From NCBI GenBank assembly GCA_001466705.2, contig LATX02000013.1:186001-250000 (forward strand): a DNA stretch of 64,000 nt, written 5' to 3'. Shown here one piece after another: positions 1 to 64,000 of this stretch (its first letter is position 1; every line of letters starts with the position of its first letter). Position numbers and translations under genes: made by a program. The stretch comes from Moniliophthora roreri (lineage: Eukaryota > Basidiomycota > Agaricomycetes > Agaricales > Marasmiaceae). The notes under the pieces are model-generated. The model did not search any database. It was not told the origin of the DNA and saw nothing but the letters and a program-made list of their open reading frames with translations.

Positions 1-903
1 GTAACCATTCCTCTTATGTGTCTACCTCTCCTCTCAATCTCAACACCAACTTCAGTGATTCCGACGACAACCTTCCCACTCCCAAAGGCACTTCACCACC
101 CCCTAATGAATCTATCCCTGGGCCTAGTACATCCAAGCGGTCATTAAGATTTTCAGCATTCTCTTCTTCACGGCCAAACATGTCGCATTTGCTTGAGAAG
201 CAGTCTCCGGCGCCTGCAGAAGTTCATAGGAGTAACGGGGATTTGATGGAGTCGCCGGTAGAAGAGCGGTCGCGATCGCAGACACAAAGAGAGGAAGGAC
301 AAGATACCGCGTCGAGAGATAGCACACAAGGTGGTGCTGCGGGAGATTCTCCACAGAATAAACGACCATGGCAGCTGGGTTTCCAACCGGTCTTGGTGCT
401 GGAGAATTCGGGGAGTGTTGCGAGAGATCATTTAGCGTCGGAGAGAACATTTCTGGCTTATGTCCGAACGAGTTTAGCCATTGCTTCAACTGGAGTGGGT
501 ACGTGCCTGGTTTTTTTTCACTCTAGAACTGTTGAACTCATCCTTGTGCTCGTATAGCTCTCGTTCAGTTATTTACCATCTCTTTAAACGCCAATTCTTC
601 AACATTGCAGCTTTCACCCATCTCGGAACGGGTGCAATCTTGGGCTAGACCTTTAGGCGTTACAACTGTATGTTTAGGGATTGCTGTCCTTCTCATTGGT
701 ACGGCGTGTCATCTCCCACCATCTGCGACTATTTCTTACGCTGCATAGGTGTAACACGTTACTTCACTGTACAACAAGCCCTGACAAAAGGCAAATTCCC
801 TGTTGCCAGGTTCCTTGTCGGGTCTATCGCATTTGTACTCGCTTTGGTAGTCATCATTGTGTTCGGTGTGTTGGTTGCAGGTGGAGGACCTCGCAGGACG
901 TAG
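1..903 (+). CDS. DUF202-domain membrane protein (5' partial)
   Basis: Three exons join in one frame: 1-498 (open to the left edge, so the start is probably outside the window), 558-698 and 749-903, with GT-AG introns of 59 and 50 nt. The N-terminal half is Ser/Pro-rich and probably disordered. The DUF202 signature follows (ARDHLASERTFLAYVRTSLA), then three hydrophobic segments typical of the family, including LGVTTVCLGIAVLLIG and a C-terminal span ending at the stop. DUF202 proteins are small integral membrane proteins, and the domain also occurs in the VTC vacuolar polyphosphate complex. No SPX domain is visible in the part present, so a full VTC subunit is not supported. Splicing restores the family signature exactly, so the family call is firm. 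The exact role is unknown. Confidence 0.85.
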
Positions 904-1191
904 GGCTATGGGGTTGAGTGGATGAATACATCTTCATACTCTTTCTTCGTAGGCGGTGGCGTACTACCCTTGTTTCATACCCTCGCCTCATGCCTTTTAT
1001 TACCCACTGTACTTTATCCATCCATAGAAGCATTCTGGTCGGAATTGGCATTTCTGCATCTGTCACGATTCGAAGAGACGAAACACAGTACTCAACAGTG
1101 TTGATCGGGTGAGGGATGTACAAGCAAACAGTAAGTACAGACATCCTCCTCACATCCCAACTTGCACTCCTTCTAAATCTAGTACTCCAAC

Positions 1192-1515
1192 TCAGTGGTA
1201 CCCCATCCAGCAATGCGCAGACCCCTCAAAGTCATTGCACTCCACATCGCTCACGGTATCATCGATAGACCTGTTGATGCAATCCCAGCACGCGTCGTAG
1301 CAGTGCGTCGGGTCCTTATAATTACGCGTGCCCTTGAACCAGCCACGGCTGCTACAGTCCTTGCCATCCTAATTGTTGGTGCGATAGCTCCCGAGGCAAG
1401 CATGAAGACCAGGTTTGTCGACAGAGCCGACGGCACGCTGCTTGCACTCGACAAAGGCGAGGGTGCTAGTGGCCTAGGCCAAGACAGCGATGATGACAGC
1501 AGGTGCAAAGCACAT
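1192..1515 (-). pseudogene. small secreted cysteine-rich protein gene with two in-frame TAG codons
   Basis: Reading the minus strand from ATG at 1515 to TGA at 1192 gives 107 codons in one frame. The start encodes a hydrophobic signal-like peptide (MCFAPAVIIAVLA). The mature part has eight cysteines, including HCYDACWDC and a terminal HCWMGYH, which would allow four disulfides. Two TAG codons interrupt it, one at the predicted signal-peptidase site (about codon 14) and one near codon 47. No intron of normal size can remove the first. A 54-nt intron with a poor donor could remove the second. A TATA box lies about 78 bp upstream. The arrangement looks like a small-secreted-protein or effector-like gene killed by point mutation. 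I do not recognise the family. Confidence 0.55.
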
Positions 1516-1592
1516 GATTGAAATAGGTGGATTGGACTGCTGCTTGAAAAAGGTCGATGTTGTACTGACTGACTAGGACCAGATGATAGGTC

Positions 1593-1599
1593 TTTTATA
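1593..1599 (-). promoter_or_regulatory. TATA box upstream of the cysteine-rich secreted-protein gene
   Basis: TATAAAA on the minus strand, 78 bp before the ATG at 1515. The position fits a core promoter with a short 5' UTR. Confidence 0.45.
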
Positions 1600-2973
1600 C
1601 ATGTTACTTATGCAGTGAGTGGGTTTCACGGACAACCAAGGTGCTACAACAAGTAGCGCAAAAATCCCTTGAAGATCCCCTCACAAAGTAGCATTGCAGA
1701 CTGAGGCCCGACAGAGCGAGCCATAAACGGTTCGTGGCGTTGAATAAAGGACTCCAAGTAGGGGTACTAGTCCGTGGCGGTGCATCCAAGTTGTAGTAGT
1801 GGCTACGAACGTGACAGAGAAAAAATGATTATTGAATTTGCGCTCAAAATCTAAAATTGCAATGGCATCTTGAGTGTGATGAACGTAGCGAGGGCGGCAT
1901 CTGCATCGCAAGGACTTGTCGCCGCTAGTGAGTCCAATTATCGGTCAACTTGAGTGTCTCTTGATACAGTTGAGCCGTATCCGAGAGGCCCGAGCTAGGA
2001 TAGGTGGAACCATAACACATCCCAGTGCAGCAGCTGGCGCGGAGAGATAACTGGTCCGATGCATAATAAAAGAGCGCTGGACATCGTCACTACAGGTCGT
2101 ACGAACCCTGTAGATCATTTAGCGTGAACATGATGGGGAATTCCTGTCCTCAGAGCCGGATGAGTGTTGGTACTATAGCTGGAAAAGGTCTGGGTGCGTA
2201 CATTATTCTGTGCAAATACCATTGCAAACCTGGCGCCAGTAATCCCCTCCACCCTCCATTGAACCCACCTCGAATACACTAAAAGGACAGACGTTCACGA
2301 TATTCATTGGCGGAAAAGACCAGATAGCCGGATAGACTGAGGATCTGCTGAGAACATGATGGTCAAAGGAGAGATTCAGAACAATTCCGGCGCGTCCGAA
2401 TCTGTGCGCCAAACCACCATGACTACCGTTCTGAACTCCTCCCAACTCTCTAGGCCTTCCACTGGGCAGGCACAGTAGCTCGACGACGGATTTTCGCCTG
2501 CTTTCGTCGTCTCATTTCAAAACGCAAAAGCCCCTCCCAGCATATCATTTTCTATCTCACCATCAGGAGACAATACAAGCACTCGCTCGCCTCTTCCAAT
2601 TCAACGCTCGACAAACGGAAGAACTCGGCCGCCAATTTTCCTTTCGACTACCATGCTCTTTAACCTTGCGAGCTCGAGCTTCCACGTCTTGCCATCCCTC
2701 TGATTTCTCCCCACGAATAGTTCCAACGCACTGTATATTTTTGTGTTAGAACCCCCCTTCAGAGTTTTATTCAACACTATATATAGATATATTGTCCAAT
2801 TACACCTTTGACTATGGTATAAAGTAACAAATTGGGGAAACATAAAGCATAAATACGGAATGCAAAACAGGTTGCATATACTAGAAACATTTCTCAATGG
2901 TAGCTATTAGCACTAAACCAGGACGATGAATTACTTGTAGATCTACAAACCAAAACCTCTAAACCCAATCTTT
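1600..2973. other. gene-free stretch
   Basis: Only short, unrelated open frames are present on both strands and none resembles a known family. It lies upstream of the secreted-protein remnant and downstream of the siderophore transporter stop, so it probably holds promoter and 3' UTR sequence. I see no repeat or RNA gene. Confidence 0.4.
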
Positions 2974-4972
2974 TCACTTTCCCGCCCACGGCCAGATTCT
3001 CCTGAATTTATCGATGAAGCTCCATCGGGAAATGACGCCTTCTCGTTCCTCCCCTTGTGCCAACTGCTCCCCGTCGGGAGCAACATTCATCACAGCATTC
3101 TGCTGCTTCCCAAGATAGAAATCGGTCTGGAAGCATGCTGCAACTAGAGAGATAAATGATAGCCATAGCGCTGGTACAATCAAATGCCACAACGTCTCCT
3201 GGTACGCTCTGATGGCGCCCTGCCTTATAGGATCATCAAAGGGATACTCCCGTATCGCTTTGATGTTCCCAAAGAACTCGGCGACCTTCTCATTGCTGAC
3301 ACTCTCCGGGAGGTAGCTCCGTAAAAGGACAGGCATGTGGCTTGACCATATCACAGAGGCGGATGTAGCACCGATTGCAGAGCCGATCTTGGTCCAAAGT
3401 GCTAGGAGTGCGAGTGTGAGGGCCAGGTCCTGGTGAGGCACAGAGGCTTGGGAAGAGACTCGAGTTCCGACAACGCTACATGCTCCTCCAGCACCGATGA
3501 GAACTTGAGACATTATAAGCGGGAATGAGGCGTCCGTCGCCCTCCCTTGTTCTCCTAGTAGAATGACGATACCAAAGATCTTGATTACAAGTCCACCGAT
3601 TTGAAGGAGCTTATATCGGTGGGTCCAACGGTGGATGATGCCCACGACAATGCCGGAGAGGCAGAGTGAGATAGTCATAATGTTATTGAAGTACGTTACG
3701 TTCTGCACGGACCACGTCTTGACTATAAGGACGTAGGATCCGAAGTAAAGCCCACGTAGTTGGCCGGACCCTATGATCATAGTCAACTGCGAGCAAGCGA
3801 GGAAAATGGATTTGACGCTCACAGAAGTAGAAGAAGTCGATGATAATGGCAGCAACAAAGGTTCTGTTCACCAAGAGACGCTTGGGAGCACTCGGGATTC
3901 GAGAGATAAATCTCTCGTATAGGATGTAGGAGAAGAGGAACAGCACCCCGAATACCATCGGAACGATGGTTGCGGGGCTGTGAAACCCACTCTTGGCGTA
4001 GCTCTTGGAAAGAAAGGGGAAGAGCAGTAGTCCCCAACCGATACCTAGCAAAACCAAACCTGGCGCATCAATTTCTTCCAAATTAATCTTTGCCTGCTCA
4101 AGCCATGTCCTTTCGCGCAGTGGTGCCTTCGCAACAACCGCTCCAAGAAGCCCCTCGCGTTCATCTTCGGTTCCAGCCAAAGCCAACGCTTGACGACGGG
4201 CAGCATTGCTGGATGCGATGTTGACAATCCCTTCTCTCTGCGCTTTGCGTTCAAGGTAGATGAGCGTAACGATAGCGGGACCTAGGACCACGGGCATAAT
4301 AATTGCAAACATCCCATAACCCCATCGCCACTTCTCTCCCTCACTCAAAGCATCGACTATTTTCCCGGAGAACCAGGTATTGATGACAAACGGAAGGGAG
4401 AGTATAGCGCCGACAAATCCTCTCCATTCCAAAGTAGTCAGGTCCCCCACGATTATCCCGTTCAATAAGTCGAGACCTGAGCTACCGATCGATACAAAAA
4501 CTGTTCCGGTAATGAATATCTGGATCGTCGGGGAGGTCGCGACCACGAGGTAACCGATCACATAGAACACGAGGACGACGATGTATGTGTATGGTCTCGA
4601 GGTGATATCGGATAGCTTCGCGACAAAGGGTTTGCAGACGGCGGATATGATGTTGGTAGCAATCGCAATAGATGCGAGTCCGCTACTGTGTTTGCCGAAG
4701 GTGGAGGTAGCAAAGGGTGCGTAGTGGGATGTAGTGGATTGGTCCAGGGCATAGGCCCATGCACAGACGATAATAGAGATGCTGACGGCCCAAAGGGTTC
4801 CTCTGCCAGCGCGTCCTTGCGCAGTTCTGTATACGGCTTCCATCCGAGTGACTCCCTGAGATTGGAAGTATTCCTGCGGTTCGGGGGCTTCATATTCTTG
4901 CGCATGTCGAGAATTGACTGTCCCATATCGCCTTTCTTCGTTGATGGAGTTCAATGAGGAAGAAGACCCCAT
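2974..4972 (-). CDS. siderophore-iron transporter (MFS, SIT/ARN family)
   Basis: Two exons (4972-3823 and 3770-2974) separated by a 52-nt GT-AG intron encode about 648 residues, the normal size for SIT transporters with 14 membrane spans. The N-terminal cytosolic part is followed by a first span and the loop ALDQSTTSHYAPFATSTFG, typical of ARN/Sit1/MirB proteins. Later come KLSDITSRPYTY (MFS motif A region), WRWGYGMFAI, and NRTFVAAIIIDFFYF leading across the intron into SGQLRGLYFGSYV. The family imports ferric siderophores by proton symport at the plasma or endosomal membrane. The start MGSSSS was chosen because the frame extended upstream lacks family similarity. Substrate specificity cannot be read from sequence. 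Confidence 0.9.
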
Positions 4973-5316
4973 TTGGTCTGGACCAGCTCTACATTCTTCG
5001 TTAGTGTCTCCCTCAACAAGAAAAAGCTCGACACTCACAAGTACATTCGTCCATCCGACATCTCGGCTCGAGCTTTTGAAGATGAATCTCTCAAGTCGAG
5101 TTCGGGTCTCTAGTGAGCCCTTGACAGGTGTCCCGGCACCGACAACAAACAACGGGAGATGGTGGTAGGAAGCTAAAATGAGAGTATCTGATAAGATTTC
5201 GGACACATATCAGATAGCAACCGCCACGTGGATCTCCGGGATTCATCCATAAGCGTACCTGGGCCCCGACTCGGGTCCACCGTCGGGTCAATACTGTAGC
5301 AGACGGCCCGTTATCT
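4973..5316. other. intergenic, upstream of siderophore transporter
   Basis: Promoter-side sequence between the transporter start and the MITE. A frame extends upstream of the transporter start to about 5206 but carries no family similarity. I did not see a clear cluster of GATA-type sites that would prove iron regulation. Confidence 0.35.
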
Positions 5317-5664
5317 TACAGCTATTCTAGAAATCGTAGGCCGGATTTTTCACGCCGCCCTCAGGATTTTAATTTAGATGCAAACAATGTGATATCATTC
5401 TTCCCACAACTTCCACCCAAGCTAGTGTCCTCGTTGAAGTTCCAGGTTGGTTGATTCAAGTGCTAGACGACAAGAACTGAGTGGCAGGGTGAAAGCTCGA
5501 AAAGAAGTGCTCATTTTCCACCGATGCTTTGAGAATGCGCTAAGGACACCACCGATCTGACGGGCGGCTATGAGCGCTAAGTGGAGTTTTCGCACGTGGG
5601 GGTTTGTCTGCACCTAAACAAAAATTCCAAGGGGCGCCGGCCTACGATTTCTAGAATAACTGTA
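5317..5664. mobile_element. mariner/Tc1-like MITE with 26-bp terminal inverted repeats
   Basis: The 28 bases at 5317-5344 match the reverse complement of 5637-5664 with a single mismatch. Both ends read TA followed by CAG(C/T)TATTCTAGAAAT. This is the expected layout of a TA target-site duplication flanking an element that begins CAG and ends CTG, as in Tc1/mariner. The internal element of about 344 bp has no transposase frame, so it would be non-autonomous. It lies between the siderophore transporter promoter and the 3' end of the QDR-type transporter. Confidence 0.75.
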
Positions 5665-5800
5665 ATTTCCTTGAAAGAATACTTTCAGAATCAGATAGCG
5701 TAAATAGTATGTAGTAAAATATTTAAATACTATACGGAGTCTAACTAGCACTCTAGAAAATGAAGTAAAATCTACGGTATATCTAGCAATTCTACCTGTT

Positions 5801-8171
5801 CTACGAGGCATTTTCCCGAGTCTCAGAGTCAGTACGCCACTTTCCACCTTTATACATTACCAAGACGCTTAATAGCCCAGCGACGATCATGAGTCCAGCG
5901 AAAATAGTGTAAGTCCACCCTTTCGGAACGAAAAGAAAAATGAGCAATGTTACATTCGGGAAATACCACGTACTTACCGTCACCTAGTCCATCCTGAGGT
6001 AGCAATTGAATTGTACCGTCAGCGCAAAAGACAGTCGACAGAGATGTGTCGTACAAACCTGCATGGGAACAACCACCTCCGTCATAACAAAAGCCGACAC
6101 TCCCCTAAAGCAACTGTTAAGCGCAACAGCAGTGGAAGACCGACCGACATTGGAATCCACAATATATGCCAAGGTGCTCGTGTATACAAATCTACAAGCC
6201 AATGTCAAGGTGAGCGTCGCGCAAAACGCACTGATAACTCACATAACGACGAAACCACAGGCGAAAAGCATGACAACGAGCCCCGCAACATGGACATGGC
6301 GGTCACAGACCCATGCAAATCCAAGGACTAACAGAGGAAACAGAATACTACCGTGGACAGTACTTCTCAATCGCATCTGAAGGAACACGAAAAGATGATG
6401 TGAGAAAGTAGGTCACATTCATGAAATTTGGCGGTAGACCTCTGGATACCCTTTGCCGTCATTTGCAGCCTTGAGTTTTGTAAGTTGATAGTCGGACCAG
6501 CGACCACCGAGTATACTTCCTGCCATGCTCCCTGTAAATGCCATCCAGGTGACAGTGGAATAAGAACAGGTAATAAAGATCCAAAAAGATTCTGGACAGA
6601 CCTATTCCGAAGGACAGCAGGACCAGCCCGATTTCAAAGGCATTATAGCCATAAAAAGTTCCAAGCGTACGAGACATCGTGTAAGGAACGACAAAGCAAA
6701 ACGCGAAAAGCAAACCTAAGAGCAAGAAGAATTAGTACGCTATGTGTGTGTGACTTTGAAAGGCCACCGACCAGACGAAGCAAGGATACAAAAGTTGTTA
6801 GGCCGACGAAGGACAATCCATAGAGGTTTGATAGGATTGATGTCCATGAGGAAAAGCTTCATGTCTTGCACCTTCTTATGCACCTCCACTTGCTTCTCAA
6901 CGTCGTTATTCGCGTTGACCTCTACTTCTGGGGGCGTAGCGGGTTTCTCGGTCTTTCTGACATCTTCGGACGGGACAGACATTTTCTTCTGCATCATTTT
7001 TTGTTCATGTAATGCCTCTTCCTTCAAGTGACGTTTCAGCGCAGTCTGATACGCGAGGCTACGCTCACGCCGGAACGTGTCCTTGAAGAGGAGTAGGAAT
7101 GACAAGGAAACAAGGCCTGCGACGATGGCGAGGAAATAGAAGGGCCCACGCCAATCAAACGCGGTAGTGAGAGCACCCCCGAGCAAGGGTCCGAGTGAGG
7201 GACCTAGCAATGGAGCCTGTGGAAGACATGATTATCTTCCGAATTCGATCGAATGATTATACACTGACCATGTAGTATATGCCCATCTGGGGGAAAAAAA
7301 AGGTGAGTTTTGTGATTTTTTCAGCCTTCAGGTGCTTCTGTTCGACTAACCTTAGTACCTCTCTCTGCGGGGTCAAATATGTCGGCAAGTGTGGCTGCAC
7401 CGATGGCCATAACGGCACTTGAGCTGTATGATGACGTCTCAGCAGCTTTCGGACTGAGGTCAGGAGGGTAGACATACCCTGTCGCTTGCAAACATCGGAA
7501 GCCAATCACCCTGCAAGAATTGTGAGCATAATGAGCCTTGAGGAATTACGAAGGACTTGCAATCCGATGGTCTTGCTGGTTGCTACAACTAGAGATCCCG
7601 CGAAAAAAATACTCAGGGAAGAGACGTAGACGGCCTGTGAAAAACGCATGAGTCAGATTTCGGTTGCAAAAGTAACAGCTAAATCCGTACCTTCCTTCCC
7701 TTGACCTCACTAACAGCACTCCATAACAAGGGCATCGCACCCTGAAATAAGATAAAAAGCGCAATAGTTAAACTAATTTGAGAGCTCGAGGCATTCAAAT
7801 CCGCTTCCATCTGCTCGATGGATGCTGCAGAGGCATTATGCAAAAAACCTGCATGAGAACGAACTGGCTTGTGTTTTTAGTGGAATGTAAAACTCGCGAT
7901 TTTGGATGTTTGCTGATAAGCCTGCAATCATAGACCCAAAGGCGACTTGGAGGAGAACAAAATTCTAGGGATGGTGTTTGAGTATCAGGAATATGCCAGT
8001 CAAATAACCACGAACCTTTCGGAAATTCGACCATTTTCGTGGATCGTCCGTTACGGGCATATGCTCAATGTCGAGAACAGTGCCATGAACAGTGGAGTCA
8101 TCATGAGGACGAGGACTAGAGGGCTCTATGGGACTAGATGGGACTCGTAGAGTATTGTTCGTGTCGGTCAT
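5801..8171 (-). CDS. MFS drug:H+ antiporter, DHA1/QDR-like
   Basis: A gene with many short introns, from ATG at 8171 to TAG at 5801. The N-terminal segment (MTDTNNTLRVPSS..DDPRKWSNFRK) joins to NFVLLQVAFGSMIAGLSANI. Later exons read QISLTIALFILFQGAMPLLW and SAVSEVKGRK (motif A), then SSAVMAIGAATLADIFDPAE (motif C region) and GPSLGPLLGGALTTAFDWR. A long charged central loop of about 80 residues (RRERSLAYQTALKRHLKEEA and onward) precedes the second six spans, and the last exon ends in WRTDSETRENAS. This is the QDR-type plan of fungal exporters of drugs and small organic molecules in the plasma membrane. Individual exon junctions in the 6.0-6.7 and 7.2-7.8 kb parts were not all resolved. Confidence 0.85.
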
Positions 8172-8584
8172 TATGGCGTCCGAGCGCAGGGTACCAAGAA
8201 AAAAGAGGAAAACAGGGCAAAGTGGGGCAGGGTGGTGGTTCCCATCGACATTTATAGCGGTCGGACGATATTCCTCCGAGAACAAAGGTATCGAAAACCG
8301 AAATCCGATAGAAGGGAAATGGTTTCATCATAACTTGCCCCTCGTGTTTCTGAATCGGAATCACTTTCTTCCACTCGGCGCAGCCACTTATCAGAGCGTG
8401 TTTGGTAACGGCGGTACGCGGTTGGCGCAAAATGCTTTCATGAAGAGCATGCTTACGAATACCATAACAGTTTGTTGTGGGTCCAGTATTATTACGAACT
8501 ACGCGTAAAGAGAAAATTGAGCCATTGGCAACAATCTTCGCAATACTTACTTTTGACGAGTGTTCCACGGCTCATTGCATACGG
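8172..8584. other. intergenic between RRP6 3' end and QDR-like gene start
   Basis: About 410 bp holding the upstream region of the MFS exporter. The open frames here have no recognisable similarity. No clear TATA box. Confidence 0.35.
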
Positions 8585-11500
8585 CTACTTGAATGTGCGC
8601 GACTTGTTGGCACTCTTAAGCTCGCTATGGGCTTTGGGAGGTGCAGGGAAATTCCCATAAAAAGCTTTTTCTGCACGGCATCCACATGCAGTCAGATCGT
8701 GATCTTGAGCGAGGACAAAAATAGAAAACTCGCCTTTGTTCTGCCTTGCTTTCCCCTTCTTTTTGTTCGTACTAGGTTCGTCTGCGGCGGATGGGGGAGG
8801 CGGTTCATCTAGGATGTTGGGAACAGAACTAAAATCAAACTCTTCCTGTGCCCCAGTAACGTCGTCCGGATGTTGGGAATTTGCACCCCTTTTGCGTTTC
8901 CGTGTGGTGTCCTCAGGTTCTCCAGACGGCTCTCCGCCTGCTCCCGTCGCCTTGGTCCGTTTACGTTTCTTCTGCTTGGTCTGCCCAACAACTACGATCG
9001 TGTCTTCCACGATTTCGTTGACTTTTGATGCCCTCTGCGAAGCCGGTACGAATGGCACTTCAGGCTGAATGTCAGACGGCAGAATACTCTCATCTTCGTC
9101 ATCAACTTCTCCCGGCGTTTCTGTCTGCGCGCCCTCGGCATTTGTAACAAGCGCGGTCTAATGGTGAGAATCTGTCAGTCGCGAATCAATGGCAGCCCGA
9201 ATTACACTTCACCTTTGCAGCAGAAGGTACTATGACAAGCGCTTTGTGTATCCGAGCCACGACTTCGTTGAAGCGTGCAGTCTTTTGACGACTCTGAGCC
9301 TGCAGGTAACGAAAACAATTAATATCCGCGACACGCTCTCGACACTGACGCTGAAAGGACTCACTTCTGTCGACACGGGTTTTCCGAACAATTTACTTGT
9401 CGCAGTGGCGAGAGAATTTCGCGAAGGCGTGGTACTCGGCAAATTGGAAATAGTGGCCACGGACCCGAATAATGTCGAGTTGGAAGTTGTCAGTTTGCCG
9501 GAAAGAGATGCGTGATCTGCAGACAACAAGGATAAGTTATCTAGAGAACATTGACTGAACGAATAAATACGTACTGGACCATAAGGATATTTGACTTGTG
9601 CTATCACTCATGATAATCTCCTTGCTCTGCGGCGAAAGTGACCTGTTTTCTTGTTCCGACTCGGACTTCGTAGCGATGGTATCGGGCTTAGAACCAGCTT
9701 CCATATGGTACTTTACAGCCTCGCGTATAACTTCCAACAGTTCTTTTGCTCTCCGTCGTATAACGGGTGGAACCGAGTGGAACGCCCTCAACAGAGCAGC
9801 CATATCTGCTGGAGGTTGTTCGGCGAGTTGGAAGATGAAATGATTTGGCAGGACATATCTGAGATGTGACGGATCAATCGAAGCAGTCAGGAATGGCGTA
9901 GCCAGGTAAACGCACCTAGTGCTTTCATCCTCTTCTCGAGCAACTTGGTCACGCCAGTTATGGACTCTCTTGTATACCTCTCTCTGCATACCCAATATAC
10001 CAGTGGCAGTTGAGTTATTGTACAGGTTAGTCTTGTTCCATTTCCTAGCAAGGGTATCCCACCCGGCGCTACCACTTCCACTTTCGGCATCGTAATACTC
10101 CTTCTCGTACACTCGTAGCGCAGTCTCCTCCGATCGACTTAACACGTCTCTAATGAGCGCGTGAAGGGGATCGACCTTTGATGAAGAGGCCGCCATGCTC
10201 ATATCGCCTGATATGGATTGTGATCGAGCACGGTCGAGCAGTGCATTTCGAAGATTGTCGTAGATGTACAATAGGAAGTGTGTGTCCGAGCGGGCATAAT
10301 CGACCATTTCTTCTGGTAGGGGCCTGTATGTGTATGTAATCGGTGGCAACCCCAATCGTAAAGGGCTGTGATCTCACCGTATTCTCCAATCCGCTAATTG
10401 GTACCGCTTGTCTGGAGTGAAGTCGCAGTACATCTCCAATAAATTTGCAAGCCCGTGCCGAGGAAATCCTAGGACTTTTGAAGCGTGGAATGTGTCGAAC
10501 AGGTTTACAATGTAGAGGTTGAGGTCTTGTTGTAACCATACGACGTCACTTTCAGCACCATGGAGTACCTATTGGATGGTTTCAAACTGTGAAATTATCA
10601 TGATTTAGGAAATGAACACACCTTAATTATCTTGGGATCTGTGAAGACTTCATTCAAGACCTCCAATTCTCCTCTCAATACGAGAAGGTCGACGATCCAA
10701 TCTTGCTCTCTTGTGCTAATCTGCATTAAGCAAAGGAAGCCGGTATAAGAACGATAGCTATGGTGTTCCAGGTCGATGGCTACTTCTTTCGCCTTCTTCA
10801 GCTCTTCGACCATTAGATCCAGGTCCGTAACGTCAGAAACCCATTTGAACGACGAAGAGTTGAGTGGACTCGGAGGTATCGGCGTCGCGGACTCAAACAT
10901 GTGGGCAGGGTATGTTATATGGTTTATCTCATACCGATACGGATGCAGTTTCCTGGCAGAGAATGAGCGATGGATACGCAACGACGTGAGGCAGTCACTC
11001 ACACTAAATCATTCCCGATCATGTCGACATCATTGTCACGAAGCTGATATCCCAAGGGCACCCGTGCATTATATTTGTGGGAAAGATGAGGGCGCCATGG
11101 TGCATCGCTGTTGTCGACTTTCGTCTTGAATGAAAGTTGAGGTTTGGGAAGATGCGAAGCGTGTTGTATGGCAGTATCGAGTTGGCCTTTGGGAAGCACT
11201 GCTTTCTATACAAGACGTTAATGCGAGGTTGAACAATAGCAGCTTGAAAGCACCTTTTTCGTAGGAGCAGTAATAGCCTTGGGGTTTATAGCAATTGCTG
11301 GAGCCTTGTTTCGTCCCATAATCTCATCCAAGCATATATCCTAGACAAAATCGCAGGAAAAACTAGATGAGATGGTCCTGAGAATCATTGTTATACCACT
11401 CACCGTTCGCTCGAGCATTTGATCCATCGAATCCACCACCAAGGCATGAAAGTTATCCACGACATCGTCTTCATTCTGGAGCTTTCCTTTCCCCTTTCCT

Positions 11501-11730
11501 GAAGCATCTACGGTCCCGGCAAGTGTTAAAAGCTTGTTCGCTAGCGAAATGACTCGAGCGGAGAAATTGTCCAGTTCTTTAGAGAATTCGGAATCCATTG
11601 AACGGTGATAAGGAATGTCTACAGGGAGTAACATGGAATTCCGAGTCGCTTTCAATGCCATGCCTTGTAACTGCGAGTTGAATTCATCAAATGAACTGGA
11701 AGGTGCAGCAGCATTTCCATGAGACTCCAT
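8585..11730 (-). CDS. RRP6: exosome complex exonuclease RRP6 (EXOSC10)
   Basis: A multi-exon gene from MESHGN (11730) to RTFK-stop (8585). The N-terminal exon carries the PMC2NT region that binds the Rrp47 cofactor. The DEDD-Y exonuclease core follows: [14 protein letters not shown] (catalytic Asp and Glu), then an exon reading [20 protein letters not shown] (Asp), then [14 protein letters not shown] (Tyr and Asp). An HRDC region follows with [16 protein letters not shown] and WNKTNLYNN. The C-terminal exons are basic ([22 protein letters not shown]) and fit the family's nuclear-localisation lasso. The enzyme is the 3'-5' nuclease of the nuclear exosome in rRNA, snoRNA and RNA surveillance pathways. 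The last exon may contain a 63-nt in-frame GC-AG intron. Confidence 0.9.
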
Positions 11731-11867
11731 GGTGGCTAAGCCAGAAAAATGGCGGCTCAACGCAGGTTGTGGGCGTCCAAAGAAAATTTGTTCAACACGT
11801 GGCCGGTATAACCCTTTACTCCTCCGCGTTCAGTGTGTTCGCCGTTCGAGACAGCAACTGCCTTGGC

Positions 11868-12384
11868 ATGTCTTCAAGGTCATCACATCAAGGAGACGAC
11901 TATCCGTCATTATTATGGGTAACGTGAGTATGCTCCTCAACGTCGGCTATAGGTAGACTAACGTTTTCAAAGTCTCCCTCCTATTATCCTTCTCTCAGCA
12001 TGGTTTGCTCGCAAATGGTACCTCGCGCGACGTCTGAAAGTTCATGGCATCGGCAAAGGAGGTGTGTCGTTAATCTCATGGATAAAGATATCTTCTGAGA
12101 TTTCTTGTACAGCTCCTGGGTTCCAAACTAATGTTAGGCGTATACGTGTCACGCCCGAGATCGCGGCCAGATTACGAAGGGGAGAAGAAGTCAGTCCTGA
12201 AGAGATAGCAGCGGCTTCTGCCCTTGCAGAAGAGCAGGAGAGACAGAAAACTACTGGGGTTTACGAAAAAGCCACAGCACCGGCAACAGACAGTACTCCC
12301 CCGACCTCACACTCTACGACAAATGAATGGCTACCGGAGTCGGTTACTGGTCCAAAGAAACGATCAAAGGGCCGGAGAAAGTAA
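11868..12384 (+). CDS. small single-span membrane protein, basic C-terminus
   Basis: Three exons (11868-11923, 11973-12061, 12113-12384) give about 138 residues. The order is a short N-terminus, one hydrophobic segment (LLWVTLPPIILLSAWFA), a basic stretch (RKWYLARRLKVHGIGKGAPG), a conserved-looking block (RRIRVTPEIAARLRRGEEVS) and a Lys/Arg-rich end (GPKKRSKGRRK). The 49-nt intron has a CTAAC branch site. The 51-nt second intron keeps frame and could be retained. The start was chosen because only this upstream ATG gives the right splice phase. It is head-to-head with RRP6, with 137 bp between starts, which suggests a shared promoter. I do not recognise the family. Confidence 0.65.
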
Positions 12385-12700
12385 TTCCGCTGGGAAACCT
12401 TGTACGTCCTCTCTTTCTGCCCTCCTGTAACACAAGGCCAACGCTACATAGACTACTTAATTATACGTGGAATATTTATAAGTGTTGCACATGTGCGCTG
12501 TAATCCACTACGCTCAGAAGACTTTCTTATGAATCGCCTGACTCCTTCCAAGTCCCAGGCCATCGCAACCTTGTGAACGTTCTCGTCAACACTCCACTCG
12601 TTTCCAGGGAATTATTTTTCCCATTCCGGGCCGTTTGGCAGTCCGATCTATAAAATGGCGACACTCTGGATGATACTTGTTACCCTAGAATATCTTGAAA
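12385..12700 (+). promoter_or_regulatory. intergenic region with TATA box of the PEBP gene
   Basis: The stretch contains a clear TATAAAA at 12649-12655, 45 bp before the ATG at 12701. I see nothing else of note. Confidence 0.6.
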
Positions 12701-13468
12701 ATGCGTCTCTCATATTTGTCCTGCTTGCTCCCGTTGGTGTCTTTGGCTTATGCTCAAGATACGAGCGTTGCAGAAGTTAAAAAAGCTTTCGATGATGCAA
12801 ACGTACGTTGAATCATCTTTGTAAATCTCTGCGTCTCACTCACAGTACCTAGATCCCTGAGGATTTGAGCATTACGTTCGAGCCGACAGCTTTACTCGAA
12901 GTGTCCCTACCTCAGACCGACGGTTCGTCAATCACACTCCACGCAGGCATTCAGCTTCCCCGAAACTGTGAGTGATCAACTCTTCTCATGAATCTGATTT
13001 CTCACAAGGAAATACAGCCACTGCGGGACCTCCTTCTTTCAGTGTCGAAGGCTTGGATTGTGCAGGCCCATTCGTCGTAGCAGCCGTCGATCCGGACGCT
13101 CCTACACCCCAAGATCCCACGAATGCTCAAATCCGTCATTTCCTCGGTGGTGACTTCACGAATGAAGCTGGGGTTCTCACCAACTCTACGCCGGCCATCA
13201 CGAGTTTCCGCCAGCCAACTCCTCCGGCAGGCTCTCCTGCTCACCGGTATGTGCTTCTCCAGATATTTACCTGCAACAATTCTCACATTACTCCTACAGA
13301 TACATCTTCCTGCTCTTCCGTCAGTCAGCCGAGTTCGCCGAGCAGACTCTCGTCAACTCTTCTTCTCCGGTGAACTTGTTCAATATCAGCTCATTCGCGG
13401 CTGCAACCGGACTCGGCGACCCCATTGCTGGAACGTTCATGCTGGTTGCTCCCGATCCCACGGCTTGA
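12701..13468 (+). CDS. secreted phosphatidylethanolamine-binding protein (PEBP) family
   Basis: Four exons (12701-12802, 12853-12967, 13018-13246, 13300-13468) splice without a frame error to about 204 residues. A signal peptide (MRLSYLSCLLPLVSLAYA) is followed by the PEBP fold. Seen motifs are SITLHAGIQLPRN, the ligand-site signature VVAAVDPDAPTPQDP, QIRHFLGGDF and the HRYIFLLFRQ strand. PEBP proteins bind anionic groups such as phospholipid heads. Secreted fungal members resemble yeast Tfs1-type proteins, but their substrate is mostly unknown. Several Asn-linked glycosylation sequons (NST, NSS, NIS) fit secretion. Confidence 0.9.
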
Positions 13469-15017
13469 CGTACTTTCGACAAGAAAAGTTTGTTATACCC
13501 ATCTTTCCATCATTATCTTTATGGAAACATTGGACAAACGTAAATGTTTAAATGGCACCCTTGACTCTAGTGTTTTTCATGAAAGGCTTGTTTTGAAGGT
13601 CACGTAAGCCCCATGCCAAGTGCTTTCAGAGTCTGGCATCAATACACCGTCTGTGCTGCGGCCTTCCGGGATCAGAATCCTACCGTCCCTGGCATTTCTA
13701 TTTGGGTAGTTTCTACCTAATATTGCTTCTTCGGCGTCGTCATTTTCACTGTCTTGAAGTTGACTTGAGGGGAATCACCCATAACCATCACTCAGCAAAA
13801 ACTGACTAACGCTGATACCGATGTAGGCTGACACAATCCGAATTGCAGTATTCAACACTGACGCAACTCGTGTTTGAACGCGTACTGACTGACAGCTGCA
13901 AATACAGGTCTGGAATATTACCATTGTCTTCGCGGCATTCCAAAGCCCAATTGGTTTGTTCTTGTATCCCGGATCTCAACAAGTCCTCGTTCTCTATCAG
14001 ACAGTTCAATTAAAGTGCATCATTCCTCATCAAAATGTGCTTGAATGCAGCGTGCCGCGCGTAATACCAAGAGCATTCTCGAGAGTTTTTCCGGGTTTGA
14101 GCTGGAAATGTCAACAATTCAAGGGATGTGGGCGTAGAGAATGCCCCTTGTTGTATTCCGTGACAAATTTACGTATGGTGGAGGATGTTTTCGCTCCACT
14201 TCAACACATTTCTAACCAGGACAGTGATGACAGGTACCGAATCGAGGAACGAGATCGGTACCAGGTTCCAACCGAGCGTAGCTGGGCAGACCACTGACTT
14301 CCGCACCGCTGCAGTCAACCGTCTCCTAAGATAGGGTCCTGTTAACAGCTGGGGGAGAGGTCAGCTAGTGAGGCAGATTTAGCAGCGGTTTCGAGCCTGC
14401 GAAAGCTCTCATCAGGGGGCTACCGCTACCCCTACCGCCTGCACTTCCAACTCTGTTTAAGGATACTACCGCTGAGCCTATATACCCAGAAGGAGTCCGA
14501 AACACTGGAAAGACCTCGGACCGGAGGACTTCTCCTCTCACGCCATCCGAGCAGCTGACCGGGACTACTGCCTCTGCCATCAGCCAATCCAGCTTCTTGA
14601 CCTTCCGAGAGGGTGGTTTACGGTTGGGAGGACTGATCTTGCGGGATGGAGCTTCATCCCAGCCCTTCGGCCCACAGACAAGATCAGAGGGACAAGATCA
14701 GAGGGACAGGGGCGGGTGGGTTTCCTCGTTCCGCGCCTGATATTTGTCGGTCCCATGCAGCGAAGACGAGGTTGGAAGTGGTGGGCTGACGGTAAACGAT
14801 ATCAGAAGCATTACACGGCCTAATGCGCTGAGGTCTCGGGATCATAACCTCAAGAGAATTTGTACGAGTTCAGCGCGCGAGAATGTTTCAAACGACAGGA
14901 CACTTGTACTGTGTACAGGAACGACGAGTCACCGGTCACGTGTCCGTTCACCCACTCAACGTACTCAACTCTCATCATTACTTGCTCGACGCCCAAACGA
15001 ATTTATTCTGCAGTCCA
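13469..15017. other. 1.5-kb gene-free stretch with GC-rich block and short tandem duplication
   Basis: No convincing gene. 14340-14720 is GC-rich and compositionally unlike its surroundings. It contains a tandem duplication of the 14-mer GACAAGATCAGAGG at 14678-14705. A small inverted repeat (GGTACCGA..TCGGTACC) lies near 14234-14262. This may be an old element fragment, but no transposon protein is recognisable. The last about 60 bp resemble the upstream flank of the gene at 25543. Confidence 0.4.
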
Positions 15018-15304
15018 GTGTTGCAGGATACTAGCAAATTCAAACTTGAAGGAAAAGTCATGAACAATGTACCAGGACGAGATCAGTGCAGTAATTATCT
15101 ACGCCCCGGTGAAGAAAGTCAAGAAATGGGTTGATGGTATAGATAGCATAGAGAAGGAGTTAACCCAGGTGTGTTTTGTCTCTTGCGAACTTGAGCTCAG
15201 GATTTCGTCTACCGAGTTTCAAGAATTCATTCGAGGAAACACTTCCAGCTTGGGAATAGAGGCAAGGCCACACGGATCTCGATTGAAGGTCATCAGGCTG
15301 ACCC
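15018..15304 (+). pseudogene. decayed 5' fragment of the GDQ-motif gene family
   Basis: This is a truncated relative of the genes at 25543 and 29885. The first exon reads LQDTSKFKLEGKVMNNVPGR, then DQCSN. Compare MFQNTSKFRLEGDATNNVLG at 25543. The ATG has become GTG and the frame breaks soon after. The second exon remains recognisable at about 15215-15300 (TTTCAAGAATTCATTCGAGG). Everything 3' of that is missing. About 60 bp of upstream flank (TCATCATTACTTGCTCGACG) is also shared with the 25.5-kb copy. It lies 5 kb outside the main island and marks an older duplication or a dispersed copy. Confidence 0.7.
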
Positions 15305-15708
15305 AATAATACTGAAACAAGCAAGTAGTCGTGTTCTATCAAAGCGACGAGTAGTTTGTGTAAATTTGGCCTGCGGACACCCAGGAATCAGAGCGTTCTT
15401 CGGAAATCAAGAGAACACGGGTTTTAAACGAGGAGTTTACACAAGGGTAGTCGTCAGGTGAGTTTTCACCCTTCTACCCCTATGCGTTACTCCAACTCTC
15501 GCTCGGATAGAGTGACGCTGCCTATGACTCACAGGCCCGGCTTTGGCTACACACCTCACACGAGAGAGAAAACTCCACTCAGGAACAATTGGGATGATGA
15601 AAAGTTCGGGCCTAAGCGCCGAGATATGTACATTGTAGGTGGTGTGCACGCAAGTCTACAGTGAAACACACAACCACTGACAATCGATTCGATACAGACT
15701 CTTTGTAC
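15305..15708. other. gene-free stretch before the GST gene
   Basis: This holds the end of the decayed family copy and the 3' flank of the glutathione transferase gene. The short frames here do not resemble known proteins. Confidence 0.3.
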
Positions 15709-16513
15709 CTACTTGACCTCAGCATATTTTTCTAGTGCTAGATGGATCTTTCCCCACAAGCCATCATGCCAAGTTTGAATATCCTCCCACTCCTTCACCG
15801 TTATTTTAAAAAACGCCAACCAGCCCCCGACGATCAAATCCGCATACGATGGGTTTTCTCCTTCCAGGAATGGACCACCCCCATGGCTGTAAGACTTTGC
15901 CAACCCTCCGAGTGCCGTTTTCAATGACTCCAGTGTCTTGGCTCTTTCCTCGCCTTCAACAGTTAGATCTTCCCACCGTTCTTTCCCGGCTCTCCACAGG
16001 AAGGTGGCCTTGGATACCTCCACCGTTTCTGGATTGAAAGGAATACCGTGGACGCAAAGGATAACATGTGAGGTGAAGATAGCATCCACATGTGCGTTGA
16101 ACGCCTTCTGAAGACCTATAGTCGAAGGAGGGAACAGCGATGGGCCATTGGGGTAAGTCTTGTCGAGATAGAGTGCGATATCAAATGAGTCCCCGATGAG
16201 TTGGCCAGTGGAGGTATTCTTAATGACGGGCAGGGTATAAAACGAGCTGCCATCCCAATGTGTTCGTACTGGCTCAGAGCCGAGTTTCTTGCGTACATTT
16301 TCGACCTCTGGGAGATCGACCCATTCAGTCTGGTAATGCACACCTTTGAAGTTCAAAGCATATCTACCATGCATCAACACAATGAGTTTAGTTTTCAGCG
16401 TGTCAGGCGCGGAGATTCTAGGCTTACCGCGTTTTCCAGGGATTAGGTGCGTAGGTACGGGCGGGCGGGCGAGACGCTATATCGTAGAAGATAATGGGCT
16501 TGGAGACGTCCAT
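15709..16513 (-). CDS. glutathione S-transferase, fungal FuA/Ure2p-related type
   Basis: Two exons (16513-16428 and 16363-15709) join across a 64-nt GT-AG intron and give about 246 residues. The first exon reads MDVSKPIIFYDIASRPPART and YAPNPWKTR, the N-terminal beta strand and active-site region. It continues with YALNFKGVHYQTEWVDLPEV, then FYTLPVIKN (thioredoxin-fold cis-Pro) and IGDSFDIALYLDKTYP (GSH-binding Asp-Ser). The C-terminal part is the all-helical GST domain. Basidiomycete enzymes of this type conjugate or bind small aromatic and wood-derived molecules in the cytosol. The catalytic residue cannot be assigned with certainty from this region. Confidence 0.9.
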
Positions 16514-16896
16514 TTGCAGGTGACTACACAAGTGGTTGTGGGAACTAGATGTATGATCGGCAGTGTGTGGCTTCGGCTTAAGAAGGTTTGATTCGAGTCA
16601 TCCAATCCATACGAAACCATACGGGTCCGAGGTTGGCTTGACAGTCAGGGTGACTCGAGACCGCGAACTCAGTAATCGCGCACCGCACGAGCCTTTAAAC
16701 TGTAGGTACGAGCGGTCATCCGGTATTCGCGGCGAGCTTATGAGTATGCCGCAGACAAATCGGTAGTATGAGCGTGTGAATGTCTGCCGTATACATTCAA
16801 CGATAGACTAACTCATACTTTGGAAGAAGTTACGGTACATGGAAGAGTAAAGAGTAATAAATAATTGCTTTTGCAAAACTACGTACGTACTGTAGC
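16514..16896. other. intergenic between GST start and Zn2Cys6 gene 3' end
   Basis: About 380 bp forming the GST promoter side. No clear TATA box or repeat. Confidence 0.3.
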
Positions 16897-17833
16897 TTAA
16901 GAAAGAAAACATTGGTCGTGGCATCCGCAGAAACACGGGTCGCCTATGCAAACATCTCCATATTCACCTCTACTATTGCCGCGTGGATGCCTCGTTGAGC
17001 CCAAGGCAGTCCCTTCTGGAGATGGCACAAGCGTACTCTCGAACCGAGTTTCGGAAGAGAATGTTGATCCGGTCATCGCTTCATTGATGGAGGATCCAAC
17101 ATACCAAAAGAACCCGTGTCTGAGCTAGTATGGCGCCCGCAAAAGCACGGTCTCCCGGTGCAGATAGCTTGGTCTCTAACTCGCCAGTGAGCCGCATTCG
17201 TTCTCGGGTGATCTAGGAAAGTACACAAACCTCGATTGAGACGGTGGTGCATAGGCTGGATTCGTGTTTGATTGTGAATTTCTATATTGATGGGCTGATG
17301 ACTGTGTTCCACCGCCTTGATAGGAGGATTGGTATTGAGCCGGCATGCCAGGAGGCCAGCTGCTCTTCGCGTCTGTATATGCCGCGGACCGTACTGGATA
17401 TCTGGTATCACTAGGATAATTCTGATAAGCATGGACTCCGCCGGTTTGCCTGCTGATGTTGGATTGTAGTTGATGCCCGGGTCCTGGCATAGCAGGCAGA
17501 CCCGTCGACATTGCAGGGGTTACTTGAGAAGATGTTGGGTTGTTATAGTTGTAATGATCCGCAGGATATAGGTATACCGGGGACATGTCCACCCCCGAAC
17601 TCGACACATCTGCCTCCATTGTCGTGTATTCGCATCGAAGTCTTTTTGATAAGCAGCGTTCGCATGCCGAGGTAGGGTTGTGAGGGTTACTTCTATTGCA
17701 CTAGAAATCAAGTAGGTTGAGCTTCAATGTCGTGTAGATGTTACAAAAAAAAACTTACTTTGACCTTCCGGGACCGACAATTATTGCATGCAACAAGGAC
17801 TCTGGAGTGTTTGCCACTGGATCGAGAGGTCAT
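16897..17833 (-). CDS. Zn(II)2Cys6 transcription factor with cysteine-rich C-terminal tail
   Basis: Three exons (17833-17759, 17700-17231, 17119-16897) keep phase throughout and give about 255 residues. The N-terminus is a fungal binuclear zinc cluster split by the first intron: ACNNCRSRKVKC followed by ACERCLSKRLRCEY, with six Cys in C-x2-C-x6-C..C-x2-C-x6-C spacing. The middle is Ser/Gln/Tyr/Pro-rich and probably disordered activation sequence. The third exon ends in an unusual short tail, CIGDPCFCGCHDQC, just before the stop. No fungal-specific transcription factor domain is present, so the protein is short for this class. The third exon and its 111-nt intron are my reconstruction. The frame stays open for 74 codons. 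Confidence 0.8.
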
Positions 17834-17879
17834 GGTATGGGTTGGATGGAGTGAGGACTAGAGAACTTGCCGCCCCTCC

Positions 17880-17886
17880 TTTTATA
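17880..17886 (-). promoter_or_regulatory. TATA box of the Zn2Cys6 gene
   Basis: TATAAAA on the minus strand, 47 bp before the start codon at 17833. Confidence 0.55.
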
Positions 17887-19973
17887 TTCGAACGCCACCG
17901 TAGCCTGCGGAGATCCTGTCTACCATAGTACCAGCAGAGCACCGATTTTTGATTTTCGGACTGTCAGGAGTATTCATGTCGTTGTAAAGCGGGAACCGCG
18001 AAACGGACAGTTGTTGGAGAGCACAGCGTGAACGAAGACTAGGCCTCTTCCCATCCCTTCAGTGACAATTGGAAGCAAAAACTGACCATTGACTGAACGT
18101 GAAGATCGCACGTGATTCATGCACAACCTGTGATCTTGGATACCGTCGTGACATAGATTCTGTGCAGTGTGATGCTATTTTCTAGAGGTGGCATGTGGAA
18201 GGAAAGCAAGATGAGTACTTGGCTCACCAGTAAACTAAAAATGTTAGAGAAAGGTGCGACATAGTGTACGTACCTGTGGTCCTGACCTCCTTTCAGGCGA
18301 ATTGACATGCATCCAATCCGCAGCTGAAGGGGCAGTTTCGAGCACTGCACCTCTTCATGATCATTGATCTTGACTGAGACATACATTGATATCCCGACAG
18401 AACGGGGAGTTTACGCATCAGACGAGACGAAATCTCATAGTACACCAGATCTATCCGGTTTGCCCGAGTGCAACTCTTCAACCGCATCAAGAGGGTCGTC
18501 ACGGTCTGAGATCGCAGCGAAAATACAGTACGAGGACTGATGTCATGGTTTGTGTCAAAATAAGCAGGTGATAATGCACAGGGAGACGAGGGCCAGTGCT
18601 ATCCGATGACATTCCAGGCCCCAGAAAAATAGCGCAGATGAGGGTTTAAGATACCGAGATTCAGATCTGATTTCCCATTAGATAGTGTATGTTGCCCAGG
18701 GTTCCGATCAAGACATAACTAGTGAGTGTTGACGTTGACCGGTGACCGTCTGCAACGGTATGTCGGCTCAGGAGTAAGAAGCAAAGGCAGAGGTCGACAT
18801 GGCATTGAGGTGAGCTATTGAGGAATGCAGCATCGCGTTGCGTATTTGGGCTGTACGTTCAATGTCTCGGCAGTCCAAGTAGATCACAACCATGCCATGA
18901 GCGCAAAAAAACAAGTAGGGCTGTCGAGACTATCGGCTATTGTACAGACATTGAATATTGAATGAAACGCACCTTGCCGTGGGTTTTTTTTTGCTTCTTT
19001 AGCATCCGTGTCTTCTACTGTCCACGCCACCTCCCAAGCCACCATGGCCAGCGCAACTGTCGTGCATGTTGGGGTAACCCAAACACCGGGATTATGGTTT
19101 AAATAGCCCGGGCCACCTTCGACCTTGACTCAGAATGTTCTCGTCTTTCATGGCATAACTGTGGCAGCAGCGAATTTGTATTTGCACATAGAGATTCATC
19201 AGAGTGGAATTACTATTTGAGAGGTGTCGACGTTCAATCGGTGTACATGGTCAGAGATCTTGCTTGAAGGGGGTCAAAGTAGTGTGTTTGAAGTCTTCAA
19301 TACATTGTAGCTAACGGGATGAGATGAAGAATCCGAATTTCGCACCTCACTTACGCCAGAATCAAACCCGAAACCGGAGCCTTCAGTTTTCAAGCGCCGT
19401 CGATTCCTCTAGTATGAACTTGATGCAACGCCTCCTGACTAGAATCATTAAAGAAAAGAAAAGAATGGATAGAAAACTTACCTTTAGGTCGTTTCCATCC
19501 TGAGGTCGCTGCACGGGATCCGCTTGAGTGTTTACTTATTTACAAAAGCAATGCCGGTCGTTTGATCCAGTTGTTTTATTAAAAGGACGTGTTGGGTTGT
19601 CTCGCGACCGTGTCCATGTCATTACTAAGCGCCCGTGCAGGAACTCGAATCATTTGAACCTCCGCCCGCTCGTACCTGGAGTGTCAAATCCAAGCGTTTT
19701 TGTACGCTCTCATTCACGTGCATGCTATTCTTATACATAGCGTCAAGCGGCAACCTTGAGCAGGGAAGAAAGGCAGGAATATTGGGACCTTTGGTTTTCT
19801 TGCCCTGTCAGTGTGCGTCCAATCTCTTAATGTGCTTTTCTATCGATGATGATACCTCATGCTTTCTCGTCCTCTTTACAGGGAGCAGATAGCCGCCGAC
19901 CTATCCATGTGACAAAAATGCCAGAGCCTACACGAATGCTGTGCAATGAATCACTACTTGTTTCTTTCGTATC
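17887..19973. other. 2.1-kb gene-poor stretch
   Basis: No recognisable gene. A minus-strand frame at 18117-18386 (INDHEEVQCSKLPLQLRIGC) looks somewhat protein-like but matches no family I know. I leave it uncalled. The stretch is the left flank of the kinase-containing island. Confidence 0.35.
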
Positions 19974-22703
19974 ATGGCGAGCACAGCGATCCGTCACGGT
20001 TATATCAAAGACTCAAATCCGGTATTGACCCACATTGAAAGTTCGACCCAAGACTTTGAAGTTTTCCAGGCGATTCTGGAGGGTAGAACGCTCAGGTCGA
20101 TATTATCCCCTCCTCTGTCAAAAGATTTGCTAAACTTGGGCTATAGGTGACCCTGGGTAGGAAGTGTGCAGATCTGCTGTGGAAAACACCCCATCTACTC
20201 CCGAATCTCGTCAGATTATCAGAACGTATAAACCTGCAGGTCATCTACCAAGGGTCGTCAGACATTGCTTTAGTTTCAGACCTCAACGAAACGTTTCTTT
20301 GTCCAATCTCATCAGAGGCCCGAGAGGATGTACCTAGGTTCACCAACTCAAAGCAAATGCTGGGTCATTTATTGAAGCACAAATGCGCCGCCTATAAGGC
20401 TATGAAATCGGTTGGGATAATCTGGGCTCCGTATGTAATGGAGATGATTCAATTGGTGAGTCGCTTATGAAAAAGGAATGCTGCTCGTGCTGAATTCCGT
20501 ATACTAGCGCTTGGATAGTTCGGGAAAGGAATTTTCAGCCCAGCTTCGTCAGGCGTGCATACAAAGCCTGTTGTATCTCAACAAGCAGTATGGCGTTCTT
20601 CCCCAGTCAATCTACCTTGAGGATGTTGCAAAAAAAAGACTCGCATCCCGTTTCTGGTGGCGGTTTTGCCGTGCGTTTTTGCCGTTCGATGTTCCCTTCT
20701 TGGCTGAATTTGAGAGTAGGATAACTGGAGAGGCCGCCTCAACGGAAAATAACACGTCTGCCTCAAGGTGCTACGAGTATTTACCGACAGTTACGACGAA
20801 GCCAAACTGATCAAGGCACGTTCTTCCTCGTGCTAGAGCCATTAGCAATTCTCAATACTTACTTCGCTCAGGAATTGAGCAACGAGATTCTTATCTGGCG
20901 TCAACTCCGGCATCCGCATATCCTCGAGTTCCTTGGGGTCACGAGAGAGTTGTTCAGCCCCAGCTTCTGTACTGTCACTCCGTGGATGTCAAACGGCACC
21001 GTCATGTCGTATTCTCGAGCAAAAGGGTGCTCCCTCCAGTGCAAAGTGGAGATGGTACGTAGCATCAAAATATTATGCATGTACCGTTTCATTCACCATT
21101 GTACAGCTTTCCACCGTTGCCCTTGCTATGCAGTATCTTCATGAGCATCATCCCCCTGTCATCCACGGAGATATCAAGGGCGTAAGTTTAGCTTTTGCTC
21201 GACTCGGAAATAAAAGCTCACATTTGTTTAGGTCAACATTCTGGTATCAGAAGACGAAAGATGCTGTCTTGGCGATTTTGGACTCTCCATGCTCGAGCAC
21301 AACACGGAAAACAAGATTTATCGGAGCACGAGTCAAGCTCAAGGAAGAGGATCTATTCCCTGGTTAGCACCCGAACTGATGAATCCTGACGAGGTTGGGG
21401 CGACAAATAGGGTGACAAGGGATATCTATGCTTTTGGGTGTACCATTTTCGAGGTATGTGATTGAGAATTTGACTCCATGGGGGTCCAGAGCTAATCATT
21501 AAACAGATAGTAACTGGAAGTGCCCCATTTTCCGAGAAGAAATTGGATATACAGATCATGATGGATGTGTTAAAGGGTGCACGACCGAAACGCCCTGATA
21601 CAGCTACATGTCCAGACTGGTTGTGGGACCTCGTGGAGATGTGTTGGGCGGAAGACGTATCGACACGACCGACAGCGCGTGAAGTGGCCAGACGGTTGAG
21701 TGGGGGTGGGTTACGCGAGGGATCAAAACTGGTGCCTGCACAACGGTATGTTGCTGGACGTTTTACAACGTCTGCACGAGCTGACATTTCATCGCTGAGC
21801 CGCAGTCGGTCGTCCTATTCGGCATCATCAGGTCGCATCGGTGAACGCCTCAGCAGACGGCTATCGGAACCAACAGACGAAGTAGTCGGGGGATCAGGTG
21901 GAGAAGGTTTACGTGAACAATCCAGACAGGGTATTCTACCAGGACGAGCACAGCGAACATCAAAGCGCAAGGCGAGAGCGGAAAATGCAAATGAGGAGAC
22001 AGAGACATCACCAAAGCGAAAACGAGGTCGACCTCCAAAGTCACAAAACCAGTTCCCTCATCAATATGACCTCAATCAAGGGGGGAAGATGGATGCGAAA
22101 ACGGAATCAATTGAATCATTAGAGAGAACGCCGGCAAAACGAGGACGAGGACGACCCAAGGGGTCAAGAAACAGGCGCCCTGATCAAGAGCGCTTGAATG
22201 TGTCTCGACATCCTAAATCGGGTAAGACTCAATTTATATCCAAGCTGAATATCAGTGTACTAACTATATCTATTCAAGCAGTACAGCGTCATGGAAATTC
22301 AGAAACTACAAATAAACGTTCTCACGGTCGCAAAATGGCTTGCTATCCATGGTGGGTTGGCTTTGTCTCCTTTTTTTATCAAAAAAGACTAGGCTGACTA
22401 TACGTTCTGTTCGTTGGTTTCAGTCGTCGCCGTAAGGTGCGGTGCGACTCAAGCAGGCCCGTTTGTAGCAACTGCAATCGATGGCATACTGAATGTCAGT
22501 ACGAGCCGGAGCCACGGGGAAGTATAGTAGCGTTTTGTGCGGAGGTGCGGGACCATGATGGATCTCCAACGTGGTCAGATACCGACCTAACAGCATGGGG
22601 AGAGTATCGTGGATCTCCGACGTGGTTCGATACCGACCTTTTAACAGCATGGAGAGAGTATCGTGCTAGGCGGTGTGGTGGGTACACGGATATAATGCTA
22701 TGA
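19974..22703 (+). CDS. tyrosine-kinase-like kinase fused to AT-hooks and a Zn2Cys6 domain; kinase N-lobe frame broken
   Basis: The gene has many exons. N-terminal helical region: TFLCPISSEAREDVPRFTNS and LRQACIQSLLYLNKQY. Kinase N-lobe: SGGGFA, then after a 48-nt intron DNWRGRLNGK and HVCLKVLRVF. C-lobe: VIHGDIKGVNILVSED (HGDIKxxN catalytic loop), CLGDFGLSML (DFG), GSIPWLAPELMNP (APE) and RDIYAFGCTIFE. The C-lobe exon stays open through KRKRGRPPKSQ and KRGRGRPKGSRNR, two AT-hooks. Two introns later (22222-22281, 22352-22423) comes ACYPCRRRKVRC..VCSNCNRWHTEC, an exact C-x2-C-x6-C-x6-C-x2-C-x6-C Zn2Cys6 cluster. Defects: a 7-A run at 20631-20637 shifts frame and TAA at 20750-20752 interrupts the beta-3 region, where the paralog has Gln. 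One donor is GC. The exact start is uncertain. Confidence 0.7.
22561..22665 (+). repeat. two-unit tandem repeat in the tail of the kinase-Zn2Cys6 gene
   Basis: Two copies of a roughly 51-nt unit encode GSPTWSDTDLTAWGEYR and GSPTWFDTDLLTAWREYR back to back, just before the C-terminus. The second unit has one extra codon. Confidence 0.75.
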
Positions 22704-23430
22704 CTTTGGACAAATGCATCTGGTTATTCTACTATGTCGTTGTTACATCAATACACCAAAGCTAGCCCGACCAGCAGTCCAAGAGACGTGGAGGATCACG
22801 ACTGAGTTTCGATAGTGTTGTTGGTGCTTGGCTCCGGCGGCTGTCATACTGGTTGAAGCGAACCGGCTTCAGTCCTGAGCCGCCCGATCCTCGTGTCTTC
22901 AGACTCCCCAACTCCGGCCTGGCCAGTGGTTGGGCGATGAGGATGCAAAGCGTTTTCAAGATTGCCTTCGGATGATATCGTTATAGGACCTTGAGCGAGT
23001 GAGCTCAAAAGTCACCAATCTGGGGTTCGAGATGTAACCAAGGGCTGAGCGCTGCCTGGTGAGACTAGAGTTGAGGCAGCTTATGATGTGACTGTTACAT
23101 GACAGAGGTTGTGGTGTTCGGGGCAGGTTGGTGGATGGAGATTCAAAACGTCAGTACCTGGTGCATGAACGAGTGAAAAAGGGACGCGCACTTCAAAAAC
23201 CTTCACGCCCATACTTAAATCCATTCGTTCTCTATTGACAGTGTACACACGTTTTTCGTTGATAAAGAAAGATCGATCATCTGTCCGCGGTTGTATCAGT
23301 AAGAGCACAAGTAAAAGTACGGATGTTGAATCTGAATGCGAGGGAGCGAACTGACCTAAAAACAGGTATTTCCGTGTCATTGTACGGTGCATTGGTGGGG
23401 GCATTGTTTGCTAGTTTTTGGTGGTTGGTT
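22704..23430. other. gene-free stretch after the fusion gene
   Basis: No protein family recognised on either strand. It includes the 3' flank of the kinase gene. Confidence 0.3.
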
Positions 23431-23610
23431 GTCCTGCTAGCGCTCCAACGCCAAGATTAACATCAACATGTCGGAAAAGAAAGGCAGTCACGTACGAATC
23501 ATTTGTATCACTCTCACCAAGCACACAAATCCACAGCCTGATTCGTAAAAGATCCCTGTTCCACCATTTTTGTGGAATTCCTGCTCTAGAAGTAGACTCA
23601 TGGCGAGTTG
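23431..23610 (+). repeat. diverged duplicated segment, copy 1 (partner at 28549)
   Basis: The segment aligns to 28549-28705 through shared runs such as GCTAGTTTTTG, CATCAACAT, ACGCGTACGAATCATT-like and TTCGTAAAAG. It encodes the related peptides SLIRKRSLFHHFCGIPALEV here and SLNRKRSSFHYFCAIPAPEV in the partner. Conservation at the amino-acid level suggests a decayed exon of one gene family. It lies about 2.1 kb upstream of the family gene at 25543, and its partner lies 1.3 kb upstream of the second family gene. Confidence 0.55.
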
Positions 23611-24949
23611 CTGCTCGCGACCTACAGCATACTACTCTTCCATTTTCACTCCATTGATCAGTTCTCTGACATGGTACAGCCTTTATAATACCCTAATTAT
23701 ACATAATATGCAACATACTGTACTATTTTAGTGTGGAATTAATGATAGGATTCCTTTATTCTGTTTACAGCAAAGCATTGTGATGGAGATTATGTGGGAT
23801 CATTACATATTAACCTTTGGTGCGGGTAGGCCTCCCAAATTTGTCGCAGGGTACTAGCTAGAGTCTACTTCCAAGGTCAATCGACGCGCCGACATTCAAT
23901 GGATAATTAAGATTCATGTGACGGATGCAGGGGGATCAGTGACTAGTGTCTGTGCCCGTTCTTGTTAGTACACCCAAGCGAGACGCAAGAAACCGAGAAA
24001 CTTGGTGGGTATTCTCTTTCCTTCTATCAAAAGCTTACCCACCTCTGCCTAACCCACTTCCAAACCTCTAATAACGAGCGCTATCTACCCCTCCCTACCC
24101 CCCACCCACAACAATGCAACTTGCGTTGCGTGTAGGCTGTAGATGGATGTAGCTTTACAAGATCGGTTGGGTGAACATGCACAGGCGGCAACTCCATACG
24201 TTGCGCTTTCGACCCCAACACTGGAAACACGATGTTTGGGGGGTCCTGACTGCTCCGTCTTTAGAAGGACAGACTACTGACCAAAGTTCGCGGGGCAAAT
24301 ATTGGGGGTGCAAGGCATGGATAATAACATTCCTTAATTGCTACAGGAGTCGTGTACTTTATATGAGCCCGACGTGACCTTCCAACGTCTATCAGGGAAG
24401 ACTACATAGTCTCGATGCCACCCTCTTCGCTTTCATTACCACTGTTCCATCTTCTTGACCGATGACATCCAAGCGTGTACGTGAGTAGCAGACAGTTAGG
24501 AAGCGGTGTCTTGATAAGGACGAAGAGTATTCGGTATGCTTCCGCTTGCAAAGGCAAATCGTTGGAATCCGTGAACGCCAAGGATCTAACGAATACGAAG
24601 GCATATGAGAGAGCTAGAATCGTACATACACAGGTCAATGTCATTCTCAAACTCTCCCGAAGCGCCATGTGAGGTGCATGAGTAGGAATCAAAAAGGCGG
24701 TACCACAAGGCGAAAAAGGCGAAACAAACACCATTCCTCTGCCGCGGCGGGAAAGCTGCCCTCTCAAACGCGAGGCTCAAAGAGACCGGTCATCGTCGAG
24801 TTGCTGATGGGTGCAACCAGGCGATAATACAGAAAGAGCTGCTCGGTTGAAGACTCGAAACGCGGCCCAAAAAGTGCTGAACGCGCTAGAACAGCATGTT
24901 GACTTCTGGAGGTGAGTAGTGGTGCATGAATGTTGGTGGTGTCATGTTA
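23611..24949. other. gene-free AT-rich stretch
   Basis: About 1.3 kb with no recognisable gene. The AT-rich part at 23660-23800 carries many short A/T runs. No RNA gene seen. Confidence 0.3.
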
Positions 24950-27815
24950 TGTGCACGTACAAGGTGGTTTCGAAGCACCGGGACATCTCATGTACCGGTG
25001 CCGAGCGCTTACTCCGAACGTGCTTGCCTTCACAACCTTCACGCCAACTTAATCTCGACAACTTACACTGTCCCATGGAAAAGGAGAGAAATGGCTGGAT
25101 ACACTACCGAAGCATCACTATCAGGGATTAATGGTGCGTTCGACTTGTATGAAAGACTGAATCAATCTTGATTTGACTTCGTTTAGTACTCACGAACGCT
25201 TTCGCCGTCCCGATCTTGCAAAGCTATTCCGTGTTGACGCCAGTCTTTGTTGTAGTTCTTTCGTACTCTTTGTTGAATGTATTCGCCCTTATCAGCAATG
25301 CAGGCTGTTCAGAAGACCTTTGTCATTCTTGACATCTTCGTGCTAGACACGGACGCCCAGAGCCTTAACATCTTTTTTGAATGCAAAATTGAACACGGGA
25401 AGATGGCAGGCTCCTTTATTCATCAAACCTGATATCTGCACTGGTTCATACACAGCTTCCGAACGCCCAAATAACGTCTACCATCCCACTTAGCTCTCAT
25501 CATCACTCGCTCGACACTCAAACGGACTTACTCCACCGTCCAATGTTCCAGAATACCAGCAAATTCAGACTTGAAGGAGACGCCACGAACAATGTACTAG
25601 GAGGAGATCAGTACAATAATTGCCGGATATACGTCCCAGCAGAGAAAGTCAAGAAACGAGGTGGTATAGATGGTATAGACAAGGAATTAGCTCAGGTATG
25701 TCTTCTGCCTTTGTCTCTTGCAAACTTCAGCTTACGATTTCGCCTACCAAGTTTGAAGAAATCATTCGGGGAAACATCCGCAACCTTCGAACAATACTAG
25801 ACTCCGAGCCTTACTTAGACTGGGAACAGAGGCAGAAACCACGCAGATCTCGATTGAAGGCCGTCAGAGGTGTAAAACGGACCATATTTACTGCCAATGT
25901 ATGTCCAGCAGTAGAAGGAAAGGCTTCGAAAGTGACAGTCATGACATATCGAGGTCGAAACGCCCGCATTGTGAGTTTACCGTGCCTATCCAGTTTTCTT
26001 CATTAACACTGTCTCCGACAGGCATGGAAGAAGGATTTTCGTACCTACTCACACTTGCAGTACGTGGACTGTTCACAGAACCTCGGCGTTCTCTTTTATT
26101 GTTGACTTCAATCAGGAGCACGGATTCTTTCCAACTTTTCGGCATCAATAGTTCTGAAATTCCTGCTTTGATATTCCACAGCGGTGCGTCCAAACATCCT
26201 TCGCTTGATGGCTACGGTGCTTATTTAACCTTTACTGGCAGAGTTGCTACCCTTAGCACATTTCCACAATCCACGTTCGTTCTGGATGAACTTATATGTT
26301 TCTAGTCTAGCGGTTGGTTCATTACATATTATTTGTTTGTAAAACTCATGGATTCTACAGAATAAATTAAACTGCAACTTCAGACGGGAAAACTTGTGGA
26401 TAGACACCACAGCAGGAAACTTTATCAGTGGTCCCACAGGACCACATGTATCCAGCTTTTTCCGCTACCCCAGCCGGTCACCACTTTACCAAGTCATCCC
26501 TACGACAACAGACATGCTAAACCATGATGTGTTGTTCAGATACTTTTCTAAACAAGGCCCTATCATGGACGAGGCGGTTGTAGCTCAGGCTGAAGTAACG
26601 CTGACCGTCACGTCTATCGACGCTCTGTTTCCGCAACTCGTAGAGGATGCACCATACGATATTTACTCCCGGATTATTCGCTGGCGGAGTCACTACCTCG
26701 AATCTCTCTGGTACACGAAGCCCCGCAATATCCCTACAGATATGATGGATATCATCAGAGAGCTGGACTTCACGACTGTATACTCAGGCAAATTAGAGCC
26801 CATAGCTCGGTGTCCAGCCAATTCGATACCACCATGGATTTGGACGTCGGGCCGGGTCTCTTCAAGACGATGGCCTTCATCCGCTGGAATGGTACTTGAC
26901 AATGGACTTACACGGTGATCCAGATTGTTCTCGTTACGGTTTATCATTGACTTGACATACACAGCTTTAACTACTTGGAATTAAATTCATCGAGATTGAT
27001 TTTTGAAGGGACATGGGGTGATGATGACATGTATGCATATTCGCTGCCAAAATTTAAACACGAGATCGCAGCGCAACTACCATGGATTGTAAATGGTATC
27101 AAAGGCATCGAGAAGATAGGTATGTTGTGCTGCTCTTCTTAAAATATGGTATAGGTACTCATTTGCCCATGCAGTCATCCTTAAGCACCCTCTTCTCAGT
27201 CTACAAGGGTTCGGAGATGACTCTCAGTGGTACGACGGTCTGGCCGAGCTTTTTGACCCTTGCGACACCGCAAAGGGCGACACCAAACCCATCTATCTAT
27301 TCATATGTCCAGCTCCCACGACAGTACATGGACTCATAGCATGGGAAACAGGTCGTACCCACTTTTGGTCATTCGACGAAAATGGGCAATCAGAGATACC
27401 TGACGATGAATGCAAGGAAATGGGTCTTCCCACACTAACGCCAGGATTTTTGTCCGAGTCTCACGATTCCCTTTATTCATGGACACCAGAAATATGCGAC
27501 GTCGTGCGCGACTGGCAAATTGCTCGAGGGTTCGACCCCATGACTGTCGACTTTGCACGACACTTGGGATATCCAGAGTACGAGATTGTTGGGGCGAGAA
27601 ATGAAGGTACGTTCATACACCGCTTTCAATCACGCACCGCGAGCTGAATGTGTTTGGACTAGACAAGTCGGGACTTGACTGGCTGTGGTCAGCATTTTCA
27701 GGATCGGATATTAGTGCATGCCTCTGTTAAATATGCTCAGAGTATACATATTATGGATTATATTTTCAATTTGCTTCACTCGAGAATATCCCATATCTCC
27801 TATACCTCTACGTAC
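24950..27815 (+). repeat. segmental duplication, unit 1 (partner 29360-32225)
   Basis: Similarity to 29360-32225 covers the coding region at 25543-27730, about 600 bp upstream (for example GGTGCGTTCGACTTGTATGAA against GGTGCGTTTGGCCTCATATGAA) and about 80 bp downstream (CACTCGAGAATATCCCATAT against GCTTGAGACTAGCCCAAATC). The two units are in the same orientation, about 4.4 kb apart, so they are a tandem gene duplication that has since diverged. Confidence 0.7.
25543..27730 (+). CDS. Agaricomycete family protein with N-terminal GDQ motif, copy 1
   Basis: A multi-exon gene of about 500 residues. Exon 1 reads MFQNTSKFRLEGDATNNVLG then GDQYNN, and ends LAQ. Later exons read FEEIIRGNIRNLRTILDSEP, KVTVMTYRGRNARI, AWKKDFRTYSHLQ, DSFQLFGINSSEIPALIFHS, ELLPLAHFHNPRSFWMNLYV, NLWIDTTAGNFISGPTGPHV, YLESLWYTKPRNIPTDMMDI, DWQIARGFDPMTVDFARHLG and, in the last small exon, DKSGLDWLWSAFSGSDISAC. 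All phases agree, so the gene looks intact. I know this type only as uncharacterised multi-copy proteins of mushroom-forming fungi and assign no function. No transmembrane segment or enzyme motif is visible. The N-terminal motif is shared with the NLR at 32759. Confidence 0.75.
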
Positions 27816-28548
27816 ACACCTTCGCCTCCTCGTCCTCATCCGGACTCATTCTCTAAACGTCCGACGTGCTCTCGTTACCTAGTCCATCTTTCCTGCACCT
27901 CCACATTATCATCGATGTCGCCCTCAAGATTGAGGGTTCAGTCGCTAAAAAAACACAACATCAGCTAATCCCGTATGTCCTTATTATCTTGAAGTTTGCT
28001 CCGTAGTTGAGGTGACATAGCATTCCATTTCGAACTATCCGAGAAACAAAAGTGATTCATATGTATACACAGAATAAAAACAAACGAGTATGTATGTGTT
28101 GGTGTCAAGACCTAACGTCCGATTGAACCAAATACTATAGTCTCGACTTCCCACCAGCACCTTCGTCGGCATGTACGCATCGACAGTCTCGTACCCCATT
28201 GTGACGTTTTTTCCGCCCCCAGACCTGTACCTGCTCTGTCGAGATTGTTGCGATGATGTCTGCCTCGTACACGTCAGCGGCACCCGTAGAACCCCTGATC
28301 GAGGCCGATGCTGATCGTTTGCAGCGGCAGATGTAACAGGCAACGAGAGACAACGACAAGGCAGGCTGCTATAGGGTATGTTTGGGAATTCAGTATTCGG
28401 TGACCGTAACAACGAAAAGGATTGTGTACCTCAAACAACCACTTTCACACCCATACCCCAGTTGACCGGTTCTCCATTCCATTGGCAGATGTCTTTCGCC
28501 AGCAAAGGAATTTTTTTTAGCACACTGGCGGTATTGCCTGCTGAATGG
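27816..28548. other. gene-free stretch between duplication units
   Basis: Holds the 3' flank of copy 1 and unassigned sequence. No family recognised. Confidence 0.3.
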
Positions 28549-28705
28549 CTAGTTTTTGTTCTGCCCCAATCCCAACATCAACATCGACGCACTAAAAGGA
28601 CGAGGGACGCGTACGAATCATTTACTGAGCACCCAGATCCCCAGCCTGAATCGTAAAAGGTCCTCGTTCCACTATTTTTGTGCCATTCCCGCTCCCGAAG
28701 TCAAT
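28549..28705 (+). repeat. diverged duplicated segment, copy 2 (partner at 23431)
   Basis: Related to 23431-23610 at nucleotide and peptide level (SLNRKRSSFHYFCAIPAPEV, followed by NIEWLKALVTDGYGCERYLF, here with the longer open frame 28556-28816). Its distance to the next family gene is similar to that of copy 1, so it may belong to the same duplicated block. Function unknown. Confidence 0.55.
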
Positions 28706-29359
28706 ATCGAATGGCTGAAAGCGCTGGTAACAGATGGTTACGGATGCGAGCGGTATCTGTTCGCTGTCGTTAGTAACACCTACGCAAATAGAATGGAAGT
28801 AGAGAAACGCACGTAAGACTAGAATACAGTCGGCCTCCCCTCCACACCTACGTTCGCCTCATGACTACTCGAACCAATCAGCGGCACAAATTCGATCCTC
28901 TTCCATTTGATTTGACAAGTTTTCTGTTGACGAATCCGAGTTCAAGTTAGCAGTCAGTCCGGATTTGAGCTTGCTGTCTGTTTGCATTGTGCCGTTGTGT
29001 GTTACGTGGGGAAAGTGTATCGTTCATTGGATTCGTGACAATTGGGTTGAGATAGTAGAAAGCAGTTGCACTTGCTCAGCCTGCGGAAGTTAGGGAGGGT
29101 GTCAACCCATTGGTTATGACACGTTGATTTAAACCGAGGATGAATTTGGTGTTGATGTTACGTCGGGAGACTTCATCAGACCGTGGCGCGGAGGTCGAGG
29201 AGGCGAGAAAGACGTTGAAGTGGGAGGGCTTTTGGCTAGACAACATAGTTGATTTCGATGAGTCGTCGACCTTGGCTTTATGCGGGGGCAGGGAATTCGA
29301 ATAGCTGTGTACGGGGATAAATGATTACAATAAGAAGTCACCTTTCATCCTGGTCCTCA
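28706..29359. other. gene-free stretch
   Basis: No convincing gene. The short minus-strand frame 29129-29341 shows no family signal. Confidence 0.3.
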
Positions 29360-32225
29360 AGGTTTACGTTACTGCGAGCGCTACTTCCGAACACACTTGT
29401 TTAACAACTTGTCATCGCACCTCCATAGAACGTGGTTGTGATAAGCGAACCTTCAGTGTCACGCCAAAATATGGATTGACGGTGCGTTTGGCCTCATATG
29501 AAAGACCCATGATACTGAACGTACTGAACTCTGGCTCGCAGGTACCCATAAGTAAATCGTAACCCGCCTCAGAGCTACATCCTCCGAACGCCTCTGAATG
29601 TTCACCATCGGCTCTGTAACAGATGGCTCTGCGACGGTTAAAGGGATTATTCAGTTGCGAACACGCTTGATTTAGTGAATCTGATGGTGGGTTCGCTTTC
29701 TGCGCCCTAACTCCCGTTCTTGAATGTAAAATTGCACATAGTGACATTCCTTCATCATGAAAGCTGTTCCCGCTGGTTCACACACACAGCTTCTCAATGC
29801 CCGACCTGAAGCAGCTCAAAACTCATCTTCACCCTGCTCAGATATCACCACCAGCCTGCTTCCGCACAATTAATCTACCGCCCTATGTTCCACAACGCCA
29901 GTAATCTCAAATTCGAAGGCAGTGCCACGAACAACGTACAAAGAGGAGATCAGTACATTAATTGCAGGTTCTCTGTCCCAACGAAGAAAGTCAAGAAAAG
30001 CGATGGTATAGACAAGGAGTTAACACAGGTATGTTCTTCGTCTTCCTCTGTCGAGCTTAAACTTACACTTCCCATACAAAGTTTCAAGAAGTCATTCGGG
30101 GAAACATCCACGTCCTTCGCATACTAGATTCCCGGTCTTACTCGAACTGCGAACTGCGACAGAGACCGCACAAATCTCGATTGAAGGTTGTCAAAGAAGT
30201 AACACGAACCGTCTTGGCTGCCGAGCTATACTCTACACCGGAAGGAAAGGCAACGAAAGCAACCGTCATGACGTATCGAGGTCGAAAGGCTCGCATCGTG
30301 GGTAATCATTCCTCAGCAAGTTGTCCACTGCCCTCATCACATCTCCGACAGGCATGGAAGAAGGATTTCCGTACCTACTCGCAGTTGCAGTATGTAGTCT
30401 TTTCAAGAACCTCAACCTCCCCTTCTAATGTCAGCCAACATTAGGAGCCCAGATTCCTTTCAGCTCCTCGCCATTAATTCTTCTGAGATTCCTGCTCTGA
30501 TATTTCACAGCGGTGTGCTATATTCTTCACTTTATCGGTGCGATGTTTGTGTATTCAACGCGGATTTGCAGAGTTGGTACCCTTGGCCCATTTTTGTGAG
30601 GGAGGATCGTTTTGGATGCAAGTATATATTTCCCATCTAGCGGTTGGTCCATGGTGAATACCTAGTTGATCGGCAACTCATGAATTTTATAGCAAAGACT
30701 AGGCTGCGCCCGTTGGCACAACGTGTGGATGGATACAACACTCGGAAAGTTTGTCTGTGGACCCATCGGACCCCGTCATGGTACACTCTTTGGACACTTT
30801 GAACGTATTGGACCTCTCCAATCATTGATTGTTTCCCTTGGTCACTGGGCCAACAACCAAACGCTTGGTTAAGTTGTGCCTGCGACAGTAGACATACTAA
30901 ACCAAGATGTCTCGTTCAGATACTTTCTCGAGCAAGGATCTAGCATGGACAACGTGATTATAGTTCAAGCTGCAACGATGCAGGCATGGATGGATATGGA
31001 CTCCTTTTTTCTGCAAATTATGAAGGATATCCCTTCTGTTCATAATCGGACCTCTCGCCGCCGGCGGGAATACTACCTGGAGTCCCTATGGCCCTGGAGT
31101 CCTCATAGTGTTCCCACTGATGTGATGAATATCATCAAAGGGTTAGACCTTGTAACTGTATACTCAAGCAAACTAGAGCCCGTAGCTCGACGTCCACCAG
31201 CATCTGTACGAGGATGGGAGTGGATATCAAGATCACCGTTTGCCCGTGGAACGTTACTGGAAAATGGATTAACGCGGTGATCAAGATTGCTCTCATTCCG
31301 GTTTGTCGTTGACGTGACTCCTACAGCTTTGATGATTTGGAGTTTCCAACGAGATTGGTTCTTGAAGGGCGGCATGCCGGGTTGAATCCGACGCTGTTCA
31401 CAGAGGCACTTATGGCACAATTACCACGTATTGTAAATGGTGTTGAAAGCACTGACGGGGTTGGTCAGTACTATTCTTCTGAAAATATTATATAAACACT
31501 CATTTGCCTGTGCAGTAACGCTCGATCCCCCTGTTCTCAGACTTCATGGTTCTGGAAAAGTCAGGTATGACGGTGTGGCCGAACTTTTCACACTCGATCA
31601 CAACGCGAGGGAGGACATCAAAACCATCTATCTATTCATATACCCCGTTCATATGACAACGATATCCGAACTCATGGCATGGGAAACGAGCCGTACACAC
31701 TTTTGGTCTTTTGACGAAACTGGGCGATCAGAGATACCTAATGATGAATGCAAGGAAATAGGTCTTCCCGAGCTGACTGCATCACTTTTGTCTGATCATG
31801 ATCATGCCCCCCTTTCTCCATGGCCAGCAACAAAATGCAATGCCATACGCGACTGGCAAATTGCTCGAGGGTTTGACCCAACGACGGCTGACTTTGCGCG
31901 ACATTTAGGATATCCGGAGTTTGAGATTGTTGAGGCGAGAAATGAGGAGGATAGATTTGAAGATGTGGATGATCCGAACCCTATTGAAGGTACGTTTTCG
32001 CGCCCCTTGCGATTCGCAAGATGACTTGATTATGTTTAAACCAGACAAGTCGGGATTGAGCTGGCTGTGGACAGCATTTCCTGGATCGGATATCAGCGCG
32101 TGTGCTTGCTGAACGTGTCCTATAACTTCACTGAAAGATCCCATTTACTCTATTCGTTATGTACCCACGAACTCTATTTCCGCTTCGCTTGAGACTAGCC
32201 CAAATCTCCCGTACCTCTGTATCAT
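29360..32225 (+). repeat. segmental duplication, unit 2 (partner 24950-27815)
   Basis: Second unit of the tandem duplication described at 24950. Similarity extends into non-coding sequence on both sides of the gene. Confidence 0.7.
29885..32112 (+). CDS. Agaricomycete family protein with N-terminal GDQ motif, copy 2
   Basis: Paralog of the gene at 25543 with the same exon plan: MFHNASNLKFEGSATNNVQR then GDQYIN, KATVMTYRGRKARI, AWKKDFRTYSQLQ, DSFQLLAINSSEIPALIFHS, ELVPLAHFCEGGSFWMQVYI, NVWMDTTLGKFVCGPIGPRH, YYLESLWPWSPHSVPTDVMN, HFWSFDETGRSEIPNDECKE and the last exon DKSGLSWLWTAFPGSDISAC. One TAA at 30870-30872 lies in the conserved frame where copy 1 has CAA. It is harmless only if 30781-30873 (GTACAC..TTAAG, 93 nt) is spliced as an extra intron, which keeps frame and removes about 30 codons. 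The rest of the frame is intact. No function can be assigned. Confidence 0.65.
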
Positions 32226-32758
32226 CGCGATTGCGGATTAACAGTCCATACAGCCTGAAAGGGCAAATTGCACAAGGGATCTGCGGTTTGTCGAGGCCGT
32301 CTACATAGGATTAGCGAAGTAAAAGTAGATGAAGAAAAGCATACTTTTAACCTTGATCTTTCTAAACAAGCTGCTCCTTTTCTCTTCGAGTCGATGGAAT
32401 ACGTGAAGAGGGAGAATCATGGCAGTTCAAGTACCTAAGCGCTCGTGCTGCAACTCTGCCCTATCCATCACCTACTATTGTAACGACGACAAGCTTCATA
32501 AACTGTGCTTTCAACACGGCAGGTATGTGTGTCGGTATAGATGGACACGAAGTCGGAAAGCAAGCTCGTGCTGTAGTCCAACCAGGCGAGTTCCGTTTCC
32601 ATAGTCGTTTGGAGCAGTTGAACTGACGCTTGAGATCTCTCAGGATTCTCGGATTCAATTGCCCACGCCTTACATATCATCATGACTCCTGGAAACCAGC
32701 CTATCAAGACGTCGCCCGACTTCATCGTCCCTTCCCTTTTCTCCATATTTTCCCATTT
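32226..32758. other. upstream region of the NACHT gene
   Basis: About 530 bp between the duplication unit and the NACHT start. The 257-codon minus-strand frame overlapping its right end is antisense to the NACHT coding exon and is not a gene. Confidence 0.35.
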
Positions 32759-35374
32759 ATGGCGTTCAATAACTCGAATGTCCGGCGTATGAGGGATGCC
32801 AATAATGTCGTATATGGGGATCAGATTAACAATGTCTATGGAAGCATATCGCCGAAGCTGGATGACCCAAGTGCGTATTTGAACCCTTTTGAAAGTACAC
32901 TCTTGACGACAATATGTCCATTTCCAAGTTTCCGAAGCGACTCTCCAATTACTTGCAAACAAGGCCGCGCCGAATGCGTGCTTTGACTCTGAACAGCGGT
33001 TTCCTCCACCCAACTGCCATCCTGGAACCCGTGCCAGCACCCTTAATGTGCTAAGCAAGTGGGTTGAAGACAACTCGAAAATTACCAGAGTCTTTTGGCT
33101 TTTTGGCACCGCAGGAGTCGGAAAGTCTGCTATTGCACAAAATCTCGCCGAGAAGTACGCCAGTAGCAGGCTCGCTGCAGCATTCTTTTTCTCGCGGAAC
33201 GACTCGAGTCGCGACAAACTCGATCCCTTCGTGGCTAGCATAGCCTACCAATTTTGCACACCAGGCTCACGTCTGAGGTCTGTGCTGGGTCCAGCCATTA
33301 TCGAGGCAATCCGTTCCGACCCCAACATCTTCCACAAATCCTGCGAGAACCAGTTCGAGAAACTGATAGTTGAGCCGTGTTCTAGAGTCGACGTGGCAGA
33401 ATGGGAGAACCTACCGAATGTCATAGAGGTTGACGGTCTCGACGAATGTGTTCATCGTCCATCCCAGGAGAGGTTATTGGCGCTCATCGAAAAAGTCGTC
33501 ACTTCTCCCACTCGTATTCCTTGGATCTTCCTCGTTTTCAGTCGTCCAGAACCTCAGATTCGCGATAGCTTTGGCGACTTTGGCCCCATCCTGCGGAGCT
33601 TCGACATTAATTCAACTGATGAGGCACGCCGGGATATCCAGAAATACTTTATCGACCAATTCACTGCTCTTCGAAAGAAGCACCACCGCGCCTTGCGTCA
33701 TGAAGGAACATGGCCCAGCAATAACGTAGTCGACCGACTTGTTGACCGAGCCGATGGGCAATTCATCTTTGCTGTCACGGTAATCAAATACATTGATACT
33801 CGTGATGAACGACCTCAGGATCGGTTGGACACTATTCTTCGCATCTACGTTGAACGCGATTCGGAATCTCCCTATTCAGATTTGGATTTGTTATATCATC
33901 AGATATTGTCGACGTGTCATCGATGGGAGAAGGTTCAGCCAGTACTGCGTTTACTGCTTAGTACTCGTACAAGCCCGAGAAGGGTGCGGAATCGGCAACA
34001 AGGAGCTCACAGGATGTGGAATGCTCGGGAGTCCAAATGGCATGCTCGTCAGGAGACGCCTTTGTGCTCTCAGGAAGTCTCCCCGCGCTCTCAGGAAGAC
34101 TCTTTGCACTCCCGAGGGGTCTCTCCACACCCCTGGGAGGGCCCTCTAAGTTCTTCAGATACGATTTTACACTCTCGGGAAATCTCTTGGTGCTCTCCCG
34201 AGATGATCATGCTTCTACTTGATCTCAACAAGGGAGAAGTAGAGACAATTCTATCCCGACTGTATTCGGTGTTACAGATACCAGACGACAACAACTCTGA
34301 TATACAAATCGCACACGCCTCATTTAACGAGTTCCTCTCCGATCCTAACCGTTCTGAGAAGTATCATACCCCCAAAATGTCAGAGTCGGAATACAATGAC
34401 TGTGTAGGCACACTACTCCTGCGTACGCTATCGACCTTGAAACTTCATTATCCTTTGTATCACTCGCAATCTGACTTCACGACGACCTTTTCTTGGTGGG
34501 CGGCCAAGGTGCAGAAGGACAGGAGTCGGGAATTGATGGGGTATTCGCACTTTCATTGGGAGGACTACTGCAAGGCGGTCAAGTCTCCGAGTGCTGATAT
34601 ATGTGCAGCACTTGATGGGTTTGATTTGTATTCCGTCGTAGCAGCATCCCTGTTCCATGGCTTCGCTCTCCAGTTTGGTGTATGGTCGGATGCTATCGAG
34701 TGGGCAAAGGTGTGTATCTCGTCATTCCGATAGTATCTAATCATACTTATGTCAACCAACAGTCGTACGAAAAAGGCACTCAAAACTTTATCGAGACATG
34801 CAAAACTTTTCTCCGGGGTTTTTGTGTTGCTTTTCCGCCAACAATTCAGCGGCATAAAGCGCTTTGGTGGACATTCGAGTGGGAACAGTATCTTTTGGAT
34901 AATGGGCATGTGAATACGCCTCAAAGAGTGTTACTGAAGAAACTTTACTCTATGGAAGAGGGAGCTGTGGCATCGAGTCTTAAAGGCCATCTTGTGTTGG
35001 TACTACCAGCTAATAGTGGCGTGATACTTCCACAGAATTGGATTGTTACACATGTTACAAAAAGCAATGGAGGGGTATTTGGGAGGGTGATTGACGTGCT
35101 CAAAGACTATGAAAATGGCTTGGAGATACTGCTGAAAGATATTCAGGAGGACTCCTGTGAACTTGTTTCACGGAACTGGGTCAAGGTACGCTCCTCAGGC
35201 TTGTTCCTTTCACTACGTGTCAGGGAACTGATCAATCCTTTGTAGGAATATGATTTGATTCATCTCAAGGTACTCCTGAAGCAACGCCGGGAGAAATTCT
35301 TTCCAGAATACAATGACTGGCCTCCTGATGAAGCTGACTACTCTCCGACTCCGAATCGTCCAAATACTCGCTGA
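32759..35374 (+). CDS. NACHT-domain NLR-like receptor with N-terminal GDQ motif
   Basis: Exon 1 (32759-32870) encodes MAFNNSNVRRMRDANNVVYG followed by DQINNVYG. A 58-nt intron joins it to a long exon (32929-34702) and two short ones ending at TGA 35374. The linker LLANKAAPNACFDSEQRFPP leads to PNCHPGTRAS, the usual pre-NACHT segment of basidiomycete NLRs. Walker A is FGTAGVGKSAIAQ. Walker B is NVIEVDGLDEC. A sensor-like IFLVFSRPEPQIRDSF and a winged-helix region with IAHASFNEFLSDPNRSEKYH follow. Between them sits a degenerate 7-residue repeat. The C-terminal exons show no WD40, ankyrin or TPR repeats, so the ligand-sensing repeat domain typical of NLRs is missing or replaced. Fungal NLRs act in non-self recognition and cell death. 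Confidence 0.85.
34065..34211 (+). repeat. degenerate 21-nt / 7-residue tandem repeat inside the NACHT gene
   Basis: About seven units in frame: CSQEVSP, RSQEDSL, HSRGVSP, HPWEGPL, SSSDTIL, HSREISW, CSPEMIM. The period is 21 nt, with CTCTCAGGAAG-like cores at the start of the units. The repeat lies between the NACHT core and the winged-helix-like part, where other family members have no such insert as far as I know. Confidence 0.65.
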
Positions 35375-36114
35375 AAGACATGACCTGCATGACATGCTGC
35401 ACGTACCCAGTCACCATTGTAGCCGACTCCAAGCTTGAAAGTAAGCCGGTATTCCCTTGTTAAGTTGCTCCATGTACTGATGACCTTCAGTTGGGTCGAG
35501 CGTTCGGATTCGGACTTGAAGTGCATCGACTCTGAGGGCGGGAAAGGGGCATGGGGATCTTATTAGTAGCATCTACCTCACAAATGAAGGGCACGGATAC
35601 GGAATACAGTAACTTCCGATTTCGAGTGCTGTACACGTCTGCACCCCTAGTTGTCGCGTCGTTGTGTGCTACTCCGATAGAGTGCTGTACATGCCAGTGT
35701 TATTATGTAGCTGTCAGCGCTGCCTGTAATTCTCTTTCTGTAGGTAGAATCGGTCCTCTTTCCGAGACCTCTGATGTTCCTCTCTATGTAAATCCTTGGA
35801 CATGAGACGAGGTTGAACAGAAGATCCGATACTCTTCGCATATCTACCTTTTGGGCCATCGAAGAGTCGGGGCGGCAACAGTCCATATATGGAAGCGGGT
35901 GATGGGCGCCTGGGCACTTTCCCCAACTTTCCCAGAACCTCCACATAATCCAAATTGCTATACGATGAATTACCACAGGTTCCTATCTTACCATGGGGAT
36001 ACGCATTGAAAGCACGACAGTGGTCCATTTTCTCGAAGAGAAACTGGGAGCATACTCATATCGAAGGTCCAACCCAAGAATCTGGAGCTTTTCTGAGCGC
36101 GGAACACCATTCAA
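35375..36114. other. stretch between NLR and decayed kinase copy
   Basis: No gene recognised. The right end, about 36.0-36.1 kb, probably contains the eroded first exon of the kinase paralog. Confidence 0.35.
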
Positions 36115-37633
36115 GTACGTCACCTCATTCTCGTTTTGTAGCGATTTTTTTTCTGAATCAATGTTAGGTCTATTCCAAAGACTCTGGCCAGAAAATACGC
36201 AAATCTTTTGTGGAGAAAGCCTCATTTGCTCCCGAACGTCATTAGATCATTGGAATAAACTAACCTGAAAGTCATTCACCAGCGGTCAACAGATATTGAC
36301 TTGGTTTCTGACCTTGCAGAGACATTTCTTTGTCCTATTTCACTGGAGGCCCGAAAGGATGCACCGAGGTTCACTAATTCAAAGGAGATGCTAGAATGTT
36401 TATTGGAGCATGACTACGTCGTACCCTTGGCCATGGTATTAGTTGGGGTACGGTGGGCCCCATTTGTGATGGAGATGATTCAACTGGTGAGCTGCTATCC
36501 TTGACAGCGATCCAACACGCGCTAATTCCTAACTGCCAGCATCTGGACAATTTGAAGGGCATTTTGGCTTAGCTCCGCAATGCATACATACAAAGCCTGT
36601 TGTATCTCAACCAGCGGTGCGACGTTCTACCTCAGTCAATTTACTTGGAGGACATCTCGAAAGAGGGTTCATATCCGACTTCCTGCGGCGCGTTACTGTC
36701 TTGGAAACTGCGTTTCTTGATTAATTTTAGGACCAGGACATCTGGAAAGGCCGTCTTAATAAAGAGCAGGACGTCTGTCTCGAGGTTCTGCGAATTTTAC
36801 TGCAAGTCACAATAAAGCCAAACTGTTCAAGGTATCTGTTCGTCCTCGCGGCTGAGCCAATAACCATACTTATGTCATTCAGGAATTAAGCAACGAGGTT
36901 CTTGTTTGACGTCAACTCTGGCACCCACATATTCTCGAGTTCCTTGGGATCACGGAAGAGCCATTAACTATTGTCCGCCTGTCATCCATGCAGATATTAA
37001 GGGCGTAAGTTAAACAATTGCCCGACGAAACAAAAGTTCACATTCGTTTAGGTGAATATCTTGGTTTCAGAGAATGGAACATGCTACCCTGGTGATTTCG
37101 GACTTTCTATATTCGAGGACAGGACGGAAAACAAAATATACGGGGGCACGAGGCAAGTTATAGTAATGGGGTCTGTTCCTTGGCTGGCGCCAGAACTTAT
37201 AAATCCGGATAATTTTGGCGCGCCAAGTAGGACGACGAGGGATATCTATGCGTTCGGATGTACCATTTTCAAGGTATGCCTCTGACTGGTTCCGTCGCAG
37301 TCGTATCTGATAGTTAAATAGCTAGTGATCGGAAGTGCGAGAAGAAGCTGGAGATGCCGATTATGATCGACGTGTTGCATGGCGCGGATACGTCTGCATA
37401 TTCGGTTGTGGGAGCTTGTGGAGGCGTGCTGGGCGGAAGAAGTGCCAGCACGACCAACAGGGTGTCAGGTGGTACAGTTGAGTAGAGATGAGTCGCGCGA
37501 GCGATCCGAACCTATTTGGGTTTCCAAGGACTCCAGAGAGAAGGTAGCAACCAAACGGTGCTGCCTCACTGGGCGACGACTAGGGTCCCAGTGGAATCAC
37601 TATCTCAGTCCAGATTACGAGGACGCTGAGTAA
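36115..37633 (+). pseudogene. decayed paralog of the kinase gene at 19974
   Basis: Recognisable pieces in order are KTLARKYANLLWRKPHLLPN, TFLCPISLEARKDAPRFTNS, YLNQRCDVLPQSIYLEDISK, DIWKGRLNKEQDVCLEVLRI, VNILVSENGTCYPGDFGLSI, GSVPWLAPELINPDNFGAPS and RDIYAFGCTIFK. The glycine loop is eroded and a 1-nt deletion follows VCLEVLRI. The segment between the alpha-C region and the catalytic loop is largely deleted, and there are further stops. After the C-lobe the frame is lost and no AT-hook or Zn2Cys6 sequence is visible. It is a dead copy, useful as an outgroup for reading the first copy's lesions. Confidence 0.8.
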
Positions 37634-39108
37634 TCAGGTTCCTGTCCAGCACGGCTTCTACAGTGAATATCCTACTCATTCCCCTAATCAGAATTAACTC
37701 TATGCATCGGATATCCAGTCGAACAGGTGACGTACAGCCGCCATACAGCTGGTGTACAGCCAGTACAGCGTACCGAGATCATTCCCCGCGGATTCTACAC
37801 CAGCATCGCCGTGCAGGGAACCCTTCAAGACTCGTCTAGTGCCCTTTTCATGCTCTTCTCAAGCAAAGCTACCACATCATTTCAACACCAAGAGTTTCAC
37901 GGGACGGTATCAGCCCCATCGCAGGTGTGGCGTCGGTAGGTAAGGGATGCTATCGGTTTCCGAGCATTGCGGTATGTATATCCGTCTGCAGCATTATATG
38001 ATATCATCTAAATCATGATCCGATTTATGCCAGATGCTCACTGCCATCGGAGCAATGGATACGCTCTGTGGTCGAGTACTAGTAAACCATCGTTGAAGAA
38101 ACTAAGGGTCTTTTTGGTTAAGGGGAGGCAGTCGAATGGATTCGGATTACATGCTGTTCGCCACGCTGCTCATATGTGAAAGTCGCTTGTTAGGCTTGGT
38201 AGAGAAGGGGAGCATGGGCCCGCAGGGAGGTTTGATACTTCTACGATTGCATCAGATCGTGTCGGAAGCTGATCCAATGACGCAGGTGCAATTTTAGTCC
38301 ACCAGATGCTGCAAGAGGTGAATATGCACAATGCGGCCAAGTACTGAGAACGCGGTTGCAGCTATCGTGGAACCTCCCAGGCCTGATAACCGTGACCTTT
38401 CATATGGAACGTCATGCAGTACCATAGATGACTCAAAGCCAATACGAGCGCTAAGTACATGAGTTCTGTTCCATGTCTCACTACTTGTGGAAGCTGTCTA
38501 ATGTGTACTCTGTCCATTTCAAGGCGAACAATTGCCCTGATAGTTGCATCCAGCTTCTCATTCCATGGCGTCATCTCAGATTCTTTCACCGCCTTTCACC
38601 TGAGATCCTGGGAGCGCGCCATCATATGGCTTATACCTCTCGACAAAGGATCTCCCGAGTTTCAGGTGGCTCCTGGAAATTAAAGGGTACCGCATAGCTA
38701 ATGTACCAATGTGGATAGTAAGAATCAAGCTTGGCTTTGGTTCTTTGACTAGTAGAGGAGGTACTCAAAAAGGATTCCAGCAATACGCCTGAATTACGCA
38801 CGGAAGAGACATTATCCAGTTGTATTATATGGTAATTGCAATCGAGGTTTACTCAGCCTTACTAAAGTTCATATTGACAGTCACCGACCCCGAGAACATT
38901 GCTGATCAGAACTTCGGAACAGGACGCGAAAGCGACGACATTATCCCCGTGTGACTATCTTGTGGCGTTGCGCCTTCGGCTCACCTTCTCTGCCCGCAGC
39001 AAGGCTAGTGATTGATGCCCGAGTTTTCTTTGAGTTCTCTGCATTCATAAACACTTCTATTGTAGCTTCCTTGGAAGACACGAGTCTGAGCTCTGCATTT
39101 CCGCTGTG
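37634..39108. other. 1.5-kb gene-free stretch
   Basis: No recognisable gene. Short interspersed repeats of a CATACAGC/GTACAGCC type occur near 37727-37775. This is the right border of the accessory island. Confidence 0.35.
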
Positions 39109-40685
39109 ATGATTGAAGACTTGGGTTATACAAAGGTGTGCATAACCGTTTTCTAGATTCTCTCGCCTAATTTCTGTGTTCTAGTCCGTGCTAGTTGCGC
39201 TATGGGTGAGTATTCATCTCGTTGCCTCTTGCTCAGCTCTGACTGTGTTCACGTAGACTCAAACAATGTTGTACGGTAACATATTCAGCGGATACTGTTT
39301 CGACCGAAACTAATCCAGTTGTAGGCATGAACACCGTCTTGTTCATCATGTGCGTATACGTGTTAATGCATAGCAAGGGCAAAGGCAAAGGAGCACCTAT
39401 CAACAAGCCACTTCTCGTCACGGCAATAGTTCTCTATACGCTGTGTACCGCTCACGTTATCAATGACTTGGGTCGAGCCATCGCTGCGTTCATTGATCAT
39501 GGCGAGAATGACCCAGGAGGCGCCAAAGCATACTATGCCCAATTGCGGGTCTGGAGTAGCATTTTCAGGCAAGCTATATATGTCACAAACAAGTAAAGTT
39601 CTTCAGTATGCGAGGTATTGACTATACATTGACCACTTCCACCAGTAATGTGGCAGATGCTCTTCTGGTATGAGTCCATGTTATCGTATAGACACTTCTC
39701 TTATTTTAGCAGGTCTACCGGCTTTATGTGATATGGAATTACCACGTCAAGATAATTATTGGTCCAATTCTTTTGCTCCTTGCTACTGCTGGTCCGTAAT
39801 GCTTTCCCCACTGAATCCATTCATTAATCAAGTGCTCAGTGTGTGGATATCGTGCTGTATGGGGCTTCAGTAATATCAGGGAAGGAGAGGATACCTACGC
39901 TCGCGAGGTCTTTACGTGGGGTCTCGCGCTATTCGCTCTCTCTTTGCTCCTCAATCTCATCGTCACTACCCTTATCGGTGAGTTCTCGAGTCTATTAAAG
40001 GCAAAGTGGCACCCATCTAACCCACCTACTACATGTGCCGTTGTATAGCTGGACGTCTTTGGTGGTGTGGAAAGAGAATGACAGCAGCCCTTGGTCGTAG
40101 GTATGGTCACAAGTACAGCTGAGCCATGGCCATCGTGTACGTGTAGTCGGTACGGTTTAAAGGTTTTATGACTGCCTACATTGAAATTCTTATGCATGCA
40201 GAGTCGAATCTGGGGCCATTTATTCTGTCTGTGTCTTCATGGTGCTGATTACTTTTGTGGTGAAGACCAATGGTGCGGTGAGTACCATCACAGACTTGCA
40301 TGACCACGTTGCATTCTCAGTTTATGGAAAACAGTACATCGTGTATAATGCTTTGGCACAAGTTGTGGTATGTCCGCACAATCAATGCTGAACACATTCC
40401 CTGACGCACATCTCCAAGGGTATGAATCCATTTCTCATCATCGTTCGCGTTGGCCTCGGGTTGAGTGCACATGACTCTACTGCGCGTCAAACCACTGCGA
40501 GGAACATGAGTGCCCTGGCGTTCAGCTCTGAGCAGGGACAAGTTCAGGGTTCGGATACGCTATCGGTGCACGTTCACTGCGTTACACAGACGAAGGCTGA
40601 TGACAGACACGAGGATGCCGAAGAGCTTGACATTTCCCAAGCATCCAAGCTGACTTGGAACCATCCTGAGTCTCAAAACGTCTGA
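39109..40685 (+). CDS. multi-span (about seven TM) membrane protein, Agaricomycete-expanded family
   Basis: Many small exons. MIEDLGYTK, SVLVALW and TQTMLYG join to MNTVLFIMCVYVLMHSKGKG, then PLLVTAIVLYTLCTAHVIND, WSSIFRQAIYVTN, ADALLVYRLYVIWNYHVKII, VFTWGLALFALSLLLNLIVT, a further hydrophobic exon with SVCVFMVLITFVVKTNG, and NPFLIIVRVGLGLSAHD, followed by a hydrophilic C-terminal tail of about 60 residues. The YRLYVIW and PxLIIVRVGLG motifs are typical of a large uncharacterised membrane family in mushroom-forming fungi that looks receptor-like. Two middle exon joins are approximate. Confidence 0.7.
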
Positions 40686-41219
40686 CAAAGTATGCGGCGG
40701 TCTGATTCACCGAGTGTCGACGCCAGTTTTTCGGAATCTACCCAAGTGTTTATTACACATTACTTGTATTTGTTCAAATTGAAAGACGTAATATTTTTCG
40801 AGATACAAAGTGATATAATGAGATGAATGTTGTGAGAGATAATACAAGTGCGTACAAACTTGAGGTGTAAGTGTAAGGTGTACAGGTGGTTTTGGTATCA
40901 AAATGCAGAGGGTATCGTCAATTAAGCAAACAAGAAAGAGACCATAGCGAGAGATGAAGGGAGAATAGTAAAGCAGGATGAGAGTTGAAGGGAAGATGAC
41001 AAGGTAGATCCGCGCAATAGAGGAAAAGAGAGAGACCGTGATGAGAGGTGAAAAGAAAGAGATGAATCGAACGAAGAGAGAATAAAATAGGCCATGCTGA
41101 GAGGAGAGAAAGAACTCGTGCTGAGAGGAGAAAATGAAACGGAAGAGGCAACAAGTAGATAAGAAAGAGATCGTATGAGAGAAGGAAAAATGAAGCCGAA
41201 ACGAGAACATTCAAATCCA
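40686..41219. repeat. purine-strand minisatellite between convergent genes
   Basis: From about 40920 to 41215 the plus strand is strongly A/G-biased and made of degenerate repeats such as GAGAGACCRTGATGAGAGGTGAA and TGCTGAGAGGAGARAA. It sits between the stops of a plus gene (40685) and a minus gene (41220). No coding role is supported. The long minus-strand frame through it (Phe/Leu/Ser-rich) is an artefact of the composition. Confidence 0.6.
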
Positions 41220-42243
41220 TCAATTCATCATTGCCAACGGAGCCCTACCCTTCCGACGACCCTCACCCTCAACCCTCATATTCTCCTTATTCGCCTTGTC
41301 CAACCTCTTTCGTGTATTCACCCTAGGTTTTCTTGCGACCGTGACAGTCGACTTGCTCCGTGAAGGAGTAGCTGCAGATTTCGATGATGATAATAATTCG
41401 TCCGGAGACGTTTGAGTGGCAGTGGCTACCTTTGACCTTGACTTTGGTGTGAGTCGTGGTGCTGTTACTGATAACGTGGTGGTAGTAGTGGACTTGTGAT
41501 GGATGGAGGAGCGCCAAAGCGCGGGTATTGCGGCTGATGGCGTGGTATTTGCGGGGACCGTGGACGTAGCAGTCTTCTTGAACGCTCGTGGCGTCGACGA
41601 TGGTGAAGGAATTGTCGATGCCAGTCTCGACTTTTGTGTGGGTAATGATGAACGCCATAGGTTGGGAAGCGGCGCGTCCGAAGACACCGGCAAAGAAGGG
41701 GCCCATTCCTCGATTATGCACGACTGGGCGGCGTATTCCAGATCGTGTGGTTGCTCGATGACGATGTGCTTCTCGTTTTGCACGATCGACAGGGTGACAT
41801 TGGGGACTCTTGCAGCCAAATCCCAAGATCCGGCCTCATTCTGCTTCAGAGGCGTGTATCGAACGACTCTGACAACTGGCTGTGGGTCGTTTTCTGGATA
41901 GGTAGATGCGAAGGTATGCTCGACAACGAGGCCGGTTTTGAAACGCTGAGAGGGTCTCGTGGGGAGTAGGGTAGGGACGGTTTCCTCCTCCTTGAAGGCG
42001 TTAACGAGGAGAGTCGCCTCAGTTGTAGTTTTTTCTGCAGATGCCTGAGTCGAAATAGATTTGTAAATAACGAAACTAATAAAGGGGTAAAATGAAAATG
42101 GAACTCACCTCGACGTCGATTTCGCTAGATCGTCGCATCATTCTTCGAATAACGTGAACGAAGAGCGCTATGCAGGCTACGAGGCCGAAGAAGGCAAAGA
42201 GGAGCACGGGAAGTGCGCTGAACACTGCGGAAGCAGACGACAT
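41220..42243 (-). CDS. single-span membrane protein with disordered basic C-terminus
   Basis: Two exons (42243-42109 and 42044-41220) with a 64-nt intron give 319 residues. The N-terminus MSSASAVFSALPVLLFAFFG runs into LVACIALFVHVIRRMMRR, one membrane span with a positive inner flank. A globular-looking part follows (GLVVEHTFASTYPENDPQPV), then a Ser/Thr/Ala-rich disordered stretch with two similar motifs (PNLWRSSLP and PALWRSSIH), and a basic end (RKPRVNTRKRLDKANKENMR). I do not recognise the family. The repeated LWRSS motif could be a short binding site. Confidence 0.7.
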
Positions 42244-43573
42244 TTTCAATTTTGAACTGAGATGGTAGTGGGTCAAGTTCAAGCTGTGAGTATAGGAGCT
42301 ATTTGGGAGGTAAGCTAATTAAATACAGAAAGAAATAGCCCCTAATATCGTGATTTTATGGGAATACGTGTTCGCGTTGCTGGCACCAAATCAGCAGCAC
42401 TAGCAGGAGTAACTGATACATACGATGCGCACTCAGCGAGCGCTAAATCCTTACTCGAAGGCTGTGAAACTCGTTAGTCAACGAAAAAGAAAGGGACAAC
42501 AAACAGTCTTACTAATCTCACCCTTCTTCAGCCAGGATGTCATTGTACGAGTAACGAATGTGATGTCAGTTTGCAGTAACAAGCAGTGGGCCTTATGGCA
42601 AGGTCGACGCATGGTTGTGGTACCTCGAAGGATGAGCAGTAACGGTTATTCTTCACTGCCAGTCAGTAAGTTCGACTTGTAGTCCTGATGGAGAGTCAAA
42701 GCGTTCGCCTGGAAAATCGAGCGCTTGCCAATCAATTCCTCAAGGCTAGACTTTACGTCGTGTGTACGGAGGAGTTTTCAGCTGTGCCTTCAATGCAGAA
42801 GGTCGACAAAGGTCATATATGGGCCCCGATTCAATGTGCTTGTGGTTCACATTGCTAGAAACGAGTTTAGAAGAGAGAGGGGGTAGAAAATAGCATTTAC
42901 GCACCTTTTGGACCTTCTCGACACCATCTTTGCCCAACTCGTCATATCCAGCCCTCCACAAAATGGATTGTCAGCGTAAATCGTGGTTCCTGAGGTCCGA
43001 GCACAAAATTCGATATCCATTTTGGTCAGATTGGCCTTTTCAGTCTCGTTTCAATGTACTGTCTCCCTGGCGGGCCTATCGAGAAAGCATACGATGCTAT
43101 CACTGTTAAACTGAGGGTAGGATGGATGAGAATAAGTATCAGGCACCACGCGGATAGAAAAATAGTTATAGTATGTGCTATAGCCACCGAGGTCTAGTGA
43201 ATTGGGGCTAGGTGGGTAGTGAGTTTGAGTGTGGACCGGTGAACGGGGAGAGGAGAGAAGCTTCGGGATGAGCCGAGATTTGTGGAGGTTTACACAGTAC
43301 CGTTTTGGGAGGAAACGCTCGCAAAGCGCCTAGTCCTCAAAACTCTTTCCATTCTTGTTCCGCGCACTCGAGCGTAACATCAGTAGCATTCATGCTTGGA
43401 CTGTGATTATATGTTTAATGCACACGACTACTGCGAGAGGTGAGAAGACTATACACGTGAAGTACAGAGGTAATGTACGTATAACAAGAGCGAGCCAGCC
43501 TGGCACCCTGGACGGAACCCACCTCACATTCCTAGTGAGAATTCCAGTACTTGTCAGCTTGTTTCGGACTTGA
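42244..43573. other. 1.3-kb gene-free stretch
   Basis: No recognisable gene. The plus frame at 42425-42682 shows no family signal. It is probably the promoter of the 42243 gene and the 3' flank of the HNH gene. Confidence 0.35.
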
Positions 43574-44928
43574 CTATTCTTTTTGGAAGTTTTCACGCAA
43601 TAATTCCGATTCATTGAGGGCGTCGACGACATTCAACTGCCCACCTTCCGTAGACATTAAAGGTGATGCATAGCGAGTGAGAAGAGTATGAAGAAGGGAG
43701 CCATCTGATTTGTCATGAGCAAGAACTGTCTTATCCTCCATATCTTCATCCCAGTAATCAAAAAACCTCGCCGCTCCTGACATGTGTGCGACCTTGGCAC
43801 ATGTAGCATGAAGAGCGGGCGGCTTCAGATTCGGTAGGTAGTGATCAGAGTCTTCCTTCATCTCATCGATTAGCTTGAGGTGATGTCCGCTGTTGGTAAT
43901 GGTATTGCTGATTCCAAAAACAACTTGATTGAGAGTTCTAGCATTCGACCTCAGAAGAGGTTTGAAATAGTGGATCTTATACTGAAGATGCCTCTGATTA
44001 GAGGCGGGTAAGATAGCGGGTCACAGAGTGATGCTTTATATTAGTTGGCTCAAACCACGTCTCCAAGGCGTCGAACAGGGCATGACATGCGACACTCAAG
44101 GTAAGAACATTGCGGAGATCATGAACCCCATCCTCACGAACAAAGACGTCGTACATCTTCCCTAACCCAAGAATTTTCAGTATGGAGAGCATGCCACCGG
44201 CCCGCTCCCTCTATGAACTGGTCAGTAATGGAGCAAGATTCGTCCGTGAATGCTGATACTTGCCCTGCTTCCATTATTTGTATTTCCGGGTTCACAGTTG
44301 GTGGGATTATCGGGTGTAGACAAGACCTCGACGCGAGGCAGCCGCATTCAGCCATTCTCCGCTAGGTAAGAGGCACCACTAGCAACGTAAAGAAACCCAT
44401 CGATAAAAGATAATCATGAATTTGCTGGTAGTCCTCCAGAAAGGACGACCACGTACATAGTTCTTTGCTGTCCTATGATCGCTTCCGGACCCATCCAAAC
44501 ATCGATCGTCATCTCCTCCGAGGTGTTGAAGGATGGGCGTGACATGCCCACTAATCCCAAGTGTTGGAGGTCCTTTGGCCCACCAGACTAGCAAAGAACC
44601 AATTGGCATTAAGAGAGTGCAAATGGGCAATTACACACATGTACGTAGCAGCAGCTCCTGATATTGCAGACAGATGGTGTATACGACGAGTTCAGGGGCT
44701 TCTTCAGAGATACTAGGACAGAGGCTCGTGACCAGACGTAGTTCTGAAAGAGTCTAGCACGAAGAGTAGAAAGCCAACGATCCGAACCTGTAACTTGTGC
44801 TGGTCAGTTGAAGCACGTTGTTCTGCATCGTAAGCTTTTGGTAAGCATCTGTGACGTCTTGTGTGCAGTGAGCAAGAGAGTTCTACAGCGGCGGAAGGGT
44901 TGTCCTCAAGTTGTCCCGCAAGGGGCAT
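43574..44928 (-). pseudogene. HNH-nuclease-domain protein gene, probably decayed
   Basis: Fragments match the plan of HNH-domain proteins common in mushroom-forming fungi. The first exon is SCSLHTRRHRCLPKAYDAEQ then KLQVRIVGFLLFVLDSFR. A middle part has DHRTAKNY. The HNH core exon reads GMLSILKILGLGKMYDVFVR then DLRNVLTLSVACHALFDALE (the Asn and last His of the HNH motif). The last exon is NLKPPALHATCAKVAHMSGA then RFFDYWDED. The frame meets TAG at 44713-44715 in a conserved segment, and the first-His region (normally AAHIF-like) cannot be found in frame, so the nuclease is probably inactive. It is head-to-head with ETF-beta, 134 bp apart. Confidence 0.55.
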
Positions 44929-45062
44929 GGTGATGACTTGAGTTGGACGCTGGTTAGGCCTTCATGTCCTTGTGGACCCAACATTATCATGTCCATGGAC
45001 CTTGATGTCGCTCATACCGGCCCCTTTCGTTAGCCGCTTCATCTCTCTCCCCGGAACTTGCA

Positions 45063-46095
45063 ATGCGTCCTTCACCAGCGAGACTACTCAACATTCTCGT
45101 CCCAGTAAAGCGGTATTATCACCTTTCGACTCTTCCATACGATTCCTGATATGCATTACCCAGAGCCGTCGATTATGCAGTCAAGATACGCGTGAACCCT
45201 CAACAGACGGGTGTAGACCTGAATGTGAAGCACAGTATGGTGTGTAAACCATGTCATTCAATCTTTTCTAATGCTCATCCCGACCCCTTAGAATCCTTTT
45301 GACGAGATTGGTATGTCCAATCAGTTGGATACTAAACATTTTCTCACAACTGACGAAGCGGAACTCTAGCCGTTGAGGAAGCAGTCCGAATCCGTGAACG
45401 CTTCAAGGACCAAATCAAATCGATCAAGGCGGTTACAATAGGGCCTCCCAAGTCTGCAGAAACCCTCCGAACCGCACTCGCTATGGGTGCCGACTCTGCC
45501 ATTCACGTAGAAATCCCAGAAACCGCACCTGCACCGGAACCCCTCGGAGTAGCCAAAACATTACGTGCACTCATTGAAAAACAAAAGGAGAGTGGAGGCG
45601 TTGACCTGGTTATTCTTGGAAAACAATCTATCGACGATGACTTGGGACAAACAGGACAAATGCTCGCTGGATTGTTGGGTTGGTCGCAGGCGACTTATGC
45701 CAGCAAGGTTGATTTGGATTTGGAGAAGAAAGAGGCGACGGTTGTGAGGGAGATTGACGGTGGTTCTGAGGAGTTGAGGTGTAAGCTTCCGCTTGTGGTG
45801 ACGACTGACTTGCGATTGAACGGTACATGCGCTACCTTTTTTTTTTTTTCGGATCTCGACTTTGCTCACTGAATCGTCCCTTCCAGAGCCCCGCTACGCA
45901 TCTCTTCCGAACATTATGAAAGCCAAGAAGAAGCCTCTGGAAAAATTCAAACCAGAAGACCTAGGTGTCGACCTCAGTCCCCAAATGGAAACCATCAAGG
46001 TCACCGAACCGCCCAAACGAGTCGGGGGCGTCAAAGTTGCATCGGTCGATGAGCTGGTCGCAAAACTCAAGGAGGCAGGAATCACGGCGGTTTAG
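45063..46095 (+). CDS. electron transfer flavoprotein subunit beta
   Basis: Five exons (45063-45112, 45164-45239, 45292-45310, 45370-45822, 45887-46095) splice in phase to about 268 residues, the usual size. It begins [20 protein letters not shown] and continues [69 protein letters not shown] (nucleotide-binding loop), [38 protein letters not shown] (ETF-beta signature) and [20 protein letters not shown]. The protein pairs with ETF-alpha in the mitochondrial matrix and passes electrons from acyl-CoA and other dehydrogenases to ETF:ubiquinone oxidoreductase. No long mitochondrial presequence is seen, as is usual for this subunit. Confidence 0.95.
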
Positions 46096-46423
46096 ACTAG
46101 AGTAGAGTGTACCCATAGTATCCACGCCGTCAATAACATACATGGAAATGATGCAGCGGCGATTACTTTTATTTCATTCAGCGTCCATTCTACTTAGTAT
46201 AACTAACAATCCACAGTACGGTACAGCAGAGGTGGGATAGAGAGCAGTGACAATTTGAATAAAAGCGAGAGTACGGGCAAACCAGGACGATGGGATAGGT
46301 AAAAAGTGCGATGGGGTAAGAACTTCATGAGTGGATTTGAAATGCGTGATGACAGAAGACTGGGGAAGAGAGAGCGGGATGCAGACAGAAAACTATTAAA
46401 AAAACATGTGAAAATTTTCACCA
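46096..46423. other. 3' region between convergent genes
   Basis: About 330 bp between the stops of ETF-beta and the RING gene. No feature recognised. Confidence 0.3.
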
Positions 46424-49400
46424 TTATGATGAGCTGGAAGCCACGCCCTGTGAAGCATAGTCAGTATAAGCTCAACTAGACAAGTAGCAGGACTTACGGT
46501 GCCACGGCAAGCGGGACAGTTATTTTTGCCTTCTTGCAACCATTTGTCGACGCATTCCATGTGGAAAGCGTGCTTGCATGTCAAAACTCGAACATCGTCT
46601 TCGGGAACGTAGTCATCGAGACAAATAAGGCACTAAAAAGTTGACAAAAGGTCAGTAAGAAAGCTCGTATCCGATTAGGGTACATGCAACTCACTCGATC
46701 AGTGCAATTAGACGAGATCTTTCCTTCTTCTTCATACTGCTTCATCAACGGCGACTTGATCACCTCCAATCCTGAACGCTCAATCTCTTCCCTCGAGGCT
46801 GTTGGAGGCTTGATTTGACCGAGAAGCTCGGCAAGATCGCTATTATACGATAAGTCGTCAGAAACTGTCAAAAGAAACACAAAGAAAAAAAAAATACACG
46901 TACAGCAACGTCTCCCAAGAGTTGAAGGACTCAGGATCTCCCGTAACAATAGTATGATCAGGTGGATAGTAGCCTGCAAGAGCTGATTAGCGTCGACCAA
47001 ATCAAGTATACATGTACAACACATACCACCAATGACATATATCAAGAACGTTCTGGATCCAGGTCCGTCCAAAAGGTCGGGCAAAAGACCAGTTGGAGGT
47101 TGGGATGCCCTACGACCAGGCCTCAAATTACGGAAAGCATCAGCAGCTCGTGAGGTCCAACGTCTTGGTCCACGGTCTTGATCGTCGGTTGCACCGTCCT
47201 GCTCATCAGAGGCTTCGCCTTCAGGTCCTGCTGCAGTCTGTTCATCTTCATTGTTCCGAGTTGTACCCGCCGTAGGAGGAGGATTTCCAAACAGGCTAAG
47301 ATTGACAGACTGTAGTCCAACGACAATGACAGGAACGACAATGTTATTTCCCGTTGTCTGAGGTTGTTGATCTTGCGACGGTGTGGAGTTCTCTGCTGAG
47401 GCAGGAGCGGGAGTGGAAGATTGGGGCGGAAGTGGAGTCGAGTCGACGGTGGAAGACATGTTAGGTTGGGCAGTTGTAGTTTCTGCAGAAGGGGAAGGTG
47501 AGGTATTAAATGACGTTGGAGGAGGAGGAACATGTGTTGCACGCCCTTGCCCAGGTGTTCTAGGCGGGGGTGCAGCGATCGGTGGGAATCTATACAATCT
47601 CCACCAATTGATTCTTCCATTTGAATTTGCGGCCCCGTCTTCAGGTGCACGGTTCTCAGCATGAGGTTGGGGGAAGGTGGCAGAAGATGGTATTGCGGTT
47701 GAGGCTCGTGGTAGATCGTCATCGAACGCACGTAGCAGTGGTTCTGTGGCTGAAGAGGGTATAGGTGCAGGAGGTCGACGCGGTTCGGAACGTCGATGGC
47801 TTGATGTTACATGCGACCTAGACTCCTCGGTCCTAACATGAGGCGAAGAAGTAGAAGGCTCAGGTGCAACCACGGGTCTGGGAGCAGGAGCGGGAGCAGG
47901 TGGCGGTACGGGTGGCGTCTGACCTATTCCCATAGCCCTGCGGCGATTGAGCATCTCGCTGATACTATTGACACCAGTAGGTGCTCCAGTTGTCACAGAT
48001 TGATTGACCGCGGGAGGTGCAGGTGCAGGTGCAGGCTGGGAGGTCGAACTAACCATCGAAGCCAAGCGAGCTAGACTTGCTTCAGTCCTCTGGTGATCCC
48101 TATCACCACCTTGATCCTCTGTACTTTCGTCATCCGAGTCTGAGGATGAAGATGATGCGGCTGAAATGGATCCTGCATCCGATATGTCCTCGAGCGCCGG
48201 TATACCGTCTTCACTGTCAAAAACGGATTCCACTCGAGCACGACGATCAGGTCGAGGCGCAGGAGGCGAAGACGAAGACAAAGCCACCGCATTATCATCT
48301 GGAGAAGGCGCAGCTGCAGATTCCGTCGTCGATGATGAAGATGAAGGCGCCCGCAATCCAGTCCCAGAAACCAAGGCTCTCAGCGCCGACTGCCTTTGCG
48401 CAATCATCCGTTGTCTTTGCCTAACCTCCGCCTCTGCTTCGGCAATAAGCCTAAACAGCTCATTAATCGAATCCGAATCACCGTCCTCACCATCTCGCGG
48501 CGTCTCATCGTCATCTTCAGGTTCCATTTCACCCAAAGGCTGACGAGACTGCTGTTGCTGCTGTGCACCACCTCCTAGCGCAACTCTTAAATCCGCCTGC
48601 AAGTCAACCAAGAACCTCTCAAAGCTTCCTTCAGGCGGCATTTCTCCAAGTCGACTTCCAATTGGATCTGCACCCAAAGAAGCTTCTACGTTCCCTGTAT
48701 CACCTGCACCTCCAACAGGACTATTCAACCCAAGACCCAACTGGAACGCCCGACTCATCTCAGCTAGCATCCTATCTCTGGCCTCCATCGTCGGCGGACG
48801 CTCAGATCCATCAATATCAGATAACAAGGGCACATTCTCCTCACTACTCCGACCACTTTCCTGCTCTCCTTGATCGTGTGAAGGTGGTGTAGCTGGAATT
48901 CCACTTCCATTTGCACCTCTCAACCCCAACCTCTCACGGATATTTCCCCAGGCTTGTCTCATACGATCTGCACGCCCAGCTGGTCCGTTCGCGTTCATAT
49001 TACCGCTACCGCCCAATCCGCCCAATCCTCCGAAGCCACCAAGACCTCTGCCTATACCCATGCCCATGCCCATACCCGTATCCATTCCCATATTATTACC
49101 CGTACCCGTACCCGTACCCGTACCCATACCAGGTGCACGCGGAGGAGCTAACCCAGATGACAAAATTGGTTCAGATGATCCTGTAAGTAGGGATGCTGCT
49201 GTAGCCGCTGCCGCAACGCTGTGTGTGTGAAGACGGTAGTAAGATAAGGAAAAAAGACAAGAATATCAGAGATAAGAAAAATAGACGTACCTCAACAGTG
49301 TTCCCAGAATGTCGATGCTACTTGAGGATATCATTCCATTTCCGGTCCCGGATTGGGATCGGTGGGACGGGGAAGTAGAAGCCGGCCGCTCGTGTTCATG

Positions 49401-50756
49401 AGAGGTAGGAGCGTTCGAGGCTAAGACCTCTTCACTTGTTGGTCTGGTGTCATTGCTGTGGCTCGATACAGAAGCATCTGACGAGTCCGGTGATATCGAA
49501 GAACCACTTGCTACCGTACCCGCGTTTACGGTATGTGTATCTGTAGTCGATGACGTTGAAGCCTCCGGACCAGCGTCTACTGCTGCTGCGTACTCGGCGA
49601 AATTACTCCTGGAGGAAGACGGTCTGCCTGCGTTCACGCTGGCAGGTCTTGATCCAAACAATGTTGAGAGTCTGTTGGGTCTGGAACGAGGAGTGCTTGA
49701 TGCAGATCTTCGCACATCCAAGCCTGAATCTGTCGAGTGAGATTGAGGTGATGGGTCTGTCTGAGTTTGGGCCTCGGAGTGGAGATAAGAGGGCTCTGGA
49801 GAGGTGGTCGATTGAGAGAAGGGAGGAGGTGCGGTAAAAGCAGAAGAAGGGGGTCGAGGCACATCAGTCGTATGGACGACGCCTTGTACGACAACGAGCG
49901 TTCCAGGAGGTGGGAATGGGCGGTTCGCGGTTTGATTCTGAGTAGTATTGGTAGGAGATGAAGGCTGCGCTGATGATGACAGTTCTGGGGTCTGAATTTG
50001 CTCTGGAACAGTTGGCAAAATGTTGGTTGATGTCGATGCTTCTGATGATGGCTGCGCCTGTGCTTCTGCTGTACAAGTCCCAGCGTCTTTTTCAAGATCA
50101 CGGGTCGGAGGTGAGGCTAGATCTGACGAAGGAAATTCGGAGGCTGTGGTGGCAGGAATGGGTTGCTCGACGTCGGAGGTAGCCTTGAATTGATCTTCTT
50201 CCTGAGATTCGCCGCTGATGGCGTGCTCCTGGGCGATAGCAGTTTCGTCGTGGCCACGATCCTGAGGTGCTGACGAGCTTTCGCCTGCAGACATTGGCTG
50301 ATCTGGCTCCAAAACGTCACTAGGAAGCTCCTGCGTTTCTGAGGACGGTGAAACTGGAATTGTAATGGTCGATGCGCTCGCCGACTGTTTGTCTTTGGGA
50401 GACGTAATAGATGCTGCGGGCAAAATTGTAGCACTGGTCGTAGTCGTCGCCTGAGACTGCTCTGCCGACCCATCCTCCACGTCAGACCTCCCGAGACAGG
50501 GTACTGGAGCCCTTGACCACCTCCTTGACCTTCGCCAAGATTTGCGGTTCGCACTGGAGCTGCTCTCGCTAGAGTCCTCCTTCTTTGAAGAGGGTTTAAC
50601 GAGATTTATAAGGCTTTTTCGGATGTTTGACCGTCGCTTGGCCTTTGTACTCGATGTAGAGGGTGACGGTGAATTGTCTTGTGGTACAGGGTCTCGTCTT
50701 GCCCTTGAAGTCGTAGCGGGTTCTTCACCGCGGGCCCTGGACGAAGATTGACCCAT
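46424..50756 (-). CDS. large RING-H2 E3 ubiquitin ligase
   Basis: ATG at 50756, TAA at 46424, about seven exons, well over 1200 residues. The N-terminus MGQSSSRARGEEP has the MG-x-x-x-S form of an N-myristoylation site and is followed by a basic, Ser-rich region. Most of the protein is low-complexity Ser/Pro/Thr/Gly sequence, with a Gly/Met repeat (GMGTGTGTGTGNNMGMDTGM). Near the C-terminus a conserved block GSRTFLIYVIGG, YYPPDHTIVTGDPESFNSWE and DLAELLGQIKPPTASREEIE leads to the RING: CLICLDDYVPEDDVRVLTCK, HAFHMECVDKWLQEGKNNCP, ACR. This is C3H2C3 (RING-H2) spacing. The RING is split by introns and the protein ends GVASSSS. It is expected to recruit an E2 enzyme. Substrates unknown. Confidence 0.88.
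49090..49132. repeat. hexanucleotide microsatellite in the RING gene
   Basis: ACCCGT repeated about four times plus ACCCAT variants, coding Gly-Thr repeats on the minus strand next to a Met-Gly repeat (CCCATG-like units at 49050-49090). Length variation between strains would be in frame. Confidence 0.7.
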
Positions 50757-52279
50757 TTATGAGGATTTATGGGTGGGGGGCGAGCACGACCAGCGTCTGA
50801 ATATTTGGTTTTGTACAAGATTAAAGGAGTTTTTGCTAGGTTGAGTAAAAGGGAAGGAAAGACAGTAATGTCGTCGCTAGTTGCTGGTGGTGGGTGACTG
50901 GAGGAACGGATTACGGAGTTTGTATTGTCACGGTCACCGGTGCCGATGTTGCCCGGCCGGCATTGAGTGCGCACCCCACTTTTTATCGTAAGGTTGTATT
51001 AGTACCTGATTACTACGCAGATCCATAGATTCTGGGCTCTGGCAGGCCAAAGACTGCTCTAATTCTCAGATACATACATACATACCGGCTATCGCCCAGG
51101 TTGTCGACATTCTAGCGAACATCTCCGAGATGGAAGCAAATCAAGTCATCTCAGCTTCGGTCATACTGTCATATGGATCTTCTAACTATAAGCCACACCG
51201 GCCGTTGACTGACTCGCTCCCTAAAATATCAAAGACCTGAAAGTGCTATACGGGAAACGCTGAAGAATCGGAAGCGTGGCATACCAAGAGTTCTTGGCCG
51301 TGGGAGTCCACTGCAGTGACCTCACTGACGAGAGCGTCTCGTCGAGTACTAGACACTTTTGGTCAATCATGCAGTAGAACTACAGCATAACTGAATCCCC
51401 TCACGTTTTCAGCCGCATAAAGAATTTGGAACACCAGTCAATCAAACACTTCATCAGCGCCACGGTCGTAGAAGAGACTTCATGCTATGTGCCAAAGCAT
51501 TCACGTTACTTCATACAGTAAAAAGCACTGTATTGGCAAAAGCCGAGAAACGCTCACATTCCACATAAGTACCCGCCGCCACACTAACATTTCCGTAAGG
51601 CACCCTATGCTTGACGCAATGTATGATCATCGATCGATCGACCACAGAAAGAACGCGCAAGTAACCTGTGTACACAACCACATTATATAGGCAACAGCAA
51701 AAAGTTACGCACTAAGCAGTAGTCCACAGTCAGCCCGAGGTCCGAGGTAGCAGAGCCAGTAGCAGTCACGTTCTTCTCCCATCATCACGACTGTAGCTCA
51801 ACTCCAGCCCAGACGGAAAACACAATGGATCGTGTCCAGTTTTTCATCGAGTCAATATCATGTCGCCCCGCTCCGCCCAAAAGCATTCTCTTTCCTCCAC
51901 TCCCAAATCCTATTCATGTACCGGAAAAACATATACAAGACGTGCATCTTTTGGAACAATGCTATCCAAGTGGATCTAACGATACACAACAGCACTTCAA
52001 ACTTCGCTTGGGATCTTTATAGTTGGAGAGAAGAAATTATCGCGCAGTACGTGCGTTTGTTTTTTTCTTTCTCACCCAATTGCGCTGACTCCTCCGAGGC
52101 TACCGGAGCAGCGATGAAATATTTCATCTATGGCCATTTCGAAATAAACTAAAATTGAATATATACATACAAGCCTACGGAGGGACATCTAAGTACTTAC
52201 GAAGAAGACAGGGTATACGTTATTCCTTTTGCCTTTCACAGTTCCTGAGATAGGAGTCAGTTTCCAAAGAATGGTATTT
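50757..52279. other. 1.5-kb gene-free stretch
   Basis: No recognisable gene. It contains a short CATA run near 51070. The left part is the RING gene promoter. The plus frames at 51825-52152 show no family signal. Confidence 0.35.
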
Positions 52280-52592
52280 TCCTAAAACCTCGACTCACAA
52301 TCATGTTCAAGTTACCAGATCCAGAAAGGAGACCTGTGGGACCAGAGAGTCATCAGCTTAGCAAAACGTGCCGTGAAATGACAAGTACGAACGGTTCTCT
52401 AAGATGCATCCATCGGAGATATCGATGCACTGGCTCTCGTTTGCAACAATTGGTGAGAGAATGAGTATGTCATGTCCGGACCATGCGGGACGGAGCTTAC
52501 CCATGACAGTTCCACGTAGCGTAACATTACGGCCAAAGTACACGTCGCCAGTCATGGTCAATTCCAAGATTTTGAGGATTGATCATTTTTGG
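52280..52592 (-). pseudogene. 3'-terminal fragment of UDP-glucose pyrophosphorylase (UGP1-like)
   Basis: Minus-strand pieces read ILKILELTMTGDVYFGRNVT then LRGTVM, then IVANESQCIDISDGCILENR, then LLSGSGNLNMI. They match the conserved C-terminal beta-helix of eukaryotic UTP-glucose-1-phosphate uridylyltransferase (usual form TVTGDVYFGRNVTLKGTV..ENRLVSGNLNMIDH). The catalytic N-terminal 80 percent is absent. The expected AG acceptor before IVANES reads CACCA and the final DH codons are not found, so it is not functional. Its 5' end overlaps, in another reading frame, the last codons of the purine permease gene. Confidence 0.8.
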
Positions 52593-54892
52593 TCTCTGGC
52601 GCTTGAGGTAGAATTAAATTAAGAACTGCTGCAACAATACCAGATGCAAGGACTGATGAAGTACAAACATCAGTCTGTAGATCACATGATTTGAAGAGGA
52701 CTTCACTTACATGGTGTGCTGAGTATAATGGTAATGGAATCAAACAGGCCCTTCAAACCCTTATTAGGATTCTCAACACCATCGAAGAGGTGAATGAATA
52801 TTTCCGGCTTCAGCAGATCGCCCAGCCCAAAGGCCAAAGCTGCAGCAAGGACGAATCGCTGGCGACGATCAAACTTATTGAGGGACAACACACGTATTCC
52901 AGAAACAGCTACGCTTCCAAAAAGGAAAGTCGTTACTCCTCCCAAGACTGGGTTAGGGATGGAAAGGAACACCCCGGAGATCTTTCCCAAGACACCGAAT
53001 AAGATAAGGAAAACGCAACACCATCGACCAGCGGTCCTGTTCGCACAGCGGGTGATCGCAATAACACCGTTATTCTGAAAAGTCAATCTTTGTCGGTTGG
53101 AGGAAGATAGTATAAACATACCTGGGCAAATACCGACAGCGGAGTAACAGTAAACAAAGCAGAGAAAAAGCCGCCCACACCGTCCGCCTATGACGCTAGT
53201 ATGAATACCATGGATTCAGTCAGAATCAATGCTTCTCACAAGAACACCTCCTTGTATCCTAGAGTCGAATTCAGGTCCATCGACAGCCTGCCGAGAAACT
53301 TCCGCAGATGCAGTGATATCACCGATGGCCTCCATTGCCAGTGAGACTAACCAGATAAGCTTGTCAGTATTAGGGCCCGGGTACCTAGGAAGGGGGCTTT
53401 ACTGTATACAGCTAGCATAGGCAAGATCGCAGGAGGGTAGACTCTGATCTTGAAAGTGTGCACCCTGTCGAAAATCGATCAGAGGAGACCAGGTCGATTA
53501 CCCGTGGGAATCTTCACCATAAGAAAGTGATTGCGGGAGCAGACTTGATAGAGCTGCCATCGATGTAGCCGGCCGCTCCCGCAACAACGCATCCTACTGC
53601 AAGACCAACAATGATACTGATGTTCTTCAAGAACGGAGAGCCGAAGATCTCTGTGAGTATTATGCTAATGAATGATAAGAATCCCAACCCGATAAACTCG
53701 GGTGAGCCCCATCTAAATAGGCCTCTGCCTTTGAGTAAAAAAAAGATGTCCATAAAATAGCTATTACGTACGGTAACGGGCGAGGTGCAAATATGGTTGG
53801 GCATAGCTGGAAGATGCCAGAATCTGGACGAGATGAACAATCATTTGAGCCGCCTCCCCAGTTAGGAATGCCAGATTCCCCGACGAGTGAAGCACCAATC
53901 ATGAGAATGACGGTACCTGAATTAGGAACGTTCGGGTGAGGAAGGCCGAGGACAGTAATCAATACGTACCTGTTACTATCGGAGGGAAGATCTTTTGCAG
54001 GACTCGAGGCGGGACAAAGGACATGAATATTTCAAGGAACGAGCAAATAAGTGAGGTTCCTGGATTACGACCTGAGTTCCAACATCTACGCAAAAGGACA
54101 TGGAAAGCATTACCTAGAATCATCCCATAAGCATCGGGACACGAACTTCTGGTTACTGTCCCATCTGCTGCAACAGTTGATGGACAAGTGCCATCCGCGT
54201 ACATCGTGTTGAATATCTGATATTCTCATCAGACCGATGTAAAACCTTAATAATAATAGATACGCACCGCGTTTGCCGTACTCAGAGTTGCAAAACTGGT
54301 TCCCACTACCGTGATGAGACCCGTTCCAAGATAATACCCTCCGAAGAGCTTTATTCTCGACATCTGGACCAGACTCAGAATCCCTGAAACCAGATTGATA
54401 AGAATGCGCACGAGTAGATAAAAGCAGGCCACTGACCGCATCCAATCAATGAGGCTGAGATCATATACGCCGACGTCTTGCTGTCCAGATTCAAAGCAGA
54501 TGCGAAAATGATCGGGGGTGTAATAAGCCCAGCAAGCATTGCCAATGCATGTTGAAGACCACTTGTGATAGCCAAAGCGACCGGTAATTCTTCATCCAAG
54601 CCATAGAACGGCGGCAATGCTCCTATTTTGCGACGGAACGGTAATGAGGGCATGCATAACCTAGCGTAGGTCGTTCAACTATTTTGCGAGACATTCTGCG
54701 AATCCTGAAAACTCACCAATGATAGTCATAGTCCCCTAGCCATCCATCACGAGTGGTCAGCTTCTTCTTGACGCGTCTTGCTCGTGCCTGAAATGAATGA
54801 TTTTCTGATAGAGAGGGTAGAGCAGCCTCCAGCGCTACAGGAGACGTAGCAACGGGTTGTGAATCCTTGAGCTCGGTCGACACAGAGGACAT
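52558..54892 (-). CDS. purine (uric acid/xanthine) permease, NAT/NCS2 family
   Basis: Start at 54892 (MSSVSTELKDSQPVATSPVA), stop at 52558, many exons. It resembles fungal UapA/UapC: YDYHWLCMPSLPFRRKIGAL, PVALAITSGLQHALAMLAGL, the TM3 region FGGYYLGTGLITVVGTSFAT, RVLQKIFPPIVTGTVILMIG, MEAIGDITASAEVSRQAVDG, and the NAT signature QNNGVIAITR followed by CANRTAGRWC. LDSKTSAYMISASLIGCG and PNPVLGGVTTFLFGSVAVSG are further matches. The family imports uric acid and xanthine by proton symport at the plasma membrane. The last exon ends NLILPQAPETKNDQ plus six codons (SSKSWN) that arise from the UGPase fragment read out of frame, so the native C-terminus seems lost. Confidence 0.9.
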
Positions 54893-56699
54893 GGCTGGGA
54901 CAGAGCTCTAGCTCTCCGGGTGATTAGAAACTTGGGTAGTCAAGCATCAATTGATAAGTGTTGATTCTTATGGCATTGACACAGGCTATCTTTTGGGCCT
55001 CGTGGTCTCTGAGCTACGCCGCCCCTGCTCCAACAATTGTTTCATATCTAATTTGGATTCACTACTATTCGAGGCTGAGCGATTGAACAAGTGGTGAAGC
55101 TGGGGATTCCATAAGAACGACGACCTGGTATTGAGTAGACAATGAGAGCAGGAATGCAATAGGAAATTGAATGTACGTCGGTTGAATCGGAGTTGGATTT
55201 CGGATGAAATCCGAAGTACGTACCTCGTTATCGCGTTATCTCTTATCTTTTCACAATTCATCAATAGACTCGCAAGCCAGTATGATGACTCTTACCCCTC
55301 CTAGCAGTCGGAAGAGGCGGAAAGGGATGATCACCGTATTGGTACCGTCGACCTAGATATATTAGGAAGGCATATGAAATGGGACTTGAGGAAAATTCAG
55401 CAGCTTTCGGCGGTGTGCTTACAGTCAAGGCTGGCTTTTGAGACTTCTTCCCCATACGGTTGCCAAAGATATGGATTTATATCATGAATTAGAAGAATAG
55501 AGGCGACGGTCACGGTAACGGTGGCCTTGTCGTGTCTGACGTAGGACGTGAGAACCATTTTGACGCTGTTGCCGATGACATCTGACGCCCACACTTAGAC
55601 CCGACTCCGAGTCGCAGTCTCGTCTTCTCCACCATCATTCTGTCTCCCTTCTCCATCTAGTTTCTTCCTCTTTGACTTCTCCAATTCTGCGATGGGCAAC
55701 AACGACACGATCTTGAAGATTTCTTCGCCATACTTGATACTACAAAGCCGACTAGTCACGACGTGCTCTCGAAAAAGGACCGGTCCTTCAAGGGACCAAC
55801 TGACGAAGGCAAATCAACTTTCTCATTAGACATTAGCCCAGAAGGTTCAAATGAATGGTGAGGAAAATTTCGTTCATACACGTTGGTTCGCCACTCAGCT
55901 TTGGCAGAGGTGACTGAAAGCAGACGAGAGCAACTCAAATCAAACGCGATCATTGAGACTGCTTTCCAGACTTCCCCGGACGGGTTCTGTCCAGCAGTAT
56001 GGGGTCGCAGATGTCACAGCACAGGACAGTAGGTGCTGTAAATCATTTGGTGAGCAAGTACATCCACGACCTCTCAAAAAATACTTGCCAGGTGTATTAT
56101 CCAGGTTATCGAAGATGCGTCTCAAGAGGGTTCGCCGACATTTTCCGGTCTGAGTAAATGTATAAAGCCCTTCATCGACTCCTTCATCCAACGACGGCTC
56201 CCGGCTCCAAATCTCTGCTGTTCTTTCCCCCGTATGCACCGCGACTGGCTCCGCAATTAACGTCTGAGTTGTATCCCCTGAACTTTGATGTGGAATGACC
56301 CAGGATTGATACTCTGTACAAGCAGTTAGGAAACTTCACTCACTCGACAAACTACCCTATGAACTAGAAGCAAAGCAAATCAAGCCCAACTGTCCCTGTT
56401 CTCCCTTCGCATTCTCACCGACAAATTTTCAGCCGACTCTTGGTCAGGTTCTGTCCATCTTTCAAGTACGATTCTGTCCTTAGATGCGATCGTTCACAAT
56501 GTCCAATCCCAATTATCCATAAAAATCTTTCCATACAATAACGTACAGAATCTTCCAAACGCCTAAATAAAGCTTACATTGGGAGTAGCACCCGTACTCG
56601 GAACCAGGCAGCAACCTGTTGCTTCCCGGCTCTTGGTTCTAAGAAACGGCTGTGAGCAAACACTTCGACTGAGATTGAAAAGAGAGACACCAAAAGGAA
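54893..56699. other. 1.8-kb gene-free stretch
   Basis: No confident gene. A plus-strand frame without an ATG at 55667-55861 reads protein-like (DLEDFFAILDTTKPTSHDVL, ending GSNEW) and follows a pyrimidine-rich leader at 55620-55690, so it could be an exon of an unrecognised gene. The minus frame 55940-56239 is Cys-containing but unassigned. Confidence 0.35.
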
Positions 56700-57688
56700 T
56701 CACTCGAATTCTTCTCGATTCCCATAGTTGTGGGTGACGTTGTTAGATCCAAAAACAAAAGTATTGTAAGCGATGTGCTGGGTCTTAGGGTAATGCACTT
56801 CGGCGGGAGAAGCAACAGAATTTGTGGAAGGTCCTGCGTCGCTAATAACACGGGTGATCTCTCGCTGCGGGAAAGCTTGAACCATCGAAGCCGGTTGCGC
56901 AGAGGATGGCGTGAAGATCAGCGACGGGGGGTGTGGGTCGGTGACCGCAGATTCCGTTCGGTCTGGCTGGACGCGAACCAGCAATTGCTGAAAAGGAGCC
57001 AGCAGTAGCTGAAAGCCATCTAGCAGTTTGGAGAGGCGACCCAGCGAATGATCCAAGGTGTTATCCGGCTATGTATGTATCACTCTGATGAGAAGAGCTC
57101 GTCGAGAGGGGAAAAAAACCTACTGGAAAACGGTTCCTAGCGTCCTGGAGTTCTTGTGTATAGACCTGCATTCTCATGTCAAATTGATTTTCGTCAATCG
57201 GGCCTTTCATGAATTCAAGGATGCTATCTATGGTTCTATCAAAAATTTTAACTTACCCAGCACCCAAGGAGACGTTGTACAATTACGCACCTTCCGAGCC
57301 CTCCCAAACAACTCTGCAGAGAGCTTCGCTCTTCCTCCGTCATTGCTTTAGTTTTCTCCTCAACAATGATTGCCACGCCAATGACTTCTCTGGCAAGGCA
57401 TATGAGATCTTTTCTTCTGCTTGTTGCATTCTAAAGAGTTCTTCAGCGAGTGATTTGGAGGGGCGAGTTGAAGTTGTGGACGCACCTGAGCTTCTTTGTG
57501 GATTTCCAAGGCCAATTCTATCTGCGGCGCCCTACTGGCGTCAGTGCACAGCGGCGATGGCGATGTTGATGATGCCTCGTGACTGCGCCCATCTCTTACA
57601 GCGTAATTGACGAAGGAAGACAAGAATGACCAGTGAACTTACCAAGAGGAAGTGGTTCATCCCATCGGTTTTGGTGCCTGTGAGACAT
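56700..57688 (-). CDS. small helical protein with C-terminal Asn/Tyr-rich tail, copy 1
   Basis: Exons join in phase: MSHRHQNRWDEPLPL (57688-57643), ELALEIHKEAQ, NATSRRKDLICLAREVIGVA then EEKTKAMTEEERSSLQ, TIDSILEFMKGPIDENQFDM then RMQVYTQELQDARNRF, and PDNTLDHSLGRLSKLLDGFQ then LLAPFQQLLVRVQPDRTESA. The end is a Pro/Ser linker and YNTFVFGSNNVTHNYGNREE. The N-terminal 110 residues are predicted amphipathic helices. The tail is short and beta-prone. It is matched exon for exon by the gene at 59256. I do not recognise the family. The layout (helical domain plus short Asn-rich tail) resembles HeLo-type fungal cell-death proteins, but the sequence similarity is not demonstrated. Confidence 0.65.
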
Positions 57689-59255
57689 CTCCAGAAGTCC
57701 GATGGCATTGTTTCCTCCGAGAGGTTTCTATATACAAAACTGGGAATAGCGCGGCGTAGCCCTCCTCAAATTAGTCCCGAGTATCCAGACTGACGATACA
57801 CACTGACGATCGCAAGCGATGTGTGTGTATGTATCCTCGAATTGACGCTCGTCGCTGAGTGCGCAGAGCAAGCCAGCAAGCTGACATCCATCTGGAATCA
57901 TCACGACGAAAATTGACCATAGCAACGACAGAAAACGGCCATGACGAGAAATCGGCCGCCGGCGGGTCAGTTTTAGATATGGACGCAGCTGAGATCAAGA
58001 CACGTCTTGTCTTCGTAAAAGCTTGCATGACAGCTACAAACAGCTAGGAACGGGGCAAAAGAGCAACACACGTGATTGTCAAAATGGCAGACCGAGGCGA
58101 ATAGCCTGGCAAGCCGGCTTTACTTGCACAGAAGATAGTCGTTCTGTGCAATACGAGTAAAGCCTGGTAGCCACATGGTCCCTTCGTTTAAAACTCCGCA
58201 GGCGCTAAATGCATCTCAATGACTGTCAGCGCCTCCTTCACAGACTTCCACAACTTGTCCACAATCAATTCACGATGGTGAGTATCCTCTAAGGAATTAT
58301 TCTTTTGCTTTTTCATAACATGTACGGTACACAATACATACATTACACTTGGGTTGTATTATTTTGACTCTGCACGTCATCTATGGCCTTGAAAGTCACT
58401 GCTGTTGTGCGGGTCGGACTTTGAAATAGGGGGACCATGGGCTTTACCCCCCGCCCTGGGTACCAGGCTACGAGGCGGAATTCATATATATTACATTCAG
58501 CGATCAACGTGTTCCATGTGAGCGATGATTCTCCGTCGAACTGGTGATTTCCAGCACCGACGTCCCGTCGAACATCTGACCAGAAAACACCTGCGTGTAG
58601 AATGGTTAGACCTTACGCAGCGGCACATACCCACATAAAGTGATCCAGACCGAAGAACTGAGCATCAAAATTCTTCCCGACAGAACTCGCATGGACGCGA
58701 GTTCCTCTCCAGATATCTGTGCCGCTGACAGTCAGCTAAGATCTGGATCAACGATACGCCCACGTTATAGATGGACGCGTACGCACAGGTTACTGGGTAG
58801 CTATGAATAATTTATCCTTTCGGAACGTCATGGAATGACCGGTGGTCCTGCTCAACCCTGAACCTCATTCAAACAGCCAACAAAACCCAGGTCTACCTCC
58901 TGTCTCGCGCCCTCTGCTCTCACCTTTGGATGACTTTCCATTCGACTCTTGGAGCCTCATAACCGTGCAGGATCGGTGAAGAGTCGTTCAATCGGATTCG
59001 GTCCCTTAGCTCAATAATATCCCGCGCACGGGCTTTTCAGCTTCCTCGAACACATAAATTGCTGCATAGGTTTTGCATATGTACATATAGAATCTTCCAA
59101 ACGCCCAAACAAAACCTATTAGGTATACCCGTGGTCAGCAACCCATGAACGACTTCCCGCTTTTCAATTCTTCGTCCGATTCACTCGGGTATATCCAGGA
59201 AACAACTGTGAGTGAATGATTTGACTGAGTGGGAATGAGTATAGAGTACCAAAAA
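57689..59255. other. 1.6-kb gene-free stretch between the helical-protein paralogs
   Basis: No recognisable gene. Upstream flank of copy 1 and 3' flank of copy 2. The 58.1-59.05 kb part lacks any long frame. Confidence 0.35.
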
Positions 59256-60136
59256 CTAGCGGTCTTCTCGATAATTGTTAATAACGCAACCATTGTAAGT
59301 GTAGAAAGTATTGTGCTGGTTTCCTTGAGAAGGACCATGTACCCCAGAAAAATGTGGTTCAGAGGAATAAGTAAACGGTTGTGCGCTGCGATCGTCATGA
59401 TCTCGACGTGCAGGTCCTGGTGGTGGGGAAGATTGGTTAGTTGGAGTCCGCTGTGTGGGGGGCGCCGCCGCGAACGTGGATGGATCAAGGACTGCGGATT
59501 CCGTTCGGTTTGGCTGGAAGCGAACCAACCATTGCTGTAAAGGAGCCAGCAGTAGCTGGAAGGAATCCAATAATTTGGAGAAGCGAAGCAGTGAGCGATC
59601 CAAGGAGTTATCGCGCTATGTGTGACCCTGATGAGACGATAACCTGTCAGAACGAATGAAAAGCATACTGAAAAATGATCCTTGACGTTCTGGAGGTCTT
59701 GTCTAAAGACCCGCATCCTCACATCGAACTGATTTTCATCAATCGGGCCATTTGTGAATGCAAGAATGCCGTCTATGATTCTACGGAAGATTCAACTCAA
59801 CCAACACCCAAAGAAGACATCGCATAGTCACGCACCCTCTCAGCTCACTCTGCACAGAACGTGTCTCTTCTTCCGTCATCCCTTTGACTTTCTCCTGGAC
59901 AGTACCCGCTACAGCGATAGCTTCTAGGGCGAGGCATATGAGCTCTTCTGCTCTGCTGGGTGCATTCTAGAGAGCTCGTCAGCAAACGTAGAGGTAGTTG
60001 AAGGCAATTAACGTGCCCGAGCTTCCGTGTAGGCTTTCGAGGCCAAATCTAGAAGTGACGGCACGTGATCAGAAGTATCGCTCCGATAACCTGGACTGGT
60101 ATTCGTGTCCCTCAAGCTGGCCGATGAATTGGACAT
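59256..60136 (-). CDS. small helical protein with C-terminal Asn/Tyr-rich tail, copy 2
   Basis: Paralog of the gene at 56700 with the same introns. MSNSSASLRDTNTSP, DLASKAYTEAR, NAPSRAEELICLALEAIAVA then KGMTEEETRSVQSELRG, IIDGILAFTNGPIDENQFDV then RMRVFRQDLQNVKDHF, and DRSLLRFSKLLDSFQLLLAP then LQQWLVRFQPNRTESAV. A Pro/Ser/Thr linker follows, then the end HNTFYTYNGCVINNYREDR. One intron uses a GC donor (GAAGCTCGG then GCACGT). The strong conservation of the helical part against the freely varying linker shows purifying selection on the domain. Function not assigned. Confidence 0.65.
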
Positions 60137-61560
60137 TGCGAAAGGTCTTCAGATGATTTGGAGATTGGTTGTACCAACGATACCTTCAAAATGGTGTGCC
60201 ATCCTGGCTTTAAGTGGGTTTCGAAGAGTAGTCCGGAGATGAAATCAAATCACAAAACACTCATGTTGAACTTGCCGCAGTAGGGCATCAGGGTCCCTTT
60301 TACAGCTGGGCGTGCACAGGCGTGCGCTGAGTGGAAGATCATCCATCGAGTTTTTTATGGAACATTTCCATGTAAGGAACACAGCATTACCATATATATC
60401 TACAACCTGCGTCTGAAACCGTAAAAATCTGAAAAAAAACTTGATGGATGATTTTTTCCAATGACCACAATCGTAACTATTCAAAGGCGCACAGAGGACA
60501 TTTTATCTAGACCAGAAACTACCCAAGCTCTACTATACTGTTCAGATGGCCCAGATTGCATCCTGTATTTCAACTGGTGCGGCTGGTTCTTCTCAATCGT
60601 GTCTATGGTTTGCCCGCTAATGAGCACCAGTCCAAAATATTGGTCAATCATCATCTGCCCGCCGAGTCAAGCAAGAGAGATATTATAACTTATCGACAGC
60701 ATCTTAATGGCTTGTGGTACGAAACCCGCAACGAAAGATCTTGACTCACGAACAAGGTACTCGGCCCCCTTATGCTGGTTATCGGCCATGATAGCATTTC
60801 AGTACCCAACATAAAGACGAATTAGGCTGCGATCTGTCCCGTATTCAATTTGACGATCATAATTTCATCGCGGCCGTTTTTGCCCCAGTGAATCACCGCA
60901 AAGTTTATGCTGAATTTCCCCAACCTCTGGCAGATTTGCTCTGCTTGGATGGAAGAATTACTGTCTGGTGGGCACGGTATCCAATCGATGGTTAAATCAA
61001 CCAAAGCAGACGCAATTTTATGGCCCTTTTATTCGCCTTCTCTACTATTGGCGCTGGGTCCTGTGCAAGATGTTTGCAAGATTGGAGTCGGGAGTACTAA
61101 CGTCCGCTCCTCACTTGCTGACATTGCACCAACGTGTGTCTTCACTTTCCTGCTCTCTTCGGAGGTTCTCGGCTAATCTGGTTGTACACTTAACGCTTCT
61201 ATATTACACGAGAATACAAGTGAATGGCCAAACCCTGCCTTTTCATTGTCAAATGGCGTGTTTCCTGGACGATCTATGAATTTTCGTTGGCCTTTCGTCC
61301 CCAGCTGATATCGTCTGGCCGTGATCGGCCCCAAGTTTCACTAGGCGCAATAACATGGAGTGGTCCAGTGAGTCAAGTACAAGGCAAGTACAAACGGCAT
61401 GCCCCCTCGAACTAAGCGATATCCGACTGAAAATCTCCCATATTGGTCTTAATATGTGAACTATGTGACAACGCCCTGAGCGAACCTATAAGTGGTCCGT
61501 TATAGCCTATCATTATATTACTTTCAAGTGATTCATGCTGCATTGACCACTGCAACATCA
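60137..61560. other. 1.4-kb gene-free stretch
   Basis: No recognisable gene on either strand. Short frames only. Confidence 0.3.

Positions 61561-64000
<2,440 letters not shown>

What the first reader, a model, noticed from the sequence alone, without database searches (positions are those of the whole stretch)
19974..22703. Protein kinase, AT-hooks and a perfect Zn2Cys6 DNA-binding domain encoded in one gene
The kinase C-lobe (HGDIKGVN, DFG, APE, DIYAFG) continues without a stop in the same exon into RKRGRPPK and RGRGRPKGSRNR. Two phase-consistent introns later it reaches C-x2-C-x6-C-x6-C-x2-C-x6-C. Sequence shows the fusion directly from about 21487 to 22600. Known families: tyrosine-kinase-like kinases are expanded in mushroom fungi, and Zn2Cys6 domains normally sit at the N-terminus of transcription factors. 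I do not recall this architecture. Inference: a receptor-less kinase output that binds DNA directly, or a trapped regulator.
Basis: partly seen in the sequence, partly recalled or inferred. Interest (0 to 1): 0.88.

Follow-up and report, generated by a model that had tools for sequence, protein, structure and literature searches.

The report
Kinase fused to swappable DNA-binding modules
A mushroom-family fungus carries a gene joining half of a protein kinase to DNA-binding domains, and its relatives suggest that this kinase family swaps in pieces of other regulatory proteins between the kinase and a shared tail; this copy itself looks damaged at the front.

Summary
The fusion is real. The window lies in Moniliophthora roreri. 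One spliced frame (20872-22703, 514 aa) runs kinase C-lobe (Pfam 129 bits), two AT-hook cores, a canonical Zn2Cys6 cluster (41 bits), then a tail motif WxDxxLxxAWxxFRxR. The same tail ends related kinases in Marasmius, Dendrothele, Tetrapyrgos, Collybiopsis, Rhodocollybia and Lentinula, so the zinc exon belongs to the kinase gene. Kinase-Zn2Cys6 fusions recur at a second M. roreri locus (one exon) and in Marasmius tenuissimus and Marasmius sp.

The larger finding is module swapping. The sister kinase (86% identical; contig C71, open 1243-aa model) carries a homeodomain, a GATA-like finger and three C2H2 fingers between kinase and tail. Its homeodomain exon is 88% identical in DNA to a resident homeobox gene and was probably copied in after the two kinases split (dS 0.39 against 0.73).

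Against a working kinase here: the N-half of the window copy has two frame shifts and a stop, and the public model starts inside the kinase and splices through the zinc cluster. No transcript data were available.

Most likely mechanism (inferred): captured modules dock a signalling kinase on a regulator's targets. Integrated decoy is the boldest rival.

The parts
19974..20871 (+). Former 5' half (N-terminal part and kinase N-lobe), frame broken: shifts near 20150 and 20630, TAA at 20750; SGGGF (20653-20667) and CLKVL (20759-20773) are still recognisable
   Evidence: comparison with the open C71 paralogue
20872..21054 (+). Kinase exon E5 (ELSNEILIWRQLRHPH...)
   Evidence: public model P0121 starts inside it at 20986
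21107..21181 (+). Kinase exon E6 with the catalytic loop HGDIKG
21232..21453 (+). Kinase exon E7 with DFG, APE and DIYAFG
21507..22221 (+). Exon E8: end of kinase, basic/serine-rich linker, two AT-hook cores (22014-22040, 22140-22175). The public model places a further intron of 60 nt at about 21746-21806
22282..22351 (+). Exon with the first two cysteines (MACYPC); the public model starts it at 22278
22424..22703 (+). Last exon: rest of the Zn2Cys6 cluster (22425-22496), then the family tail in two tandem copies (22563-22613 and 22614-22673), stop at 22701-22703
36163..37486 (+). Second copy of the same kinase (68% identical in the exon at 37052-37273); by eye it looks decayed, C71 matches it in pieces in three frames

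Best explanation
SHOWN: the window gene is one member of a kinase family, found here in Marasmiineae and related Agaricales, with a constant kinase head, a conserved C-terminal tail (WxDxxLxxAWxxFRxR) and a middle segment that differs wholly between the closest relatives and in several of them holds DNA-binding domains. Here the middle is two AT-hook cores plus a Zn2Cys6 cluster. The N-half of this copy is broken in this assembly, so by the frames seen it cannot make a complete kinase. INFERRED: the tail helix belongs to the kinase unit (it is predicted as an ordered helix behind a disordered stretch of about 130 residues), the middle is a tether, and the captured module docks the kinase on the DNA sites or complexes of the regulator it was copied from, so that signalling is delivered there. 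For the window copy itself: either a decaying gene, or an N-truncated product (as in the public model, start at 20986) that keeps DNA binding and tail but lacks ATP-loop and lysine, and would act as a competitor.
For: One open spliced frame and Pfam. Family tail behind the zinc cluster. Kinase and Zn2Cys6 in one uninterrupted exon at C70. Marasmius fusions with Zn_clus and tail: P0138/P0249 and P0242. Sister kinase C71 with homeodomain, GATA-like and C2H2 modules and the same tail, open. C71 homeodomain exon 88% identical in DNA to the C90 gene, with lower dS than the kinase split in 1998 of 2000 bootstraps. Kinase part under constraint between window and C71, omega 0.12 over 231 codons. Tail predicted as helix, block pLDDT 82-88, middle below 50.
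Against: No transcript was seen. Three frame breaks lie upstream of 20871. The public model of this gene has a 63-nt intron through most of the zinc cluster, and the public C70 model (P0127) also loses its cluster. No resident donor of the window's Zn2Cys6/AT-hook segment was found. Docking on DNA is not shown by any result. The C70 tail is weak (5.2 bits). In ten of ten further tail kinases scanned Pfam found no domain between kinase and tail at E 0.1, and in P0248 none either.
Confidence: 0.5

Rival explanations
1. Integrated decoy: the family are intracellular sensor kinases; the captured host pieces are bait for foreign proteins (of viruses, bacteria, mycoparasites or incompatible partners) that attack the resident regulators, and interference switches the kinase on, as proposed for wheat kinase fusion proteins.
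For: Copying of a resident gene into the slot of C71; perhaps separate captures of a CRZ1-like C2H2 module in M. roreri and Marasmius, both on longer branches than the resident M. roreri copy; modules of varied function in the wider kinase set, such as a second kinase, Piwi-like pieces, YTH, RhoGEF, VHS and TPR; 3 Marasmius members keep a zinc-like stretch with a ligand missing; large kinase set, 61 matches to one exon in this genome; an NLR-type NACHT frame lies about 10 kb away.
Against: No immune function or interaction is tested anywhere; zinc ligands of the window and C70 clusters are complete; the tree has 6 rows, no starred branch, support 80/82 for the C71-resident pair; the neighbouring NLR may be coincidence.
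Confidence: 0.2
2. The window copy is simply a decaying pseudogene of a real fusion family, with no function in this strain.
For: Two frame shifts and a stop in the 5' half; a second copy about 14 kb downstream that looks decayed.
Against: Constraint over the kinase C-lobe (omega 0.12), an open 3' half with a canonical zinc cluster and tail.
Confidence: 0.2
3. Two neighbouring genes: a kinase and a small separate Zn2Cys6 gene starting at the ATG at 22335.
For: The ATG sits directly before the first cysteine; Zn2Cys6 clusters usually lie N-terminal (recalled).
Against: No stop between kinase and zinc exon, family kinase tail behind the zinc cluster, same order in one exon at C70 and in Marasmius with tail; the public model also joins kinase, AT-hooks and tail.
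Confidence: 0.06
4. A transcribed fusion in which the zinc cluster is spliced out, as in the public model, so that the product is kinase C-lobe, AT-hooks and tail.
For: Public model P0121; the putative intron of 63 nt keeps the frame and the tail.
Against: It would remove most of a canonical cluster scoring 41 bits. The paper I saw on five long-read M. roreri assemblies (passages, PMC10468315; not shown to be the source of P0121) describes ab initio models trained on RNA-seq, so such an intron may be a mere prediction.
Confidence: 0.04

Closest known systems
[quoted passage not shown] 2014, PMC3937382; abstract, passages and section 4 part 1 of 2 seen)
   Same: Agaricomycete kinases near tyrosine kinases; no TK 'AARN' loop (window HGDIKGVN) and GXRP instead of GXR(L/M) in subdomain X (window GARP)
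   Different: The paper says most members have no additional domains (16 of 241 do; its Table S3 was not seen). The parts I saw describe no tail motif and no module swapping
Fungal Zn2Cys6 (Zn_clus, PF00172) transcription factors
   Same: Canonical cysteine spacing and Pfam score above cut-off
   Different: The cluster is C-terminal, behind a kinase; besides it and AT_hook no transcription-factor domain was reported in the 514 aa at E 1
Wheat kinase fusion proteins Lr9 and Sr43 (PMC10260399 passages; PMC10260397 search listing only)
   Same: A kinase fused to unrelated extra domains, proposed there to be integrated decoys
   Different: Plants; disease resistance shown there, no function tested here; kinase relatedness not compared

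Membership tests
FslK kinases | Kinase domain with all conserved subdomains | tested here: inconclusive
   Met by C71 (Pfam 202-461). In the window copy the C-lobe motifs are present but the N-lobe is out of frame and stopped
FslK kinases | TK-diagnostic residues absent: no AARN; P in place of L/M in GXR(L/M) | tested here: met
   HGDIKGVN and GARPKRP in the window, HGDIKGAN and GARPKRP in C71 against the motifs given
FslK kinases | Branches inside the FslK clade, sister to tyrosine kinases | not tested
   No published FslK sequence was put in the tree
Zn2Cys6 transcription factors | Six cysteines with C-x2-C-x6-C-x5-12-C-x2-C-x6-9-C (spacing recalled) and Zn_clus above cut-off | tested here: met
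Zn2Cys6 transcription factors | Cluster near the N-terminus of a dedicated transcription factor (recalled) | tested here: not met
   The cluster is residues 418-452 of 514, behind a kinase
AT-hook proteins | GRP core in a basic context, Pfam AT_hook | tested here: inconclusive
   Two cores by pattern; Pfam 17.8 bits for the open frame alone, 16.0 for the whole product, cut-off 17.4
Kinase fusion proteins with integrated decoys | Kinase plus a non-kinase domain copied from a host protein | tested here: inconclusive
   Met by the sister C71: homeodomain exon 88% identical in DNA over 861 columns to the C90 gene. For the window gene no donor was found
Kinase fusion proteins with integrated decoys | The extra domain is bound by a foreign protein and this triggers a response | not testable with these tools
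   Needs experiments

The most novel reading that the evidence does not exclude
Mushroom fungi have an unrecognised class of intracellular sensor kinases built like plant integrated-decoy receptors: constant kinase and docking tail, with a hot slot that keeps capturing copies of the cell's own regulators (homeodomain, GATA, C2H2, Zn2Cys6, AT-hook; perhaps Piwi and others) as bait.
Probability: 0.2. Interest if true: 0.92.

Novelty: new variant of a known kind. Interest (0 to 1): 0.72.

Why it matters
If expressed, these are kinases that carry DNA-binding domains in the same chain, a shortcut between signalling and promoters, and they come as natural domain-swap experiments: sister kinases 86% identical with different DNA-binding modules and one tail. 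This gives a handle on why mushroom fungi expanded these kinases, whose functions the FslK paper calls in need of experiments, and offers a testable parallel to integrated-decoy immune receptors. It also shows how automated models can lose the modules (P0001 stops before the homeodomain; P0121 and P0127 lose most of the zinc cluster), so the class is easily missed.

Tried and rejected
Separate zinc gene: rejected because the family tail lies behind the cluster and the fusion recurs. Chance adjacency: rejected for the same reasons. A resident donor of the window's Zn2Cys6/AT-hook segment: searched, best other match 58% over 31 residues of the cluster alone (C134), so no donor named. Fusions without the tail (P0253 homeodomain, P0255 N-terminal Zn_clus, P0257 ARID, P0260 TEA, P0010 and P0256 RRM; several domain names recalled from the Pfam accessions that the tool printed) could be annotation joins of neighbouring genes, so I do not lean on them. 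Piwi pieces behind a kinase at C119 score 19.9 and 15.9 bits, under the cut-off 28.9; caspase (C89, 14.5 bits), FG-nucleoporin (C83, 15.6) and a single C2H2 (C98, 17.1) are weak leads only. The fold search showed kinases in the 50 rows listed and said nothing about the tail.

Paper searches for a kinase/DNA-binding fusion in mushrooms and for context.

Full report
WHERE IT IS. The window is C12:186001-250000 of a 59.4-Mb, 154-contig genome. Two public proteins, at 100% and 91% identity, come from contigs of exactly the lengths of C71 (999592) and C12 (1008471; [quoted passage not shown]

THE OBSERVATION. Exons 20872-21054, 21107-21181, 21232-21453, 21507-22221, 22282-22351 and 22424-22703 join in phase into 514 residues without a stop. 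Pfam gives PK_Tyr_Ser-Thr 129.4 bits over residues 2-224, Zn_clus 41.0 bits over 418-452, and a borderline AT_hook (16.0 bits, cut-off 17.4; 17.8 bits when the open frame 21474-22397 is scanned alone). The public model of the same gene, P0121 (436 aa), agrees on most exons, starts inside the kinase at 20986, takes the acceptor at 22278, adds a 60-nt intron near 21746-21806 and one of 63 nt at 22437-22499 that removes most of the zinc cluster (intron ends read off by me from the gaps). That last point speaks against the zinc cluster being in the product. A paper on five long-read M. roreri assemblies predicted genes ab initio with models trained on RNA-seq (passages only, PMC10468315); I could not show that P0121 comes from that work.

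THE BROKEN FRONT. Aligned with the open paralogue C71, the window differs by frame shifts near 20150 and 20630 and has a TAA at 20750, all upstream of 20871; none lies in the exons 20872-21181 compared in the same call. The P-loop-like SGGGF and the CLKVL stretch are still recognisable. Open relatives exist. Whether the breaks are real or assembly errors I could not test. Between window and C71 the kinase exons from 20872 on (231 codons) show dS 0.74, dN 0.086, omega 0.12 (single exons: dS 0.41 to 1.80), and the upstream exon 20147-20455 omega 0.21 (Nei-Gojobori), so most of the divergence accumulated under constraint and the breaks are probably late.

THE SISTER GENE. The nearest paralogue, C71, splices into 11 exons in phase, 1243 residues: kinase 202-461 (133.8 bits), Homeobox_KN 780-819 (68.5 bits), a GATA-like finger 975-1003 (17.3 bits, cut-off 26.8, so only a resemblance), three C2H2 stretches, the best at 1099-1123. 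The public entry stops at residue 694, before the homeodomain, and is marked partial. The kinases are 86% identical over 225 columns and are sisters in a tree (support 95), joined next by a Paramarasmius kinase (96). The DNA match between window and C71 ends at window position 21701, the end of the kinase, with no further match at E 1e-3. At the protein level similarity returns only in the tail, where SLWLDTDLQTAWNEYRTR of C71 meets PTWFDTDLLTAWREYRAR of the window.

THE TAIL. A 22-position profile of this tail, built from 22 sequences, finds 34 of 345 proteins at E below 0.01. The 22 match by construction; of the other 12, P0121, P0249 and P0135 are second models or near-identical records of genes already in the set. 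The 34 are all kinases by name or Pfam. The 345 are the proteins my own searches returned plus my two models, which favours kinases, though they include many homeobox and C2H2 proteins without the tail. Pfam reported no family over it in C71 at E 1. In the window gene the tail is a 51-base tandem duplication. AlphaFold on P0137 with 25 sequences (mean pLDDT 69) makes the tail an ordered helix (block means 82 and 88) behind 130 residues below 50; that it packs on the kinase is my inference. Because this tail ends kinases of this family, its place behind the Zn2Cys6 cluster argues that the cluster lies inside the kinase gene.

RECURRENCE. (a) C70 of the same genome: one exon holds the kinase end (24.6 bits) and Zn_clus (37.7 bits); spliced on, it ends in DYTVLDHVWRAYRER, a weak tail match (5.2 bits). 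(b) Marasmius tenuissimus P0138 (and P0249, a near-identical record): kinase, Zn_clus 33.5 bits, tail. (c) Marasmius sp. AFHP31 P0242: kinase, three C2H2, Zn_clus 26.6 bits, tail. (d) P0130 has the full cysteine pattern but no Pfam call; P0125, P0132 and P0134 have the pattern without the third cysteine; P0135 and P0137 have an AT-hook core like the window's RGRGRPKG (patterns only; P0137 scanned without Pfam support, P0135 not scanned). In ten further tail kinases Pfam found no domain between kinase and tail at E 0.1 (P0246 has an ACPS domain in front, P0240 and P0241 have two kinases each). Fusions without the tail are set aside as possibly mis-annotated (see tried and rejected).

TREE. Of 157 proteins with a kinase match at 1e-20, 82 passed a 200-bit cut; I dropped P0001, P0121, P0179, P0190 and P0169 (duplicates or fragments) and built 77 (quick method, SH-aLRT only, midpoint root, several long branches flagged). 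The 31 rows labelled with the tail fall in one clade of 52 (99). With 14 rows labelled as bearing a DNA-binding module and P0131, P0133, P0123, P0141 and P0255 left out, at least 11 changes are needed. Six of the 14 labels rest on patterns only (P0125, P0130, P0132, P0134, P0135, P0137) and four rows lack the tail (P0127, a truncated model, P0253, P0257, P0260), so the number is a rough guide. The tail itself needs 13 changes, which I think reflects truncated models more than gains.

CAPTURE. The homeodomain exon of C71 matches a resident homeobox gene on C90 at 88% over 861 DNA columns; 329 codons give dS 0.39, omega 0.36, the homeodomain alone (54 codons) dS 0.53, omega 0.11. On 224 kinase codons the window-C71 dS is 0.73 (95% 0.52-1.03) against 0.39 (0.29-0.50) for the homeodomain exon, lower in 1998 of 2000 bootstraps; if synonymous rates are alike, the module came in after the kinase split. 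The intron after NWMIN seems shared (by eye), so it was probably copied as DNA. The C2H2 module is nearest to a resident CRZ1-like gene on C130 (85% over 86 columns; support 80/82, no starred branch, in a tree of 6 rows; 8 of the 12 proteins I tried were not cut out by my pattern), and P0242's copy stands apart without support, which at most suggests separate captures. The GATA-like part is 57% to C91. For the window's own module no donor was found.

WIDER FAMILY. In 21 M. roreri kinase loci read downstream, one carries a second kinase in the same frame (36.9 bits), one a run of Piwi-like pieces (under cut-off), others weak leads. Lists show kinases with precomputed Pfam accessions that I read as YTH, RhoGEF, RhoGAP, VHS, SAM, SH3, TPR or WD40 (names recalled). 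So DNA binding is one theme among several, which keeps the decoy reading open.

MECHANISM. Shown: architecture, recurrence, different middles in sister genes, constraint, copying of a resident gene into the sister. Inferred: docking of the kinase on regulatory DNA. The decoy reading rests on analogy with Lr9 and Sr43 (PMC10260399, passages). For the window copy, loss of the N-lobe makes a competitor or a dying gene more likely than an active kinase.

NOVELTY. Zhao et al. (PMC3937382: abstract, passages and section 4 part 1 of 2) described the FslK lineage and said 16 of 241 members have additional domains; their table was not seen, so single fusions may already be listed there. Ten searches of the paper library (named in tried and rejected) showed, in the rows listed, nothing on a kinase with Zn2Cys6, homeodomain or AT-hook in mushrooms; none of them asked for the tail motif.

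Noticed in passing
window 32907-34733 (+): 608-aa open frame with NPHP3_N (71 bits) and NACHT (28.7 bits): an NLR-type protein about 10 kb from the kinase fusion and about 1.4 kb from its second copy.
   Followed up: no
window 36163-37486 (+): Second copy of the same kinase, 68% identical in one exon; looks decayed by eye.
   Followed up: partly
window 17176-17700 (-): Frame with a partial Zn2Cys6-like start, 12.2 bits, under the cut-off.
   Followed up: no
L034 4147-6443 (C119): Kinase end followed in the same frame by an Argonaute-like stretch (by eye); two consecutive Piwi pieces at 19.9 and 15.9 bits, cut-off 28.9.
   Followed up: partly
L043 2419-3849 (-) (C102): Kinase end followed in one frame by a second kinase domain, 36.9 bits.
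   Followed up: partly
L029 3893-4570 (-) (C83): Kinase end, FG-nucleoporin-like repeats (15.6 bits, under cut-off), then a weak copy of the family tail DMWTNQELLRAWEGF.
   Followed up: partly
L041 and L047 (C89, C125): Kinase ends followed by caspase-like stretches (KKRALLIG, RKRALLIG, by eye); only 14.5 bits for Peptidase_C14 at C89 and no such Pfam match at C125.
   Followed up: partly
window 9537-10373 (-): Frame with HRDC (45.7 bits) and the end of a 3'-5' exonuclease domain (25.8 bits), order as in Rrp6-type proteins (name recalled).
   Followed up: no
public models P0126, P0132, P0134, P0136, P0137, P0139, P0140, P0241, P0242, P0248: These ten Marasmius kinases are named 'Homeobox protein tos8', yet Pfam finds no homeodomain in any of them at E 0.1; perhaps names carried over from a kinase-homeodomain fusion.
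   Followed up: no
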